From NCBI RefSeq assembly GCF_001887775.1, contig NZ_CP015519.1, positions 248,001-312,000 of the forward strand: a stretch of 64,000 nucleotides of DNA, in the 5' to 3' direction. The notes beneath the pieces are model-generated. The model saw only the letters and a list, made by a program, of their open reading frames with translations. It was not told the origin of the DNA and searched no databases. Both the position numbers and the translations under genes were made by a program. This DNA is from Syntrophotalea acetylenivorans. Lineage in GTDB: Bacteria; Desulfobacterota; Desulfuromonadia; Desulfuromonadales; Syntrophotaleaceae. Below are positions 1 to 64,000 of the stretch, in pieces. The stretch's first letter is position 1, and the number at the start of each line of letters is the position of its first letter.

Positions 1-2
1 TG

Positions 3-155
3 TCCCGAGCCCTGGCCGGGGTCCGGGGAGAAACCATGATTATCAATCTGCCCGGCAGTCCTAAAGGGGTTCGCGAAAATCTGGCCGTGGTTCTGCCCGC
101 CTTGGAACACGGGATCCTCAAGCTCAAAGGTGATCCGTCCGACTGCGCTCGTTGA
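3..155 (+). CDS. MogA/MoaB-type molybdenum cofactor protein, C-terminal end (partial)
   Basis: Only the last 50 codons are in the window; the frame is open to the left edge. The visible tail contains a GETMIINLPGSPKG stretch followed by an LPALEHGILKLKGD-like ending. This is the typical C-terminus of MogA/MoaB-type molybdopterin adenylyltransferases, where the NLPGSPKG loop helps form the molybdopterin-binding site. The family adenylylates molybdopterin before molybdate insertion in the cytoplasm. MogA and MoaB cannot be told apart from this fragment. The next gene begins about 70 bases downstream on the same strand and appears unrelated. Confidence 0.8.
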   Translation, partial: SRALAGVRGETMIINLPGSPKGVRENLAVVLPALEHGILKLKGDPSDCAR

Positions 156-224
156 TAGATTGAGCTCTGAGGTTGTTTTTGCTGCATTCTTCGTTTATTC
201 GCTTGTTGCATTCATGGTGTGCCG

Positions 225-935
225 ATGGCAAAGAAAAAAGTATTGCTGGCCAACAATGGAGACCTGTTTAAAGAGGTTGAGGATTCCTTTCTCTACCGGG
301 ATGAATATGAACTTTTGTTTGCTGCTAACGGTGTTGCGGCGTATGAAATAGCGGTCGAGGAACGCCCCGCTCTTATTTTTATGGACATTGTGCTGCCGGA
401 ACTTAATGGCGATGAGTGTTGTCGACGGTTCAAGGCACATCAGGATTTGAGGAATATTCCGGTCATCATGGTGGCGCATGGAGATAGAGAGGAAGAACTA
501 CAGCGCTGCGAGCGGGCTGGATGCGATGATCTTCTGCTTAAACCCATCAATCGCCAGCTCTTCATTGAAGCGTGTCGCCGACATCTGCAGATTAGTCAGC
601 GTGAAGCCCCCCGGGTTGCTCTGCGACTCAGTGTGCATTACGGCATTGGCGGGGAAGAACGACAATTGCTAGAATATTCCATTAATGTAAGCACCGGTGG
701 ATTGTTCATCGAAACGCCAGATCCGCCAGCGGCATCAACTCCTTTGCGTCTGGAGTTTTTTCTGCCGGGGCAGGAACGACCGATTCGTTGCCTTGGCAGA
801 GTTGCCTGGCTTAATGCCGAGGATGGTCTACAGAATCCGCAGCTGCCAAAGGGGATGGGAGTGCAGTTTGTTGATATGAGTCTTGACGATATGCGGTTGA
901 TCCGCTCTTTTATCATGAGGGAACTGGTGGCCTAG
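225..935 (+). CDS. Receiver-PilZ domain protein (c-di-GMP effector)
   Basis: 236 residues. Residues 1-120 form a receiver domain and 128-235 a PilZ domain. The PilZ motifs are intact: R130 and R134 (RxxxR) and N154-x-S156-x-x-G159, so c-di-GMP binding is expected. The receiver keeps the phospho-acceptor D54 (FMDIVLP) and K106 (LLKPI), but the N-terminal acidic pair is N10/N11 and the conserved Thr/Ser is replaced (IMVAHG), so ordinary phosphorylation is doubtful. I chose ATG 225; an in-frame GTG lies at 219 and neither has a clear Shine-Dalgarno. It is a single gene ending at a strong terminator. No kinase is adjacent, and its target is unknown. Confidence 0.85.
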   Translation: MAKKKVLLANNGDLFKEVEDSFLYRDEYELLFAANGVAAYEIAVEERPALIFMDIVLPELNGDECCRRFKAHQDLRNIPVIMVAHGDREEELQRCERAGCDDLLLKPINRQLFIEACRRHLQISQREAPRVALRLSVHYGIGGEERQLLEYSINVSTGGLFIETPDPPAASTPLRLEFFLPGQERPIRCLGRVAWLNAEDGLQNPQLPKGMGVQFVDMSLDDMRLIRSFIMRELVA

Positions 936-1096
936 GTTGTGTTTCTTTAAGGTTTCCCAGGCTAGTTCTGACAACTCTTTGATCCGGAGAAGTATTGTTA
1001 CCTGGTAGCGTCCGGATCGTTATCTATGCAATAAGCCAGTTTATGTACTTGGAAGCCATTTTGCCTGGCCGACTTCCAACAAAATCCCCAATTATT

Positions 1097-1126
1097 AAAG
1101 GCTACCTGTTGCAGGTAGCCTTTTTG
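1097..1126 (+). terminator. Rho-independent terminator after the receiver-PilZ gene
   Basis: A perfect 12-bp stem (AAAGGCTACCTG, 1097-1108, with 1112-1123), a 3-base loop and a T run. It ends the receiver-PilZ transcript. The A-rich left side means it could also stop the convergent acyl-CoA synthetase transcript. The rest of 936-1222 shows nothing else I can support. Confidence 0.9.
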
Positions 1127-1222
1127 TCAGAGACGATCAGAATGTCCTCTGAATAATTTTGATCCGGAATTTTCAGGCCTTCTATGATTTTTGCGGAAGC
1201 CTGTAAAAATAGTTTTATCTTG

Positions 1223-2890
1223 CTATTCCACTATTTTATCCTCAAAAACTTTTCCCTCAATGCCGAGCTTCCCGCTGGCAATCTCTCGTAACTTGTATTT
1301 TTGAATCTTGCCGCTTGCGGTCATCGGGTAGGCATCGACAAAGATGACATGTTTGGGCTTTTTGTATGGCGCGATGCGGGTGCGGGTGAAGTCGATGACA
1401 TCCTCTTCGGTGATGTCTACCCCCTCTTTTCGGATGATGAAGGCACCGACCACTTCGCCGTACTTTTCGTCGGGAATGCCGACCACCTGCACGTCGAGCA
1501 CGCCTTCCATGGTATAGAGGAATTCCTCGATCTCACGGGGGTAGATGTTTTCACCTCCACGGATGATCATGTCCTTGATCCTGCCAGTGATCTTATAATA
1601 GCCATCGGTATCGACTTCAGCCTGGTCCCCGGAGTGTAGCCAGCCTTTGGCGTCGATCGCTTCGGCCGTTTGTTCAGGCATGTTGTAATAGCCCTTCATC
1701 ACGTTGTAACCCCGGCAGCAGAGTTCGCCCCGCGCACCGCTTTCGACCTCTTTGCCAGTGTCCGGATCGACAAGTTTGACTTCGATTTCCGGCAGCGCGG
1801 CGCCAACGGTGCCGGTACGCTGGGCCACCGAATCGTCGGTGCGGGTCTGGGTGATAACCGGCGAGGCTTCGGTCAAACCGTAAGCGATGGTGATATCAGT
1901 GCAGTGCATCTTCTCCATCACTTGGCGCATGGTCTCTTCCGGGCAGGGCGAGCCGGCCATGATGCCGGTACGCAGTGAGCTGAGATCGAACATGTCGAAC
2001 ATCGGGTGCGCCAGTTCAGCAATGAACATGGTTGGCACGCCGTAGACCGCCGTGCACTTTTCCTTCTGCACCGCCGCCAGCACCAGCAACGGATCGAATA
2101 GCTCCAGCGGCACCAGGGTGGTGCCGTGGGTCAGTGCTGCCATTATCCCGAGTACACAGCCGAAGCAGTGGAACAACGGCACCGGCAGGCAGAGCCGGTC
2201 AGCTTCGGTGAACTTCTGTCGATCACCGATATAGTAGCCGTTGTTGAGGATGTTGTAGTGGCTGAGCATGACCCCTTTTGGGAAACCGGTGGTCCCGGAG
2301 GTGTACTGCATGTTGACGACGTCGTGAGCATCCAGGGAGTTCTTGATGCGGTCCAGCTCGCTGTTGTCGTCCTGGTCGCCGAGAACCATCAGCTCGCGGG
2401 TGTTGAACATGCCGCGATGCTTCTCCTGGCCGATAAAGATGACGCTGCGCAGCTCCGGGAAACGTTCGCTTTCGAGCTGACCTCTCTGGGAGGTCTTCAG
2501 CTCCGGAATCAGTTCGTAGACCGTTTGCAGGTAATCGTGATCACGGAAATTGTCGATCAATGCCAGCGCCTTCAGGTCGGCCTGCTTGACCAGGTATTCC
2601 AGTTCAAAGCGGCGATAGTGGGTGTTGATGGTAACCAGCACCGCGCCGATTTTGGCAGTGGCGAACATGAAGGTGGTCCAGTCGGGGACGTTGGTCGCCC
2701 AGATTCCGACGTGATCTCCCTTGCCGATGCCTATCGCCAGCAGACCCTTGGCCAGCTGGTCGACCCGCTCGTTGAACTGGCTGAAGGTCCAGCGCAGATT
2801 GCGGTCGGGATAGACAATGAAGTCATGGTCGGGCAGGCGCTGTGCCTGCTCCTCGAAAAACGCACCGATGGTTTTATCCGTATAAGGCAT
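1223..2890 (-). CDS. AMP-forming acyl-CoA synthetase (fatty-acid-CoA ligase type)
   Basis: 555 residues, normal for the ANL superfamily. It activates a carboxylic acid to acyl-AMP and then acyl-CoA in the cytoplasm. The phosphate-binding motif [11 protein letters not shown] is at 196-206, the YGLTE motif follows mid-protein, the hinge region reads [16 protein letters not shown], and the C-terminal catalytic lysine is in the ASGKIQK segment. Overall similarity is to medium/long-chain fatty-acyl-CoA ligases. It follows the XRE-cupin regulator by 15 bases on the same strand, so the two are probably one operon with the regulator sensing a related metabolite. The chain length of the substrate cannot be read from sequence. 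Confidence 0.88.
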
Positions 2891-2905
2891 GGTGAGATCT
2901 CCGAG

Positions 2906-3484
2906 TTAGCAAGGTACGTAGACGACGGCCAGAATCCTGGCGGGCTCGCCACCTTTGGCATGCACGTCGTGGGGCACGACCGAATCGTAGTAGATGCTCT
3001 GGCCCGCTTCCAGCTCGTAGGTAGTTTTGCCGTAGTTGATCTGGATAGAGCCGGAGATCACATAGATGAACTCCTCGCCTTCGTGGCCGGAGAGGGGCGC
3101 TGCTTCGCCGGTACGCGGCTTGACCTCGATCATGAAGGGTTCCATGTGCCGATCTTTTTTGCCGGCCGCCATGGAGACGAAATCGAGGTTACTGCTGGTC
3201 GCCTCTGGGTCTTTGCCGGAGAAGCGAATCACATTGGGAGCATGGGCGTTATTAAAAACAGCCGGGCCGTTGAGCGGATCATCATCCATCAGAGTGCCGA
3301 GGCGCACGCCCAGAGCACGGGAAATTTGCATGAGCGGGGTAAGGGAGGGGACCAGTGCGCCCTCTTCAATCTGCCGGATCTGGTCGGCGTGGCATTGGCT
3401 CTTTTCGGCCAACTGTTCGATGTTCATTTCTTTTGCTTCGCGTAGTTGACGCAGCTTGGCTCCGATTTTGTTCTCGGCAGACAT
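2906..3484 (-). CDS. XRE-family regulator with C-terminal cupin sensor domain
   Basis: 192 residues from the ATG at 3484, which has a strong Shine-Dalgarno (AAAGGAG, 6 bases upstream); a longer frame from 3544 lacks one. Residues about 8-65 form a helix-turn-helix (LRQLREAKEMNIEQLAEKS). Residues about 105-190 form a cupin with the HEGEEFIYVISG motif and an HDVHAKG second histidine motif, so a metal-bound ligand pocket is likely. Such MerR/XRE-cupin proteins often control neighbouring catabolic genes. It lies immediately upstream of the acyl-CoA synthetase and probably regulates it in response to a small acid or its CoA ester (inference). Confidence 0.85.
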   Translation of the reverse strand: MSAENKIGAKLRQLREAKEMNIEQLAEKSQCHADQIRQIEEGALVPSLTPLMQISRALGVRLGTLMDDDPLNGPAVFNNAHAPNVIRFSGKDPEATSSNLDFVSMAAGKKDRHMEPFMIEVKPRTGEAAPLSGHEGEEFIYVISGSIQINYGKTTYELEAGQSIYYDSVVPHDVHAKGGEPARILAVVYVPC

Positions 3485-3808
3485 CTTGACTCCTTTGGGG
3501 GCGGTATTTTGGGCAGAAAAACAGCAGATAGTGGATCGTTTCAAAGCCCGAATTCCAGACTGAGTTCAACGTCGTTGTCCGGTACCTAATATTTGACAAG
3601 CGTTTGCATCAGCCATGAAATCTTCAGTGTTTGCGGTAAATATGCAAGGTCTTCAGGACTGGTCCGAGGTCTTAACCTGCCCGATCTGGTGATAATCGTC
3701 AAGATGGAAGTTTTGTTTTCAACAGTGTTTTGTTTGTCACGATTAACCAGATTGAGTCGAGTAAGACGATCCGGGGTGATGGCGGGGAGTTAATAGCTGG
3801 ATTCCTGC
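3485..3808. other. Intergenic region between the XRE-cupin gene and the HD-GYP gene
   Basis: 324 bases without a convincing gene. It must carry the promoter of the XRE-cupin/acyl-CoA synthetase operon (leftward), but I cannot pick convincing hexamers on that strand. On the plus strand TTGACA (3593-3598), a 17-base spacer and TGAAAT (3616-3621) resemble a sigma-70 promoter that would read toward the 3' end of the HD-GYP gene. A short open frame here (3593-3793) has no family resemblance and no good ribosome binding site. Confidence 0.4.
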
Positions 3809-4966
3809 TCAGGTTGTCTCCGGTGCAGTTGCCGGTACTGTCGCTTGATTAATCATCTGAAGGAAACTTGCAGTGAGCTCCGGATGCAGTTCGCTGCCTG
3901 ATAGATCAGTCAGCATTTCGTAGACCCTGTTGGCTCCCATAGCCTCACGGTAGGCGCGCTTGGTGCGCAGAGCGTCGAAGATGTCGGCTATGGTAACCAT
4001 GTGGCTGCCCAGATGTTGTTGCCAATCCTTTCTGACCCCAGGATACCCGGTCAGATCGTATTTCATATGGTGTTCGTAGGCTGTTACCACCGCCAGTTGC
4101 GGAACCCCCGGTGTGCCGACGAGATATTCTGCGCCGCGTACAGGATGTAAGCGAATTATCTGCCATTCCTCTTCGTTGGGCTTACCCGGTTTATTGATGA
4201 TGTCGACAGGCAGAAACAGTTTGCCGATATCGTGCAGCAGTGCCGCAATGCCGATGTCGTGGAGCAAGGGGCCGCTAAGGCCGAGCCGGCGGGCATGAGC
4301 CAGAGTAAGCAGACAGACGTTGGTTGAGTGGGTAAAGGAGTACTGATCCTGTTGATGCAGTGGAAAAATAGCCAGCAGGGGATTAAGTTCCTGGTCCAGG
4401 GCCTGCAGAAAGTGGGCAACAATTTCTTTGAGTCCATTTAGGCTGAGGGAACGCTTTTTGCCGACACCGGTACAAATATCGGATAGCCGTTCCCGTTCGT
4501 ATTGCACCAGGTCGCTCTCACTGGGAAGAGGTGTCGCCCCGACAGCTGTTGAGGTTTGCCCTGCCTTTGACATGTCGATACTTCCAAACCGTAAACTCGT
4601 GCTGCTTTTGGGCTGTTGAGAGAGATCCTGGCGCTTGGTCAACAACACAATCAGTTGCAAAAGTTCCTGTTGGCTTATAGCCCTTTGTAAACTGAGATGT
4701 TCGATGCCGTGAACTCTTAGCGCCTCGACGAAACGGACGGTGTGAAGATTTGACGATAAGGGAGTCTCATCAAGAACGATGTTCTGGTCGATGAGCAAGA
4801 TATCGATTTGATTTTTGCTGCCGAACAGGGATTTAATCAGTTCAAGGGCTTTGCCGCACAAGCGGGTTACCTGCGGGTGTTGTTGGTTGTAAAGATCGGC
4901 ATTTGCTGCGGCAGTGACTAACAAACGGAAAAAATCTTGCCAGATAGCAGGCTGTTGTTGGCTCAT
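3809..4966 (-). CDS. HD-GYP domain protein, divergent GYP motif
   Basis: 385 residues. The N-terminal 150 residues are helical and resemble the start of the upstream gene's product (LYNQQHPQV here, HHTVTYPASHPV there). Residues about 205-360 form an HD-GYP domain: H245/D246 in LLHDIGKL, H299/H300, and GYP at 307-309. HD-GYP proteins hydrolyse c-di-GMP or other cyclic dinucleotides. Here the usual HHExxDGxGYP is HHMKYDLTGYP: the Glu after HH is Met and the Gly after Asp is Leu, so activity may be altered. The start overlaps the stop of the HEAT-like gene by 4 bases, implying translational coupling. Confidence 0.85.
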   Translation of the reverse strand: MSQQQPAIWQDFFRLLVTAAANADLYNQQHPQVTRLCGKALELIKSLFGSKNQIDILLIDQNIVLDETPLSSNLHTVRFVEALRVHGIEHLSLQRAISQQELLQLIVLLTKRQDLSQQPKSSTSLRFGSIDMSKAGQTSTAVGATPLPSESDLVQYERERLSDICTGVGKKRSLSLNGLKEIVAHFLQALDQELNPLLAIFPLHQQDQYSFTHSTNVCLLTLAHARRLGLSGPLLHDIGIAALLHDIGKLFLPVDIINKPGKPNEEEWQIIRLHPVRGAEYLVGTPGVPQLAVVTAYEHHMKYDLTGYPGVRKDWQQHLGSHMVTIADIFDALRTKRAYREAMGANRVYEMLTDLSGSELHPELTASFLQMINQATVPATAPETT

Positions 4967-7191
4967 GGTGCCCCCTTTAGCAGTTCTGTTTGGGCTTGTC
5001 GAACCAGGCGAGCAAGTGCGGGTCGTTTTATCCCGGAAAGCTTGTGGAGCAGAGAAGCGATATCGTCTTGGGAAAAGTTTTTCAAACTTCGTAGAATGCG
5101 TCTTCGCAAACGCATTTGCCGGCGGGGATGCCAGAGGCTGTAAGCGCGGAATCGTTTTTCAAGATGGGGTAATAAGTCTTTTCCGCCTTGTTTTGTTAAT
5201 GAATCGAGCGCCGCAAACTTTAAAAACAAACCTTTTCTGGACAGGTTTTTATCTCCAAGCATTTTCAGAAGCGCGGATTTGACTCTGGAGTCACGACAGT
5301 ACCTGGCCATTTTTACGGCAGAAAGACAGCGTTGATGATCGGGGTGGGAAAATTCTTCGAGGAGATGATCGCTGCCTTGCGGAACCTGAAAAACAAGGGC
5401 TGTTTTCACTACCTCATACCGGACTTTTTCGTGAGGGTGGTCCCATAAGGGGGTGATCGCGCTCATGGAAGAAGGATCTCCAAGGCGCTGCAGAATGATA
5501 ATCAGATTTCTCAGATAGTACCAGCGAGAATCCTTGAGCCGTGTGATAGCATGGTCTCTGGTTGCGATTCCCTGATCGACGAGGCAGTTCATAAAAAATT
5601 GGCGCAGGGCACGGTTTGGTTCTATAGCAAGGCGATCGAGCATGGGGCCAATGGCGATCGGACCTATGGTTTCAAGGAGGAGAGTGAATTCCTTAAAGGC
5701 GTTTTTTCCCCAAGCAGCCAATGTTTCCAAAACCTGAGAAATAAATACTGGTGAATAAAGCTCTGTGCGTATTTCTTGAAACCAGGCGGGGTCATTAGCT
5801 GCCGTATCATTGTTTGCAGAGGACAGTCGAGAATATATGTCAGCCAGTGAAACAAAATCGCCGGTATCGAGGAAGTGGCCACATAAGTTGTGCAGGGCCT
5901 TTTTAAAGGATTTGTCTTTACCCTCACCGCAATCGGTTTGAGCCAGTTCAAAAAGTATGTCGCTGACTTTTCTCTCAATCGGCTGTTGATTAAAGGACGC
6001 TTGCCAGTAGTGCTCATCAGGAGGGGACTCCGGTTGTTGACTGGCAGGGGCTTCGATAGACCGCAGGGTCTCGCCGTATTCCTCAGGAATAAAACTTTCC
6101 GATTCATCTCTTGCATAGAGAGGGCTCAATAGCCCCTCGGTATTGGACGATACGATCTTTGTATCGGCGTTGTTTCCAATTGAGGAGGCTCCCGACTCTT
6201 GGCTGTTTTCACACTGTGTCAGTCTGTCCAGCAGCGTAAAGATAATCGGCGGTATGGTCGTTTGACGGGAGTTGAGAGTTTCCAGGACCTCCATCAACAT
6301 CGTGCCTGGAAATTGAGACAGCACCTTTTCTGCCATTTTTTCATCAGGAGCGACAGCTCGAAAAGTGCTGTTGAGCAATTGTGCACGCAACTCGGGATTG
6401 AGTTGGGAGGCCAAGCCTTGCAGTCGGGTGATGGCCATGGAGCTTCCCCTGTTGGAGAGCTGTTCGCGGTCCAGTTCACGCAGAAACTCGGTAATCGCCC
6501 GATCGTAGTGTCCTTCCAACGGAAGTTCATTATCCACCACTTGTTGGTTTAGTTGTTCGGCCACCGCTTGTGCAGCGAAATCCTCTTTACTTTTAAGTTG
6601 GGGTTTTGGTTGAGTTTGCGCTCCCTTTCCAACCAACAGGTTCTGGACTAAACGCTCCCATATCGCGGCTTCTTTCTTTTTTATAGCCGCGAGGCTCGGA
6701 GGACTTTCACTGATTTGGTCAGATATGCCGAAAGCGCTGTAATCGATGGGTTTAACCTGGATTCCATCGATAGCGGCTGCTTTGATCAGTCCCAATAGCC
6801 CGCCTTGAGCTTGAACCGCCTCCCTGTTTTGGCCGATGATTCCTAGGAATTCCTTCAGTTGTTTCTCGGGAAGATTTTGATGCAGGGTTACGACGGCAAT
6901 GCCATGGTTGAAAAAATGCGAGGCAAATTCTTTGTAAACCGGATTTTTCTCATCCAGGATAGTCTGGCCTGCCACCAGCTTGTCTTTGCTGATGCCAAGA
7001 GAAAGTAGCCCGTTTTCCGGCTGCAGTTGTTCTAAGTAAGACAGGGCTTTCTGAACGCTCTGCCCGATAACAGGGTGGCTGGCGGGATAGGTAACGGTGT
7101 GATGACGTGCGATGTTGAGCTCGTAGATAAACTTGCTCAGCAGTTTAAGATCCAAGCGTAATTGTGCTTTTTGGCTAGGATAGGGCGGCAA
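4963..7191 (-). CDS. HEAT-like helical-repeat protein, partner of the HD-GYP protein
   Basis: 742 residues, predominantly helical, with no signal peptide or membrane segment. It starts at a TTG preceded by CTGGAG 8 bases upstream. The first 150 residues resemble the N-terminal helical region of its HD-GYP neighbour. The last 350 residues look like HEAT-type repeats (DSRWYYLRNLIIILQRLGD, PHEKVRYEVVKTALVFQ, SRVKSALLKMLGDKN), which usually act as protein-protein scaffolds. The 4-base overlap with the HD-GYP gene and the shared N-terminal style suggest a complex. I do not recognise a named family or catalytic residues. Proteins with this layout are common in Geobacter-type genomes; no function is assigned. 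Confidence 0.75.
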   Translation of the reverse strand: MPPYPSQKAQLRLDLKLLSKFIYELNIARHHTVTYPASHPVIGQSVQKALSYLEQLQPENGLLSLGISKDKLVAGQTILDEKNPVYKEFASHFFNHGIAVVTLHQNLPEKQLKEFLGIIGQNREAVQAQGGLLGLIKAAAIDGIQVKPIDYSAFGISDQISESPPSLAAIKKKEAAIWERLVQNLLVGKGAQTQPKPQLKSKEDFAAQAVAEQLNQQVVDNELPLEGHYDRAITEFLRELDREQLSNRGSSMAITRLQGLASQLNPELRAQLLNSTFRAVAPDEKMAEKVLSQFPGTMLMEVLETLNSRQTTIPPIIFTLLDRLTQCENSQESGASSIGNNADTKIVSSNTEGLLSPLYARDESESFIPEEYGETLRSIEAPASQQPESPPDEHYWQASFNQQPIERKVSDILFELAQTDCGEGKDKSFKKALHNLCGHFLDTGDFVSLADIYSRLSSANNDTAANDPAWFQEIRTELYSPVFISQVLETLAAWGKNAFKEFTLLLETIGPIAIGPMLDRLAIEPNRALRQFFMNCLVDQGIATRDHAITRLKDSRWYYLRNLIIILQRLGDPSSMSAITPLWDHPHEKVRYEVVKTALVFQVPQGSDHLLEEFSHPDHQRCLSAVKMARYCRDSRVKSALLKMLGDKNLSRKGLFLKFAALDSLTKQGGKDLLPHLEKRFRAYSLWHPRRQMRLRRRILRSLKNFSQDDIASLLHKLSGIKRPALARLVRQAQTELLKGAP

Positions 7192-7265
7192 TATATACTC
7201 TCCAGGGAGTTTTTACACTGCTCTTATTTAATGATTTGTAGAAGCCTTGGGCTATATTTATCCAA

Positions 7266-8654
7266 TTAAGCCTCAATCTTTAAGCGTTTGATTTTTTCAA
7301 CCAATGTGGTTCTTTTGATACTAAGAAGGGCTGCAGCTCGGGCTTTGACCCCGTTTGCCAAAGCTAAAGCCGAAAGAATCAAGTTGCGTTCTATACCTGC
7401 TACAAATTGGGGCATGTCAATCCCCTGTTCAGTTAGTTTTGGACCAACGACATCTGTTTCATGACTGTCTGGATCGGCTTCCCCGATATCGGTGGGAAGG
7501 TCGGATATTTCAATAGTACTGCCCTCGGAAAGGGTCATGGTTCGTTCAATCACATTTTCCAGTTCACGGACATTGCCGGGCCAGGAGTAAGCCTCCATGG
7601 CACGCATCGCCTCGCTGCTAAAGGCAATAGGCGTGCGGCCTGTTTCCTGGCAGAATTTTTCGACAAAATGACGCGACAGTAAGGCGATATCTTCTTGACG
7701 CTCTTTCAATGCAGGCAGTTTGATCGGGATAACGTTGAGGCGGTAGTAAAGATCCTCACGGAACTCTCCGGCTCTGACTGAATCTTCCAAATTGGCGTTC
7801 GTGGCGGAAATTACACGGACGTCAAGCTTGATCGTTTTGTTGTCGCCGACCTTTTCTACCTCCTGTTCCTGCAGTACCCGCAGTAATTTCATCTGCAGAT
7901 GAAGGGGCATGGTGGCGATTTCATCAAGGAAGATCGTGCCGTGGTGCGCCTGTTCAAACTTGCCTTTTTTATCTGCAACTGCTCCGGTGAAAGATCCTTT
8001 AACGTGACCGAAGAGCTCGCTCTCGAGCAGTTCGGCCGGTATCGCTCCACAGTTAATAGCAACGAAAGGTTTATCCTTTCGATTGCCGTTAAAATGAATT
8101 GCCTTGGCCACCAGTTCCTTGCCGGTGCCGGAGTCCCCGAGAATTAGAATAGTTGAATCGGTACCGACAATCTTTTCCATGCGGGAGAAGACCTGCTGCA
8201 TGGCCAGGCTGTTACCGACAATTTTGTCGAAACGGTATTTGCCGCGGAGCTGCTGGCGCAAGTAGAGGTTTTCGCTCAGCAGCTGGGTTTTTTCCAGCGC
8301 CTTGGAAATGACGACCTTGAGACGCTCGAAATGCAGTGGTTTGGTCAGATAGTCAAAGGCGCCGCTCTTCATCGCTTCAACAGCTGTTTCCGCCGAGGCT
8401 TTACCGGTGATTAGAATGACACTGCTGGAGGGGGCATCCTCTTTGACTCTTTTGAGAATGTCGATGCCGCTGATTCCCGGCAGGAAAAGATCGGTGAGGA
8501 TTACCTCGAAGCTGTTTTTTTGCAATAGTTCCAAGGCTTCTTCACCGCTGGCGGCGGACTGTACCTGATAACCGCTGCTGTTCAGCAACAGGGAAATGGC
8601 TTCGCGGTTACTCGGATCATCATCGATAACCAGGATCTGAGAGGACGGTTTCAT
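7266..8654 (-). CDS. NtrC-type sigma-54-dependent response regulator
   Basis: 462 residues from the ATG at 8654, with GGAAAG 5 bases upstream. Receiver domain 1-120 has D11/D12, phospho-acceptor D55 and K105. The AAA+ domain has Walker A GDSGTGKE (173-180) and a Walker B GTIFLDE. The sigma-54 contact loop reads GSFTGA (220-225) instead of the canonical GAFTGA. The C-terminal Fis-type helix-turn-helix (ARAAALLSIKRTTLVEKIKRL) resembles that of FlrC/FleR/PilR-type regulators. It acts at -24/-12 promoters with RpoN, whose gene is at 36,798. No histidine kinase is adjacent. A TGCGTCA dyad lies 23 bases upstream of the start and may serve autoregulation. Confidence 0.9.
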   Translation of the reverse strand: MKPSSQILVIDDDPSNREAISLLLNSSGYQVQSAASGEEALELLQKNSFEVILTDLFLPGISGIDILKRVKEDAPSSSVILITGKASAETAVEAMKSGAFDYLTKPLHFERLKVVISKALEKTQLLSENLYLRQQLRGKYRFDKIVGNSLAMQQVFSRMEKIVGTDSTILILGDSGTGKELVAKAIHFNGNRKDKPFVAINCGAIPAELLESELFGHVKGSFTGAVADKKGKFEQAHHGTIFLDEIATMPLHLQMKLLRVLQEQEVEKVGDNKTIKLDVRVISATNANLEDSVRAGEFREDLYYRLNVIPIKLPALKERQEDIALLSRHFVEKFCQETGRTPIAFSSEAMRAMEAYSWPGNVRELENVIERTMTLSEGSTIEISDLPTDIGEADPDSHETDVVGPKLTEQGIDMPQFVAGIERNLILSALALANGVKARAAALLSIKRTTLVEKIKRLKIEA

Positions 8655-8676
8655 AGCAACTTTCCGGCAGCAGAAT

Positions 8677-8696
8677 TGCGTCACATATTTGACGCA
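8677..8696. promoter_or_regulatory. Inverted repeat upstream of the NtrC-type regulator gene
   Basis: TGCGTCA, 6 bases, TGACGCA: a perfect 7-bp dyad with half-sites about one helical turn apart, the geometry of a dimeric regulator site. It sits just upstream of the leftward regulator gene, so an operator is the simplest reading. Only one copy was noticed; the binding protein is unknown. Confidence 0.45.
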
Positions 8697-8749
8697 TTAA
8701 ACAGATACCACACTAAAACGCCTGGGGCAAGGAGTCCGCAGAAATATTT

Positions 8750-8923
8750 CAGCTAGCAAGCTGTCGGACTCATCACGAGTCGTCTGCAAAATCGCCTGAT
8801 CGGCCCAGGCTCTCGACCATTTTCCCCAAATAGTCCTGCTATTCGCTCTCACGTTCTCGACCGCCTGGCCTCTAACAGCCAATTTTCGTTTCGGCCCGTT
8901 AAGTCCGGCGGACTGCTAGGCTG
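8750..8923 (-). repeat. Dispersed repeat with terminal inverted repeats, copy 1
   Basis: This 174-base stretch is closely similar, on the opposite strand, to 61,374-61,543. Shared blocks include TTAACGGGCCGAAACGAAAA, GAGAGCGAATAGCAGGACTA and AGTCCGACAG. Its two ends are imperfect inverted repeats (CAGCCTAGCAGTCC... and ...GCTTGCTAGCTG on the minus strand). The short open frame across it encodes a similar peptide in both copies, but I regard that as a by-product of the repeat. It lies between the divergent NtrC-type and nfeD genes. It resembles a small non-autonomous or hairpin-type repeat; no transposase is nearby. Confidence 0.75.
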
Positions 8924-8960
8924 AATTGACAGATAAGGGCCTTCGGTTAACCTTGTTGTG

Positions 8961-10286
8961 ATGAGAAATTTTTTGTTTATCTCCATGATATTCATGGCGT
9001 TGGCCTCAGCCTTAGTTTCTGGAGTTAGAACCTTAAAGGCCGCTGGGGAGAAGCCCACACAGGTGCGAATCGGTGCGGTGCGGGTCGCCGACGTCATTAA
9101 TTCGACGGTGGCCGAGTTTGTTGTCGCGCAAGTGGATAGTGCCAATCGGGCCGGCCGGAACGCCTTTTTGCTGGAACTCGATACCCCGGGTGGCCTCGAT
9201 AGCGCTATGCGCAGCATTATCCAGGCTCTTCTCGGGTCCGATATCCCAACGATCGTATATGTTTACCCTGACGGCGCCCGTGCTGCTTCAGCTGGCGCAT
9301 TAATTACCCTGGCCGCTGATTTTGCTGCCATGGCGCCTGGGACCAATATTGGAGCCGCTCATCCGGTAGCGATTGGGATCGGAGGAGAACAGAATGAGAT
9401 CATGCTCAGCAAAGTCACCGAGGATGCCGTGGCTTATGCCCGCAGTATTGCTCAGCAGCGTGGTCGAAATGCCGAACTGGCGGAGCTTATGGTCCGAGAC
9501 AGCTTGTCGCTGGCCGCAGAGGACGCCGTACGCCGACAAGTAGTCGATCTTCTTGCGACAGACGAAGCGTCCTTGCTGAAAACCATCGACGGGGCTGAAT
9601 ATCGGCGGGAGGACAAGACGCTTATTTTGCATAGCGCCGACGCCGAATTAATTTTTGTCGAGATGAATTGGCGACAAAAAATACTCAACGTAATCAGCCA
9701 GCCAAATATTGCTTATATGTTGTTGATGCTGGGCATGCTGGGTATTTTTTTCGAGATTTCTCAGCCTGGAGTCATTCTGCCCGGGGCCATTGGTGCCATT
9801 GCTTTGCTACTGGCTTTTTTCGCCTTTCAAACCCTGCCTGTCAATTACGTTGGTGTTTTGTTCATTATCTTGGCTCTGGTGCTGTTTATTCTCGAGGTAA
9901 AAGTGGTGTCTTACGGCATGTTGACCATTGGTGGCATCGTTTCCATGACTCTTGGGTCATTGATGCTGATTGAACAACCCGAACCTTTTTTGCGTATTTC
10001 CTGGATGGTAATTGCAGGAACGGTAACCGTGGTCAGCGGTTTGTTTATGGTAGTCCTTTTTTGCGTTGTGCGAACCCAGCGTCGTCGGTTTTTTTCCGGT
10101 GCCGAGGGGATGGTTGGGGAGCAGGGCGAGGCGGTAACTGATATTCATCAAGACGGTAAGGTCTTTGTCCATGGGGAGTACTGGCAGGCTTATTCGACTG
10201 CTCCTGTTGCCCGGGGAGAGAAGATTGAAGTGGTCTGCGTCGGCAGCAATATGCGTCTGGAGGTCAAAAAGGCCACATCGACATAG
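8961..10286 (+). CDS. NfeD-type membrane serine protease (ClpP-like)
   Basis: 441 residues. An N-terminal signal/anchor (FLFISMIFMALASALVSG) precedes a ClpP/crotonase-like protease domain (about 35-225) with the nucleophile Ser in ARAASAGALI. Four or five transmembrane helices (about 235-380) follow, then a C-terminal OB-fold NfeD domain (about 385-440). This long form (NfeD1b) pairs with slipin/stomatin proteins, which it cleaves or works with in membrane quality control. The slipin gene follows by 90 bases, supporting the call. ATG 8961 is preferred; an in-frame GTG is at 8958. A dispersed repeat lies just upstream. Confidence 0.9.
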   Translation: MRNFLFISMIFMALASALVSGVRTLKAAGEKPTQVRIGAVRVADVINSTVAEFVVAQVDSANRAGRNAFLLELDTPGGLDSAMRSIIQALLGSDIPTIVYVYPDGARAASAGALITLAADFAAMAPGTNIGAAHPVAIGIGGEQNEIMLSKVTEDAVAYARSIAQQRGRNAELAELMVRDSLSLAAEDAVRRQVVDLLATDEASLLKTIDGAEYRREDKTLILHSADAELIFVEMNWRQKILNVISQPNIAYMLLMLGMLGIFFEISQPGVILPGAIGAIALLLAFFAFQTLPVNYVGVLFIILALVLFILEVKVVSYGMLTIGGIVSMTLGSLMLIEQPEPFLRISWMVIAGTVTVVSGLFMVVLFCVVRTQRRRFFSGAEGMVGEQGEAVTDIHQDGKVFVHGEYWQAYSTAPVARGEKIEVVCVGSNMRLEVKKATST

Positions 10287-10376
10287 CAGATCGTGTGAGC
10301 TGTCTCGGGATGAAGGATTGACTCCTCTCACAGAGGAATTCAGTTTGTTGGTCCAAGGGTGGCGAAAGGAGGCAGT

Positions 10377-11129
10377 ATGGCGTTTCCGATTATCATTATC
10401 TTTCTGGTTTTGCTGGTTCTCAGCAGCGCAGTACGGATTATTTTGGAATACGAGCGGGGTGTGGTGTTTCGTCTTGGCCGGTTTTCTACCGTTAAGGGAC
10501 CGGGATTGCGGTTTATTATACCCATAGTCGACCGGATGCGAAAGATCAGCTTGCGCACCGTGGCCATGGATGTGCCGCCTCAGGACGTTATTACCAAAGA
10601 CAATGTCTCGATCAAAGTCAATGCGGTGCTCTATTTTCGAGTGGTGGGGCCGGACAAGGCCATCATCGAGGTGCAAGACTATCTCTATGCCACCAGTCAA
10701 TTGGCCCAAACCTCACTGCGTAGCGTGCTCGGCCAATCGGAGCTCGATGATCTGCTGGCCCATCGTGAACAGATCAATCAGCATTTACAGGAGATTCTCG
10801 ATCGACAGACGGACCCCTGGGGGGTGAAGATATCCAACGTCGAGATAAAGCATGTCGATTTGCCGGCTGAAATGCAACGGGCCATGGCCCGCCAGGCCGA
10901 AGCGGAGCGAGAGCGCCGCTCAAAGGTCATTCACGCCGAAGGCGAATATCAGGCAGCGCAAAAGTTGACCGAGGCGGCGTCTATCCTTTCCACGGATAAA
11001 AGCGCTTTGCAGCTGCGTTTCTTGCAAACTTTGACCGAAGTGGCCGCCGAAAAGAATTCAACCGTTATTTTCCCTTTCCCCATCGACCTGGTTCGGCCTT
11101 TTCTTGAACAGGGAACCAAAAACGAATGA
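10377..11129 (+). CDS. Slipin/stomatin-like SPFH membrane protein
   Basis: 250 residues from the ATG at 10,377, preceded by AAAGGAGG; a GTG at 10,359 is possible but lacks a site. One N-terminal hydrophobic helix (residues 3-20) anchors it in the inner membrane. The SPFH/PHB domain (about 22-180) includes [31 protein letters not shown] and the stomatin signature [13 protein letters not shown] charged coiled-coil ([17 protein letters not shown]) and an oligomerising tail follow. Stomatins assemble rings in the membrane and are partners of NfeD proteases, as the gene pair here implies. A terminator closes the operon at 11,155. Confidence 0.92.
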
Positions 11130-11154
11130 CTTTTGGCTGCCAGATGTAGCTACT

Positions 11155-11192
11155 GCGCACGGCTTGCTGATTAGGTCGTGCGCTTTTTATTT
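11155..11192 (+). terminator. Rho-independent terminator after the slipin gene
   Basis: A perfect 7-bp stem (GCGCACG, 11,155-11,161, with 11,177-11,183), a 15-base loop and TTTTTATTT. It separates the nfeD-slipin operon from pyc. Confidence 0.75.
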
Positions 11193-11338
11193 GTTGCTCT
11201 GATAACCGTGGTAAAGTGTTGAATCCAATTGGTATTTAGATTCACAAAATAAAGTTCATATTGATTTGTGTTGAAGGTTCTGATAGCATCGACTGTTCAG
11301 GATAAGGATAATCATTGTTGTTTGGAGGGTACTTAGAA

Positions 11339-14300
11339 ATGGAAATAAATCGTTTCAATAAGATCATGGTAGCCAATCGCGGCGAGATTGCCATTCGGAT
11401 TTTTCGCGCCTGCATTGAACTCGGCATTCAGACTGTTGCCATCTTTTCCGAAGAAGATCGGATTTCTTTGCATCGCTATAAAGCGGACGAGTCTTACCTG
11501 ATCGGTAAGGGCAAGGGGCCTATAGAAGCTTATCTGGGCATCGACGAAATTATCGAGCTTGCCCTCAAAAAAGGTGTCGACGCTATCCATCCCGGATACG
11601 GCTTTTTATCGGAAAACCCTCTTTTCGCAGAAGCTTGTGCCGAGGCTGGAATCGCCTTTATAGGGCCTGGTGCGGATATTCAGCGTCGTTTGGGGGATAA
11701 GGTCGCAGCGCGCAAGGTTGCTATGGAGGCCGGTGTACCTGTGGTGCCGGGCACGGCTGATCCCGTTACTTGCGAAGAAAAAGCCCTGTTGTTCGCTGCC
11801 AAGGCCGGTTATCCGATCATGGTCAAAGCCGCTGCAGGTGGGGGTGGTCGCGGGATGCGAGTAGCCCGGAACCAAAAAGAACTGCTTGAAGGGCTGAAAT
11901 CAGCTTCGTCCGAGGCCAAGACGGCCTTTGGCAACCCGGCGGTCTTTCTCGAGAAATTCATCGAGAATCCTAAACATGTCGAAGTCCAGGTTCTCGGCGA
12001 CCATCACGGCAATTTAGTTCACTTCTTCGATCGTGATTGCTCCATTCAGCGCCGTCACCAGAAAGTTATCGAGGTTGCTCCCTCGCCGGCTCTGAGCGAG
12101 GCTAAACGGCAAGAATTATGCGACTACGCCCTGAAAATCTGCAAACACGTCGATTATGTCAATGCGGGGACCGTTGAATTCCTCATGGATCAGGAGGAAA
12201 ACTTCTACTTCATCGAGGTCAACACCCGGATCCAGGTCGAACACACGGTTACGGAGATGGTCACCGGCCGCAATCTGGTTCAGGGACAAATTCGCGTTGC
12301 CGAGGGTTATCGCTTGGCTGACCCCGAGATTGGGATTCAAAGCCAGGAAGATATTGTGTTGAATGGTTTTGCCATTCAGTCCCGTGTAACCACCGAGGAT
12401 CCGGAAAAGAATTTCGCACCGGATTTCGGCACCATCGCCGCCTATCGCAGCCCTGGAGGTTTTGGCGTGCGGCTCGATGCGGGAAGTGCCTATCCCGGTG
12501 CCCGCATCAGCCCCGACTACGATTCGTTGTTGGTGAAAATCAGCTGCTGGGGGCTGAATCTGGCCGGTGCGGCCCGCACCATGAGCCGCAGCCTCGAGGA
12601 ATTTCGTCTGCGTGGCGTAAAGAGCAATAAAGGTTTTTTGGAAAACGTTATCAATCATCCGACCTTTCTGGCCGGGCAGTGTGACACCTCCTTTATAGAT
12701 AATCACCCGGAGCTGTTTCAAATGCCGGTCAAGCGTGATCGCGCCCATAAGCTGTTGTCTTTTATTGGCCACACGGTGGTCAACGGTTATGAAGGTATAA
12801 AGGAGCCGCTGCACTTCAAGGATTTGCGTAATCCTGTTGTTCCCGAGATCCCCTACGATTGCAGTCGTCCCAAGGGTAGCCGCGATATCCTTAAAGAACT
12901 GGGTCCGGAAGGACTGTCCCAGTGGGCGCTGAACGAGCGCAAGTTGTTGATCACCGATACCACCATGCGCGACGCCCACCAATCTTTGATGGCGACACGC
13001 TTCAGGACTTATGACCTCGATCTTATCGCCCCGGCAACTAGTCATCTTGCCAGCGATCTCTTCTCCCTGGAGATGTGGGGAGGAGCCTCTTTTGATGTGT
13101 CCATGCGCTTCCTTAAGGAAGACCCCTGGGAGCGCCTTGACCGTTTGCGGGAGAAGATTCCCAATATCCTGTTCCAGATGCTGTTGCGCGGATCGAATGC
13201 GGTCGGTTATTGCAACTATCCCGATAACGTGGTGCAGGAATTTGTTGCCCAGGCGGCCAAAAGCGGTATCGACGTCTTTAGGGTCTTCGATTCATTGAAC
13301 TGGACCAAGGGCATGCAGGTGGCCATGGATGCCGTACGCAAGTCCGGCGCCGTGTGTGAAGCGGCGATCTGTTATACCGGGGACATTCTTGATCCCAAGC
13401 GGGATAAGTATCCGCTTTCTTACTATGTGGACATGGCCAAGGAACTGGAAAGGATGGGCGCCCATATTCTGGCGATCAAAGATATGGCCGGATTGCTCAA
13501 GCCTTTTGCGGCCGAGAAGCTGGTCAAAGCCCTGAAGCAGGAGGTCGGCATCCCCATTCACCTCCATACTCACGATACCTCAAGTAACGGTGGGGCGACT
13601 CTCTTTGCCGCCTCCATGGCCGGGGTTGATATCGTCGATACGGCACTTTCTTCGGTTTCGGGTCTTACCGCTCAGCCGAACATGAATGCACTTCTCTCCG
13701 TGTTGAAGGATTCTGAGCGCGATCCGCAACTTGATGAAAAGAAATTGCAGAAGCTGGCCAATTACTGGGAAACGGTGCGCACCTACTATGCGCCCTTTGA
13801 ATCGGAGCTTCGCAGCGGCACTGCTCAGGTTTACCACCATGAGATTCCTGGCGGTCAGTATTCCAATTACAAACCGCAAGTTGAAGGCTTCGGCCTTGGT
13901 CATCGCTGGGAAGAGTGCAAGGAGATGTACCGTAAGGTTAACGATATGTTCGGCGATATCATCAAGGTGACCCCGTCGTCGAAGATTGTTGGCGACATGG
14001 CCATGTTCATGGTGCAGAACAATCTTGAGCCTGCCGATGTTTATGAGCGGGGTTCGGAGTTGACCTTTCCCCAAGGGGTTGTGGACTTTTTCAAAGGTAT
14101 GATCGGTCAGCCTCACGGTGGCTTCCCGGAAGAGCTTCAGAAAATAGTTCTAAAAGGCGAGGAGCCCATCACTTGCCGCCCTGGCGAATTTCTGGAAGCT
14201 GTTGATTTTGCGGCTAAGAAAGATGAATTGGAAAAGAAGCTCGGCCAGGAGGTCGATGACCGGGATGTTCTTTCAGCGGTCCTCTACCCCGGGGTTTTCG

Positions 14301-14785
14301 AAGAGTTTGCCCGCCATCGTCAGGAATACGAAGATACTTCCGTGTTGCCGACTCCGGTCTTTTTCTACGGTCTGGATCTCGGGGACGAGACGTCCATTGA
14401 GATACAGCCGGGCAAGACCCTGGTTGTCCAGCTTAATGCTATCGGTCGGGTAACCGAAGATGGCAATCGTGATATCTACTTTGAACTCAACGGCGAACCG
14501 CGCCAGGTAGCCGTTCCGGACCTGTCGGTGGAATCGGATATGATCACCCACCGAAAAGCCGATCCGGATAATCTGCATCATGTCGGTGCTCCCATGCCCG
14601 GCAAGGTTTTCCGTATTCTGGTCAATGTCGGGGATGTGGTCAAAGAAGGGGACACCCTCTTATCTACCGAGGCGATGAAGATGGAGACTAACGTCAAGGC
14701 TGCTAAAGACGGGGTTGTTTCCGAAGTTCTGGTCTTCGAGGGAATGCAGATCGATGCCGGAGAGTTGCTGATTATTCTTGACTAA
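11339..14785 (+). CDS. pyc: Pyruvate carboxylase (single-chain)
   Basis: 1148 residues from ATG 11,339 (GGAGG about 9 bases upstream), the full length of alpha4-type pyruvate carboxylases. It carboxylates pyruvate to oxaloacetate with ATP, bicarbonate and biotin. Order: biotin carboxylase (1-450; ANRGEIAIRIFRA, KAAAGGGGRGMR, NTRIQVEH), carboxyltransferase (about 530-800; TTMRDAHQSLMATR, the metal-binding HLHTHD), allosteric linker, and a C-terminal biotinyl domain with AMKM (biotinylated K1114). It provides anaplerotic oxaloacetate for gluconeogenesis and the citric acid cycle. It is transcribed alone; an IS3-family element now sits 15 bases after the stop. Confidence 0.97.
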   Translation: MEINRFNKIMVANRGEIAIRIFRACIELGIQTVAIFSEEDRISLHRYKADESYLIGKGKGPIEAYLGIDEIIELALKKGVDAIHPGYGFLSENPLFAEACAEAGIAFIGPGADIQRRLGDKVAARKVAMEAGVPVVPGTADPVTCEEKALLFAAKAGYPIMVKAAAGGGGRGMRVARNQKELLEGLKSASSEAKTAFGNPAVFLEKFIENPKHVEVQVLGDHHGNLVHFFDRDCSIQRRHQKVIEVAPSPALSEAKRQELCDYALKICKHVDYVNAGTVEFLMDQEENFYFIEVNTRIQVEHTVTEMVTGRNLVQGQIRVAEGYRLADPEIGIQSQEDIVLNGFAIQSRVTTEDPEKNFAPDFGTIAAYRSPGGFGVRLDAGSAYPGARISPDYDSLLVKISCWGLNLAGAARTMSRSLEEFRLRGVKSNKGFLENVINHPTFLAGQCDTSFIDNHPELFQMPVKRDRAHKLLSFIGHTVVNGYEGIKEPLHFKDLRNPVVPEIPYDCSRPKGSRDILKELGPEGLSQWALNERKLLITDTTMRDAHQSLMATRFRTYDLDLIAPATSHLASDLFSLEMWGGASFDVSMRFLKEDPWERLDRLREKIPNILFQMLLRGSNAVGYCNYPDNVVQEFVAQAAKSGIDVFRVFDSLNWTKGMQVAMDAVRKSGAVCEAAICYTGDILDPKRDKYPLSYYVDMAKELERMGAHILAIKDMAGLLKPFAAEKLVKALKQEVGIPIHLHTHDTSSNGGATLFAASMAGVDIVDTALSSVSGLTAQPNMNALLSVLKDSERDPQLDEKKLQKLANYWETVRTYYAPFESELRSGTAQVYHHEIPGGQYSNYKPQVEGFGLGHRWEECKEMYRKVNDMFGDIIKVTPSSKIVGDMAMFMVQNNLEPADVYERGSELTFPQGVVDFFKGMIGQPHGGFPEELQKIVLKGEEPITCRPGEFLEAVDFAAKKDELEKKLGQEVDDRDVLSAVLYPGVFEEFARHRQEYEDTSVLPTPVFFYGLDLGDETSIEIQPGKTLVVQLNAIGRVTEDGNRDIYFELNGEPRQVAVPDLSVESDMITHRKADPDNLHHVGAPMPGKVFRILVNVGDVVKEGDTLLSTEAMKMETNVKAAKDGVVSEVLVFEGMQIDAGELLIILD

Positions 14786-14830
14786 ACATCAGGTTTCTTT
14801 GTCACGTCCTAAAATAGATTGACGGTTTTT

Positions 14831-15670
14831 TCAAGCCACCTCCCTTGCGGAGGTGGCTTTCTTATGTACTTCTTCTGGTGTTTTCATGTCTAAGCTGAGG
14901 TGTGGCCTCAGACGATTGTAGGTATCGACGGATTCCCGCACCAAACCCTTCAACTCACTCAAAGTCCGGCACTTGGTGATCAGAAACTCCTGCTTCAAAA
15001 TACCATTTACCCTCTCGGCCAAAGCGTTCTGATAACAATCATAGCCATCTGTCATTGACGGCGTCATACCATGACGCTTTAGCTCTTGCTGGTAGATCGC
15101 TGAACAATATTGTAGACCTCGGTCTGAATGGTGTATTAACGCTCGGCTTGTCTGTCGTTGCTTAGCTGCCCGACGTAAAGCTTTTACGACCCTGTCAGCA
15201 CGCATATTGTCACTGACTTCATAACCCATGATTTTGCGACTATAGGCATCTGTGACCAATGATAGATAGTGAACACCTTCATCCGTTTCAACGTAGGTAA
15301 TATCGCTCACAAAGGCTTGTTCGGCACAACTGATCTCTTGACTGCCTAAACGATTCGGGTATTTCTTCATCCAATGTTTGCTGTGCGTCGTTTTTGTGTA
15401 GCGCTTGATCGGTGTCACCAGCAGTTGATGCGCTCTCAAATAGTCAAAAAAAGCGTCACGCCCCAACTTTATTCCCTGCTCAACAAACATGGGTTTCAAC
15501 AAAAAATACAGTTTGCGAGTACCAAGCCGCGGCATAAACCGTCTGACCTCCATCACCATTGACTTGACGGGGGCCAACTCTATGCTGCGCTGCTCACTGC
15601 GTTTTTCTCTTTGATAAACGGCTTGCCGGGTGATGCCAAGGAGCTTACAAGCGCGGCTTAGACTCAGCCC
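14831..15670 (-). CDS. IS3-family transposase OrfB (DDE integrase domain)
   Basis: This is the catalytic half of the transposase. The reading frame is open from the orfA overlap (LSLSRACKLLGITRQAVYQREKR follows the slippery site) to the stop at 14,831; a TTG at 15,577 is the first internal start. It has a HTH_21-type segment and an rve integrase core with the DDE residues in FVSDITYVE, IHHSDRGLQYCS and NALAERVNGILKQE. In this family OrfB is normally made as an OrfAB fusion by -1 frameshifting. The last codons lie in an 11-bp hairpin (14,833-14,859) that may block read-in transcription. Confidence 0.88.
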   Translation of the reverse strand, partial: GLSLSRACKLLGITRQAVYQREKRSEQRSIELAPVKSMVMEVRRFMPRLGTRKLYFLLKPMFVEQGIKLGRDAFFDYLRAHQLLVTPIKRYTKTTHSKHWMKKYPNRLGSQEISCAEQAFVSDITYVETDEGVHYLSLVTDAYSRKIMGYEVSDNMRADRVVKALRRAAKQRQTSRALIHHSDRGLQYCSAIYQQELKRHGMTPSMTDGYDCYQNALAERVNGILKQEFLITKCRTLSELKGLVRESVDTYNRLRPHLSLDMKTPEEVHKKATSAREVA

Positions 15671-16065
15671 TTTTTGTTTTTGAAGGCGTCTCGCTCCTTG
15701 GCAATATACTTTTTTCGCAGTCCCGTTCCGTGCTCTGCATCCAGGATATCCACCACTTCATTCAACAACAGATTGCGAAGACGTTCATCCTCAAGTTCGC
15801 GCTCGAGTCGCTTGATTTTCTGTACGGGAGTTTCTTTCGCTTTGGGAGATTTGGGCATGGTCATCCTCACAGGTTGGGTCCAATCCAGCCTTCCGTGTTT
15901 TCGCAACCATTTTAACACTGTCGAGCGGCCCTGGATGCCATAAATCTTCTGAGCCTGCTTGTAGGTCATGTCGCCTTTTTCTACGGCAGCAACCACCTGC
16001 AATTTAAAGCCCATGGTGTAATCACGTTGAGTACGTCTCTTCCGCTTACTTTCTGCTGTGTCCAT
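15664..16065 (-). CDS. IS3-family transposase OrfA (DNA-binding subunit)
   Basis: 133 residues from the ATG at 16,065 (AGGAGG 7 bases upstream); the frame also opens further left but only the internal ATG has a site. An N-terminal helix-turn-helix (MGFKLQVVAAVEKGDMTYKQAQKIYGIQG) binds the IS ends. A C-terminal leucine-zipper-like helix (VQKIKRLERELEDERLRN) mediates multimerisation. Near its 3' end the A-rich stretch CAAAAACAAAAAGGG (about 15,668-15,682, minus strand) is a plausible -1 slippery site: shifting there reads directly into the OrfB frame. Confidence 0.87.
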   Translation of the reverse strand: MDTAESKRKRRTQRDYTMGFKLQVVAAVEKGDMTYKQAQKIYGIQGRSTVLKWLRKHGRLDWTQPVRMTMPKSPKAKETPVQKIKRLERELEDERLRNLLLNEVVDILDAEHGTGLRKKYIAKERDAFKNKKG

Positions 16066-16116
16066 AAATAAGCCTCCTAGCTGTAAACTTATTTCAGGAC
16101 GGGACACTTAATGACA

Positions 16117-16152
16117 AAAGGCCGAGCCCTTAACAGGACTCGGCCTTTTTTT
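16117..16152. terminator. Terminator between pyc/IS and the AEC permease gene (bidirectional)
   Basis: A 10-bp stem (AAAGGCCGAG, 16,117-16,126, with 16,139-16,148) with T runs on both strands. It terminates the leftward AEC permease transcript and, before the IS insertion, would have served pyc from the other side. Confidence 0.88.
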
Positions 16153-16163
16153 GTGGCGCCTGG

Positions 16164-17120
16164 TTAGCCAAAACCGAGTTGATAAACTTTCAACAGGTAC
16201 AGGATGATCGGGTAGCTGATAAGAGAAAAAAGGGTGGAGAGCAGGATAATCGAACCGGCCAGTTCCGTGTTGCTGTCAAGTTGCTGGGCCAGCACTGTGC
16301 AGGCGGCCGCTGCCGGTGCACCGGCCATGAGGACGGCAATGCCGAGATCGAGACCGCGAACATCGAGAAGTAGCATGACAACGATGGTAAGCAATGGTAG
16401 ACCGATAACCTTGAATAGGCTGGCGATTGTTGCCTGAACCAGGTCGCCGCGAAGTTTCCGCAAAGAAAAGCTGCCGCCGATGGCCAATAGGGCCAGCGGC
16501 AAAGTAATGCTTGCGGTAAGGTTGAAAGAACGAGCAAAAACCGTTGGCAGGGGAAGTTGCCAGTAGCTCCAGACAATGCCCAGCAGGGCGGCGAGTATCA
16601 AGGGGTTCGAGAGTAGGCTGCGATACCAGAAGGACCATGTGGTTTGCCGCTTCCCGGTTCTTTGGGGAAGCAGCAGGGCCAGAATGGATAACAGGTTGAT
16701 CACCGGCACCAGGCAGCCCATAAACATGCCGGCCCTGGCAAAAGCTGCATCTCCATAGGCACTGAACACGATAGGCAGACCGATGTAGGCCAGATTGCCA
16801 CGAAAGGCCCCTTGACTGAATGCACCGCGGTCTTCATATCGATACTTACGACCTATTGCGGCATAGCTGTAGGAAATGATTAAACCGCTCAACATGACGA
16901 CTGTGGCACCAGTAACCATACGGCCGTTGAACGTTGCGCTGAAGTCGGCAGTAGCGATTTTATGGAAAAGCAGGGAAGGCAAACCGATAAAGTAGATAAG
17001 CCGGTTGGCTTGATACAAAAAACGGTCGTCAATCAGGCCGCTGCGTCTTAACAGGTAACCCAGCCCAATGACGAAGAATACCGGAAGAATAATGATGGAT
17101 ATCTCGGAGAATATTTGCAA
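16164..17120 (-). CDS. AEC-family (auxin efflux carrier-like) permease
   Basis: About 318 residues with ten predicted transmembrane helices in two five-helix halves, starting IFSEISIIILPVFFVIGLGYLL, which is typical of AEC (malate/small organic anion or auxin efflux) transporters. I chose the TTG at 17,120 (AAGGG 7 bases upstream, and it begins right at the first helix); ATG 17,156 and a longer frame to 17,180 add a charged, non-hydrophobic leader. Glycine- and proline-rich unwound segments (LAGAPAAAACTVLA) are present. The substrate is not predictable. Divergently transcribed from the tlpA-like gene. Confidence 0.82.
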   Translation of the reverse strand: MQIFSEISIIILPVFFVIGLGYLLRRSGLIDDRFLYQANRLIYFIGLPSLLFHKIATADFSATFNGRMVTGATVVMLSGLIISYSYAAIGRKYRYEDRGAFSQGAFRGNLAYIGLPIVFSAYGDAAFARAGMFMGCLVPVINLLSILALLLPQRTGKRQTTWSFWYRSLLSNPLILAALLGIVWSYWQLPLPTVFARSFNLTASITLPLALLAIGGSFSLRKLRGDLVQATIASLFKVIGLPLLTIVVMLLLDVRGLDLGIAVLMAGAPAAAACTVLAQQLDSNTELAGSIILLSTLFSLISYPIILYLLKVYQLGFG

Positions 17121-17234
17121 AATAGACCCTTTTCTATATCTGGTTCGAACCAGCATACTCCCCCGGTAAGGGGACGGCAACTATTGAACGTATTGAATCT
17201 GTGCTTCCTTGACTTTTAGAGCCTGGAGGGTTAG

Positions 17235-17798
17235 ATGTTAAGGATGGTCAGCAGAATACGGACACTCCCCATTTTATCGATTGCAACGATACTGTGTGTT
17301 TTGGCTTTAGTTGGTTCCAGCCTCTGCTTTTCGGGATGTCGACGTAATGAGGCTTTGTATGAGCCGGGAGCTATGGTCGGCGAATTGGCTCCCGATGTTT
17401 CGCTGGTCGACATGGCTGGGCGGCAGGTAGTTCTAAGTCAATTTCGTGGACAAAAAGTGCTGCTAGCCTTCTGGGCTTCCTGGTGCCCTCCCTGCCAAAC
17501 AGAAATGTCTTCATTGCAACGCCTGCACGACAATCCTGCCGTGGGGAATCTTAAAATTCTCGCGGTTAATGTTGGAGAAAGCAAAGAGCAGATCGCCTCT
17601 TTTGTTGCCAGGCAGCAGCTCTCACTACCGATTCTTATCGATGCCGAAGGCATCGTTCAAAAGCGATACGGAGTTAATCAACTGCCGATTGTTTTTCTAG
17701 TCGACGGTCAAGGTATAATTGTCGCGCGCCATTTTGGCTTACGTGATTGGAATTCCAGGGATGTCATTACTGAACTCAACCAGTTCGGGAGAGAATGA
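17235..17798 (+). CDS. TlpA-like membrane-anchored thiol-disulfide oxidoreductase
   Basis: 187 residues. The N-terminal hydrophobic segment (about 10-33) ends in FSGC, a near-consensus lipobox, so it is either a lipoprotein or a membrane-anchored periplasmic protein. The thioredoxin fold carries the active site WCPPC and a cis-proline in NQLPIVF. It presumably keeps periplasmic cysteines reduced, for example apocytochrome c haem-binding sites, taking electrons from the CcdA-like protein encoded 4 bases downstream. GGAGG lies 5 bases upstream of ATG 17,235. No separate promoter is visible between the two genes. Confidence 0.9.
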   Translation: MLRMVSRIRTLPILSIATILCVLALVGSSLCFSGCRRNEALYEPGAMVGELAPDVSLVDMAGRQVVLSQFRGQKVLLAFWASWCPPCQTEMSSLQRLHDNPAVGNLKILAVNVGESKEQIASFVARQQLSLPILIDAEGIVQKRYGVNQLPIVFLVDGQGIIVARHFGLRDWNSRDVITELNQFGRE

Positions 17799-17802
17799 TT
17801 AA

Positions 17803-18552
17803 ATGAGCAATGCCGCTGATATTACTTTATGGATAGCATTTTCCGCCGGAATTCTGTCCTTCTTTTCCCCCTGTGTCCTGCCTTTATTGCCCTCGTATAT
17901 AACCTATATCACCGGTCTCAGCTTTGGCCAATTGCAGGAGGCGCACCCCGGTGCTCGTGTTCGGCTGACGGTCTTTTGTCATTGCCTGGTTTTTATTGCA
18001 GGCTTCTCCGCCGTGTTTATTTTGCTCGGGGCGCTTGCCGGAATGGCCTCCGCTTCTTTCCATGGTCAGCTACGAACGGTGCTGGTCTGGGTGCAAAAAA
18101 TTGGTGGCATTCTTATTTTTCTTTTCGGTATACATCTTAGCGGGTTGTTTCATTTCGGTATTCTTCTCGGCGAAAAACGGATTCATTTGCATCGTAAGCC
18201 GACTGGATTTATCGGCACCTTTGTCGTTGGGTTGGCCTTTGCTGCCGGTTGGACTCCCTGCATTGGGCCTATCCTGGGAACTATTCTGGCTCTCGCTGCC
18301 GGATCAGCAGCAGGACCCGGCCGCGGTATTCTGCTTTTAACGATTTATTCAGCAGGGCTGGGTCTTCCCTTTTTGTTGGCAGGGCTCCTGTTTCACGGCT
18401 TTCTTACCTTTTTTAACCGTTTTCGTAAATACATCCGTCTGGTTGAGATCTGTACCGGAGTCTTGTTGATGGTGGTTGGCATCATGCTGTTTTTTGACAT
18501 GTTCGGCTTGGTGACCGGTTATCTGTACCGCTTGCTGCCGCCTGCCGGCTGA
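17803..18552 (+). CDS. ccdA: CcdA/DsbD-type transmembrane electron carrier
   Basis: 249 residues with about six transmembrane helices. The family passes electrons from cytoplasmic thioredoxin to periplasmic thiol-disulfide proteins. The conserved cysteines are present in FFSPCVLPLLPSY (first half) and GWTPCIGPIL (second half), exactly the pair that forms the membrane disulfide. It is the shorter CcdA form without the periplasmic domains of DsbD. Immediately follows the TlpA-like gene, which is its likely periplasmic acceptor; together they probably serve c-type cytochrome maturation, important in these cytochrome-rich bacteria. Confidence 0.92.
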   Translation: MSNAADITLWIAFSAGILSFFSPCVLPLLPSYITYITGLSFGQLQEAHPGARVRLTVFCHCLVFIAGFSAVFILLGALAGMASASFHGQLRTVLVWVQKIGGILIFLFGIHLSGLFHFGILLGEKRIHLHRKPTGFIGTFVVGLAFAAGWTPCIGPILGTILALAAGSAAGPGRGILLLTIYSAGLGLPFLLAGLLFHGFLTFFNRFRKYIRLVEICTGVLLMVVGIMLFFDMFGLVTGYLYRLLPPAG

Positions 18553-18602
18553 TTTAAAGTCCTGATTTGACCTTGACAGTCATCATCCCCTACTGATATT
18601 TT

Positions 18603-18617
18603 TGAAATTCAATTTCA
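18603..18617. promoter_or_regulatory. Candidate Fur box upstream of fur
   Basis: TGAAATTCAATTTCA is a perfect 7-1-7 palindrome, the geometry of the Fur box (consensus TGATAATnATTATCA), lying just before the fur ribosome binding site. It suggests autoregulation. Sequence-only inference. Confidence 0.5.
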
Positions 18618-18628
18618 TGGGAGGTATG

Positions 18629-19060
18629 ATGCCAGACAAGCGTACAACTTTCAGAGAATTTGTGGCCCGCAAGGGGCTGAAATGGACCAAGCAGAGGGAA
18701 ATTATTCTGGACGAATTTCTCAATTCCAAAGAACACCTTTCGACAGAAGCTCTCTACCTAGAGATTCGCAGCAAGAATCCCCACATCGGTTATGCCACTG
18801 TTTACCGGACCCTGAAGCTTTTTGCCGAGTGCGGCATAGCAGAAGAACGGGATTTCGGTGCCGGGCAGGTTCTCTATGAATTGAGTCACGGTGGAGACCA
18901 CCACGATCATCTTATTTGCACCGGTTGTGGCGCCATCATCGAGTTTGAAGATAAGCGAATAGAAAAACTACAAGAGCAGGTTGCTCAAGACCATCATTTC
19001 ATCATCTCAAGTCATCGTCTGGAAATCTTCGGGTTGTGCACCAAATGCGCAGCCGGATGA
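18629..19060 (+). CDS. fur: Fur-family ferric uptake regulator
   Basis: 143 residues from ATG 18,629 (GGGAGG 5 bases upstream; ATG 18,626 is also close). The winged helix (WTKQREIILDEFLNSKEHLSTEALY) precedes a dimerisation domain with the HHDHLICTGCG metal motif and a C-terminal CTKC, so both the His-rich regulatory site and the Cys4 zinc site are present. It represses iron uptake genes when Fe(II) is abundant. It lies directly upstream of feoB and a Fur-type palindrome precedes it, so it likely controls both itself and the ferrous iron operon. A Zur or PerR role is less likely given the feo neighbours. Confidence 0.85.
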   Translation: MPDKRTTFREFVARKGLKWTKQREIILDEFLNSKEHLSTEALYLEIRSKNPHIGYATVYRTLKLFAECGIAEERDFGAGQVLYELSHGGDHHDHLICTGCGAIIEFEDKRIEKLQEQVAQDHHFIISSHRLEIFGLCTKCAAG

Positions 19061-19121
19061 AGATTGCCAGGGCCTTTTTTTGAATGGTTTTTCATTCCCC
19101 TTTTAAATAGAAATAATTGTA

Positions 19122-21086
19122 ATGGTTTCTCAAAGCAAAGTTCCCCAAAGTGACCGTAAGGTCATTCTGGTGGGTAATCCCAATGTTGGCAAAAGCATTC
19201 TTTTTAATGCCTTGACCGGGGCCTATACGGTTGTCTCTAATTATCCCGGCACCTCGGTTGCCGTAGCTCGGGGGCATTGTGAGATAAACGGTCAACGCTA
19301 TGAAATTCTCGACACCCCGGGCATGTACTCGCTGTTGCCGATTACCGAGGAGGAGCGTGTTGCCCGGGAGATGTTGCTGCTCGAAGATGCTCATGCGGTC
19401 ATTCATGTCGTCGATGCCAGAAACATCGAGCGCATGCTGCCCATGACCCTGCAGCTTATCGAAGCCGGGCTACCGGTTATCCTGCTGGTCAATATCCTTG
19501 ATGAAGCAGAACGTTCCGGCATGATCATAGATATCCCGTTGTTGGAGGAAAAGCTCGGGATTCCTGTGGTGGGCGGAGCGATTCGTCATAAGCGGGGTTT
19601 GAAAGAGGTAAAACAGGCCATTGTTGGTCGTGGAGAAGGTGACCTGCCGAGCTATGGGTATTCCTCCGATCTGGAAAAGGATATCGCCAAGGTTACAGAC
19701 TCCATGACCGGTGAGTATCGACTCGCCCTTCGATCCCTCGCCTTGCTTCTGCTGCAAAAGGACGATGAAATTCTCGATCTGGTGCGCTGCTGCGAAGGTG
19801 ATAATTTTGAAAGAGTGGAACAGGCTGCTGCCGCGATAGCGTTTGAACATCGGTTTGATCTTCATCTGCGTATCAGCCTGGAACGTAAACGGGTGTGCAA
19901 AGGATTGTTGGCCGAAACGGTACGACAATTGGATAATCAAAAGCCCCGGTTTGCTGATCGGTTGTCAGCCTGGACCACCAATCCCTGGACCGGCTTCCCG
20001 ATATTAATTGTGGTTCTCTATTTCGGCATCTATCAGTTTGTCGGCAAGTTTGGAGCCGGTGTATTGGTTGACCTTTGCGAAGGTTCGTTGTTCGAGAACT
20101 ATCTCAACCCTTTAGCCGTAAATCTTGCAGATCGGTTCCTGCCCTGGTATTGGTTGCGGGAAATGCTTGTCGGTGAGTATGGCGTCTTTACCCTCGGTGT
20201 TCGCTATGCGGTGGCCCTGGTACTGCCTATTGTCGGTACTTTTTTTCTGACTTTTTCGGTTATTGAGGATGTCGGTTATTTTCCCCGGCTGGCTATGCTG
20301 GTCGATCGCATTTTTAAAAAAATCGGCCTTAACGGGCGGGCAGTAATTCCCATGGTGCTCGGGTTTGGTTGTGACACCATGGCAACCATGGTGACCCGTA
20401 CCCTGGAAACCGTTCGAGAACGGGTACTCGTGACTCTGTTGTTGGCACTTGCCATCCCGTGCAGTGCCCAGCTGGGTGTTATTCTCGGGTTGCTTTCCGG
20501 AGTGCCGGGAGCTCTGATGGTCTGGACCGGGTGCATCGTTTTGGTTTTTCTTTTGGTCGGTTTCCTGTCCGCCCGGGTTTTGCCCGGTGAACGGCCAATG
20601 TTCTACATGGAGTTGCCGCCCATGCGGTTGCCCCAGTTTCACAATGTCCTGATTAAAACCATGACCCGCATGCAGTGGTATTTTCTGGAAATTTTCCCTC
20701 TGTTCATTATTGCCTCTCTATTGCTGTGGGCGGGGAAAATGACTGGTGCCCTGCAGTGGCTTGTTCGTGGCATGACTCCGGTCATGGGGCTGCTCGGTCT
20801 TCCGGCAGACGCATCGGCTGCTTTCATCTTCGGTTTTTTTCGTCGTGATTTCGGAGCCGCAGGGCTCTACGATCTGCAGGAGGCAGGCCTGCTAACACCG
20901 GTCCAGTTGACCGTAGCAGCTGTTACTATGACTCTTTTTGTGCCTTGCATTGCGCAGTTTTTGATGATGAAAAAGGAAAGGGGCTGGAAGGTTTCTTTGG
21001 GAATTTTCCTGTTTGTCACGGTGCTGGCTTTTTCTGTGGGCTGGGCATTGAATGTTCTACTGCTGTTTAGCGGCGTCCTTTCATGA
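19122..21086 (+). CDS. feoB: Ferrous iron transporter FeoB
   Basis: 654 residues. The N-terminal G domain (about 13-175) has GNPNVGKS, the GTSVAVARG switch I, DTPGMYS and NILD; a GDI helical spacer follows, then a membrane domain of about ten helices from about 285. FeoB signature segments are visible, including GFGCDTMATMVTRTLE and FFRRDFGAAGLYDL. It imports Fe(II) across the inner membrane under anoxic conditions. The start ATG 19,122 has only a weak ribosome binding site. Its stop overlaps the next gene by 4 bases, and fur lies 61 bases upstream. Confidence 0.97.
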   Translation: MVSQSKVPQSDRKVILVGNPNVGKSILFNALTGAYTVVSNYPGTSVAVARGHCEINGQRYEILDTPGMYSLLPITEEERVAREMLLLEDAHAVIHVVDARNIERMLPMTLQLIEAGLPVILLVNILDEAERSGMIIDIPLLEEKLGIPVVGGAIRHKRGLKEVKQAIVGRGEGDLPSYGYSSDLEKDIAKVTDSMTGEYRLALRSLALLLLQKDDEILDLVRCCEGDNFERVEQAAAAIAFEHRFDLHLRISLERKRVCKGLLAETVRQLDNQKPRFADRLSAWTTNPWTGFPILIVVLYFGIYQFVGKFGAGVLVDLCEGSLFENYLNPLAVNLADRFLPWYWLREMLVGEYGVFTLGVRYAVALVLPIVGTFFLTFSVIEDVGYFPRLAMLVDRIFKKIGLNGRAVIPMVLGFGCDTMATMVTRTLETVRERVLVTLLLALAIPCSAQLGVILGLLSGVPGALMVWTGCIVLVFLLVGFLSARVLPGERPMFYMELPPMRLPQFHNVLIKTMTRMQWYFLEIFPLFIIASLLLWAGKMTGALQWLVRGMTPVMGLLGLPADASAAFIFGFFRRDFGAAGLYDLQEAGLLTPVQLTVAAVTMTLFVPCIAQFLMMKKERGWKVSLGIFLFVTVLAFSVGWALNVLLLFSGVLS

Positions 21087-21271
21087 AGTGTGGTTTTTGC
21101 GGCCGTCATTACACACCAGAAGAAGCGGTGGATAAAGAGTCCTGTGGCCGCTGTTTGCGCGGTTGTCAAAAGACCTACTGCCCCTATTGCGGGTATGGCA
21201 ATCCTTTGATCCCGGGATTTTTTGATCGCTGGGTTAAAAATAAAGATAAAGAAGGAGTAGATGATGAATAA
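21083..21271 (+). CDS. Small Cys-rich protein of the feo operon
   Basis: 62 residues with seven cysteines: CxxC at 3-6, then CGRCLRGC at 21-28 and CPYC at 33-36. This layout is that of one or two zinc-ribbon or iron-binding knuckles; there is no membrane segment. It overlaps feoB by 4 bases and runs into the DtxR/FeoA-type gene, so it is co-translated with the transporter. Similar small proteins accompany feoB in Geobacter relatives. A role in metal delivery or in sensing is possible but unproven; it is not the better known FeoC winged helix. Confidence 0.8.
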   Translation: MKCGFCGRHYTPEEAVDKESCGRCLRGCQKTYCPYCGYGNPLIPGFFDRWVKNKDKEGVDDE

Positions 21272-21911
21272 TTCCAGTAAAGCCGAAGATATCCTTGAGG
21301 CGCTCTGGATTGCAGTTGTAGAAGATGGGGATAATTCCATATCCTTGCAGGATTTGCAGGTTTCAGCCGATGATCAACCTCTTGTTGAACTCGCGGAACA
21401 AGCCCTGGTTGAAGTTAAGGGCGCAAGGGTCTATCTGCGCCATGAAGGCAGGGTTGAAGGAGAAAAGGTGGTCAGGAGGCACCGTCTTTCTGAACGCCTG
21501 ATGATGGATATCTTCGATCTTAAAGGTGCGAGCGCAAACAATAAGGCCTGTGAGTTCGAACATCTGCTTAACGAAGGCATCGACACTAAAATATGTACCC
21601 TGCTCAATCATCCGACGACCTGTCCTCACGGCAAGGCTATTCCTCCCGGTCCCTGTTGCCTGGAAGCACGAAAAAAAGGGGGGATGGGGGTGGTGCCCTT
21701 GACGGAACTACAGGTCGGGGAGGAAGGGGAAATCGCTTACTTGTCCACCGAAGATCCCAAGAAGATGCAAAAACTTATGTCCATGGGTGTTTTGCCTGGT
21801 AGCAGCATTCGCTTAAGTCGCACGTTTCCTACATATATTTTTCATGTAGGTAATTCCGAATTTGCGGTGGATGAACAATTGGCCCAGGAAATTTTTGTTC
21901 GACAGCCCTGA
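21264..21911 (+). CDS. DtxR/MntR-like metal regulator with FeoA domain
   Basis: About 215 residues; two ATGs in tandem (21,261, 21,264), of which the second is better spaced from GGAG. Residues 1-75 form a shortened winged helix, 76-135 a DtxR-type dimerisation and metal-binding region (VRRHRLSERLMMDIFDL, KACEFEHLLNEG, CPHGKAIPPGPCC), and 140-215 a FeoA/SH3-like domain (MGVLPGSSIRLSRTFPTYIFHV). DtxR proteins are Fe(II)- or Mn(II)-dependent repressors; in this operon it may also stand in for free FeoA, regulating FeoB. Thus two iron sensors (this and Fur) flank feoB. A terminator follows. Confidence 0.85.
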   Translation: MNNSSKAEDILEALWIAVVEDGDNSISLQDLQVSADDQPLVELAEQALVEVKGARVYLRHEGRVEGEKVVRRHRLSERLMMDIFDLKGASANNKACEFEHLLNEGIDTKICTLLNHPTTCPHGKAIPPGPCCLEARKKGGMGVVPLTELQVGEEGEIAYLSTEDPKKMQKLMSMGVLPGSSIRLSRTFPTYIFHVGNSEFAVDEQLAQEIFVRQP

Positions 21912-21957
21912 TAGAGGCCTTTGCTTCCTCTTGCACAGAAAACCCTGATTTATTATA

Positions 21958-22009
21958 AACGGCCCGTTTGTCGTCCTCTCTGAGTTGAGGTGTCAAGCGG
22001 GCTGTTTTT
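21958..22009 (+). terminator. Terminator of the feo operon
   Basis: AACGGCCCGTTTG (21,958-21,970) pairs with CAAGCGGGCTGTT (21,994-22,006), allowing G-U pairs, and runs into a T tract. The following 22,010-22,307 shows only the presumed promoter region of the sensor kinase and no gene. Confidence 0.75.
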
Positions 22010-22307
22010 GTTAAATTCGAAACCTTTGATCTTCTGTCTTACATTCACTCTCCTAAAAGTGCTTTTCAGTAGTGTTGTAATTTGTTAAGGTGCAAGATGT
22101 TGAGGGAGCGTTAATTTAAAGCACGGTTAGTCTGCATTGTAATTAAAACCAACCAAGTATTTGTGATGAGTTTTCCCCTTTTGGGGGCCGTATATGAAAA
22201 TGCTAACTTTGTAGCTTGTTGTTGATGTTACAAGTCCAGCCAGATTGATTCATTGTAATTGTCTGCAGCTTTTAGTTCTGTCCTATTTTCTTGGTATGAT
22301 GTCGATA

Positions 22308-24755
22308 ATGAAGAAGTTTTTTTCCAAGATAACTCTTAGACAGAAATTGACGTGGATTATTCTGTTGGTTTGTAGCATTGTACTACTGCTCTCTTCCTTG
22401 GCTTATTTCGGTTTAGAGATCATTTCCTTCAGGCGCTCAATGGCTGCCCACCAAACGTCATTGGCAGAGATCATAGCTGCCAATGCGGCGATAGCTCTTC
22501 CTTTCAAAGATCGGCCTTTGGCCCGCAATACCCTGGCGACCTTAGCATCAGAGCCAAACATCCAACTTGCATATATTTTCGATAAACATAATGAACCTAT
22601 CGCGCAGTACCTTAGAAAAGACACTTCATCGAAACCCTTTGTAAGTGGGTATCCCCAAATCTCTCCTGCCGAATATAAACAGTTGGCGGAAGGAGTTCAG
22701 GCAGGGGAAAAGAGCTTTTTCTTTTCCAGTAATCACTTGGCGGTATTTTGTCCTGTTGTCACTCAGGGGCAACGGGTCGGCATGGTTTATCTCAATTCTG
22801 ACTTGGGAGCTTTTGCCCGTTGGAAGCGTCTTTTTGCAGGTAGTGTGATCGCTGTTTTGGGCCTCTCCTTTTTGCTCGCTTATCTACTGTCGAGGCAATT
22901 ACAACATATCATCTCGCGGCCCATCCTTTATCTTGTCGATAAAATGCATGCCGTGACCAACGATGAAGATTTCACTATACGGGCAAAAATAAGCTCCCAT
23001 GACGAAGTAGGAGCTCTGATTGTCGGCTTTAACGAGATGCTTGAACATTTGCAGGATCGCGACCAGCAGCTCGCCAAATATCGACAACACTTAGAAGACC
23101 TGGTCTGTAAGCGAACGGCCGAATTGCGCTCTACCAATGAGGAATTGCAGGAAACCGTAGCTGAATTGGTCCAGACCAGGGACGCAGCAGAAGAAGCGAG
23201 CCGTACCAAATCCCGTTTTCTCGCCAATATCAGTCATGAGCTTCGTACGCCTATGGTCGGGGTTCTTAGCAGCACTGAATTGCTTTTAAATAGCGGACTC
23301 GACTCAGAGCAACTCAGCCTTGTAGAAACCCTGAACAGCTCCGGCGAGGCGCTGCTGGAGATTCTCAATGATCTGTTGGATCTTTCCAAAATTGAAGCGG
23401 GGAAACTGTCTCTTGAAAACGTAGAGTTTGATCTGCTGGAAGTGATCGATTGTCCCATTGAGTTGTTGGGGAAGGTGGCTTTTGCTAAAGGGATAGAATT
23501 GATTTGCCATGTTGCCCCGGAGATTCCCTCTGTATTGTGTGGGGACCCCGGCCGGCTACGGCAGATTCTTTTCAACTTGTTGAGTAATGCCATTAAGTTT
23601 ACTCATTCAGGTGAGGTTTTATTGAGGGTTTTACCTGAACAAGAATCGCCTGATTGGGTAAAGCTTCGTTTCGAAGTAATTGATACCGGGATCGGTATAG
23701 AACCGGCAGACCAACAACGAATATTTGAATCTTTTTCTCAAGCGGACAATTCGACCACACGCTTGCATGGCGGTACTGGACTTGGTTTATCTATTGTTAA
23801 GCAATTGGTTCATATCATGGGTGGTCAGGTCGGCCTTGAGAGTAACCCCGGTAGCGGATCGGTCTTTTCTTTCGCTGTTACTTTTAATAAGGAGGAAGTT
23901 GTACCGGTTAAGCCCGCCGAAGGTGCTGGTAAGAGGATTCTGGTCATTGAAAAAAATCTGACAGCCTGCCGCATGTTAAAACAACACTTACAGTATGCGG
24001 GCTGGTGTGTTCAGATCAGCCAAAAATGTCCTTTAACGGAGATAGAGCTTGAAGAAAGTCTGGCTCACAATGAATTTTACGATGTTGTTCTAATCAGTGA
24101 TTCTTTTCCTTTGGAACAAAGATGGGCATTGTTGGATGTGCTCAGACGTTCTATTGCTGTTCATAGTACCCGGGTGGTCGCCATGGGGCCGCGAAATTCC
24201 CACGCATCCTGGGACCAAGGGACAATAGAGGTTGTCAGTTCTTATCTTTATAAGCCTTTATTGCCATCAAAGTTGCATAAGTTGCTGGACGATATTTTAG
24301 TTTCTTCCCCCAACCCTTTGCCGAGTCCTCCCAATGTAGAGAACTTCGAACCCTCTCCGGTAGAGGATAATAGAGCTGCCGGGGCCATTTTGGTGGCGGA
24401 AGACAATCCAACTACCAGTAAGCTGATTGATATCAGTCTCTCTAACCTTGGTTATCAGGTCACTATTGTGACCGATGGTCAGGCGGTGGTTAATGCCGTG
24501 GAGCAACAGGCTTTTGATTTGCTGCTTATGGATTGTCAGATGCCGATTATGGATGGTTATACCGCCTCGAAACAGATTCGCGGAGCAGGGCATAAAATCC
24601 CTATTATCGCCCTAACCGCATCTTCGCGCCAAGAAGACGAAGCTCGCTGCCGCGAAGCGGGGATGAACGATTTTGTCTGTAAACCCTTCAAACATAAAGT
24701 GCTGCATCAAGTAATAGCCCAATGGCTTACCGAGGCACGGACCATAACCGCCTAA
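22308..24755 (+). CDS. Hybrid sensor histidine kinase (BarA/GacS-like layout)
   Basis: About 815 residues from ATG 22,308; longer starts (22,245, 22,296) exist and no Shine-Dalgarno is convincing. Two transmembrane helices (about 13-38 and 178-197) bracket a periplasmic CHASE8-like sensor, followed by HAMP, a coiled coil, HisKA with H310 (ISHELRTP), HATPase (NLLSNAIKF, DTGIGI, GGTGLGLSI) and two receiver domains. The first receiver is degenerate: the acidic pair is E-K and the acceptor position reads ISDSFP with Ser where Asp is expected. The second is intact, with D742 (LLMDCQMP). No Hpt domain is present, so a separate one is needed. The signal is unknown. Confidence 0.9.
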   Translation: MKKFFSKITLRQKLTWIILLVCSIVLLLSSLAYFGLEIISFRRSMAAHQTSLAEIIAANAAIALPFKDRPLARNTLATLASEPNIQLAYIFDKHNEPIAQYLRKDTSSKPFVSGYPQISPAEYKQLAEGVQAGEKSFFFSSNHLAVFCPVVTQGQRVGMVYLNSDLGAFARWKRLFAGSVIAVLGLSFLLAYLLSRQLQHIISRPILYLVDKMHAVTNDEDFTIRAKISSHDEVGALIVGFNEMLEHLQDRDQQLAKYRQHLEDLVCKRTAELRSTNEELQETVAELVQTRDAAEEASRTKSRFLANISHELRTPMVGVLSSTELLLNSGLDSEQLSLVETLNSSGEALLEILNDLLDLSKIEAGKLSLENVEFDLLEVIDCPIELLGKVAFAKGIELICHVAPEIPSVLCGDPGRLRQILFNLLSNAIKFTHSGEVLLRVLPEQESPDWVKLRFEVIDTGIGIEPADQQRIFESFSQADNSTTRLHGGTGLGLSIVKQLVHIMGGQVGLESNPGSGSVFSFAVTFNKEEVVPVKPAEGAGKRILVIEKNLTACRMLKQHLQYAGWCVQISQKCPLTEIELEESLAHNEFYDVVLISDSFPLEQRWALLDVLRRSIAVHSTRVVAMGPRNSHASWDQGTIEVVSSYLYKPLLPSKLHKLLDDILVSSPNPLPSPPNVENFEPSPVEDNRAAGAILVAEDNPTTSKLIDISLSNLGYQVTIVTDGQAVVNAVEQQAFDLLLMDCQMPIMDGYTASKQIRGAGHKIPIIALTASSRQEDEARCREAGMNDFVCKPFKHKVLHQVIAQWLTEARTITA

Positions 24756-24792
24756 TCCCTCTGATATTCTTTTCCTAGAGACCTTGGTCAAA

Positions 24793-26985
24793 ATGGATAC
24801 ATCATATATTTATCATCACCTGAAAACAAAGCGCATGTTTTGGGCTTTGTGTGGTTTTAGTCTAATAGCCTATTGTGCTCTTGTGTTTTTTCTTCTGCGG
24901 GCAATCTTCTTTGAGCCAGAAGTGAGTGAAACGCTATCCGTGGATACCTCGACTGTCTTTCAGAAGATGGACGGTAAGGGACTGTTGGTCAATATCACCG
25001 GGAGCGGTTTCGACGAAAAGGTTGAGGCTTACCTGGCTTATGATGCTGGGAATCACGGAGCGATAGTTGCCACCTTGCCGACCTGGGGATATTTGCGGCA
25101 GGTGGTTGTTCGTGGTGATACGGCCTATCTGGCTAATGGCCATCGCGGATTTCTGGTGGTTGATACCCGCAATTTGCATCAGCCGTTGATTGTCGGCAGT
25201 GTCGATACTCCTGGCCCTGCATGGGCTATTGCAATAGCTGGGTCTTACGCCTATGTGGCAGATGGCACCGCCGGGCTCCAGGTGATTTCTATAGACGATT
25301 TACACCAGCCACGTATCGTTGCAACCCTGCCGATTGAGGGCGATGCTATTGATGTGTTGGTCACCGGGGACAGGGTAGTGGTTGCAACGCGTAAGCATGG
25401 CGTAAAGATTGTTTCAGTAGAGCATCCACAGCGCCCACGTTTGGTCGCCGAGATTGCTGTCGAGGGAGGAGGGGTCAAAAGACTTGCTCTTGACGGTGGC
25501 AAGCTGTTTGTAGTTAAGGGCAAACAGGGGGTATGGGAGTATGCGTTCGATGACACAGAGGGATATCCGTTGGTCCGAAAGCTCGAAACCAGTGGCTCGG
25601 CCCAAAGTATTGAGGTGTCTGAAAAAGAAATTTTAGTTTGTTGCGGGAAAAATGGACTGGATATTTTCCCTTTGGCAGGAACGGAATCCAAACCATCGTT
25701 TTCCATCGATACGCCGGGCTCTGCTCGTGCTGCGGTAGTGGTGGGGGGAAGTGTTTACATAGCAGATAATTTCAATGGCCTGCAAGTCCTCAAACGCCAT
25801 CCTGGGTTTAGTTGGCAGGATGCTGGTACGGTCGATACGCCAGGCAATGCTTGGGATGTTGTTGTTGACGGAGGGTATGCTTTCGTTGCTGATGGGAAAA
25901 AGGGTTTGCAGATTGTCTCCCTGGATAAGATTAATCCGTCGAAGGGTTTGCAACGAATTATAACTCCCGGTTATGTCGAAACCTTGGCCGTTCAAGAAAA
26001 CAAGATCTATGTTGCGGATGGTCCCCACGGTTTACATGTTGTTAGTTGTAATTCAAATGGCGATTTCCGCATCGTTGACTCCTTTAAAACTCCTGGTTAT
26101 GCCTACGATGTGGCCATTAAGGACGATCGAATCTACGTTGCTGATGGTGCCAAGGGATTGCAGGTTTTGACGGTGAAGAGGGGAGGGGTACTACAATTAG
26201 TTGATACGGTTAAACTGGACGGTGTCGCAAGAGCGGTAACTGTGATTGATCGCTTAGCTGTGGTAGCGGCAGGCAAGACCGGATTATATATCGTCGACAT
26301 TGAAAACATAGCAGGGCCGCGGGTTATCGGATACCTGGGTGAATTAGGTTATTTGCGCGATGTTGCAGTCGTTGGCGAGCACGCTTTTGTTGCGGCCGGC
26401 AAAGCGGGGTTGTTGCAGGTCTCCATTAAAGAACCGACCCGCCCACGAGTGGTAGGTACGGTCACGCTGCCTTTGCCTCTGCAGGTCTTTGCACAGTCGT
26501 TGGCTGTTACGGTGCATGGAGATAAAATGATGGTGGCTAATGCCACGGCCGGCTGTCAGATATTCGACGTCTCGGTTCCGGAAAAACCGAGATTCCTTAC
26601 TTCGATAGCGTCCATGGATTATGTGAAGGGGGTCAGTGCTTTTGAAGGCACGGGATATCTGTATGATTATAAAAACGGCGTCCAGGCTGTTGACCTTAAA
26701 ACCCTTCAACAGCTTCGATCGGTCGCGAGCTCGAAACTGACCGGATTAGCAGTGGTGGATGGAAAAGCACTGCTTGGACACGGTAATGGAGGTGTCTCCA
26801 TCGTACCATTGCCCATCGAGCTCTCTGAAGTTGATCTTCGCAGTAGCCAGGAACTTTCGGTGTTTATACCGAATCCTGCGATGCGAGGCAGGTATTCGCT
26901 TTGGCTGACCAAGGGGGAGCATAGCATGATTGTGCCTCAGCCTTTAACGTTTGACCAGGCGGGCTTGGGCGCTGCTATTGAATAA
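24793..26985 (+). CDS. Membrane-anchored LVIVD-repeat beta-propeller protein
   Basis: About 730 residues. One N-terminal transmembrane helix (about 16-37) anchors a large periplasmic part. An IPT/TIG-like segment (GKGLLVNITGSGFDE) is followed by some 14 repeats of about 42 residues of the LVIVD type, for example YVADGTAGLQVISID and YVADGAKGLQVLTV, which fold as beta-propeller blades. The C-terminus returns to a short IPT-like segment (VFIPNPAMRGRYSLWL). No catalytic residues are recognisable. It lies between a sensor kinase and a convergent TonB-dependent receptor gene, 9 bases from the latter. ATG 24,793 is preferred to TTG 24,784. A surface or periplasmic binding scaffold is the best guess. 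Confidence 0.75.
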   Translation: MDTSYIYHHLKTKRMFWALCGFSLIAYCALVFFLLRAIFFEPEVSETLSVDTSTVFQKMDGKGLLVNITGSGFDEKVEAYLAYDAGNHGAIVATLPTWGYLRQVVVRGDTAYLANGHRGFLVVDTRNLHQPLIVGSVDTPGPAWAIAIAGSYAYVADGTAGLQVISIDDLHQPRIVATLPIEGDAIDVLVTGDRVVVATRKHGVKIVSVEHPQRPRLVAEIAVEGGGVKRLALDGGKLFVVKGKQGVWEYAFDDTEGYPLVRKLETSGSAQSIEVSEKEILVCCGKNGLDIFPLAGTESKPSFSIDTPGSARAAVVVGGSVYIADNFNGLQVLKRHPGFSWQDAGTVDTPGNAWDVVVDGGYAFVADGKKGLQIVSLDKINPSKGLQRIITPGYVETLAVQENKIYVADGPHGLHVVSCNSNGDFRIVDSFKTPGYAYDVAIKDDRIYVADGAKGLQVLTVKRGGVLQLVDTVKLDGVARAVTVIDRLAVVAAGKTGLYIVDIENIAGPRVIGYLGELGYLRDVAVVGEHAFVAAGKAGLLQVSIKEPTRPRVVGTVTLPLPLQVFAQSLAVTVHGDKMMVANATAGCQIFDVSVPEKPRFLTSIASMDYVKGVSAFEGTGYLYDYKNGVQAVDLKTLQQLRSVASSKLTGLAVVDGKALLGHGNGGVSIVPLPIELSEVDLRSSQELSVFIPNPAMRGRYSLWLTKGEHSMIVPQPLTFDQAGLGAAIE

Positions 26986-26994
26986 TTTTTTTTG

Positions 26995-29436
26995 TTAAAA
27001 GCGATATTCCATTCCCGCCCAGACTTGCCGGCCGATCTCATAGTCATCCGTATCACCGACAGAGGTTTTTTTGTTCAGTAGGTTGTTGACCTCCAGGCTT
27101 AGAATCATGCTGTGGTTTTGATAAAGCCGCTTTTCCCAATCGACACGACAAGAGATAATGACGGCCCCACCTTTTTTAACTTCTTCATAAATATATGGGT
27201 TCGTGCCATCCGGTAGTGTAACGTCAGGATTCTTTTTGTAGGAGTTCTGGATGGCTTTGTAACCGCCGCGGTATTTGGCTATGGTGCTAAATGTAAGCCC
27301 GTATGGAAATTTTCCAATATAGGTGATATTAGCAACCCAGGGACGATTGAAATCTTTTCGCGGCAGCTCGCTTTTTGAGGTGAGCTTTCCTTGGAAAGAA
27401 ACTAGAGGATCCTCTTCTTCCACTAGATCATCATAAGATTCGTTGCTGCTGTCAGTTTCCTGATAAGTAACATTGGTACTCAGATAATGGTTTCGCCAAT
27501 GCCTCTCCCAGGAAAGGCTGTAGCTTTCGTGCTGGCTGCGCCCGTTGTTATTCAATGTGTTGTAATATATGCCGTCCTCCTCTTTCTCGAAGGTTTTGCC
27601 AAATTCTTCCCGCCCTTTTCTCTGTATATATTTTGCTACCATCTTGCCACCGAACAGCCGCTGTTCCAGACCTAAGACATATTCATCCGCATATGGTGTG
27701 TTTAGTTCAGAGAATTGAGTATCTGTATTGTGCCCCTTCCAAAAGGTCCATTCATCGGCTATCAGTTGTTCAAAGTATTCGTCTTCGATGCCTTCCCGCA
27801 GTTTGTAAGCAAGAAGAGTATTGGCGTAATACCTATTGTACCCTCCAATAAGAAGGGTCTGGCGATTAGAGAAAACATCCACTGCCATTGCCATACGGGG
27901 CGCCAAGTTAAGGTTGTGCATGTAGTCATCGTAATCCACCCTCATTCCTGGTCGAAATTCCAGTCTCCCCCAGGTGATGATGTTTTCCAAATAGAATCCA
28001 TATTGCCTGAGAGAGGCCTTGGCATCAGATTCTTCATAAACCTTACGATTGGGGTAGTCATCTTTGGTGCTGAAGGGGTTGTCGTTCAACAGGTATGTGT
28101 ATAGATAGCTTGTTTCAGAACGCTCGAATCTGCCTTCAACGTGCTGAGTATCGATACCCGTATTTAATACATGGTTTGTTGGGCCGAGGGAAATTGGCAG
28201 AAAAGAAAGGTCGAATTTAAATTGGAAGCTTTGCTGCGTTTTTTTGAGATCCCCATAAAAGCCCTCTCTTTCCCAGATGTTTTTGCTGAGCTCAGTTTGA
28301 GTTAAATGAGTGGGGGCTTCTCGGGAGTTTTCACTTGTACGGTAGGCCACCTGTGTGTCGAGGGTGGCTATAGGCACTCGCGTATGGCAGCCCACCGAGA
28401 ATAGATGGCCGCCACCATATAGCGTGTAATCGCTGTCACGGTAGCCGTCCTTGAAATATGTGCCATGATAAGGAGTGTAGGTCCAGAGGAAATCGAGGTC
28501 GATGCTCAAGGTGGGTTGGAAAAGACTCTTGAACAAGAAGTTTTCCTCACGGCGTTCCTGCGTTTTGGATTTACCCTCCTGACTCAGGGGGATTCTGGAG
28601 TATAACTGTCGGTAACCACTGACCGTCAGTAGGCGGGGGGTGAGGGGAATGTGAAAGTCGAACCCGTAATGGTGTTTGCGAAATTTGGGTTGTTCTCTAT
28701 GGTCGGTAGAAGATAAAAAAGCTTCCTCTTTTTCAGGATCTAAATGAAATGAAGTCCATTCATCCCGGGTCGTGCGATAAAATAGTTTACTAGAGAACCA
28801 GGGCAGGGGGTTGATGGTTTCAGCGTCCACCACACCGCCTTTGAAATTACCGTATCGCGCTGACACATTGCTGTCGTAGACGGTGATTTTATCTGCCAGC
28901 GAGGCGTCAAGAAACATTTCCTGGGCATGCCCCGCCAAGTCGTTGGGTGAGTCAAGTGGGGTCTTTCCATTCGGGTCAAGCAAGCTGTTGTTGCTGATAC
29001 CGTCGATGGTGAAATTGTTTTCAAAGACTTTGCCGCCGGATATAGATACCTGGGGCGGTAAAATTTCTCCTCCCTGCGTGGAAATATTAGCCGTTTCACT
29101 GAATTGAATGCCCGGAAGGATGGTGAGTGCCTCGTTAATGCTGTTGTTGCGAAGGGGCAGCTTCTCTAGAGTTTCACTCTGGATGATAGAGCCTTGTCCG
29201 GTCATAGGCTCCGGTCTGGCCACAACTGTGACTGGAGGAAGTTGCAGCACCCTGTCTAGTAGGAGGTCGACGTCTGACGGTTTGATCGATTGCGTGGGTG
29301 GACTGCTGGACTTGTCCTCTGCCGCCCAGATATTGGTTGCCATTCCCTCTGCGCAAATGATTGAGAAAAACAGGAGACCGAACACGCTAGGAATTATTGG
29401 TGATAGAAAGACGTGTTTTAAGACGAGGATAGACAT
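26995..29436 (-). CDS. TonB-dependent outer-membrane receptor
   Basis: About 813 residues from the ATG at 29,436, which begins a signal peptide ending IWA-AED; a frame from 29,523 adds an unlikely leader. After a linker, VTVVARPEP resembles a TonB box, then the plug domain (about 75-195: ETLEKLPLRNNSINEALTIL, NNFTIDGISNNSLLDPNG) and a 22-stranded barrel ending in the aromatic residue F (VWAGMEYRF), as needed for BAM recognition. Substrate is unknown; the DG...N motif fits carboxypeptidase-like/TonB plug receptors. It is convergent with the LVIVD gene, with only 9 bases between the stops and no terminator. Confidence 0.88.
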   Translation of the reverse strand: MSILVLKHVFLSPIIPSVFGLLFFSIICAEGMATNIWAAEDKSSSPPTQSIKPSDVDLLLDRVLQLPPVTVVARPEPMTGQGSIIQSETLEKLPLRNNSINEALTILPGIQFSETANISTQGGEILPPQVSISGGKVFENNFTIDGISNNSLLDPNGKTPLDSPNDLAGHAQEMFLDASLADKITVYDSNVSARYGNFKGGVVDAETINPLPWFSSKLFYRTTRDEWTSFHLDPEKEEAFLSSTDHREQPKFRKHHYGFDFHIPLTPRLLTVSGYRQLYSRIPLSQEGKSKTQERREENFLFKSLFQPTLSIDLDFLWTYTPYHGTYFKDGYRDSDYTLYGGGHLFSVGCHTRVPIATLDTQVAYRTSENSREAPTHLTQTELSKNIWEREGFYGDLKKTQQSFQFKFDLSFLPISLGPTNHVLNTGIDTQHVEGRFERSETSYLYTYLLNDNPFSTKDDYPNRKVYEESDAKASLRQYGFYLENIITWGRLEFRPGMRVDYDDYMHNLNLAPRMAMAVDVFSNRQTLLIGGYNRYYANTLLAYKLREGIEDEYFEQLIADEWTFWKGHNTDTQFSELNTPYADEYVLGLEQRLFGGKMVAKYIQRKGREEFGKTFEKEEDGIYYNTLNNNGRSQHESYSLSWERHWRNHYLSTNVTYQETDSSNESYDDLVEEEDPLVSFQGKLTSKSELPRKDFNRPWVANITYIGKFPYGLTFSTIAKYRGGYKAIQNSYKKNPDVTLPDGTNPYIYEEVKKGGAVIISCRVDWEKRLYQNHSMILSLEVNNLLNKKTSVGDTDDYEIGRQVWAGMEYRF

Positions 29437-29605
29437 TTTTCCGTTTGATGAAGGAGCTAGACTTGGTTTAGACCGAGCCGTTAATAATTGTGTGCAGAAA
29501 ATTACATTAATGGAACGTACCACATTTAGTTAATCAACAAAAGTAATACAATTCAGTAAAAAGTATATTGTTTAGGCAGGATTTGAAATACGCAATGTGG
29601 TGTTT

Positions 29606-29775
29606 GTTTAATGTTTAACAATTTGGAATTGATGTTTAGTAAGATTGGTTTGCAATAATTCTTTGAAAGTTCAGGCCATACTATTAAACCTACCCATGGA
29701 AATCGGTTGGCGCGTACCAATATTGCGAAACTAGGATTAAAAGACAAGCTGGCAAGTATTAGCGTCAAGCAATAA
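29606..29775 (+). pseudogene. Decayed LuxR/GerE-type helix-turn-helix fragment
   Basis: Reading 29,692-29,775 gives THGNRLARTNIAKLGLKDKL and ends SVKQ-stop, which resembles the C-terminal half of a LuxR domain (THRxNIMxKLGLKDKxxLIRYAVKQ). Just upstream, one frame over, NNSLKVQAILLNLP resembles the preceding recognition-helix region (STKEIAxxLxIS), and before that NNLELMFSKIG resembles REREVLxLIA. So the match continues through at least two frame changes, as expected of a pseudogene remnant. No upstream sensor domain is left. The similarity was judged by eye and could be partly fortuitous. Confidence 0.45.
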
Positions 29776-29976
29776 AGGTACTGTCTTTGGTTAAAAAATT
29801 AAGCATGACAAATTAAGGGCGGGGTTTTTGGTGGCCAGTATTAGTATTCATGAATGTAGATGGTTGAAATGGCTGATTCGGGTAAGATGCAGACCAAAAA
29901 TCATGCAGGCAAAATTCAAGGGTTTTGCGGGTTTCACCTGGCATGAAAAAAGCGTGCCGACTTCTCGGGGCGTTTC

Positions 29977-30005
29977 TTGACAACCAGCCCCGTTTTCTTT
30001 AGGCT
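29977..30005 (+). promoter_or_regulatory. Candidate sigma-70 promoter of the kdsB operon
   Basis: A perfect -35 TTGACA (29,977-29,982), a 17-base spacer and a weak -10 TAGGCT (30,000-30,005), ending 38 bases before the kdsB start. Confidence 0.45.
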
Positions 30006-30043
30006 ACCATTCGAATTTACCGTTTTTTTCGAGAGGATTTTTC

Positions 30044-30802
30044 ATGCGAATTAGCGCCATCATTCCCGCCCGTTTCGCCTCAACCCGTTTTCCTGGCAAA
30101 CCCCTTGTGAAGATTGCCGGAAAAAGCATGATAGAGAGGGTGTGCGAAAGAGTCTGTAGTTCGAAGACCATTGATCGCGTGATCGTTGCGACGGATGATC
30201 AACGAATTTTTCAGGCCGTAACGGCCTTTGGCGGTGAGGCATGGATGACTCGTGAGGATCACGCTTCCGGTACGGATCGCCTGGCCGAGGTCGCCGATAA
30301 GTTGCAGACGGATCTGGTAGTTAATGTTCAGGGGGACGAGCCTTTGATTTCCCCCGCTATGATCGATTCGGCCGTCGCGCCCTTACGGGACGATCCCACC
30401 ATTCCTATGGGGACTCTGAAATCGGCGATTGCAGATTGGCAGGAGTTTCGTGATCCGAATGTTGTCAAGGTGGTCACTGATCATGCAGGTAATGCTCTCT
30501 ACTTTTCTCGTTCTCCTATTCCTTTCCCGCGGGAAGAATGGCAAGCCGCCTCGTCGCCGATGTCGGCCTTGGGTGTTTACAAGCACATTGGTCTGTATGT
30601 TTATCGGCGTGACTTTTTGCTGAAGTTTGCTGCCATGCCGCAAAGTCCTCTTGAAGCACTGGAAAAGCTGGAGCAATTGAGGGCATTGGAGAATGGCTTT
30701 AAAATTCGAGTGGTTGAAACTGACCAGCCTTGCATCGGTGTTGATACACCCGAGGATGTGACAAAGGTTGAAATGCTCTTAACGAACAATGATGCCCGCT
30801 GA
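30044..30802 (+). CDS. kdsB: 3-deoxy-manno-octulosonate cytidylyltransferase (CMP-Kdo synthetase)
   Basis: 252 residues, standard length. It couples Kdo to CMP, giving CMP-Kdo, the activated sugar added to lipid A. The N-terminal signature IIPARFASTRFPGKPL is the CTP-binding loop; VQGDEPLI and the YFSRSPIPFPR segment are also characteristic. GAGAGG lies about 8 bases upstream. It starts a block with pyrG (CTP supply), kdsA, kdsD and kdsC, so nearly the whole Kdo pathway is encoded together. Confidence 0.97.
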   Translation: MRISAIIPARFASTRFPGKPLVKIAGKSMIERVCERVCSSKTIDRVIVATDDQRIFQAVTAFGGEAWMTREDHASGTDRLAEVADKLQTDLVVNVQGDEPLISPAMIDSAVAPLRDDPTIPMGTLKSAIADWQEFRDPNVVKVVTDHAGNALYFSRSPIPFPREEWQAASSPMSALGVYKHIGLYVYRRDFLLKFAAMPQSPLEALEKLEQLRALENGFKIRVVETDQPCIGVDTPEDVTKVEMLLTNNDAR

Positions 30803-30887
30803 GTTAAAAAATGGGTTTCCATTTGCTTTCCATGGGTGTAAAATTCGGCGTTTGTGTCCAAGATACCACCTATTGATTTCTGATTAA

Positions 30888-32522
<1,635 letters not shown>

Positions 32523-32523
32523 A

Positions 32524-33357
32524 ATGGTGCGTGAAGTGACGGTAGGCAAGGTTTCTTTCGGTGCCGGCCACCCGCTGGTACTGATTGCCGGTCCCTGCGT
32601 CATTGAGGATGAAGAGACCACTCTGGGTATCGCTCGGCAGTTAAAATCCATCGCTGAAGAGGTTGGAGGGGCGCTGGTCTTTAAGGGGTCCTTTGATAAG
32701 GCCAATCGCACCTCTGTGGATTCTTTTCGTGGCCCGGGTCTGGTGGAAGGGTTAAGGATCTTGCAGCGGGTCAAGGACGAACTTGGCTTGCCCGTGGTTT
32801 CTGATATCCACGAAGCATCGCAAGTCGAAGAGGCTGCTCAGGTTCTCGATATTATCCAGATTCCGGCTTTTCTCTGTCGCCAGACCGATTTGTTGATTGC
32901 TGCCGGTAGCAGCGGCCGGGTTGTCAATGTGAAAAAAGGACAGTTTCTGGCTCCTTGGGATATGGAGAATGTGGTTGCCAAAGTCGGTTCGACGGGCAAC
33001 CAGAATGTTCTGCTAACGGAGCGTGGTACGACCTTTGGCTACAATAACCTGGTTGTCGATATGCGGTCTTTGGCCATTATGCGCCAGGGGGGGTGTCCGG
33101 TCGTTTTTGACGCCACTCATGCCGTACAGTTGCCGGGAGGTGCCGGTGGCGCCTCCAGTGGACAGCGGGAGTTTGTCGGCGCCTTGTCCAGGGCGGCTGT
33201 GGCGATAGGGATTGATGCCCTGTTTTGGGAGGTTCATCACGATCCCGCCCGGGCACTGTGCGACGGCCCCAATTCCCTGGCTTTGGACAATGTTAAAAAG
33301 TTGTGGCGGGAGATGCTGGCCATTGATTCCATCGTTAAAGGAACTGACGCATCATGA
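32524..33357 (+). CDS. kdsA: 3-deoxy-8-phosphooctulonate synthase (Kdo-8-P synthase)
   Basis: 277 residues from ATG 32,524; a GTG at 32,512 inside pyrG is an alternative. It condenses arabinose-5-phosphate and phosphoenolpyruvate to Kdo-8-phosphate. Signature segments: LIAGPCVIE, FKGSFDKANRTS, DIHEASQ, and FDATHAVQLPGG. The IPAFLCRQTDLL segment keeps the cysteine position used to distinguish metal-dependent and independent forms, but I do not assign the class. The next gene overlaps by 4 bases. Confidence 0.97.
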   Translation: MVREVTVGKVSFGAGHPLVLIAGPCVIEDEETTLGIARQLKSIAEEVGGALVFKGSFDKANRTSVDSFRGPGLVEGLRILQRVKDELGLPVVSDIHEASQVEEAAQVLDIIQIPAFLCRQTDLLIAAGSSGRVVNVKKGQFLAPWDMENVVAKVGSTGNQNVLLTERGTTFGYNNLVVDMRSLAIMRQGGCPVVFDATHAVQLPGGAGGASSGQREFVGALSRAAVAIGIDALFWEVHHDPARALCDGPNSLALDNVKKLWREMLAIDSIVKGTDAS

Positions 33358-34325
33358 CTGAAATGATCGACGTGGCAAAACGTGTCCTGCAGATTGAGGC
33401 ACAAGCGCTTTCCGATCTGGCTGATCGTATCAACGGGGATTTCACGAAGGCTGTGGAAATCCTCTTGTCCTGCAAGGGGCGGGTTGTAATTACCGGTATG
33501 GGTAAATCGGGTTTGATCTGTCAAAAGATTGCATCGACCATGGCTTCTACCGGTACGCCTGCTTTTTTTCTTCATCCTGCCGAGGGGATCCATGGAGACC
33601 TTGGCATGTTGATGAAAGGCGATGTGGTTATCGCTGTTTCCAACTCGGGTGAGACCGATGAGATAGTCCGTATCCTGCCGGTAATCAAACGGATGGGGCT
33701 ACCGTTAGTAGCTATGAGTGGTAATCCTCGCAGCTCGTTGCGCCGTGCTGGTGATGTTTTTCTAGATATCTCCATTAAAGAAGAGGCTTGTCCTCTAGGA
33801 TTGGCCCCTACGGCCAGTACTACGGCAACGCTGGCCATGGGTGACGCTCTGGCCGTTGCTTTGTTGGTCCGGCGAGGATTTAAGGAAGAGGATTTTGCCT
33901 TGTTTCATCCGGGAGGTGCTCTCGGTCGCAAATTGCTTTTAAAGGTCGAGGATCTCATGCATGGTGGCGATGAGATGCCTATGTGTTACGAATCGACCCC
34001 TCTTAAAGAAGCGCTCTTTGAAATCACCAGCAAAAAACTTGGGATTACTGGTGTGCTGGATGATGGAGGTCAGTTGATAGGTGTCTTCACTGACGGTGAC
34101 TTGCGACGTTCTATGGCGCAGGGATTTGAGGTGCTTGACCTCCCGATTGGAGAGGTTATGGCGCGAAATCCCAAGCGCATCCTCAAAACCGCCTTAGCCG
34201 CTGAAGCGGTGCAGACCATGGAAGCTCATACGATTACCTCTCTGTTCGTTTTTGACAGCGAAGAAGGCCGGATGCCCGTCGGAATTATCCACTTACACGA
34301 TCTTTTGAAAGCAGGGGTAGTTTGA
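33354..34325 (+). CDS. kdsD: Arabinose-5-phosphate isomerase (KpsF/GutQ family)
   Basis: 323 residues. An N-terminal SIS sugar-isomerase domain (about 35-180: VITGMGKSGLICQKIASTMA, SNSGETDE, and the substrate-binding HPAEGIHGDLG) is followed by two CBS domains (about 205-320). It converts ribulose-5-phosphate to arabinose-5-phosphate, the first committed step to Kdo. The start overlaps the kdsA stop by 4 bases and the stop overlaps the kdsC ATG by 1, so translation of the block is tightly coupled. Confidence 0.96.
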   Translation: MTEMIDVAKRVLQIEAQALSDLADRINGDFTKAVEILLSCKGRVVITGMGKSGLICQKIASTMASTGTPAFFLHPAEGIHGDLGMLMKGDVVIAVSNSGETDEIVRILPVIKRMGLPLVAMSGNPRSSLRRAGDVFLDISIKEEACPLGLAPTASTTATLAMGDALAVALLVRRGFKEEDFALFHPGGALGRKLLLKVEDLMHGGDEMPMCYESTPLKEALFEITSKKLGITGVLDDGGQLIGVFTDGDLRRSMAQGFEVLDLPIGEVMARNPKRILKTALAAEAVQTMEAHTITSLFVFDSEEGRMPVGIIHLHDLLKAGVV

Positions 34326-34852
34326 TGAAAGAACGTCTGAGCAAGATTCGGCTGTTGTTGCTGGATGTCGATGGTGTTCTTACCGATGGACGCATCACCT
34401 ATGATGCTAATGGTATTGAGAGCAAGTCTTTTGATGTCAAGGATGGTCATGGCCTTAAAATGTTGCAAAGAACCGGAATTAAAGTAGGAATTATCACCGG
34501 TCGCGAATCCGAGATTGTGGCTCTGCGGGCACGGGAACTCGGTATTGAAATTCTGTATCAGGGCGCCAAGCAGAAGCTTCCTCCTTATGAGGCTATCCTG
34601 CAGGAGCACGGTTTGGAAGATCACGAAGTTGCCTACGTTGGCGATGACCTGGTGGATTTGCCCATTTTAAATAGGGTTGGCTTTGCTGTTACAGTGGCTG
34701 ACGGGGTCGAGGAACTCAGAGGCCCTGTTGATTATGTAACCCGCAGACCGGGGGGGCATGGGGCCGTAAGGGAGGTTTGTGATCTACTTTTGAAAGAGAC
34801 CGGCTTTTGGACCGAAGTTACCGGCCGCTATTTTTCCGAGACTCGTAATTGA
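34325..34852 (+). CDS. kdsC: Kdo-8-phosphate phosphatase (HAD family)
   Basis: 175 residues from ATG 34,325; a TTG one codon earlier also overlaps kdsD. HAD motif I is LLLDVDGVLTDG, motif II GIITGRES, motif III the lysine in KQKLPPYEA, and motif IV YVGDDLVDLP. It is the short tetrameric KdsC type without a cap domain. It removes the phosphate from Kdo-8-P to give Kdo, the substrate of KdsB. Followed by a small hairpin before lptC. Confidence 0.95.
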   Translation: MKERLSKIRLLLLDVDGVLTDGRITYDANGIESKSFDVKDGHGLKMLQRTGIKVGIITGRESEIVALRARELGIEILYQGAKQKLPPYEAILQEHGLEDHEVAYVGDDLVDLPILNRVGFAVTVADGVEELRGPVDYVTRRPGGHGAVREVCDLLLKETGFWTEVTGRYFSETRN

Positions 34853-34860
34853 TCTAATCA

Positions 34861-34884
34861 AATCCCATGCCAAGTCATGGGATT
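34861..34884. other. Hairpin between kdsC and lptC
   Basis: AATCCCATG (34,861-34,869) and CATGGGATT (34,876-34,884) form a perfect 9-bp stem with a 6-base loop. There is no T run after it, so it is more likely an RNA-processing or stability element than a terminator. Confidence 0.5.
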
Positions 34885-34927
34885 CGTCTTTACAGCCATG
34901 GGGCTTGGTGGTATACTGGCACTAACT

Positions 34928-35491
34928 ATGATACCTAAGGTAACTATCCGAAATGTATTGCTAATTTGTATATTGATTCTGCTCGGTGCCGTGTCGTTTA
35001 CGGTGTGGCGGAATTTTAAAACTTCCACTCCCGAACAACTTGTAGAGATGCTCCCGGACAATGTCGATGTGGCATTGGATAATATTGATTATACAGAGAC
35101 CCGGGGTGACCAGCGATTCTGGAGGTTGCAGGCCGATTCCGTTTCCCATGAAGCACAGCAGAAAGAAGTCAGCCTTCAAAACGTTCGTATGACCGTCTAC
35201 GACCAGGGAGAGCTTGGTGATATCGAGTTGACCGGTCAGAGCGGTAAGTGGTTTTCTGAAACGGGCAATATCGAACTTACAGGTGACGTTGTTGCAAAAA
35301 GTGACCAAGGCTTGGCATTGTATTGTCAGGAACTATTTTATGACAATAAGGCAGAAATGATAACAAGCGAATCTCTTGTTCGCATAGTGGCTAAGGACAT
35401 GGAAACAACAGGCCGAGGGTTAAAGGTTTTTCTGCCTGAACAACGCATTGTGATCTTGAGTCAGGTAAAAACTGAGCTTAGTAACTGGTAA
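34928..35491 (+). CDS. lptC: Lipopolysaccharide export protein LptC
   Basis: About 187 residues from ATG 34,928, which starts right before the transmembrane helix (VLLICILILLGAVSF); an upstream frame to 34,877 would start inside the hairpin and lacks a ribosome binding site. The periplasmic part has the beta-jellyroll pattern of the LptC/YrbK family (IDYTETRGDQRFWRLQADSV, TGQSGKWFSETGNIELTGDV). LptC links the inner-membrane LptBFG transporter to LptA. Sequence conservation is low in this family, so position before lptA and lptB carries part of the call. Confidence 0.88.
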   Translation: MIPKVTIRNVLLICILILLGAVSFTVWRNFKTSTPEQLVEMLPDNVDVALDNIDYTETRGDQRFWRLQADSVSHEAQQKEVSLQNVRMTVYDQGELGDIELTGQSGKWFSETGNIELTGDVVAKSDQGLALYCQELFYDNKAEMITSESLVRIVAKDMETTGRGLKVFLPEQRIVILSQVKTELSNW

Positions 35492-35501
35492 GAGGAGTGG
35501 A

Positions 35502-36017
35502 ATGAACAATCAGCCTAATTATCGTTATTGCTTCATTCTATTGCTGCTGTTGGTAGCTGTCTTTGCTGTGGATTCCGGCTCGGACGCATTTGCAGACCAG
35601 ATTACGACAGGTTCGGAAACCATTCAAATTTCATCCCGCAGGCTTGAAGCAGATCACGCAGCAGGGAAGGTCAAGTTTGTCGGCGAAGTCGTGGCAGTTC
35701 AGGGCGATACGACCATTCGCGCAGATGAACTGATACTGTATCAGTCAGACAAGGACCAGCGTATTGAACGTATCGAAGCCTTTCGACAGGTGCGTATCGA
35801 ACAGGGCGAACGTGTCGCGACGGGTAAAAAGGCCGTTCTCGACAGAGCTCGCGGTCAGGTTGTTTTGACCGGTTCGCCAAAGGTCAGTCAAGGTGCGGAT
35901 TTTGTCGAAGGAGATGAAATTGTCTTCTTTCTTGACTCGGAACGTAGTATCGTACGTAGTAAGGGGAGCGAGCGGGTTAAAGCCGTTTTCCACCCAAGGG
36001 AAAGGTCTTCAGAATGA
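35502..36017 (+). CDS. lptA: Lipopolysaccharide periplasmic bridge protein LptA
   Basis: 171 residues with an N-terminal signal peptide ([14 protein letters not shown]..., cleavage near DAFA-DQ) and an OstA/LptA beta-jellyroll ([54 protein letters not shown]). LptA oligomers form the periplasmic bridge carrying LPS to LptD. AGAGGAG lies 6 bases upstream. Its stop overlaps the lptB start by 4 bases. Confidence 0.94.
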
Positions 36018-36739
36018 GTCAGCGCCTTGTTGCCCAAGGTCTTCATAAGCTTTACGGGGGGCGGCAGGTAGTAAGCGGGGTTGACCTGGAGGTGTCTTCC
36101 GGAGAGGTAGTTGGCTTGCTTGGACCCAATGGTGCAGGTAAGACCACCTCTTTTTATATGGTTGTCGGGCTGGTCCGCCCCGATAAAGGACAGGTCTTTC
36201 TAAACGATAAAGAATTAACCGATATGCCGATGTATCAGCGGGCAAGGGTCGGTATTGCTTACCTGGCACAGGAAGCATCAGTCTTTCGCAAAATGACAGT
36301 GGAGGAGAACCTCCTTGCGATTCTGGAAACGTTAGATCTGCCGTCGGCGACTCGTCGTCAGCGTATGGGTGAGTTGCTTGAAGACTTTAGGCTGGAACAC
36401 GTTTCCAAATCACCCGGATATGCCCTTTCAGGTGGAGAACGTCGACGTCTTGAGATCGCCAGGGCCCTTGTGGTCAATCCTTCATTTATCCTGCTGGATG
36501 AGCCGTTTGCCGGTATAGACCCGATTGCTGTTATCGATATCCAGAATATTATTTCAAAATTACGTCACCGAGGTATCGGTATCCTGGTTTCCGATCATAA
36601 TGTACGCGAAACTCTTGGAGTCTGCGATAAGGCTTATATCCTGAATGCGGGAGAGATTCTGGCCTGTGGGCTGCCGAATGAAATTGCTGCTTGCCCGACG
36701 GTTCGTTCCATTTATCTTGGAGATAAGTTTCAGCTTTAA
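36014..36739 (+). CDS. lptB: Lipopolysaccharide export ABC transporter ATPase LptB
   Basis: 241 residues. Walker [12 protein letters not shown]-loop [19 protein letters not shown] signature [15 protein letters not shown] and Walker [14 protein letters not shown], then the switch His in SDHNVRE. This matches LptB closely, including the ASVFRKMTV segment characteristic of the family. It powers LptFG to extract LPS from the inner membrane; lptF and lptG are not in the window. Sits between lptA and rpoN, the usual proteobacterial order. Confidence 0.97.
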
Positions 36740-36797
36740 CCGTCAGATTACGCTTTCTTGTTAGTGTAAAGTCAATGGACATTGTCCCGGGAGTATC

Positions 36798-38246
36798 ATG
36801 GCTTTAGAAATTCGCCAACAACTAAAACTGACTCAGCAACTGGTCATGACTCCGCAGTTGCAACAAGCTATTAAATTGTTGCAGTTGTCCCGTACGGAAT
36901 TGGAAATTGTTGTCCGCCAGGAGTTGGAAGAAAACCCGATTCTCGAAGAAGGTGTAGATACTCTCGAGGAGAAGGACGATCAGGATGTCGATAAAGAGAC
37001 AGAGGAAGCTAAAACTGAAAGTGAGGAAGTTCAGGAGTTAAAGGAAAACCCCGAAGAGTTTAACGACGTCGATTGGCAAACCTACTTGGAAGGGAATCAT
37101 CTTAGCGGAACTTCTTCTGAAATGTATGAAGGAGATGATGATCGTCCCAGCTATGAAAACTTACTGACAAAAAAAGGTTCCCTTGGGGATCATTTGTCGT
37201 GGCAGCTCAATCTTAGCCGAATCGCGGACGATGAGCAGTTGGCCGCGGCAGAAATTATTGGCAATATAGATGAAAACGGCTATCTGCAGGCATCTGTTGA
37301 GGAGATCGCCAGCGGTTCCGGTCTGGCAATGCCTGTCGTTGAAAGGGCCCTGAGTCTGGTACAGGATTTCGATCCTCCCGGGGTAGCCAGCAGGTCATTG
37401 CAGGAGTGCTTGTTAAAGCAGGTTCAGCAGTTGGGCATGGAAGGCAGCCTGGTTGAACGGATTCTTCAGCATCACATGTCCGAGTTGGAAACCCGGAAAT
37501 ACCCGGCTATCGCTAAATCCCTGGAAGAGAGTCTTGACGACATCTTAGGTGCCGCACGCATTATTTCCGGACTCGACCCAAGGCCCGGTCGCGCTTATAG
37601 TCAGGAGGATATCCATTATATCACTCCGGATATATTCGTTTATAAAATCGGCGAAGAGTATGTGGTCGTTTTAAATGACGAAGGCCTGCCTAATCTGCGG
37701 ATCAACTCCTTTTATCGCAATGCGCTTTCGAGTGGATCAAATGTCGATGAAAAGGCCGGCGAATATATTCAGGAAAAACTTCGCGGTGCGATGTGGCTGA
37801 TAAAAAGCATCCACCAGCGTCAACGGACTATTTACCGGGTGACCAAAAGCATCGTCAAATTTCAGAAAGAGTTCTTTGAAAAGGGCATAGAACACCTGAA
37901 ACCGCTGGTTTTGCGTGATGTCGCTGAAGACATCGAAATGCATGAATCGACGGTTAGCCGGGTCACCACGAATAAATATGTGCAGACACCGCGGGGCTTG
38001 TTCGAACTCAAATATTTTTTCAATAGTGGAATTAATACCACCGTCGGCGCTTCTATCGCTTCAGAAAGTGTTAAAAGTAAAATAAAGGAGATTGTCGCCG
38101 GTGAAAATATTAAGAAACCTTTTTCGGATCAGAAGATTGTCGATATGCTGCGTCAGCAGGGTATCGATATCGCCCGGAGGACCGTTACCAAATACCGGGA
38201 AATGTTGGGGATAAGGTCGTCCACAGAACGAAAGAGATTTTTCTGA
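36798..38246 (+). CDS. rpoN: RNA polymerase sigma-54 factor
   Basis: 482 residues. Region I is glutamine-rich (LKLTQQLVMTPQLQQAIKLLQLSR), the inhibitory and activator-interacting part. Region II is acidic (about 50-90). Region III includes the core-binding domain and the helix-turn-helix, ending with the RpoN box ARRTVTKYRE that contacts the -24 element. It needs AAA+ activators such as the regulator at 7,266-8,654. Downstream hpf, ptsN and rapZ form the classic rpoN operon. Confidence 0.98.
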   Translation: MALEIRQQLKLTQQLVMTPQLQQAIKLLQLSRTELEIVVRQELEENPILEEGVDTLEEKDDQDVDKETEEAKTESEEVQELKENPEEFNDVDWQTYLEGNHLSGTSSEMYEGDDDRPSYENLLTKKGSLGDHLSWQLNLSRIADDEQLAAAEIIGNIDENGYLQASVEEIASGSGLAMPVVERALSLVQDFDPPGVASRSLQECLLKQVQQLGMEGSLVERILQHHMSELETRKYPAIAKSLEESLDDILGAARIISGLDPRPGRAYSQEDIHYITPDIFVYKIGEEYVVVLNDEGLPNLRINSFYRNALSSGSNVDEKAGEYIQEKLRGAMWLIKSIHQRQRTIYRVTKSIVKFQKEFFEKGIEHLKPLVLRDVAEDIEMHESTVSRVTTNKYVQTPRGLFELKYFFNSGINTTVGASIASESVKSKIKEIVAGENIKKPFSDQKIVDMLRQQGIDIARRTVTKYREMLGIRSSTERKRFF

Positions 38247-38338
38247 AAGGAGGCAGGGCCAAAGACAGGTAGATATTTCAGGTCAATGGCGAGGCTGTTT
38301 CAGACATTCACAAACTTCAATCCCCTGGAGGCTTATTT

Positions 38339-38887
38339 ATGCAAATTGCCGTAACGTTCAGACACATGGAAACCAGCGATGCCGTGCGTAACTATCTTGA
38401 GGAAAAACTTTCTCGCGTCAAAAAATATATTGACGAACCGATCGATGCGCAGGCTGTTCTTTCTGTTGCAAAGAAAATTCGCCATAGCGCGGAAGTAACT
38501 CTGGTAGCCAAAGGGATTACCATTAAAGGTTCTGAACACACCAATGACATGTACGCGGCCATTGATGGAACCGTCGATAAAATTGAGCGTCAACTCAAGC
38601 GCTATAAGGAAAAACTCAAAGAACACAAACCGGCCAGCGGCCGTGAACGGCGTGTAGCCAAAACTGTTTATGCTGCGGAAAGCATTGACGAAGGCCTTGG
38701 CCAGCCCAGTATCATTCGGAGCAACAGCTTTTCTGTTAAGCCGATGGCTGTTGAAGAAGCAGTAATGCAGATGGATCTTTTGCACAAAGAGTTTCTGGTT
38801 TTTACTGATTCCACCACTGAGGAAATCAGTGTTGTTTACCGGCGTTCGGACGGTAACTACGGCCTTATCGTGCCGGAAGCTCAATAG
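38339..38887 (+). CDS. hpf: Ribosome hibernation promoting factor (long form)
   Basis: 182 residues. The N-terminal S30AE domain (about 1-100: VTFRHMETSDAVRNYLEEKL, HTNDMYAAIDGTVDKIERQLKRYKEKL) binds the 30S decoding region. A C-terminal domain (about 125-180: VKPMAVEEAVMQMDLLHKEFLVFTDSTT) is the dimerisation module of long HPF, which forms 100S ribosome dimers directly. CTGGAGG lies upstream. The gene is the normal rpoN neighbour. Confidence 0.95.
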   Translation: MQIAVTFRHMETSDAVRNYLEEKLSRVKKYIDEPIDAQAVLSVAKKIRHSAEVTLVAKGITIKGSEHTNDMYAAIDGTVDKIERQLKRYKEKLKEHKPASGRERRVAKTVYAAESIDEGLGQPSIIRSNSFSVKPMAVEEAVMQMDLLHKEFLVFTDSTTEEISVVYRRSDGNYGLIVPEAQ

Positions 38888-38957
38888 CGGTCATTTGTTG
38901 TTTCTTTAGAGGGGGGCTTTCGCCTGCATCGTAGTGGGGCGGAAGAAGATACCAGGA

Positions 38958-39419
38958 ATGAAGATAGTCGACTTATTAAGTCCTGCTGCTATCGTGCCGA
39001 ACTTGCAGGCCACGAATAAAAAAGCTGCTTTAGAAGAATTGGCTGATGCGATTGTTGGTGTAGAGAAAGATTTGGACCGGCAGGAAGTCATCGGTGTTTT
39101 GCAAGAGAGAGAGCGATTGGGCAGCACTGGCATCGGCGAAGGCGTTGCTATTCCACATGGTAAGTTGAAGGATATCGACAAGCTGTTGATCTCTTTCGGA
39201 CGTAGTGACTCCGGTGTCGAGTTCGATTCAATGGACGGCAAACCTGCTCGACTTTTCTTTCTGTTGCTGGCCCCGGAAGAGTCCGTTGGCGTGCACCTGA
39301 AGACTCTTGCAAGAATTTCAAAGTTACTCAAAAACTCAGCGGTTCGGCGCCGCTTGCTGGATGCACCGAATGGTGAAGAAATTTATCGCGTTATCGGAGA
39401 AGAAGAAGAAAAACTCTGA
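38958..39419 (+). CDS. ptsN: Nitrogen-regulatory PTS EIIA component (PtsN)
   Basis: 153 residues from ATG 38,958; a GTG at 38,934 is possible and ribosome binding sites are weak for both. PTS EIIA type-2 domain with the phosphorylated His in GVAIPHGK and the following DSGVEFDSMDGKPARLFFLLLAP. It is phosphorylated by a PTS cascade and usually regulates rather than transports. In this window HPr and EI are encoded 3.5 kb downstream and could phosphorylate it. Confidence 0.93.
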   Translation: MKIVDLLSPAAIVPNLQATNKKAALEELADAIVGVEKDLDRQEVIGVLQERERLGSTGIGEGVAIPHGKLKDIDKLLISFGRSDSGVEFDSMDGKPARLFFLLLAPEESVGVHLKTLARISKLLKNSAVRRRLLDAPNGEEIYRVIGEEEEKL

Positions 39420-39527
39420 TCAGAACCACTTTCCGGCAGGAGATTGCTACGCGTGGCGTGCCGAACTGAACAGTCCAATCACTCTTTTGTTGATTGTCTA
39501 ACCGCTTTTCCTAATCTATATGTGTCC

Positions 39528-39563
39528 GTGGCCGCCCTCTAAATAAGAGGCGGCCACTTTTTT
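39528..39563 (+). terminator. Terminator between ptsN and rapZ
   Basis: GTGGCCGCCCTCT (39,528-39,540) pairs with AGAGGCGGCCAC (39,546-39,557) with one bulged C, followed by TTTTTT. It splits the rpoN-hpf-ptsN transcript from rapZ and the PTS genes. The rest of 39,420-39,656 shows nothing else clear. Confidence 0.88.
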
Positions 39564-39656
39564 GCCTTGGTTTAAGGTTATCTCAGGCATCTTTCTTGAT
39601 GGCCTGAGCCCATTGACGGAATGTGATTTAACTGCCCCATTTTCAGGAGACGGAAA

Positions 39657-40523
39657 ATGAAACGTGGTCGCCTTGTTATCATCACCGGCCTGTCGGGCTC
39701 AGGCAAGAGTACTGCAGCCAGAGCCTTGGAAGATCAGGGGTTTTTTGTTGTCGACAACCTTCCGCTGGTATTGCTTCCAGAGTTTATGGAACTGCCCCAG
39801 CAATCTGCCGGGCCTTCTCCTCCTGTAGCCGTTGTTATCGATATCAGGAATCAGGATTACCTGTCCCGATATCGTGAGATTTTGCAGCAAATTAAGGACG
39901 CAGGGCATCAGGTTGACGTTCTCTTTCTTGATGCTGCAGATGATGTCCTGGTCAGGAGATACTCCGAAACACGCCGCCGTCATCCGCTGAATCAGAATGA
40001 GGGGGTGCTGGAAAGCGTTCATCAGGAGCGACGCTTATTGGCGGAGGTCATGGGAAGGGCAACTATTACCATCGATTCTTCTCTTCTTACCCCCCATCAA
40101 TTGCGCGCCAAAGTGCTTCAGATTGGATTCGGCGGAGAGAAAAGTTATCCCTTGTCGGTATTGCTCCAATCCTTCGGTTTTCGTCACGGCCTGCCTGCCG
40201 GTTCCGATCTGGTAATGGATGTTCGCTTTTTACCTAATCCTCATTTCGTGGCTGAATTACGTCCCCATACGGGGTTGGATGCAGCCGTCAGCGATTATGT
40301 CATGGATCAACCGGCAACCCAGGAATTTCTTTCCTCCTTTTTGGGGTTGCTTAAATTTCTCTTGCCCCACTATCATCATGAAGGGAAGAGCTACCTGACT
40401 ATATCGATTGGCTGCACAGGCGGTCATCATCGAAGTGTGGCGCTCGTGGAAAAACTACACCAGGAGCTAGACGCACCATTTATGACAATGGAAGTCCTTC
40501 ACAGGGACATTGCTAAAGAGTGA
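39657..40523 (+). CDS. rapZ: RapZ-family nucleotide-binding protein (YvcJ/RapZ)
   Basis: 288 residues. Walker A GLSGSGKST, then the family segments VDNLPLVLLPEF, FLDAADDVLVRRYSETRRRHPL, DVRFLPNPHFV and SIGCTGGHHRSVALVEKL. In enteric bacteria RapZ senses glucosamine-6-phosphate and guides RNase E to small RNA; in others its role is less clear. Here it lies directly in front of the PTS genes, with the EIIA start 4 bases after its stop. Confidence 0.94.
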   Translation: MKRGRLVIITGLSGSGKSTAARALEDQGFFVVDNLPLVLLPEFMELPQQSAGPSPPVAVVIDIRNQDYLSRYREILQQIKDAGHQVDVLFLDAADDVLVRRYSETRRRHPLNQNEGVLESVHQERRLLAEVMGRATITIDSSLLTPHQLRAKVLQIGFGGEKSYPLSVLLQSFGFRHGLPAGSDLVMDVRFLPNPHFVAELRPHTGLDAAVSDYVMDQPATQEFLSSFLGLLKFLLPHYHHEGKSYLTISIGCTGGHHRSVALVEKLHQELDAPFMTMEVLHRDIAKE

Positions 40524-40527
40524 TGAA

Positions 40528-40944
40528 ATGATAGGGATTGTCATAGCTACACATTCCAATATGGCCCAGGGTCTAGTTAGTGCTGCTGAAATGATTTTAG
40601 GCTCTCTGCCCGGGGTTAAGGCTATATCTATCGGGCAGAATGATGGGCCGGAAGATATCCGTCAGCATTTTACAGCCGCCCTCGATGAACTCGATCTCGC
40701 AGGGGATGGCGTATTGATTTTGACTGATATGTTTGGCGGTACACCCTCCAATATCGGTCTGTCTTTTATGAGCAATGCTCGGGTGGAAGTGCTGTCCGGG
40801 GTTAGCCTGCCGATGTTGCTTAAAGCGTGCAACGCTCGTAATGAGTTGTCACTCGAAGCTTTAGCGGTTGAGGTTAAAGAATATGCTTTGAAGAGCATTC
40901 TTCTAGCAAGTCAGCTACTGAAAGAACAGGGATCGTCGCGTTAA
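40528..40944 (+). CDS. Mannose-family PTS EIIA component
   Basis: 138 residues from ATG 40,528; the frame opens at a TTG inside rapZ. The phosphorylated His is in IVIATHSNMAQG and the family motif ILTDMFGGTPSNI is present. It takes phosphate from HPr and passes it to EIIB. First gene of a EIIA-EIIB-EIIC-EIID-HPr-EI run with gaps of 10-16 bases, so one transcript with rapZ is likely. Confidence 0.92.
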   Translation: MIGIVIATHSNMAQGLVSAAEMILGSLPGVKAISIGQNDGPEDIRQHFTAALDELDLAGDGVLILTDMFGGTPSNIGLSFMSNARVEVLSGVSLPMLLKACNARNELSLEALAVEVKEYALKSILLASQLLKEQGSSR

Positions 40945-40954
40945 CGGGGAGCAA

Positions 40955-41431
40955 ATGGGGATAGTCTTAGTTCGAATCGATAATCGTTTAATCCATGGCC
41001 AGATTCTCGAAGCTTGGGTTCCTGCCCTTCAAGCCGATTGCATCGTGGTTGCAAATAATCAACTAGCTGAGATCGCCTTTCAAAAGGTTTTGATGGAATC
41101 GGCGGTTCCCAGGGGAATAAAAGTGGCCATTGGCTCTATCGAAGAGATGGCCCAGCTTCTACGCTCTGAAGAATTGAGTGCGTGCAGGGTTTTGTTGTTG
41201 TTTGGCAACGCCCAGGATGCCTTGCAGGCACATCGCCTTGGAGTATCTTTCGATGAGTTGAATTTAGGGAATTTGCACGGTGGCAAGGATAAAAAGCGAT
41301 TGAGTTGTACCGTGGCGTTAAACGATGATGACATTGAGCAGTTGCAGGCTCTTGAGGATGACGGGGTAAAAGTTGTTATGCAATGTGTTCCTTCTGACCG
41401 ACAACGCCTATGGCGCCGCTTGATTCGATGA
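40955..41431 (+). CDS. Mannose-family PTS EIIB component
   Basis: 158 residues. The phosphorylated His is in RIDNRLIHGQILEAW; VVANNQLAE and ELNLGNLHGG are further EIIB-Man features. It transfers phosphate from EIIA to the incoming sugar bound by EIIC/EIID. The sugar cannot be inferred. Confidence 0.93.
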   Translation: MGIVLVRIDNRLIHGQILEAWVPALQADCIVVANNQLAEIAFQKVLMESAVPRGIKVAIGSIEEMAQLLRSEELSACRVLLLFGNAQDALQAHRLGVSFDELNLGNLHGGKDKKRLSCTVALNDDDIEQLQALEDDGVKVVMQCVPSDRQRLWRRLIR

Positions 41432-41441
41432 CAGGTAGGGT

Positions 41442-42134
41442 ATGTACCTTTCCGCTTTAGGGATAACAGTTGCGGTGGCCGTATTGGCCGGGCTCGATAG
41501 AACCGCTGCCGGTCAATTTATGGTATGCCGGCCGATTGTAGCCGCTCCCTTGACCGGATGGCTATTGGGCGATGTTGCGATCGGATTGCAGGTCGGGGCT
41601 ATGCTTGAACTTTTGTGGCTTGGCCGGTTGCCCGTGGGAGCTGCCATCCCGCCCGATGATAGTCAGGTTGCAGTCGGCTGTACCTTCCTGGCTGTAGTCA
41701 GCCAGGCTCAAACCGGTTTGCCGCCTCAGGCTGTGGCGGCAGCCAGCCTATTGATCGGAATGCCCTTTGGTAAGGCTGGGCAGTTATTCGATCGCCTGGC
41801 GAGGTTGGCGAACGCTCGTTTGTTAAATAAAGCCGAATTAGCCCTCGATAGGGGGCGATTTGAATGTTTGGAGAGATATCATCTGCAGGGGTTGTGGCAT
41901 TTCGCTGCTGCATCTCTGGCAACTTTGACGATTGTTGTCGGGGGAGGACTTCTTTGCCTGCCCATATTTTTAAGTTATCTTGATGGACCGTTAATTCAGG
42001 CGGCTCCCTGGATCTACTTGCTGTTTCCATTAATCGGGATCGGTTCAATGCTTAGCGGTCTAAAGGTCCCACGTGCCTCTTTGCTATTTGGCGTTTCTTT
42101 TGTGTTCGGATTGTTTTTTCTGGCCTTACGATAA
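41442..42134 (+). CDS. Mannose-family PTS EIIC membrane component
   Basis: 230 residues with seven or so hydrophobic segments; the EIIC-sorbose family signature GLQVGAMLELLWLGRLPVGAAIPPD is clear. This is the membrane channel half paired with EIID. It is slightly shorter than enteric EIIC-Man (about 265). The presence of EIIC is notable because several relatives carry only the soluble EIIA/EIIB. Confidence 0.9.
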   Translation: MYLSALGITVAVAVLAGLDRTAAGQFMVCRPIVAAPLTGWLLGDVAIGLQVGAMLELLWLGRLPVGAAIPPDDSQVAVGCTFLAVVSQAQTGLPPQAVAAASLLIGMPFGKAGQLFDRLARLANARLLNKAELALDRGRFECLERYHLQGLWHFAAASLATLTIVVGGGLLCLPIFLSYLDGPLIQAAPWIYLLFPLIGIGSMLSGLKVPRASLLFGVSFVFGLFFLALR

Positions 42135-42147
42135 GAGGCAGTAACGT

Positions 42148-42891
42148 ATGAAGTTGCCACGCTCTGTATTGTTGAAGGTACTTTCCAGGTCTTTTTTGCT
42201 TCAGACCAGCTGGAATTATGAGCAGATGCAGAGCCTCGGCCTGGTTTACACTCTGACACCCGCTTTTCGTCAGTATTACTCCGGGGTGACGTTGCTCTCA
42301 GCTTATCGTCGACATCTGGAGTATTTCAACACCCATCCCTATCTTGCGACGACGGTGATCGGTGCCGTGCTAAAGCTTGAAGAACAAGTACAGCAAGGGA
42401 TCGACCCGGGTTTCACCCTTGGTGAGTTCAAGTCTGCGATGGTAGCTCCTTGCGCTGCCATGGGGGATGCGTTTTTCTGGGGAGCTGTGCGGCCCGCAGC
42501 TGCAGTGGCTGCTTTGCTCTGGGCTTTTCATGGTTCTTTGTGGGGACCGGTCCTCTTTATTGTTTTATTTAATCTGCCCCATTTCTGGTTTCGTATACAG
42601 GGTTTGGTTAAAGGATACGGTGGTGGCGTGAGGGTGGTTTCCACCCTACAGCGTTGGCATCTCTCCGATTGGGCCATCCATCTCAAGCAGGTCTTGGTTG
42701 TGCTGCTCGGTTTGCTGGCTGCCGCTATTGGTGCAGCAGCCACGAAACACCTGTCTGTAGGGATTTTTTGGGGGTTATGTGTTGCTCCTATTGCATTGGG
42801 GTTATGTACCTTGATGAGGCGTCGTGTTTCGTCATTATTAATTATAATAGCCTCGTCGCTGTTTTTGCTGGGTTGGTTTCAGCTGCATTGA
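42148..42891 (+). CDS. Mannose-family PTS EIID membrane component
   Basis: 247 residues. Motifs typical of EIID: FLLQTSWNYEQMQSLGLVYTLTPAF, YFNTHPYLATTVIGAVLKLEEQ and APCAAMGDAFFWG. Three or four hydrophobic segments lie in the C-terminal half. It completes the transport pair with EIIC. At 247 residues it is shorter than enteric EIID (about 280), mainly in the middle. Confidence 0.9.
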   Translation: MKLPRSVLLKVLSRSFLLQTSWNYEQMQSLGLVYTLTPAFRQYYSGVTLLSAYRRHLEYFNTHPYLATTVIGAVLKLEEQVQQGIDPGFTLGEFKSAMVAPCAAMGDAFFWGAVRPAAAVAALLWAFHGSLWGPVLFIVLFNLPHFWFRIQGLVKGYGGGVRVVSTLQRWHLSDWAIHLKQVLVVLLGLLAAAIGAAATKHLSVGIFWGLCVAPIALGLCTLMRRRVSSLLIIIASSLFLLGWFQLH

Positions 42892-42906
42892 TAGAAGGAT
42901 TGTACG

Positions 42907-43173
42907 ATGGTAGAGAAGGGCTTCATCATAGTTAATCGTTTGGGTCTGCATGCCAGGGCCGCAGCTCAACTAGTCAAAACTGCTAACCAATTCTGCTCCG
43001 AGGTAGTCGTTGTCAAGGAAGATGAAGAGGTTAACGGCAAGAGTATTATGGGGATTCTGATGCTTGCAGCGGCCCAGGGGTCGGAAATTACGGTGCAGGT
43101 CACTGGAGACGACGCCGAGCTGGCCATTGAGGCTATTGGCAAACTGATCGAGGACGGCTTTGGAGAAGAATAA
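42907..43173 (+). CDS. ptsH: Phosphocarrier protein HPr
   Basis: 88 residues. The active His is in NRLGLHARAAA and the regulatory-type serine in NGKSIMGILMLAA, so control by an HPr kinase is possible if one exists. It shuttles phosphate from EI to EIIA proteins, presumably to both the mannose-type EIIA and PtsN. It overlaps the EI gene by 14 bases. Confidence 0.95.
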   Translation: MVEKGFIIVNRLGLHARAAAQLVKTANQFCSEVVVVKEDEEVNGKSIMGILMLAAAQGSEITVQVTGDDAELAIEAIGKLIEDGFGEE

Positions 43174-44965
43174 CCGGACAATCGTAGAAGATATCACTCT
43201 TTTTGGTATTGGCGCTTCCCCTGGTATTGCCATCGGGGCCAGCTATGTACTGGATCGCAAGCGGATCAAGCCGGTCGAGCGAAAGATTTCTGCCAGCGAG
43301 GTTAGTGAGGAAATCAAAGCGTTTCGGGATGCAGTAAGGGTCTCGAAAAAGCAACTGGAAGACGTCAAGCAAGGAGTCGCTGATCGTCGTCTGGCCGAGC
43401 ATCTACATATTATCGATACGCATTTGTTGATCCTGGAAGATCAATTGCTCGTCGATGATTCCATTGCCCTGATCGAAAGTGATTTAATCAACGCAGAATG
43501 GGCTCTAAAGCGCACCCTGGATAAATTTCGCATAGTCTTCGATGCTATTGAGGATGAATATCTACGGGACCGCCGCTCCGATATCGATTCTGTTGGTGAG
43601 CGCTTACTACGGAACCTGATAGGTGCCGATCAACAGTCTCTTGCCGAGTTAGAGCGAAAATCAATTGTTGTGGCACACGATCTTTCACCGGCCGATACCA
43701 TGCAAATGGATAAGAAGCGGGTGATCGGTTTTATTACCGATGTCGGTGGTCGCACCGCCCATACAGCGATTCTTGCCCGTTCTCTCGGTATCCCCGCTGT
43801 GGTCGGTCTGGAGTCGGCCACGGCCTTAGTACGCGAAGGTATGCCGGTCATTATTGACGGCACTTCCGGAATCGTTATCTTGAATCCCTCCCAGGCAACC
43901 TTTAAGGAGTACCTGGAGAAGAAGCAGCTATACGAATATCTTGAACAGGAGCTGCTTAGTTACCGCGAGTTGGCCGCCGAGACTCTTGACGGTCATAGCA
44001 TCACTCTGCGCGGCAATGTTGAGTTGGCCGAAGAAGTTGACTTGGCTCTGCGTGAAGGCGCTAAAGGGGTAGGGCTGTATCGTACCGAATTTCTCTTTAT
44101 GAACCGAGAGCGGATTCCGGACGAGGAAGAACAATATCTGGCTTATCGTGAGGTCGTTGAGCGCATGGCCCCTCATCCGGTTACTATCCGGACCCTTGAT
44201 GTTGGTGGCGATAAACTGGTGACTGACATCGACCTTTCCGATGAGGCCAACCCGGCGCTGGGGTTGCGGGCGATACGCTTTTCTCTGCAAGAGGGAAAAC
44301 TTTTCAATACCCAGTTGCGGGCTATTTTAAGAGCCTCCGCCCATGGCCAGGTTCGAATTCTGTTCCCTATGATTACAGGGCTGGCGGAAATCAGGAGTTG
44401 TAAAAACCTTCTTGAAGAGGTCAAGGCAGAATTAGCCGCGGAAGGGTATGCTTTTGACGCGGATATTCAAATTGGCATCATGATCGAGACGCCTTCTGCC
44501 GTTCTGATTGCGGAACTTCTGGCCCAGGAAGTGGACTTCTTATCGGTCGGCACCAACGATCTGATTCAGTATTGTCTTGCCATCGACCGTGGCAATGAAC
44601 ATGTGGCCTATCTGTACGAGCCTCTTCACCCTGCCGTTTTGCGCGCGCTTCAGATGGTCTGCCGTGCCGGACAGAGTGCTGGAATTGAAGTGGGTATTTG
44701 TGGTGAAATGGCTGCCGAGCCTCTTTATGCCTTGGTGCTATTGGGACTCGGTTTTGACGAACTGTCGATGAATGCTCCTTATCTTCCCCGGGTCAAGCGT
44801 ATCATACGCCAAGCCCGCCGGTCCGAGGCGTTGGAGTTGGTGACCGAACTCCTGCAGTTCGGTACCGCACCGGAAGTTGCCTCCTGCCTTCAAAAAGAAA
44901 TGCAGCAGCGCTTCCCGGGGATTTTTCCCGTTCAGCAAATCCGCAAGGCGGTAACCGATTCTTGA
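43160..44965 (+). CDS. ptsI: PTS enzyme I (phosphoenolpyruvate-protein phosphotransferase)
   Basis: 601 residues from a TTG at 43,160 inside the HPr gene, with GAGG about 9 bases upstream; no later ATG fits the family N-terminus (FGIGASPGIAIG). The HPr-binding helices are followed by the active His in GGRTAHTAILARSLGIP, and the C-terminal TIM barrel has GVGLYRTEFLFMNR and GVGTNDLIQY-like FLSVGTNDLIQYC. It autophosphorylates from phosphoenolpyruvate to start the cascade. Last gene of the PTS run. Confidence 0.96.
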   Translation: MEKNNRTIVEDITLFGIGASPGIAIGASYVLDRKRIKPVERKISASEVSEEIKAFRDAVRVSKKQLEDVKQGVADRRLAEHLHIIDTHLLILEDQLLVDDSIALIESDLINAEWALKRTLDKFRIVFDAIEDEYLRDRRSDIDSVGERLLRNLIGADQQSLAELERKSIVVAHDLSPADTMQMDKKRVIGFITDVGGRTAHTAILARSLGIPAVVGLESATALVREGMPVIIDGTSGIVILNPSQATFKEYLEKKQLYEYLEQELLSYRELAAETLDGHSITLRGNVELAEEVDLALREGAKGVGLYRTEFLFMNRERIPDEEEQYLAYREVVERMAPHPVTIRTLDVGGDKLVTDIDLSDEANPALGLRAIRFSLQEGKLFNTQLRAILRASAHGQVRILFPMITGLAEIRSCKNLLEEVKAELAAEGYAFDADIQIGIMIETPSAVLIAELLAQEVDFLSVGTNDLIQYCLAIDRGNEHVAYLYEPLHPAVLRALQMVCRAGQSAGIEVGICGEMAAEPLYALVLLGLGFDELSMNAPYLPRVKRIIRQARRSEALELVTELLQFGTAPEVASCLQKEMQQRFPGIFPVQQIRKAVTDS

Positions 44966-45036
44966 CTTTCAATCCACAGCCGATCTAAAATCCAACGTTT
45001 TCAACTATTAAATTTATAATAGGAGGCATAATCTCC

Positions 45037-46206
45037 ATGGCTATGACCGATTTTCTGTTTACCTCTGAATCTGTAAGTGAAGGACATCCGGACAAGGTTG
45101 CCGACCAGATTTCCGATAGCGTGCTCGATGCTATCATTGCTCAGGACCCCGAGTGCCGTGTTGCCTGCGAAACCATGGTGACTACCGGTATGGCTATGGT
45201 AGCCGGGGAAATCACCACCACCGCCAAAGTCGATTATCCGGGTGTGGTGCGGCAGGCGATTAAGGATATCGGGTATAACGACTCGGCTATGGGTTTTGAC
45301 TGGGAAACCTGCGCCGTACTGACCTCCATCGACTGTCAGTCACCAGATATTTCCCAGGGGGTAACTGAGGGCCAGGGCATGTTTAAGGAGCAGGGCGCCG
45401 GCGACCAAGGCTTGATGTTCGGCTATGCTTGCGATGAAACTGCCGAACTGATGCCTATGCCTATCACCTATGCACATCGATTGACCAGCCGCATGGCTGA
45501 AGTTCGTAAAAGCGGTCTTCTGACCTTCCTGCGCCCCGACAGCAAGTCTCAGGTTTCCATTCAGTATATTAACGACAAGCCGATTCGTGTTGATGCAGTG
45601 GTTGTTTCCTCTCAACACACCCCTGACGTTACCTACGAGACTCTGCGTGAAGCTCTGATCGAAGAAGTGGTCAAGCATGCGATCCCCGCGGAAATGATGG
45701 ACGAAAATACCAAGTATTTCATCAATCCGACAGGCCGTTTTGTCGTCGGTGGGCCGCAGGGAGATTGCGGTCTCACAGGGCGTAAAATTATTGTCGACAC
45801 CTATGGTGGCCAAGGTTCTCACGGTGGCGGGGCCTTCTCCGGGAAAGATCCTTCCAAGGTCGATCGCAGCGCTTCCTACATGGCCCGCTATGTCGCTAAG
45901 AATGTCGTGGCTGCCGGTCTGGCTAAAAAGTGCGAAGTTCAGCTGGCCTATGCCATCGGTGTGGCCGAACCGGTTTCGGTGATGATCAATACCTTTGGTA
46001 CCGGAGTGATTCCCTCCAATGATATCGCCCGTGTGGTGCAAGAGGAGTTCGATATGCGCCCCGCTGCGATTATCACCACCCTGGATCTGTTGCGGCCCAT
46101 TTATAAAAAGACCGCTGCTTATGGACATTTTGGTCGTGAGTTGCCCGAGTTTACCTGGGAGAGGACGGACCGCATTGAGTCTCTGCGGCAGAAAGCAGGC
46201 ATCTGA
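45037..46206 (+). CDS. metK: S-adenosylmethionine synthetase
   Basis: 389 residues. Signature segments [32 protein letters not shown] and [16 protein letters not shown] are all present. It makes SAM from methionine and ATP. AGGAGG lies 10 bases upstream. It stands alone with its own terminator. I see no SAM riboswitch and no SahR-like operator upstream, although ahcY, the other end of the cycle, lies 3 kb downstream. Confidence 0.98.
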
Positions 46207-46225
46207 CCACAGTTCAATACGTGAT

Positions 46226-46261
46226 AAAAGGCGAGCCGTTTGGTTCGCCTTTTGTTTTTTT
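46226..46261 (+). terminator. Terminator after metK
   Basis: AAAAGGCGAGCC (46,226-46,237) pairs with GGTTCGCCTTTT with a 4-base loop and one G-U pair, followed by a long T run. Confidence 0.9.
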
Positions 46262-46312
46262 AGTGCACCAATCACCTTATTTTCAGATTGTACGTGACAT
46301 GTTTTCGATCCC

Positions 46313-47365
46313 ATGATGCTCTCTGTTGTTGTACCGATTCTTAATGAGATTGACCAGTTATCTCAACTGTTCGATATGCTCTCTCTTCAGGCGGGAGTCT
46401 CTTTTGAGTTGATTCTGGTTGACGGCGGATCAACGGACGGAAGTTTTGAAAGAGCTAAAGAACTCGCTGCCGGGGCATCTTTTCCCTGTCGGGTGGCTTC
46501 CACTCAGAAGGGGCGTGGTCGGCAACTTAATGAAGGAACCCGGCTCAGCTCCGGAGAATCGCTATTGTTCCTTCATGCGGACAGCCAATTTGTAGATAAT
46601 ATGGCACTGGCAAAAGCCCTGAACTGTTTTCAGGCGGCTCTTAAGAGTGCCGGTCATAACCGCATTGCCGGGCATTTCTCTTTAAGATTTCAAAGGGAGA
46701 CCTCCAAAGGGCATTTTGGTTTTTATTATCTGGAGAGTAAGGCCCGTCTTGACCGCCCTGGTTGTATCCATGGCGACCAGGGTTATTTAATGCAACGGCG
46801 CTTTTTCGATCAAATTGGCCCCTTTGACGAGTCCCTGGGGTTTTTGGAAGATAATCGCCTGGCAGACTCGGTGCGGAACGCTGGTTCTTGGGTATTGTTG
46901 CCGGTAGAACTGCTGACTTCCAGCCGTCGCTTTGTGCAGGAAGGGTTCCGCCAGCGACAAATGCTGAATGCCCTGATCATGAATCTTGAAGCACTGGGCC
47001 TGAACGATTGGCTGAGGGGCTTGCCTGACATCTATCGGTTGCAGGGCCATACTCAAGAATTGCATTTAATACCTTTTTTCCACGATATCAACGAACGCCT
47101 GTCTCTGCTTTCACGGAAAGAACAACGACAATTCTGGTTACAAACCGGGCATTATTCTGTGGCCAATGCTTGGCAGCTGGCTTTTTTGGTGGATGTAAAA
47201 GGTGCTTTTCACAAAAATCTGCGTCCAGGTGAAGGTCGAAGAACGTTGCTCAGCACTTTTGATCGCATCTTGCATCCCTTGATCGACCATTTTTTAGGGT
47301 ATCGATTTGCCGGGATGGTGATCCGTTTTTGGTTTCGTGGAATACTTAAGAAACTCTCGGTTTGA
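46313..47365 (+). CDS. Family 2 glycosyltransferase (TIGR04283-like)
   Basis: 350 residues. An N-terminal GT-A fold has SVVVPILNE, LVDGGSTDGS and the DxD-like LFLHADSQF. This matches the group of GT2 enzymes often found beside radical-SAM or selenium genes, though none are seen here. The last 120 residues (from about 230) extend beyond the catalytic fold and are not recognised; they contain a weakly hydrophobic C-terminus. No membrane helices are clear, and the donor and acceptor are unknown. Tandem ATGs at 46,313 and 46,316. Confidence 0.8.
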   Translation: MMLSVVVPILNEIDQLSQLFDMLSLQAGVSFELILVDGGSTDGSFERAKELAAGASFPCRVASTQKGRGRQLNEGTRLSSGESLLFLHADSQFVDNMALAKALNCFQAALKSAGHNRIAGHFSLRFQRETSKGHFGFYYLESKARLDRPGCIHGDQGYLMQRRFFDQIGPFDESLGFLEDNRLADSVRNAGSWVLLPVELLTSSRRFVQEGFRQRQMLNALIMNLEALGLNDWLRGLPDIYRLQGHTQELHLIPFFHDINERLSLLSRKEQRQFWLQTGHYSVANAWQLAFLVDVKGAFHKNLRPGEGRRTLLSTFDRILHPLIDHFLGYRFAGMVIRFWFRGILKKLSV

Positions 47366-47459
47366 AAATGGGCCAGACACAGATGTTTGATAGCATTCTA
47401 TTGCCACGGGGGAGTTGTGGTAAAGTTAATGGTAGATATTTACCGCTCAGGGAAAGGAT

Positions 47460-48203
47460 ATGACCATGAGACGAAAGAGACATTTGTTTTTAGGGCTCCT
47501 GGCTCTGTTGGTTGGCATCACGCCTGCCTGCACATCCTATAAAAGCCAGGAGGTTTCTTTTAAGCCGCCTACGGCTTATGGAAACATGCAGCAGGTAGCC
47601 GGGTCACAGATTGCTGCCCAATCCTATGCCGATAGCTCGGCTGCCAAGCAGGCTTTCGGTTTCGATATCCGTTCGGCAGGTCTTCTTCCTGTGCAGGTGA
47701 TTATCGATAATGGCGGCGACAGTGCCTTGGATGTCGTTCCCGAGCAGACCTTTTTGATCGACGCCGAGGGTAATCTGTGGAGCCTTTTAGACAGCCGGAC
47801 GGCGTACCAACGCGTGGAGAAGAGTTCGGAATATGCCCGTATCGCTAAAGGCGGTGGAAAGGGGTCCCTGCTAGGGGGTGCCGGCGGTGCGGCCATCGGT
47901 GCGGCCATCGGTATTCTAACCGGTGATAGTGTCGCCGAGGCGGCATTTAGGGGTGCGGCCGTCGGCGCAGCTGGTGGTGCGGTCATTGGTGGCACTCAGG
48001 CGAGCACTTCCGGCGATGCCAGCCGCCAGATTGGACGCGATTTGGCCACTAAGCAATTGGTCAATCAAGCGGTGCAGCCGGGCAGCTTGGCCAACGGATT
48101 CTTGTTCTTCCCGGGTGAAGCCCCGTCCGCGGCTCAATTACGTTTGCAAATAAGAGAAACCCAAAGCGGCTTGGTACATAAGGTGATGATTCCCCTGCCT
48201 TGA
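47460..48203 (+). CDS. Glycine-zipper outer-membrane lipoprotein
   Basis: 247 residues with an N-terminal signal ending ITPAC, an approximate lipobox, so probably lipidated. The middle (about 140-185) is an alanine/glycine-rich glycine-zipper (GGAGGAAIGAAIGILTGD, then GAAVGAAGGAVIGG), a pattern seen in SlyB/YMGG-type and pore or membrane-tethering proteins. The flanking beta-rich parts are not recognised. It is monocistronic, with an 18-bp perfect inverted repeat after it. ATG 47,460 or 47,466 both fit AAAGGA. Confidence 0.75.
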   Translation: MTMRRKRHLFLGLLALLVGITPACTSYKSQEVSFKPPTAYGNMQQVAGSQIAAQSYADSSAAKQAFGFDIRSAGLLPVQVIIDNGGDSALDVVPEQTFLIDAEGNLWSLLDSRTAYQRVEKSSEYARIAKGGGKGSLLGGAGGAAIGAAIGILTGDSVAEAAFRGAAVGAAGGAVIGGTQASTSGDASRQIGRDLATKQLVNQAVQPGSLANGFLFFPGEAPSAAQLRLQIRETQSGLVHKVMIPLP

Positions 48204-48233
48204 TTTCTGTTCAGAAACAGCTCTCCGTCCAAC

Positions 48234-48270
48234 AATAATGGGAACGAACCAGTGGTTCGTTCCCATTATT
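48234..48270. terminator. Perfect 18-bp inverted repeat, probable bidirectional terminator
   Basis: AATAATGGGAACGAACCA (48,234-48,251) is followed after one base by its exact complement (48,253-48,270). Only short T stretches flank it, so it is a very strong hairpin but an imperfect terminator. It separates the lipoprotein gene from the regulator-ahcY operon. Confidence 0.6.
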
Positions 48271-48297
48271 TCATCTTGACCTGCCGGGTTCCTCATG

Positions 48298-48321
48298 ATA
48301 GATCAATATAACTTGATCTAT
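48298..48321. promoter_or_regulatory. SahR-like operator upstream of the ArsR-methyltransferase regulator
   Basis: ATAGATCAA, 6 bases, TTGATCTAT: a perfect 9-bp dyad centred about 33 bases before the regulator start and overlapping the likely -10 region; TTGACC at 48,276 could be the -35. The ATCAA...TTGAT half-sites resemble those known for SahR regulators, implying autoregulation of the regulator-ahcY operon by S-adenosylhomocysteine. Confidence 0.7.
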
Positions 48322-48342
48322 TGTTGAGGGAAAGCAGATAAA

Positions 48343-49269
48343 ATGTTGCAACTTCTCAAAGCGCTGGCGGACCCGACCCGCCTGCGAATACTAGGTATTC
48401 TGGCTCACGGTGAATTTACGGTCCAGGAATTGACCGCTATCCTTGCTATGGGGCAGTCTCGAATTTCCCGTCATTTGCGTATCCTCACCGAGGCTGGAAT
48501 CGCCTCCGTCAAGCGACAAGGAACCTGGGGCTACTATAGGCTGGATAAGGGTGGTAGGCTTTTTGACGACCTGTGGCGCAACCTGGAACAGCATCTCGAT
48601 AGTCTGGCCGAGTGGCCAAAGGACCGGGATAATCTTATGTCAGCTCTTGAGGAACGTCGTTGTCGCAGTCAGAGGTTCTTTGATCAACATGCGACCCAGT
48701 GGGATCAACTGGCTCGTGAACTGCTGCCAGTGGCTGATTATCGAAACCAGCTCCTTCAACAGGTGCCGCGTTGCCATACTTTGTTAGAGCTGGGCGGCGG
48801 TACTGGATCGATGTTGCCCGCATTGGCGAATAAGGCGGATCGAATTCTGGCCGTCGATCATTCCGCTGCGATGTTGGCGGAAGCAAGAAAATATGCCGAG
48901 CGGCAGGCTTTAAAAAATATCGATTTTCGTTTAGGGGAAATGAGCCATTTGCCTTTAGGTGATGCCGAGGTGAACTGGGCCGTTCTCGACATGGTGTTGC
49001 ATCATGCCCCGCGACCGGCCCTGGTGTTACATGAACTTTCCCGTGTGCTCAACTCTCATGGTGGCGTGACGATTGCTGACTTGCAGCGCCATGAGCAGGA
49101 ATGGGTGCGAACCAGGCTGGCCGACCAATGGCTGGGTTTTGATATTGCCGAGATGGAAAACTGGTTTATTGAGGCTGGATTTGAAAAACCGGAATTTCAT
49201 TATGTTTCTGCCATCGGACAAAAACATGATGTGCTTTTGTGTACTGCTCGAAAAAGGGTAGTTGAATAG
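48343..49269 (+). CDS. sahR: ArsR-type regulator fused to a SAM-methyltransferase fold (SahR-like)
   Basis: 308 residues. Residues 1-90 are an ArsR winged helix (LKALADPTRLRILGIL, MGQSRISRHLRILTEAGI). Residues about 115-305 are a class I methyltransferase fold with LLELGGGTGSMLP as the cofactor loop and AVLDMVLHHAPRP. SahR regulators sense S-adenosylhomocysteine and repress SAM-cycle genes; the fused methyltransferase-like domain would be the ligand sensor. ahcY follows by 69 bases and a SahR-type palindrome precedes the gene. Whether it still methylates anything is unknown. Confidence 0.8.
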   Translation: MLQLLKALADPTRLRILGILAHGEFTVQELTAILAMGQSRISRHLRILTEAGIASVKRQGTWGYYRLDKGGRLFDDLWRNLEQHLDSLAEWPKDRDNLMSALEERRCRSQRFFDQHATQWDQLARELLPVADYRNQLLQQVPRCHTLLELGGGTGSMLPALANKADRILAVDHSAAMLAEARKYAERQALKNIDFRLGEMSHLPLGDAEVNWAVLDMVLHHAPRPALVLHELSRVLNSHGGVTIADLQRHEQEWVRTRLADQWLGFDIAEMENWFIEAGFEKPEFHYVSAIGQKHDVLLCTARKRVVE

Positions 49270-49338
49270 TAGTTCGCATTTCGAATTTAAGAAAAATGAC
49301 CGTTACATCATTTCATTAACAATAAGGAGTACTTCAGT

Positions 49339-50763
49339 ATGACAAACACCGTCGATACAGACTATTTGATCAAGGATCTTGCTCTGGCGGATTGGGGACG
49401 TAAAGAAATTCGTATTGCCGAAGCTGAAATGCCGGGCTTGATGGCATTGCGTGAGGAATTTGGAGATCAGAAACCTCTAGCCGGAGCTCGTATTACCGGT
49501 TCTTTGCACATGACGATTCAGACCGCGGTTTTGATCGAGACCCTGGTCGAACTGGGAGCTGATGTGCGCTGGGCCAGTTGCAACATATATTCAACACAGG
49601 ATCATGCCGCCGCTGCCATTGCTGCTGCTGGCATCCCTGTGTTCGCTTATAAGGGAGAGACCCTTGAGGAGTACTGGCAATATACCAAGTCAGCCCTTAA
49701 CCACCCGGACGGTCCGAATCTGATTGTCGATGATGGCGGCGATGCTACCTTGCTGGTGCACCGAGGCGTGGAACGGGAAATGGAATTTGAAAAAACAGGA
49801 AAGTTGCCGGCCATATCGACGGACAATAAAGAGCTGACCATCGTCGACCAGTTGCTTAATGATACCCTTGAAGAAGACTCCAGTTTCTGGAGGCGTATGG
49901 CCGAAGGCCTCAAAGGGGTCAGTGAAGAGACGACCACCGGAGTCCATCGCCTCTATCAGATGGCCCGCGAGGGCAGCCTGATGTTCCCGGCTTTTAACGT
50001 CAACGATTCGGTTACCAAAAGCAAGTTCGACAATCTCTACGGCTGCCGCGAGTCCCTTCTAGATGGCATCAAGCGGGCGACCGATGTCATGGTGGCCGGC
50101 AAAAAGTGCGTTGTGCTCGGTTATGGGGATGTCGGCAAGGGATGTGCACAGGCCTTTCGCGGCATGGGCGCCATGGTCTTTGTTACTGAGGTCGATCCCA
50201 TCTGTGCTTTACAGGCCGCCATGGAAGGGTTCCCGGTCGTGAAAATGGATGAGGCCTGCGCCTATGGTGACATTTTTGTCACAACGACCGGTAATGTTGA
50301 CGTTATTACTCGCGATCACATGGACCGGATGAAAAATGAAGCCATCGTCTGTAATATTGGCCACTTTGATTCGGAAATCCAGGTCGATGCCGTCTACGAT
50401 GACCCCAACCTGGTGGTCCATGAAGTCAAGCCTCAAGTTGAACAGGTCGAGTGGCCCGATGGCAAGCGGGTGACCATTCTGGCCCGCGGTCGCCTGGTCA
50501 ACCTCGGCTGCGCCACCGGACATCCTTCCTTCGTAATGTCGGCTTCTTTTACGAACCAGGTTTTGGCTCAGATTGAATTATGGGTCAATCCCGACAATTA
50601 TGAAAACCAGGTTTATGTGTTGCCCAAACAGTTGGACGAAAAGGTGGCCCGTCTGCATCTAGGTAAGCTGGAGGTAGCTTTGACGGAAATGACCCCTAAG
50701 CAGGCCGAGTATCTCGGTGTTGAGGTGGATGGCCCTTACAAGCCCGATCATTACCGCTATTGA
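49339..50763 (+). CDS. ahcY: Adenosylhomocysteinase
   Basis: 474 residues. The NAD-binding loop is [13 protein letters not shown]; substrate-binding segments include [23 protein letters not shown] and the C-terminal [10 protein letters not shown]. It splits S-adenosylhomocysteine to adenosine and homocysteine, relieving product inhibition of methyltransferases. The length includes the bacterial-type 40-residue insertion. AAGGAG lies about 9 bases upstream. Probably co-transcribed with the SahR-like regulator. Confidence 0.98.
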
Positions 50764-50885
50764 GGCCTTTTCCTTTTCAGGTGTCGCTTGCTCCTTCGAT
50801 CGCAGCCTCTAGGTTGTGTAATTGCACAGTCTCTAACAAGGGTTTCAACCGCGATTTTTTACGGAATGGCACGTGGCGACCGGAC

Positions 50886-51002
50886 GGGAGGGTAGTACAA
50901 TTGGTAAGACATAAGATCTGATCGTAACGGGTATGCGAATCAGGTCTGAAACCTCCATCTTTTGGCGCGTTGTCCTTCCCTCCTGAGCAACGCGCCTTTT
51001 TT
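50886..51002 (+). ncRNA. Candidate structured small RNA with terminator, downstream of ahcY
   Basis: About 115 bases with three nested elements: GGAGG (50,887-50,891) pairing with CCTCC (50,952-50,956); inside it a 9-bp stem AGATCTGAT / ATCAGGTCT (50,914-50,922 and 50,939-50,947, one G-U) extended by CGTA/TGCG; and a terminator (GGCGCGTTG / CAACGCGCC, 50,964-50,972 and 50,988-50,996) with a T run. The terminator loop holds TTCCCTCCT, a C-rich anti-Shine-Dalgarno-like sequence. The 5' part (TAGTACAATTGGTAAGACA) resembles a tRNA D-arm, but no anticodon arm fits. It could be the structured 3' end of the ahcY mRNA or an independent sRNA. Confidence 0.5.
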
Positions 51003-51049
51003 ATGTTTATTTTACTGGTATAGCTGGTTGGGCATAAGTAGGTTGTGTT

Positions 51050-51092
51050 TAGCTAGTTGCCCACCCGAAGTTTTCGGAGGGGCAACTAGCTA
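51050..51092. repeat. Long intergenic hairpin upstream of prfB
   Basis: TAGCTAGTTGCCC (51,050-51,062) and GGGCAACTAGCTA (51,080-51,092) form a perfect 13-bp stem, with an inner CCGAA/TTCGG stem and a 3-base loop. No T run follows. It lies about 95 bases before the prfB promoter. Confidence 0.65.
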
Positions 51093-51163
51093 GGATTGAA
51101 TGTCCCAATAAGTATTTGATGCCTACTGTGGATATGAACAGGTGAAGATGCTACAACTGCACC

Positions 51164-51192
51164 TTGCCCTGTCAACGACGAGTCGTTATAAT
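51164..51192 (+). promoter_or_regulatory. Candidate sigma-70 promoter of prfB
   Basis: TTGCCC (51,164-51,169), a 17-base spacer and a perfect TATAAT (51,187-51,192), giving a transcription start near 51,199 and a leader of about 30 bases. Confidence 0.7.
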
Positions 51193-51228
51193 CCCCCGAA
51201 TTGATATTTTGCTGAAGGAGCAATTGTT

Positions 51229-52324
51229 ATGTTTCGTGAAGAAAATGAGGCCTTAAAGAAACTCCAGGTCAAGCTCGATGAGCTGAGGGGGTATCTTTGA
51301 ATTACCGGCTAAAAAAGAGCGTATTGCTGAGCTAGAGGCAGAGATTGCGCGTCCCGGTTTCTGGGATCAGGGCGATAAAGCTCAGGATTTGCTGAAAGAG
51401 CGTACCGGCCTGGAGAAGATCGTAGAGCAGTGGGAACAGGCGGCCAGGGAACTTGAAGACCTTCAGGTTCTGGTGGAGTTGGGAGAAGAGGGCGAGGATC
51501 AGGAATCTCTGGATGAAGTGCGAGATTTACTACCGGCCTTGACCAAACGGGTGGATAAGATGGAATTTGCCCGCATGCTGTCCGGTGAGTATGACGCCAA
51601 CAACGCCATTTTCAGTATCAACGCTGGTGCCGGAGGACTTGAGGCTCAGGATTGGGCCGATATGTTGCTGCGCATGTATCTGCGCTTTTTTGAAAAACGG
51701 GGTTACAAAACCGATATCACTGACTATCAGCCCGCTGAAGAAGGCGGGATCAAGAGTGTTACCCTGACAGTGGAAGGGGATCATGTCTACGGCTGGTTGC
51801 GTTCAGAGATCGGTATTCATCGCCTGGTGCGGATTTCACCCTTTGACTCCAATGCCCGAAGGCATACGTCCTTCAGCTCGGTTTTCGTTTTCCCCGAACT
51901 GTCCGACGAAGTTGAGGTTGAAATCAACGAAAAGGATCTCAAAGTCGACACCTATCGTGCCAGTGGTGCCGGTGGGCAGCATGTCAATAAGACCGATTCC
52001 GCTATTCGCATCACCCATATTCCTACCAACACCGTGGTGGCCTGCCAGAATGAGCGTTCCCAACATAAAAACCGGGCTACTGCGTTAAAACAACTCAAAG
52101 CACGACTTTTCGAGTTGGAGCGTCGCAAAAAAGCAGAAGAGGCTTCCTCTATTGCCGGAGAGAAAATGGAGATCGGCTGGGGCAGTCAGATTCGTTCCTA
52201 TGTGTTGCACCCGTATCGCATGGTTAAGGACCATCGTACCGGTTTTGAGGTAGGTAATGCCGATGCCGTTCTCGACGGGGATCTCGATGGTTTCATCGAA
52301 GCGTATCTGCTAAGCGATCAGTAG
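51229..52324 (+). CDS. prfB: Peptide chain release factor 2 (programmed +1 frameshift)
   Basis: 364 residues after frameshifting. Translation starts at ATG 51,229 (AAGGAG upstream) and runs 23 codons to CTT TGA (51,295-51,300). The internal Shine-Dalgarno-like AGGGGG lies just before CTTTGA, the classical autoregulatory shift site; slipping +1 continues as ELPAKKERIAELE into the main frame. RF2 recognises UGA and UAA: the SPF tripeptide is in RISPFDSNARR and the GGQ motif in GAGGQHVNKTDS. The stop codon in the shift site is UGA, the codon RF2 itself reads. Confidence 0.97.
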
Positions 52325-52424
52325 GAGTCCTCGGCGTCTTTTTTTCTGCTGGAACCGGCGCTTTTTAGACTGCTGGAAGGGCTTTCTCAGAGGCCCGAAG
52401 AGGCCGTCAAAACGGGCTTTTCCC

Positions 52425-52453
52425 TTGACTTGCCTGGGGGCATTGTTTAAGGT
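52425..52453 (+). promoter_or_regulatory. Candidate promoter of lysS
   Basis: TTGACT (52,425-52,430), a 17-base spacer and TAAGGT (52,448-52,453), 40 bases before the lysS start. Confidence 0.4.
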
Positions 52454-52492
52454 GCCTTGTTTTGCATCCGGGATAGAAAGGGCTTTAAATTA

Positions 52493-53977
52493 ATGGAAGA
52501 ACTGAACGATATATTGTTGCAGCGTCGGGCCAAAGTTGATGAATTTCGTGAGCAGGGGATCAATCCTTTTGCAAACGATTTTTCCGTCAGCCACAATGCG
52601 GCAGAGGTCAAGGCTGCTCATGATGAACACGATGCCGCTGCCCTCAAAGATTGCGATCAGCGTTATGCTCTGGCCGGCCGGATAATGGCCCGTCGTGACT
52701 TCGGCAAGGCCGCGTTTATTCAAATTCAGGATCGCACTGGCAGGCTGCAGGTATTTGTTCGCCGGGATGAAGTAGGGGACGAGACTTTTGCGGTTTTTCG
52801 TAAGCTGGACATTGGCGACATCGTCGGGGTGTCCGGTCGGATGTTTCGTACCAAGACCAATGAATTATCCTTGCGGGCCGAGTCCCTGCGGTTGCTGACC
52901 AAATCGTTGCAGGTGTTGCCTGAAAAATGGCATGGCCTGACCGATGTGGAGACCCGTTATCGGCAGCGCTACCTCGATATGATCGTCAACCCCCAGGTGC
53001 GCGATACTTTTCAGAAGCGCAGCCGTATCGTCAGCCTGATCCGTGACTACATGGTGCAGAACGACTTTCTTGAGGTGGAAACCCCGATGATGCAGCCGGT
53101 GGCCGGTGGCGCGACAGCGAAGCCTTTTGTCACTCATCACAATACCCTTAAGATGGACCTTTTTCTGCGCATTGCGCCGGAGCTCTATCTCAAAAGGCTG
53201 GTGGTCGGCGGCTTTGAACGGGTTTTCGAGATCAATCGAAATTTTCGTAACGAAGGTATTTCCATTCAGCATAATCCTGAATTTACCATGATTGAATTCT
53301 ATCAGGCCTATGCGACCTACCATACTCTAATGGATTTCACCGAAAACTTGATTTGCCATGTAGCGAAAGAGGTTGTAGGTGGTCTGGTTATTCCTTACGG
53401 CGGCAAAGAAGTTGATCTGACTCCTCCCTGGGATCGGCTCACACTGAGGGAGTCGATTGTCAAATATGGCAATGTCGAGCCGGCCCTGCTGGAGGATAAG
53501 GAACGATTGCTCAACTATGCCCACAGCCTCGGTCTCGAGTTCGAAGGCAGCATAGGCCACGGTAAGCTTCTTACTGAGATATTTGATGAGGTGGTGGAGC
53601 CGAAGCTGTGGAACCCGACCTTCATTACCGAATATCCTACAGAAGTTTCGCCCCTGTCGAGGAAGAACGATGCCAATCCCGAGGTTGTCGATCGTTTCGA
53701 GCTGTTTGTGGTCGGGCGCGAACTGGCTAATGCTTTCTCCGAGTTGAATGATCCGATCGATCAGAAGGAACGCTTCATCGGCCAATTGGCCGAAAAAGAG
53801 GCTGGCGACGAAGAAGCTCATGCTATGGATGAAGATTACATCCGGGCGTTGGAATACGGGTTGCCACCGACTGCCGGTGAAGGAATCGGTATCGACCGGT
53901 TGGTTATGTTGCTTACTGATTCCGCTTCGATTCGGGATGTCATTCTGTTCCCGCAGTTGAGGCCCGAAAGTAAATAG
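52493..53977 (+). CDS. lysS: Lysyl-tRNA synthetase (class II)
   Basis: 494 residues from ATG 52,493; the frame is open further upstream but lacks a start with a site. The N-terminal OB-fold anticodon-binding domain (GRIMARRDFGKAAFIQIQDRTGRLQVFV) is followed by the class II catalytic core: motif 2 FRNEGISIQHNPEFTMIE and motif 3 GIGIDRLVMLLT. It charges tRNA-Lys. The gene is followed by the Lol transporter genes on the same strand, 78 bases away. Confidence 0.98.
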   Translation: MEELNDILLQRRAKVDEFREQGINPFANDFSVSHNAAEVKAAHDEHDAAALKDCDQRYALAGRIMARRDFGKAAFIQIQDRTGRLQVFVRRDEVGDETFAVFRKLDIGDIVGVSGRMFRTKTNELSLRAESLRLLTKSLQVLPEKWHGLTDVETRYRQRYLDMIVNPQVRDTFQKRSRIVSLIRDYMVQNDFLEVETPMMQPVAGGATAKPFVTHHNTLKMDLFLRIAPELYLKRLVVGGFERVFEINRNFRNEGISIQHNPEFTMIEFYQAYATYHTLMDFTENLICHVAKEVVGGLVIPYGGKEVDLTPPWDRLTLRESIVKYGNVEPALLEDKERLLNYAHSLGLEFEGSIGHGKLLTEIFDEVVEPKLWNPTFITEYPTEVSPLSRKNDANPEVVDRFELFVVGRELANAFSELNDPIDQKERFIGQLAEKEAGDEEAHAMDEDYIRALEYGLPPTAGEGIGIDRLVMLLTDSASIRDVILFPQLRPESK

Positions 53978-54055
53978 TTTTTGACTATAGCTCACGCCTG
54001 TAACGGGTCGTGGTCTATGATGTCATGTTTCACCTGTCATGCCTAATGGGGTTTT

Positions 54056-55309
54056 ATGGGGTACGAATGGTTCGTCAGTCTGCGTTATCTGCGTGCCAAG
54101 CGTAAGCAGACCTTCATATCGGTAATATCCTTTATCTCCATAGCCGGGGTTACTTTGGGTGTTGCTTCGTTGATCGTTGTGCTGGCAGTTATGACTGGCT
54201 TTCACGACGGTGTACGGCAGCAGATTCTTGGAAATGTACCCCATGTTCTAGTGCAGCGACAGGGGGGGAATATTCCCTCCTATCAGGAACTTGTTACTGA
54301 ACTTCGCCAGACGACCCCTGAAATCCTGGAAGTAACGCCTTATGTCGCCAAGGAAGCCATGCTGCTGGCCAAGCGTAATGTGGCTGCCGTCAATGTTAAG
54401 GGATTGCCGCGGGGACATAAGGTTTTTCAACAGAACTTCTTGTCTGCCTCTGGAGATGAGGTAGAAAAGGCTCTGTTCACTACGCAGGAAGGTCCGCCCG
54501 GTCTGGTAATCGGTCTTGATACCGCCGCGACCCTTGGAGTGACCGTAGGCGATACCGTCAATGTTATCCCTCCGATGTTCACCATTACTCCTTTCGGCCT
54601 GATTCCAAAGATGAAGCCTTTTCGGGTGGTTGGTATCGTCAGCCATAGAGGTGGTTTCCTCGATACTTATTTTGCCTATATCCCCCTGCCTGTGGCCCAG
54701 AATTTTTTTGATGCTGCGGACCAGGCCAGCGGTGTTGAAATTGAGGTCGCCTCTTATGACAGGGCCACCCCCCTCGCGGCTCAATTGCGTGACCGGTTTT
54801 CTTTTCCGCTGGTGGTTCGTTCCTGGGAAGACCTGTTCGGTTCCTTCCTGTCGGCTCTTAAGTTGGAAAAGCTCGGATTGTTTATTGTGCTTGCCATTAT
54901 CGTGCTGGTAGCAGCCTTTAATATTGCGACCACCCTGATCATGGTGGTTATGGAGAAGCATAAAGATATCGCAATATTGCGCTCCATGGGAGCGACTTCG
55001 CTCAGTATCATGAAGATCTTTGTTCTCGAAGGATTGATTATCGGTTCATTAGGAACTGGCCTTGGCACTTTGTTGGGGGTTTTGTTGGCTAAACAGGCAG
55101 ACCCCATTATCAAAGGACTGGAAGGGATTCTAAAGATCAAGATTTTCGATCAAACGGTCTATGGCATGGATCGCTTTCCTTCGGTGGTTATCCCCGAAGA
55201 TGTGGTCAAGGTGGTCTTGGTTGCCATGACTATCTGTCTGTTGGCAACGGTCTATCCCGCTTATCGCGCGTCACGTATGGATCCCGGGGAAGCGTTGCGC
55301 TATGAATGA
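54056..55309 (+). CDS. lolC: Lipoprotein-releasing ABC permease (LolC/LolE family)
   Basis: 417 residues. One N-terminal helix ([25 protein letters not shown]), a large MacB-type periplasmic domain (about 50-265) and three C-terminal helices ending GEALRYE, the standard LolC/E layout. It releases outer-membrane lipoproteins from the inner membrane to LolA. Only one permease gene is present beside lolD, so a homodimer or a LolF-type arrangement is likely rather than separate LolC and LolE. It overlaps lolD by 8 bases. Confidence 0.93.
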
Positions 55310-55991
55310 GTCCCGCAAAGAGGTATTGATTGACGTCCAGGAACTTAGCAAGCACTTTGTGTGCGGGGAACGCCGTGTTGAAGTGCTGCGGAAAGTCAGC
55401 CTGCAAATTGACAGCGGCGAGCAGGTGGCGCTGGTAGGGGCGTCCGGGGCAGGCAAAACCACCTTGATGCATATTCTTGGTGGATTGGATCGCCCGAGTA
55501 GCGGTACGGTGTATTATCAACAACAGGATATCCTTGCGCTAAAAGGCCCCGCTCTCGATACGTTTCGTAACCGGACTATCGGTTTTGTGTTTCAATTTCA
55601 TCAGTTGTTGCCCGAGTTCACAGCTCTTGAAAATGTCATGATGCCGGCCTTAATTGCGGGGCGGGGTTTTGGTCGGGCCCGTGGACCTGCCGAAGCGATT
55701 TTGCAGGAAGTTGGACTGGGTAAGCGGTTGGAGCACAAACCTGGTGAACTGTCCGGCGGTGAACAACAGCGGGTAGCCATTGCCAGGGCTTTGGTCATGG
55801 AACCCCAATTGCTGCTCGCCGACGAACCTACCGGTAACCTGGACAGTGGCACTTCCGACGAGATCTATCGTCTGTTGCAGCAGCTGCACCGAGACCGGGG
55901 ACTGACTATGATTGTCGTGACCCACAGCCAGTCATTGGCTGATCGTATGGGGCGTACCCTGCAGATGGTTGACGGGGACATAGTCGCTTGA
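55302..55991 (+). CDS. lolD: Lipoprotein-releasing ABC ATPase LolD
   Basis: 229 residues. Walker [12 protein letters not shown]-loop [21 protein letters not shown] signature [15 protein letters not shown], Walker [14 protein letters not shown] and switch His VVTHSQ. Typical LolD/MacB-type ATPase. It drives the LolC/E permease encoded immediately upstream. Confidence 0.95.
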
Positions 55992-55998
55992 ATTTTGG

Positions 55999-56027
55999 TT
56001 TACAGGGTTTTTGCAATTACCTATAAT
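55999..56027 (+). promoter_or_regulatory. Sigma-70 promoter of the bamA-lpx operon
   Basis: TTTACA (55,999-56,004), a 17-base spacer and a perfect TATAAT (56,022-56,027). The predicted start near 56,034 supports bamA beginning at ATG 56,068, not at an upstream in-frame start. Confidence 0.75.
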
Positions 56028-56067
56028 CGCGCTTTTTATGTGTCATCTCGACGGAGTCGATCTGCTT

Positions 56068-58320
56068 ATGTTTAGAGTGGTATCTTTTGTGATTTTATTG
56101 GCGGTTCTTGTCCCCCAGGGCGTTGCAGCCCAATTGTATCAGGTGGGGCAGGTCGTCATTGAAGGGAATCGGCGAGTCGAAAGCCGCTATATTAAATCGG
56201 CTTTGAATATCAGCGAGGGGCAAACGGTTTCAGCAACCGATATTGATCAAGGTCTCCGTAATATCTATGCTACCGGCCGTTTTGATAATGTAACGGCTGA
56301 AACGGTAACTGCTGGTGAACGGGTAAATCTGGTCTATCGGGTTACCGAGCGTCCCCTGTTGCGGGAAGTCGTCTTCGTCGGAAATCATGAAATTGACAAT
56401 GATAAGCTCAGCACGATTATCAACGCCAAGAGTATCGATTTCTTCCGACCGCAGGTTCTGGCTCCTGCGATCAAGAAGATTAAGCAGGCCTATGTACTGG
56501 AAGGTTTTTACGCCACCGAGGTCGTACCGCAAGTTGATATTAATGACCGCAACGAAGTTACTCTCACGCTGGACATTGAAGAAGGTGAGAGAGTTTTCGT
56601 CACGAGCATTCGTTTTGAAGGCAATACGGTTTTTAGTGAAAAAGAACTCAAGAAGAAGCTCTTTTCCAAAGAAAAATGGTTCCTGTCATTTATTACTGAG
56701 AGGGGCGCTTACAAAGAAGATATGTTGCTTGCAGATCGGGATGTGATTACTGATCAGTATTACAACCAAGGATATATCAAAGTCCAAGTCAAGAAGCCGA
56801 TTACGACCCTGCTGGCCGATAAAGAATCGATGGAAGTGCTATTCGAAATCGAGGAGGGGGAACAGTTTCGGATTGGCGAGGTCGACGTCCAGGGCGATCT
56901 GCTGGGCAGCAAGGAAGAAATGCTGGCCGGATTGACTCTGCGTTCAGGAGAGGTTTTCAGCCGCAAAGTGCTGCGTGAAAACATGAAGCAGCTTAACGAC
57001 CTCTACGCCGATGAAGGCTATGCCTTTGTTAATGTCTCACCGGTTACCGATGTCGATCCATTTCTTCAGCAGATCAACATCGTGCTCAATGTTGAGCGTG
57101 GTGTACGTGTGAGTATCGGCCGCATCAGCGTTGCAGGCAATACCCGTACCCGAGACAAAGTAGTTCGCCGTGAAATGCGCCTTACGGAAGGTGATTTTTA
57201 TAGCGCCAGCAAGATGAAAAACAGTCGTCGTCGAATCAATAACCTCGGTTTTTTTGAAGAGGTGAATCTCACCACCAGTCGTGGTGTCGATGATGCTCAT
57301 ATGGACGTTGAAATTGACGTACAGGAAAAAGCTACAGGGTCTTTCAGTGTCGGGGCTGGTTTTTCTTCTGCCGATGGGCTGCTGTTCCAAGGTTCCGTGT
57401 CCCAGGACAACTTTCTCGGGCGTGCTCTGCGCTTTGATCTGTCTGCGGCCTTAGGCGGTAGCAGCACTACCTATCGTCTCGGTCTGCTCGATCCCTATTT
57501 TCTCGATAAGCACATCGCTTTCGGTGGCGATCTTTACAACACGGAACGAGAGTGGTCCGATTTCACCCGCAAGACGACCGGTGGTGATGTCAAACTCGGG
57601 GTGCCGCTTACCGAAACTATGCGCAGTTTCTTTATCTATCGCTTCGAAAAGAAGGATATTTTCGATGTAGATGATGACGCCCCACGGTCGATTACTGAAC
57701 AGAAGGGCAAGCATACCCTGTCGTCCTTTACCGCTTCGTTGAGCCGCAATACCACCGATTATCGACCCGACCCGACCCGCGGCAATATCTCCGAATTGTC
57801 CATCGAGTATGCCGGTCTCGGCGGCACCGAAAAATTCATAAAATACATCGCAGATCATCGCTATTTCTATCCCCTGCCCTGGGGGCTGGTCTTTTCCGCA
57901 CATGGCCAGGTTGGCTATATTCAGGAAATGGGCGGTCAGGACAGTCCTCTTGATGAGCGCTTCTTTCTCGGGGGTATGAATAGCCTGCGCGGCTTTGAAT
58001 CTCGCGAGGTGGGTCCCTATGAAATTGATGATGATGGGGAAATCTATTTTTATGGGGGCAATAAAGAGGCTTACTTTAATCTCGAAGTGGCCTTCCCACT
58101 GGTTAAGGCCATGAAGATGAAGGGCCTGGTTTTCTTTGATACCGGTAATTCCTGGGACAAAGACCAGGAGTTTTTCAGCGATATGCGCTACAGTGCAGGG
58201 GTCGGTATGGCCTGGAACAGCCCCATGGGGCCGTTGCGATTTGCTTGGGGGCGCAACCTTGACCCCGAGGATTATGAAGAGACTTCCGTTTTCGATTTTT
58301 CTGTCGGCAAAATGTTTTAG
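56068..58320 (+). CDS. bamA: Outer-membrane protein assembly factor BamA
   Basis: 750 residues from ATG 56,068 with signal peptide VVSFVILLAVLVPQGVAA. Five POTRA domains (about 20-345; YQVGQVVIEGNRRV, LREVVFVGNHEI, VFVTSIRFEGNTVF, FRIGEVDVQGDLL, VSIGRISVAGNTRT) precede the C-terminal Omp85 barrel with the conserved loop 6 motif GGMNSLRGFESREVG and final F. It folds and inserts outer-membrane proteins. The five POTRAs fit the proteobacterial standard. Followed by ompH/skp, lpxD, fabZ, lpxA. Confidence 0.97.
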   Translation: MFRVVSFVILLAVLVPQGVAAQLYQVGQVVIEGNRRVESRYIKSALNISEGQTVSATDIDQGLRNIYATGRFDNVTAETVTAGERVNLVYRVTERPLLREVVFVGNHEIDNDKLSTIINAKSIDFFRPQVLAPAIKKIKQAYVLEGFYATEVVPQVDINDRNEVTLTLDIEEGERVFVTSIRFEGNTVFSEKELKKKLFSKEKWFLSFITERGAYKEDMLLADRDVITDQYYNQGYIKVQVKKPITTLLADKESMEVLFEIEEGEQFRIGEVDVQGDLLGSKEEMLAGLTLRSGEVFSRKVLRENMKQLNDLYADEGYAFVNVSPVTDVDPFLQQINIVLNVERGVRVSIGRISVAGNTRTRDKVVRREMRLTEGDFYSASKMKNSRRRINNLGFFEEVNLTTSRGVDDAHMDVEIDVQEKATGSFSVGAGFSSADGLLFQGSVSQDNFLGRALRFDLSAALGGSSTTYRLGLLDPYFLDKHIAFGGDLYNTEREWSDFTRKTTGGDVKLGVPLTETMRSFFIYRFEKKDIFDVDDDAPRSITEQKGKHTLSSFTASLSRNTTDYRPDPTRGNISELSIEYAGLGGTEKFIKYIADHRYFYPLPWGLVFSAHGQVGYIQEMGGQDSPLDERFFLGGMNSLRGFESREVGPYEIDDDGEIYFYGGNKEAYFNLEVAFPLVKAMKMKGLVFFDTGNSWDKDQEFFSDMRYSAGVGMAWNSPMGPLRFAWGRNLDPEDYEETSVFDFSVGKMF

Positions 58321-58350
58321 ATCTTTCGTATCCACGTAAAGGAGATTGTC

Positions 58351-58881
58351 ATGAAAAGACTTTGGATAGGTTTAGTGGTCGTGCTGATGATGGTTGCAAC
58401 CCCGGTTGTCGCCGCAGAGGTTAAAGTGGCTTATGTTGACCTGCAAAAGGCTCTGGTGGTTTGTGACGCCGGCAAGGCGGCAAAAGGCACAATGGGTAAG
58501 CGAGTCAAAGAATTTCAGGCCACCGCTCAGAAACGCCAGCAGAACCTTAAGGTCCTGAACGAGGAATTGGAAAAGAAAAAAATGATGCTGTCGGCTGATG
58601 CCAGAGCGGAAAAAGAGCGAGACTATCAGCAGAAAACCAAGGACTTTCAGAGATTTATCAAAGATGCGCAGGAAGAGTTGCAGCGCGAAGAAGGTCTCCT
58701 CGGCCGTGAGATCCTGGAAGGGCTGGGCAAAGTCATTAAAGAATTGGGTGATAAAGAGGGTTATACCTTGGTGCTGGAAAAGTCTAATGGTGGTCTGTTG
58801 TATGCCGACGAATCCATTGATTTGACCGACAAGGTTATTGCCGCTTACAACAAGGCGTACAAAGCCAGCAACGGCAAATAA
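58351..58881 (+). CDS. skp: OmpH/Skp-family periplasmic chaperone
   Basis: 176 residues with signal peptide (IGLVVVLMMVATPVVAA). The mature part starts VKVAYVDLQKAL, the family signature, and then is a long charged coiled coil (about 45-125), the tentacle of Skp trimers that holds unfolded outer-membrane proteins for BamA. AAAGGAG lies upstream. Its position between bamA and lpxD is the standard order. Confidence 0.93.
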   Translation: MKRLWIGLVVVLMMVATPVVAAEVKVAYVDLQKALVVCDAGKAAKGTMGKRVKEFQATAQKRQQNLKVLNEELEKKKMMLSADARAEKERDYQQKTKDFQRFIKDAQEELQREEGLLGREILEGLGKVIKELGDKEGYTLVLEKSNGGLLYADESIDLTDKVIAAYNKAYKASNGK

Positions 58882-58890
58882 GGAGCGGCT

Positions 58891-59922
58891 GTGAAAACCC
58901 TTAAGGAATTGGCAGATCTTATCGGCGGGACCGTCGTTGGTGACGGAGATGCAGAGATCCATCGGGTAGCTGGTATCGACAGTGCCAAACCCGGGGAGAT
59001 CACTTTCCTGGCCAACCCTAAATACCTGCCTCTGTTGAAGACTACTCAGGCTTCGGCCGTGATGGTCACGCCGGGCGTCGAAGCACCAGGAGTATCCCTG
59101 CTGGTTTGCCCTAACCCCTACTTGGCCTTTGCCAAGGTATTGACCGCACTCCATGTAGCGAAGCCGGAGTATCGCGGTATCATGGAGGGGGCATATGTCG
59201 ATCCCGAGGCAAAAATTGCCGATGGAGTGACTATCCACCCGGGCTGTGTCATTGGTAAAAATGTTTCGGTTGGCTCGGGAACGACTCTCTATCCCGGCGT
59301 GTTGTTGTATGACAATGTCACTGTCGGCGAAGATTGTCTGATTCACGCAGGCACGGTAGTGCGAGAGGGATGCCGTCTCGGGAATCGAGTCATTGTCCAG
59401 CCCAAAGCTGTTATCGGTTCCGATGGCTTCGGTTTTGCTCCGGATGGCAGCAGTTATTTTAAGATACCCCAGGTGGGAATCGTGGTCATCGAAGATGATG
59501 TTGAAATTGGGGCGAACAGCTGCCTTGATCGCGCAGCCCTCGGTGAGACGCGCATCGGACGCGGTACTAAAATCGATAACTTGGTTCAGATTGCCCACAA
59601 TGTTAAGATCGGGGCGGATAGTATTATCGTTTCCCAGGTGGGCATTGCCGGCAGCACCGAGATAGGCAAGCATTGTACTCTGGGTGGTCAGGTCGGTGTT
59701 GCAGGTCATATCAAAGTTGGCGACAACACCATGGTTGGTGCCCAAAGCGGGGTTACTGGCAACATGCCGGGAGGCGAGGTCATCTCAGGGACGCCAGCAA
59801 TTCCCCATCGGGATTGGTTGAAAGCGGCGACAAGCTTTTCTAAACTTCCGGAAATGCGTAAGGAAATTAAGAAGTTAAAGAAGCAGGTCGAAGAATTACA
59901 AGAGCTTACCAAGGAAGGATAG
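58891..59922 (+). CDS. lpxD: UDP-3-O-(3-hydroxyacyl)glucosamine N-acyltransferase
   Basis: 343 residues from GTG 58,891 (AAGGAG upstream). An N-terminal UDP-binding domain is followed by left-handed beta-helix hexapeptide repeats (about 100-290) with the catalytic histidine in [11 protein letters not shown] and a C-terminal helix ([18 protein letters not shown]). It adds the second acyl chain in lipid A synthesis, using acyl-ACP. Confidence 0.97.
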
Positions 59923-59927
59923 CTGGC

Positions 59928-60371
59928 ATGGAGCTCAACGCACAGGATATAATGAAGGTACTTCCGCATCGCTACCCTTTTTTACTGGTAGATCGTATCG
60001 TGGAATTGGAGGTCGGGACTCGAGCGGTCGGCATCAAGAACGTGACCATTAATGAGCCCTTTTTTCAAGGACATTTTCCGGATCACCCCATTATGCCGGG
60101 AGTGCTGATTCTGGAAGCACTGGCTCAGGTCGGCGGTGTAACTGCCGCCCTGGCCGAAAAGGATGTCGATGACAAGGTGACTTACTTTGTCGGTATCGAT
60201 AAGGCGCGTTTTCGCAAGCCTGTTACTCCCGGAGATGTGTTGCGTTTGGAGATGGATATTAAATATTGCAAGCGCGGTATATACTGTTTTGAAGGCAAAG
60301 CCTACGTTGAAGACAAGCTCGTAGCACAAGCTGAATTGAAAGCCACGTTCGCACCACGCGAAGAATCTTGA
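59928..60371 (+). CDS. fabZ: 3-hydroxyacyl-ACP dehydratase FabZ
   Basis: 147 residues. Hot-dog fold with LPHRYPFLLVDRI and the catalytic His and Glu in QGHFPDHPIMPGVLILEALAQ. It dehydrates 3-hydroxyacyl-ACP in fatty acid synthesis and competes with LpxA/LpxD for the same hydroxyacyl-ACP pool, which explains its place between lpxD and lpxA. Confidence 0.97.
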   Translation: MELNAQDIMKVLPHRYPFLLVDRIVELEVGTRAVGIKNVTINEPFFQGHFPDHPIMPGVLILEALAQVGGVTAALAEKDVDDKVTYFVGIDKARFRKPVTPGDVLRLEMDIKYCKRGIYCFEGKAYVEDKLVAQAELKATFAPREES

Positions 60372-60377
60372 GGAAAT

Positions 60378-61148
60378 ATGATACATCCAACAGCAATAGT
60401 TCATGAAGGCGCACAGATTGCCGAAGATGTCGAAATCGGTCCCTATGCCATTATTGGTGAGCATGTGAAAATCGGTTCCGGCACCACCGTCGGCCCCCAT
60501 ACTGTTGTCGAGGGGTGGACGGAAATCGGCTGCGACAACCGGATTTTTCAGTTTGCTTCTATTGGAGCTGCTCCCCAGGATCTGAAATACCGTGGGGAAA
60601 AGGCCTTGTTGAAAATCGGAGACCGCAATACGGTGCGCGAATTCGCCACCCTGCATCGTGGTACTGCCGATGGTGGTGGGGAAACGGTTGTTGGCAACGA
60701 CAATCTGTTCATGGCCTATTCCCATGTTGCACATGACTGTATCCTCGGTAACCAGGTAATTCTGGCCAATGGCGCCACTCTCGCCGGTCATGTAGAGGTC
60801 GATGATTTCGCCATTCTCGGAGGATTATGCGCTGTGCATCAATTCACCAGAATCGGCTCCCATGTCATGATCAGCGGTGGGTCCATGGTAACTCAGGATG
60901 TACCGCCTTTCTCTATAGCGCAGGGTGATCGAGCTAAAACAGTGGGGATCAACCAGATTGGCCTCAAACGGCGTGGCTTCTCTGATGAAGCCATACGTGG
61001 GATCAAACAGGCATACAAGTTGATCTTCCGTTCCGGGTTGCGGACTGAAGAGGCCCTTGAACAGATCGCAAACGAAATAAATGACTGTCCTGAAGTTGAG
61101 AAATTTGCCGAATTTATCCGTAAAAGTGCAAGGGGGGTCGCCCGCTAA
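60378..61148 (+). CDS. lpxA: UDP-N-acetylglucosamine acyltransferase
   Basis: 256 residues. Left-handed beta helix of hexapeptide repeats (about 1-185; MIHPTAIVHEGAQIAEDVEIGPYAIIG), catalytic His in SHVAHDC, and a helical C-terminus (RRGFSDEAIRGIKQAYKLIFR). It catalyses the first step of lipid A synthesis. No lpxI or lpxH follows it; the next 410 bases contain a repeat before lpxB. Confidence 0.97.
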   Translation: MIHPTAIVHEGAQIAEDVEIGPYAIIGEHVKIGSGTTVGPHTVVEGWTEIGCDNRIFQFASIGAAPQDLKYRGEKALLKIGDRNTVREFATLHRGTADGGGETVVGNDNLFMAYSHVAHDCILGNQVILANGATLAGHVEVDDFAILGGLCAVHQFTRIGSHVMISGGSMVTQDVPPFSIAQGDRAKTVGINQIGLKRRGFSDEAIRGIKQAYKLIFRSGLRTEEALEQIANEINDCPEVEKFAEFIRKSARGVAR

Positions 61149-61290
61149 CTGATTTTTATCGATCAGCTTTGGGCCGATCCGGTTCGAGTGAAATACGAAT
61201 GTATGCGATCTGGTTAGTTGGCGTGAGGCGTTTCGGGCTAGTTTAATTTAAAGGGCATCTGTTGTTAGCGGATGGTCCTGAAAGAACAAC

Positions 61291-61329
61291 AGGCGGGGTG
61301 TCCTATGGAGTCCTCGCCTCTTTTCTTTA
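61291..61329 (+). terminator. Candidate terminator after lpxA
   Basis: AGGCGGGG (61,291-61,298) pairs with CCTCGCCT (61,312-61,319), one mismatch, followed by CTTTTCTTT. If real, lpxB and msbA need another promoter. Confidence 0.45.
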
Positions 61330-61373
61330 TCTGGCGCATTAAAACGATTACTCCCAAACTGCTTAGGTGTTTT

Positions 61374-61543
61374 CCAGGAGCTGTCGGGCTTAACGGGCCG
61401 AAACGAAAAATTGGCTGTTCGAGGCTTGATTTTTGAGAATTTGAGAGCGAATAGCAGGACTATTTGTCGAAAATTGTCGGAAATATGGACCGATCAGTCG
61501 ATTTCGCAGTCGGTTCATAGAAAGTCCGACAGTCTCCTAGCTT
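61374..61543 (+). repeat. Dispersed repeat with terminal inverted repeats, copy 2
   Basis: 170 bases similar to the minus strand of 8,750-8,923. The ends pair with each other here too (CCAGGAGCTGTCGGGCTT with AAGTCCGACAGTCTCCTAG), and the AGGAG/CTCCT pair replaces TAGCA/TGCTA of copy 1, a compensatory change. The element stops 3 bases before the lpxB ribosome binding site (GAAAGG). It may be a MITE-like insertion or a structured RNA element. Confidence 0.75.
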
Positions 61544-61558
61544 CTGAAAGGTCTTTCT

Positions 61559-62725
61559 TTGCAAGTTTCGGCACAGATTCAGCGGCGCGTTTTGGTCGTC
61601 GCAGGCGAGGCTTCCGGCGACCTTCATGGCGCGAATATGATTCGCGCAGCGAAGGATATCGACCCAAATCTCTGTTTTTTTGGTGTTGGTGGTCCTCGCA
61701 TGAAACAGGCCGGGTGCGATATCCTTTTGCCTGCCGAGGAACTGGAAGTTATGGGTCTGGTCGATGTTGTCGGCCATTTGCCCGTGTTGTGGCGAGCATT
61801 TAAGTCACTTAAAAAGATTCTCAATAGTCCTGAACGCCCGGATGTTCTGGTCCTTATCGACTTTCAGGAGTTTAATCTCTTGTTGGCTCGACAGGCCAGA
61901 AAGGCGGGGGTTCCCGTCGTTTTTTATGTAGGGCCGACGGTTTGGGCCTGGAGGCGGGGAAGGGTTAAGAGATATGCCCGTGCCGTAGATCGCCTGGCGG
62001 TAATTTTCCCATTTGAACCTGCTTATTATGCAGATGAGGACATAGAGGTCGAATACGTCGGGCACCCATTGCTCGACGAAGCCAGGGCGACCAGGCAGAG
62101 GGACGATTATCTACAGGAATTAGGTCTCGATTCTTCCCGACCGGTTGTGGGCATTTTCCCCGGCAGTCGCAATAGTGAACTTAAATACAATTTACCGACC
62201 ATGCTGGAAGCCGCCGAGCGAGTAGCTCTGCAACTACCCGGTGTTCAATTCCTGCTCCCCGTTGCGCCTTCTTTTGACCTTGAGGCTATGCGACAACGGA
62301 TTGAAAGCTGTATGTTGCCGATCCTATTGGTTAGGGGGTCGATATACGACGTGGCCAATGCTTGCGATGCTGTTCTGACTGTTTCCGGTACGGTTACTCT
62401 GCAAATTGCTTTGGTCGGAACGCCGATGGCTATTCTCTATAAAACGGCTTCGCTGAACTATGCAATTGCCAAAAGGGTTGTTAATTTGCCCCATATCGGG
62501 TTGCCTAACATCGTCGCAGGTCGTGAAGTCGTTCGAGAGTTTATTCAGGATCAGGCTACCGCGGAAACTGTCGCCGAGGAACTCATCAAAATACTGACAG
62601 ATGCTCAATATCAAGAGAGCCTGCAACAGGGTTTGGGTCAGGTTCGCCAATGTATGGGGGACCCTGGCTGCTCTCAACGTGTCGCACAAATGGTTTCGGA
62701 ATTGAGCCGAAGTCATCTTGCTTAG
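61559..62725 (+). CDS. lpxB: Lipid-A-disaccharide synthase
   Basis: 388 residues from a TTG at 61,559 with GAAAGG about 7 bases upstream. GT19 family: VLVVAGEASGDLHGANMIRA at the N-terminus, FYVGPTVWAWRRGRVKR, EYVGHPLLDEAR and GIFPGSRNSELKYNLP. It joins UDP-2,3-diacylglucosamine and lipid X to the tetraacyl disaccharide. The preceding enzyme (LpxH/LpxI) is not encoded nearby. msbA follows by 11 bases. Confidence 0.96.
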   Translation: MQVSAQIQRRVLVVAGEASGDLHGANMIRAAKDIDPNLCFFGVGGPRMKQAGCDILLPAEELEVMGLVDVVGHLPVLWRAFKSLKKILNSPERPDVLVLIDFQEFNLLLARQARKAGVPVVFYVGPTVWAWRRGRVKRYARAVDRLAVIFPFEPAYYADEDIEVEYVGHPLLDEARATRQRDDYLQELGLDSSRPVVGIFPGSRNSELKYNLPTMLEAAERVALQLPGVQFLLPVAPSFDLEAMRQRIESCMLPILLVRGSIYDVANACDAVLTVSGTVTLQIALVGTPMAILYKTASLNYAIAKRVVNLPHIGLPNIVAGREVVREFIQDQATAETVAEELIKILTDAQYQESLQQGLGQVRQCMGDPGCSQRVAQMVSELSRSHLA

Positions 62726-62736
62726 GAAGATTTCGA

Positions 62737-64000
62737 GTGAATAATAGTACTGCCACTACCTACCGTCGGGTTTATCGATACTCAAAACCGTATCTCGGAC
62801 GGATCTTTCTTGCCTTGGCTGCCTCGTTACTGGTCGCGGGGACCGATGTTTCACTGGCGAAACTCGTTCAGCCTTTGATGGACAAAATCATCGTTGCCCA
62901 AAATAAGGCTCTGGTTTATGTTGTGCCGGTTGTTGTTATCGGCCTGGCTTTCCTGAAGGGGGCCAGCCGCTATGTGCAGGAATATTTCATCAAGACTGCC
63001 GGGCAGTTGTCGGTACAGGATATCCGCAACGATCTCTATGAACATACCATGTCCTTGTCCATGGGCTATTTCTCTCGGGATTCGACGGGCAACCTGATGT
63101 CGCGAATTCTTAATGATGTCGGTATCCTGCAACGGTCGGCAGCCGACGTCCTGGTGGATGGAGTTCGTGAGAGTTTTACCCTGGTCGGCCTGACGGCCTT
63201 AGCCTTCTATAACGACTGGAAGCTGGCCTCTATCGCTTTTCTGGTGCTGCCGCTAGCTGTGGTGCCTGGTTCTTTCATCGGCCGGAAGATCAAACTGAAT
63301 ACCCGCCGCGGACAGAACACCATCGGCAACCTGACCCGGCTTCTGCAGGAAACCTTGTCCGGGATTAAGGTCATCAAGGCTTTCGGTACCGAACAGCGGG
63401 AAATGGAGAATTTCCGGCAGGAAAATTTGCGATTTTATCATTTCATGCGCAAGGTATTGAAGTACGATTCGGCGGCTGCACCAGTCGTTGAGATCCTCTC
63501 GTCTTTCGGTGTGGCGGCGGTATTCTGGTACGGCATTCATCGGGTGTTGTCCGGAGCCATGACTCAGGGGGAGTTGTTTTCGTTTATTGCCGCCATCTTC
63601 ATGATGTATACTCCGATAAAACGGTTGACCAGGGTCAGTAATAACATTCAGCGCGCGGTCGGTGCGGCGGAACGGGTCTTTGAGGTGCTGGACGTGGTCC
63701 CGGAGATTTGTGATTCTCCCCAGGCTATGGATATGGGAAGGGTGAGCGGTGGTATTACCTTCGATGGGGTTGGATTCGCCTACGACAAGGAACCGGTTAT
63801 AAGGGAGTTTTCTTTAAAGATTGCCCCAGGCGAAGTGGTGGCGTTAGTTGGTCCAAGCGGTGGAGGTAAATCGACGCTTGTCGGTATGCTGAGCCGGTTC
63901 TACGATCCGCAGCAGGGTACGATTTATATCGACGGTCTGGATATCCGCCAAGTGTCCCTCGCCAGCCTTAAACATAATATCGCCTTGGTCGACCAGGAAA
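62737..64000 (+). CDS. msbA: Lipid A export ABC transporter MsbA-like (partial)
   Basis: 421 codons are visible from GTG 62,737 (AGGA about 10 bases upstream); the frame runs off the right edge. Six transmembrane helices of an ABC type IV exporter (about 20-310) lead into the ATPase domain, with Walker A GPSGGGKST and a sequence ending at the Q-loop (LVDQE). Position directly after lpxB identifies it as the lipid A flippase rather than a drug exporter, though the family cannot be separated by sequence alone. Confidence 0.88.
   Translation, partial: MNNSTATTYRRVYRYSKPYLGRIFLALAASLLVAGTDVSLAKLVQPLMDKIIVAQNKALVYVVPVVVIGLAFLKGASRYVQEYFIKTAGQLSVQDIRNDLYEHTMSLSMGYFSRDSTGNLMSRILNDVGILQRSAADVLVDGVRESFTLVGLTALAFYNDWKLASIAFLVLPLAVVPGSFIGRKIKLNTRRGQNTIGNLTRLLQETLSGIKVIKAFGTEQREMENFRQENLRFYHFMRKVLKYDSAAAPVVEILSSFGVAAVFWYGIHRVLSGAMTQGELFSFIAAIFMMYTPIKRLTRVSNNIQRAVGAAERVFEVLDVVPEICDSPQAMDMGRVSGGITFDGVGFAYDKEPVIREFSLKIAPGEVVALVGPSGGGKSTLVGMLSRFYDPQQGTIYIDGLDIRQVSLASLKHNIALVDQE

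Follow-up and report, generated by a model that had tools for sequence, protein, structure and literature searches.

The intergenic region between ahcY and prfB in Syntrophotalea acetylenivorans holds a pair of hairpins, the second of which is a terminator with a C-rich loop, and raises the question of whether these belong to a neighbouring gene or constitute an RNA gene in their own right. The stretch of DNA analysed (the window) comprises 64,000 nucleotides, positions 248001-312000 of the 3.22-Mb single-contig genome, and the coordinates of features are those of the window. From comparison of sequences we favour, at a probability of roughly 0.8, a stand-alone small RNA (sRNA) gene that belongs to a set of several paralogs and carries a promoter and a terminator of its own. 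Its product would act in trans against Shine-Dalgarno (SD) sequences, probably with the assistance of Hfq. The relevant features, all on the plus strand, are these:

ending at 50763, +: ahcY, upstream neighbour of the RNA
50860..50876, +: promoter box TACG-N6-CACGTGG, common to many family copies
50873..50878, +: inferred -35-like element GTGGCG, a poor match to TTGACA; it overlaps the box and stands 17 bases upstream of the -10
50896..50901, +: inferred -10-like TACAAT
50907..51002, +: predicted sRNA of about 95 nt, its start inferred from the -10 and its end from the terminator
50914..50947, +: 5' hairpin of 13 bp with one bulge (50914-50926 paired with 50934-50947; two G-U pairs)
50951..50959, +: linker anti-SD motif ACCUCCAUC, with CCUCC at 50952-50956 predicted unpaired
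50964..50996, +: intrinsic terminator hairpin GGCGCGUUGU/GCAACGCGCC, from folding and stem covariation
50976..50984, +: terminator loop UUCCCUCCU, the second anti-SD motif
50997..51002, +: terminator T-run, read from the sequence
starting near 51230, +: prfB, downstream neighbour, read from the sequence

Structure of the predicted RNA

An earlier note on this DNA had proposed a structured RNA with a C-rich terminator loop after ahcY, and the hairpin, the terminator and the loop are indeed all present, the predicted RNA lying 144 bases 3' of the ahcY stop on the same strand. When folded against shuffled sequences, the predicted transcript (50907-51003) reaches -32.8 kcal/mol (z -4.18), and the terminator segment by itself, which that note had rightly called strong, reaches -18.3 kcal/mol (z -6.99). 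A rough scan of hairpins preceding T-runs counted 49 on the plus strand and 17 on the minus strand; one on each strand carries CTCC in its loop, that on the plus strand being the terminator after ahcY. The inner stem was also correctly recognized at 13 bp, with one base bulged, although two G-U pairs are counted rather than the single one reported; its loop carries no C-rich motif. This stem is intact in 5 of 7 orthologs and retains 11 and 10 of its 13 pairs in the remaining two. The outer stem is not conserved: GGAGG (50887-50891) with CCTCC (50952-50956), can form here, yet pairs fully in only 2 of the 7 orthologs, and it probably lies outside the RNA, because its GGAGG arm falls upstream of the inferred -10, on the side of the promoter box; a segment that includes it (50880-51003, z -2.99) is closer to its shuffles than is the predicted transcript. 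We read the CCTCC previously given to the outer stem as probably a second exposed motif, situated in the linker; the earlier note had missed this, as well as the paralogs.

The position of the -10 places the expected start of the RNA near 50907, downstream of GGGAGGG. A switch in which the terminator loop pairs with that upstream GGGAGGG, also entertained before, is accordingly disfavoured, the GGGAGGG being both unconserved and upstream of the inferred start. A tRNA or tRNA-like element was considered and discarded, ARAGORN reporting 0 genes in the window, in keeping with the prior observation that no full tRNA fits. The recommended Rfam search returned no family at threshold in the window, nor in 20 loci with relatives, and comparison of 50850-51010 with 72,556 plasmid records gave no match.

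Two observations concern the DNA that follows. Between the sRNA and prfB lies a near-perfect inverted repeat (51050-51092), the sole such place in this genome bar one weak match (E 0.73); the corresponding stem-loop (51045-51105) folds at -34.6 kcal/mol (z -7.25). The prfB gene itself opens (51230-51300) with a short frame ending AGGGGG-TAT-CTT-TGA (51286-51300), after which the long frame continues in another phase, an arrangement typical of the classical release-factor-2 programmed +1 frameshift.

A shared promoter box

The strict box pattern (TACGN6MACGTGG) was scanned in five genomes, our own and those designated G004, G006, G010 and G005. In our own genome its 3 matches all start 53-85 bases upstream of a family core or model match, and no protein gene was found under the box. 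Matches upstream of copies amounted to 3/3 in this genome, 3/3 in G004, 3/3 in G006, 2/3 in G010 and 0/1 in G005; the 2 of 13 that are not at copies, the sole G005 match among them, count against our reading. The number of matches is in itself unremarkable, since the box read backwards gave 10 in the same five genomes against 13 for the box, and only the position of the box is telling.

At the level of sequence, an intergenic location with an own promoter and an intrinsic terminator was found in 37 distinct copies (one box, at L165, being spurious), and a -10-like hexamer follows the box in these by 20 bases (32 rows) or 19 bases (5 rows); this set, which also served for accessibility and in which the orthologs of G007 and G009 were taken from the alignment file, is a subset of loci and not every covariance-model match. 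The exact box recurs in members from two other families of the order (L056, L061, L139 and L164). It is missing from many members outside the window's family, which weighs against our reading, but where it is held in common it suggests that the copies are probably under one regulator. A sigma54 promoter was suggested by TGGCAC and rejected, there being by eye no GC at the right spacing. As a separate observation, a string resembling AAATGCACAG recurs upstream of several of the sRNA promoters (upstream of the box at L009, L021 and L023, and also at L164 and L165) and is possibly the site of a second regulator.

A multi-copy family with two motifs predicted to be exposed

The region is not unique. 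Queried with 50850-51050, blastn gave matches in 14 of the 21 genomes searched, including four places in our own, and relatives carry tandem copies about 215 bases apart. A looser regular expression for copies also matched inside genes, and those matches were set aside. With a covariance model built from 25 core sequences, the core being ACCUCCAUCUUUU plus the terminator, matches were obtained in 66 of the 136 genomes searched in the order and in every one of the 14 from the window's family (between 2 and 8 per genome; model E-values are rough). Our own genome has five, two of them weak. A class-wide sample yielded matches in 62 of 244 genomes, 61 inside the order and one, weak, outside it. 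Of 34 stretches recovered by a pattern scan of named genomes, 24 fell in Desulfuromonadales or Pelobacter/Desulfuromonas records (among them Desulfuromonadales bacterium C00003107, Pelobacter sp. UBA5610 and Desulfuromonas sp. CSMB_57) and 10 in unrelated bacteria.

Predicted RNAs of the family span 67 to 116 nt. Their 5' part varies, and after it come a linker with ACCUCCAU and the terminator. In a MAFFT alignment of 25 sequences, 5 of the 10 terminator pairs are changed on both sides; among 97 distinct model-aligned sequences, an alignment fitted to the model and hence biased towards it, the figure rises to 9 of 10, and double-change cells number 146 where shuffling gives a mean of 19. CTCC occurs in the terminator loop of 95 of these 97, compared with 28% of shuffled loops, a frequency that is partly selected because the model itself favours CUCC there. 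The linker CCTCC is invariant in the 25 core sequences; in the 97 distinct matches, linker CTCC is present in 62 and absent in 35, an absence that counts against our reading, and members without it (e.g., L131, L134 and L135) may form a one-patch subfamily. Mean predicted unpaired probabilities across the 37 copies are 0.87 for the linker CCUCC and 0.95 for the loop CUCC. The 5' hairpin is common to orthologs but replaced in paralogs, so that what the family shares is the exposed motifs and the terminator. The suggestion that this is a trans-acting sRNA whose C-rich loop would face SD sequences is thus well supported, by the multi-copy family, the shared box, the covarying terminator and the near-constant loop CUCC.

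The genomic settings of the copies vary. All 7 loci compared keep the order ahcY-RNA-prfB. Downstream of the paralogs at genome positions 2950215 and 2136664, the genes that come next (ORFs being picked by length) are on the other strand. A related genus offers a further setting: in six of its genomes, copies precede a feoB-like gene in the same orientation (identified by tblastn; L178, L180, L366, L367, L368 and L369). Two of these loci have feoAB and the other four a more distant FeoB-like protein, which Pfam confirmed in one case; a connection with iron is hinted at. An hfq gene was found in 8 of 8 genomes tested.

Relation to atoC RNA and to other known systems

The best Rfam match to the RNA is atoC RNA (RF01733), which scores 25.3 bits against a gathering score of 50 and aligns end to end with the same loop. 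The terminator loop CUUUCCCUCCUAG stands in the atoC consensus, CCCUCCU being found in the loop here as well, and the two share the same order, where RF01733 is detected at E 0.001 in 28 of 58 genomes and above cut-off in 7. They differ in that atoC RNA has another terminator stem (GCCCUGG), no linker CCUCC in its consensus, and an ordinary -35 in place of the box; at E 0.001, moreover, RF01733 gave no match in our own genome or in any of the six members of the window's family included in the 58-genome sample. We treat it as a sister kind, and not as the same family. Of the RF01733 hits, 28 of the 37 listed were read (L029-L036 and L371-L390), and 26 of these have at their 5' end a sigma70-like promoter, here meaning -35 and -10 elements that together agree with the consensus at 9 or more of 12 bases, compared with only 60 of 2458 random stretches. 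This implies that atoC RNA, too, looks like a stand-alone sRNA, with a single terminator-loop patch, and not like a leader. The RNA was described in 2010 and has the entry "y, y, ?" in the original table (PMC2864571).

Better-studied RNAs offer analogies of mechanism. The LhrC1-5 RNAs of Listeria carry C-rich motifs at three places, loop A, linker and terminator loop; these motifs are redundant and are reported to bind lapB mRNA at its SD (PMC4132741). The RNA described here resembles them in being multi-copy and in placing C-rich motifs in the linker and terminator loop; it differs in that the third motif, in loop A of LhrC, is absent, and in that the LhrC host is Gram-positive, and Rfam indicated no sequence relation to LhrC in the window or in the 20 loci with relatives. 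For NfeR1, anti-SD motifs are reported to silence ntrB and periplasmic transport mRNAs (PMC10746234). NfeR1 and the other alpha-r14 or "cuckoo" RNAs of alphaproteobacteria are alike with the present family in that their anti-SD motifs are constant in unpaired regions while the stems vary, yet they have three hairpins, each with CCUCCUCCC, whereas the RNA predicted here has two hairpins, no CCUCCUCCC, one linker CCUCC(AUC) and one loop UUCCCUCCU. By analogy with LhrC and NfeR1, this RNA may be expected to pair with SDs and block initiation. RepG of Helicobacter pylori reportedly uses a C/U-rich terminator loop as its pairing seed, in which respect it would resemble the present RNA. Its target differs, being a G-repeat in an mRNA leader (PMC8295292) and not SDs.

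Alternative explanations

The simplest alternative, that the region is only the terminator or 3' UTR of ahcY, accords with its place on the ahcY strand, 144 bases beyond the stop codon, where it would also end read-through from that gene, which may feed into the RNA as well. We consider it unlikely all the same, given that copies with the same core and box stand beside other genes in this genome, and that the spacing of the box and -10 ahead of the RNA is constant. The neighbouring genes likewise bear on the notion of a cis-acting leader or attenuator of the downstream gene, here prfB. That gene is the next on the same strand, in an order conserved at all seven loci, and Rfam gives the related atoC RNA the type Cis-reg; against this, prfB starts more than 200 bases past the terminator, and the genes that follow the two paralogs (again with ORFs chosen by length) are on the opposite strand, making this explanation very unlikely.

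Two further alternatives concern the motifs themselves. The CCUCC patches might constitute a protein-titrating or ribosome-directed decoy, binding a protein or mRNA SDs without specific targets, and several of the loops do read UCACCUCCU, resembling the tail of 16S rRNA. The CCUCC core of that tail is noted in the literature (PMC6288834). The linker, however, is conserved beyond CCUCC, as CCUCCAUC, which suggests a longer pairing partner and renders a decoy quite improbable. A small peptide, for which an ATG at 50933 opens 17 codons across the linker and loop, has an open frame in the window in its favour, but the ATG is absent in 3 of 7 orthologs and one-base changes of linker length among family members break the frame; we give this possibility hardly any credence. 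The stand-alone sRNA is preferred over all of these, with the proviso that the number of mRNAs able to pair with a CCUCC patch is potentially very large, which counts against this reading with regard to specificity.

Candidate mechanism and targets

In the mechanism that we envisage for the stand-alone sRNA, a promoter marked by TACG-N6-CACGTGG, and probably answering to one shared regulator, would drive an RNA of about 95 nt ending at its own terminator. This RNA is predicted to leave two anti-SD patches unpaired, the linker CCUCC and the loop UUCCCUCCU, which, judging from their conservation and from the studied analogues, would pair with the SD regions of mRNAs, probably with Hfq, and so block translation initiation. 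An SD that reads GAUGGAGG matches the linker CCUCCAUC by complementarity, and this longer motif may favour mRNAs with that SD, for example those of outer-membrane barrel and periplasmic binding proteins, though the indications are suggestive only.

The pattern GATGGAGG-N4-10-ATG gave 100 places listed in six genomes, of which 99 were read, the other being the antisense of an sRNA copy; 24 distinct starts were accepted by ORF rules, many others being short frames or lying inside longer ones. Control SDs in four of the same six genomes (GTAGGAGG, 15 places and 15 read; ATTGGAGG, 43 and 30; AAAGGAGG, 177 by per-genome counts and 30) provided 21 accepted starts. Among the candidate targets are an Alginate_exp-family protein found in three genomes (Pfam was run on two of these), TonB-receptor plug proteins, a FadL-type transporter, Phenol_MetA_deg, Gcw_chp, DctP and a PstS-like binding protein. 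Products look exported in 15 of 24 accepted targets against 6 of 21 controls (p 0.023), by a crude rule that miscalls at least one target (L253, a CTP synthase by Pfam) and one control (L343, a ketoacyl synthase); the AAAGGAGG control alone gives 5 of 9. A PstS-like protein of G006 carries ATTGGAGG and not GATGGAGG, which in its case speaks against the target idea. It was removed from the controls by the ORF rule, which also excluded L240, a lipoprotein, and L243, ClpP, from the targets.

Pfam scans covered 18 of the 24 accepted targets plus L240, and 20 of the 21 controls, leaving out L223, L229, L249, L250, L256, L261 and the control L348. Taking Alginate_exp, Phenol_MetA_deg and Gcw_chp to be outer-membrane barrels, such presumed barrel families account for 8 of 18 scanned targets and 0 of 20 scanned controls (p 0.0009), or 6 of 16 against 0 of 20 when orthologs are collapsed (p 0.004), in a comparison chosen post hoc, after the targets had been seen, from a small sample and with crude rules. 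Outer-membrane protein mRNAs as targets are thus a lead and not a result.

Implications

Titles and the opening lines of abstracts, from a literature in which few subscription papers were covered, contained no description of this family under Geobacter or Pelobacter sRNAs, anti-SD sRNAs, multicopy sRNAs of Desulfuromonadales, or RF01733; RF01733 itself is named in two papers. Rather than a cis-regulatory element, as Rfam types it, atoC RNA is suggested to be a set of stand-alone anti-SD sRNAs. A broader proposal, which we offer tentatively and consider possible rather than probable, is that a single regulator, acting through the box, is devoted to sibling anti-SD sRNAs that lower outer-membrane barrel, TonB-receptor and solute-binding-protein mRNAs in Desulfuromonadales. 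On this proposal they would be the order's own equivalent of the envelope-stress sRNAs of enterobacteria, perhaps connected with iron by way of the copies upstream of feoB, and atoC RNA would be a second branch misfiled as cis-regulatory. If transcribed as predicted, these loci would represent a multi-copy sRNA family of Desulfuromonadales, whose promoter signature makes both its inducer and its targets directly testable.
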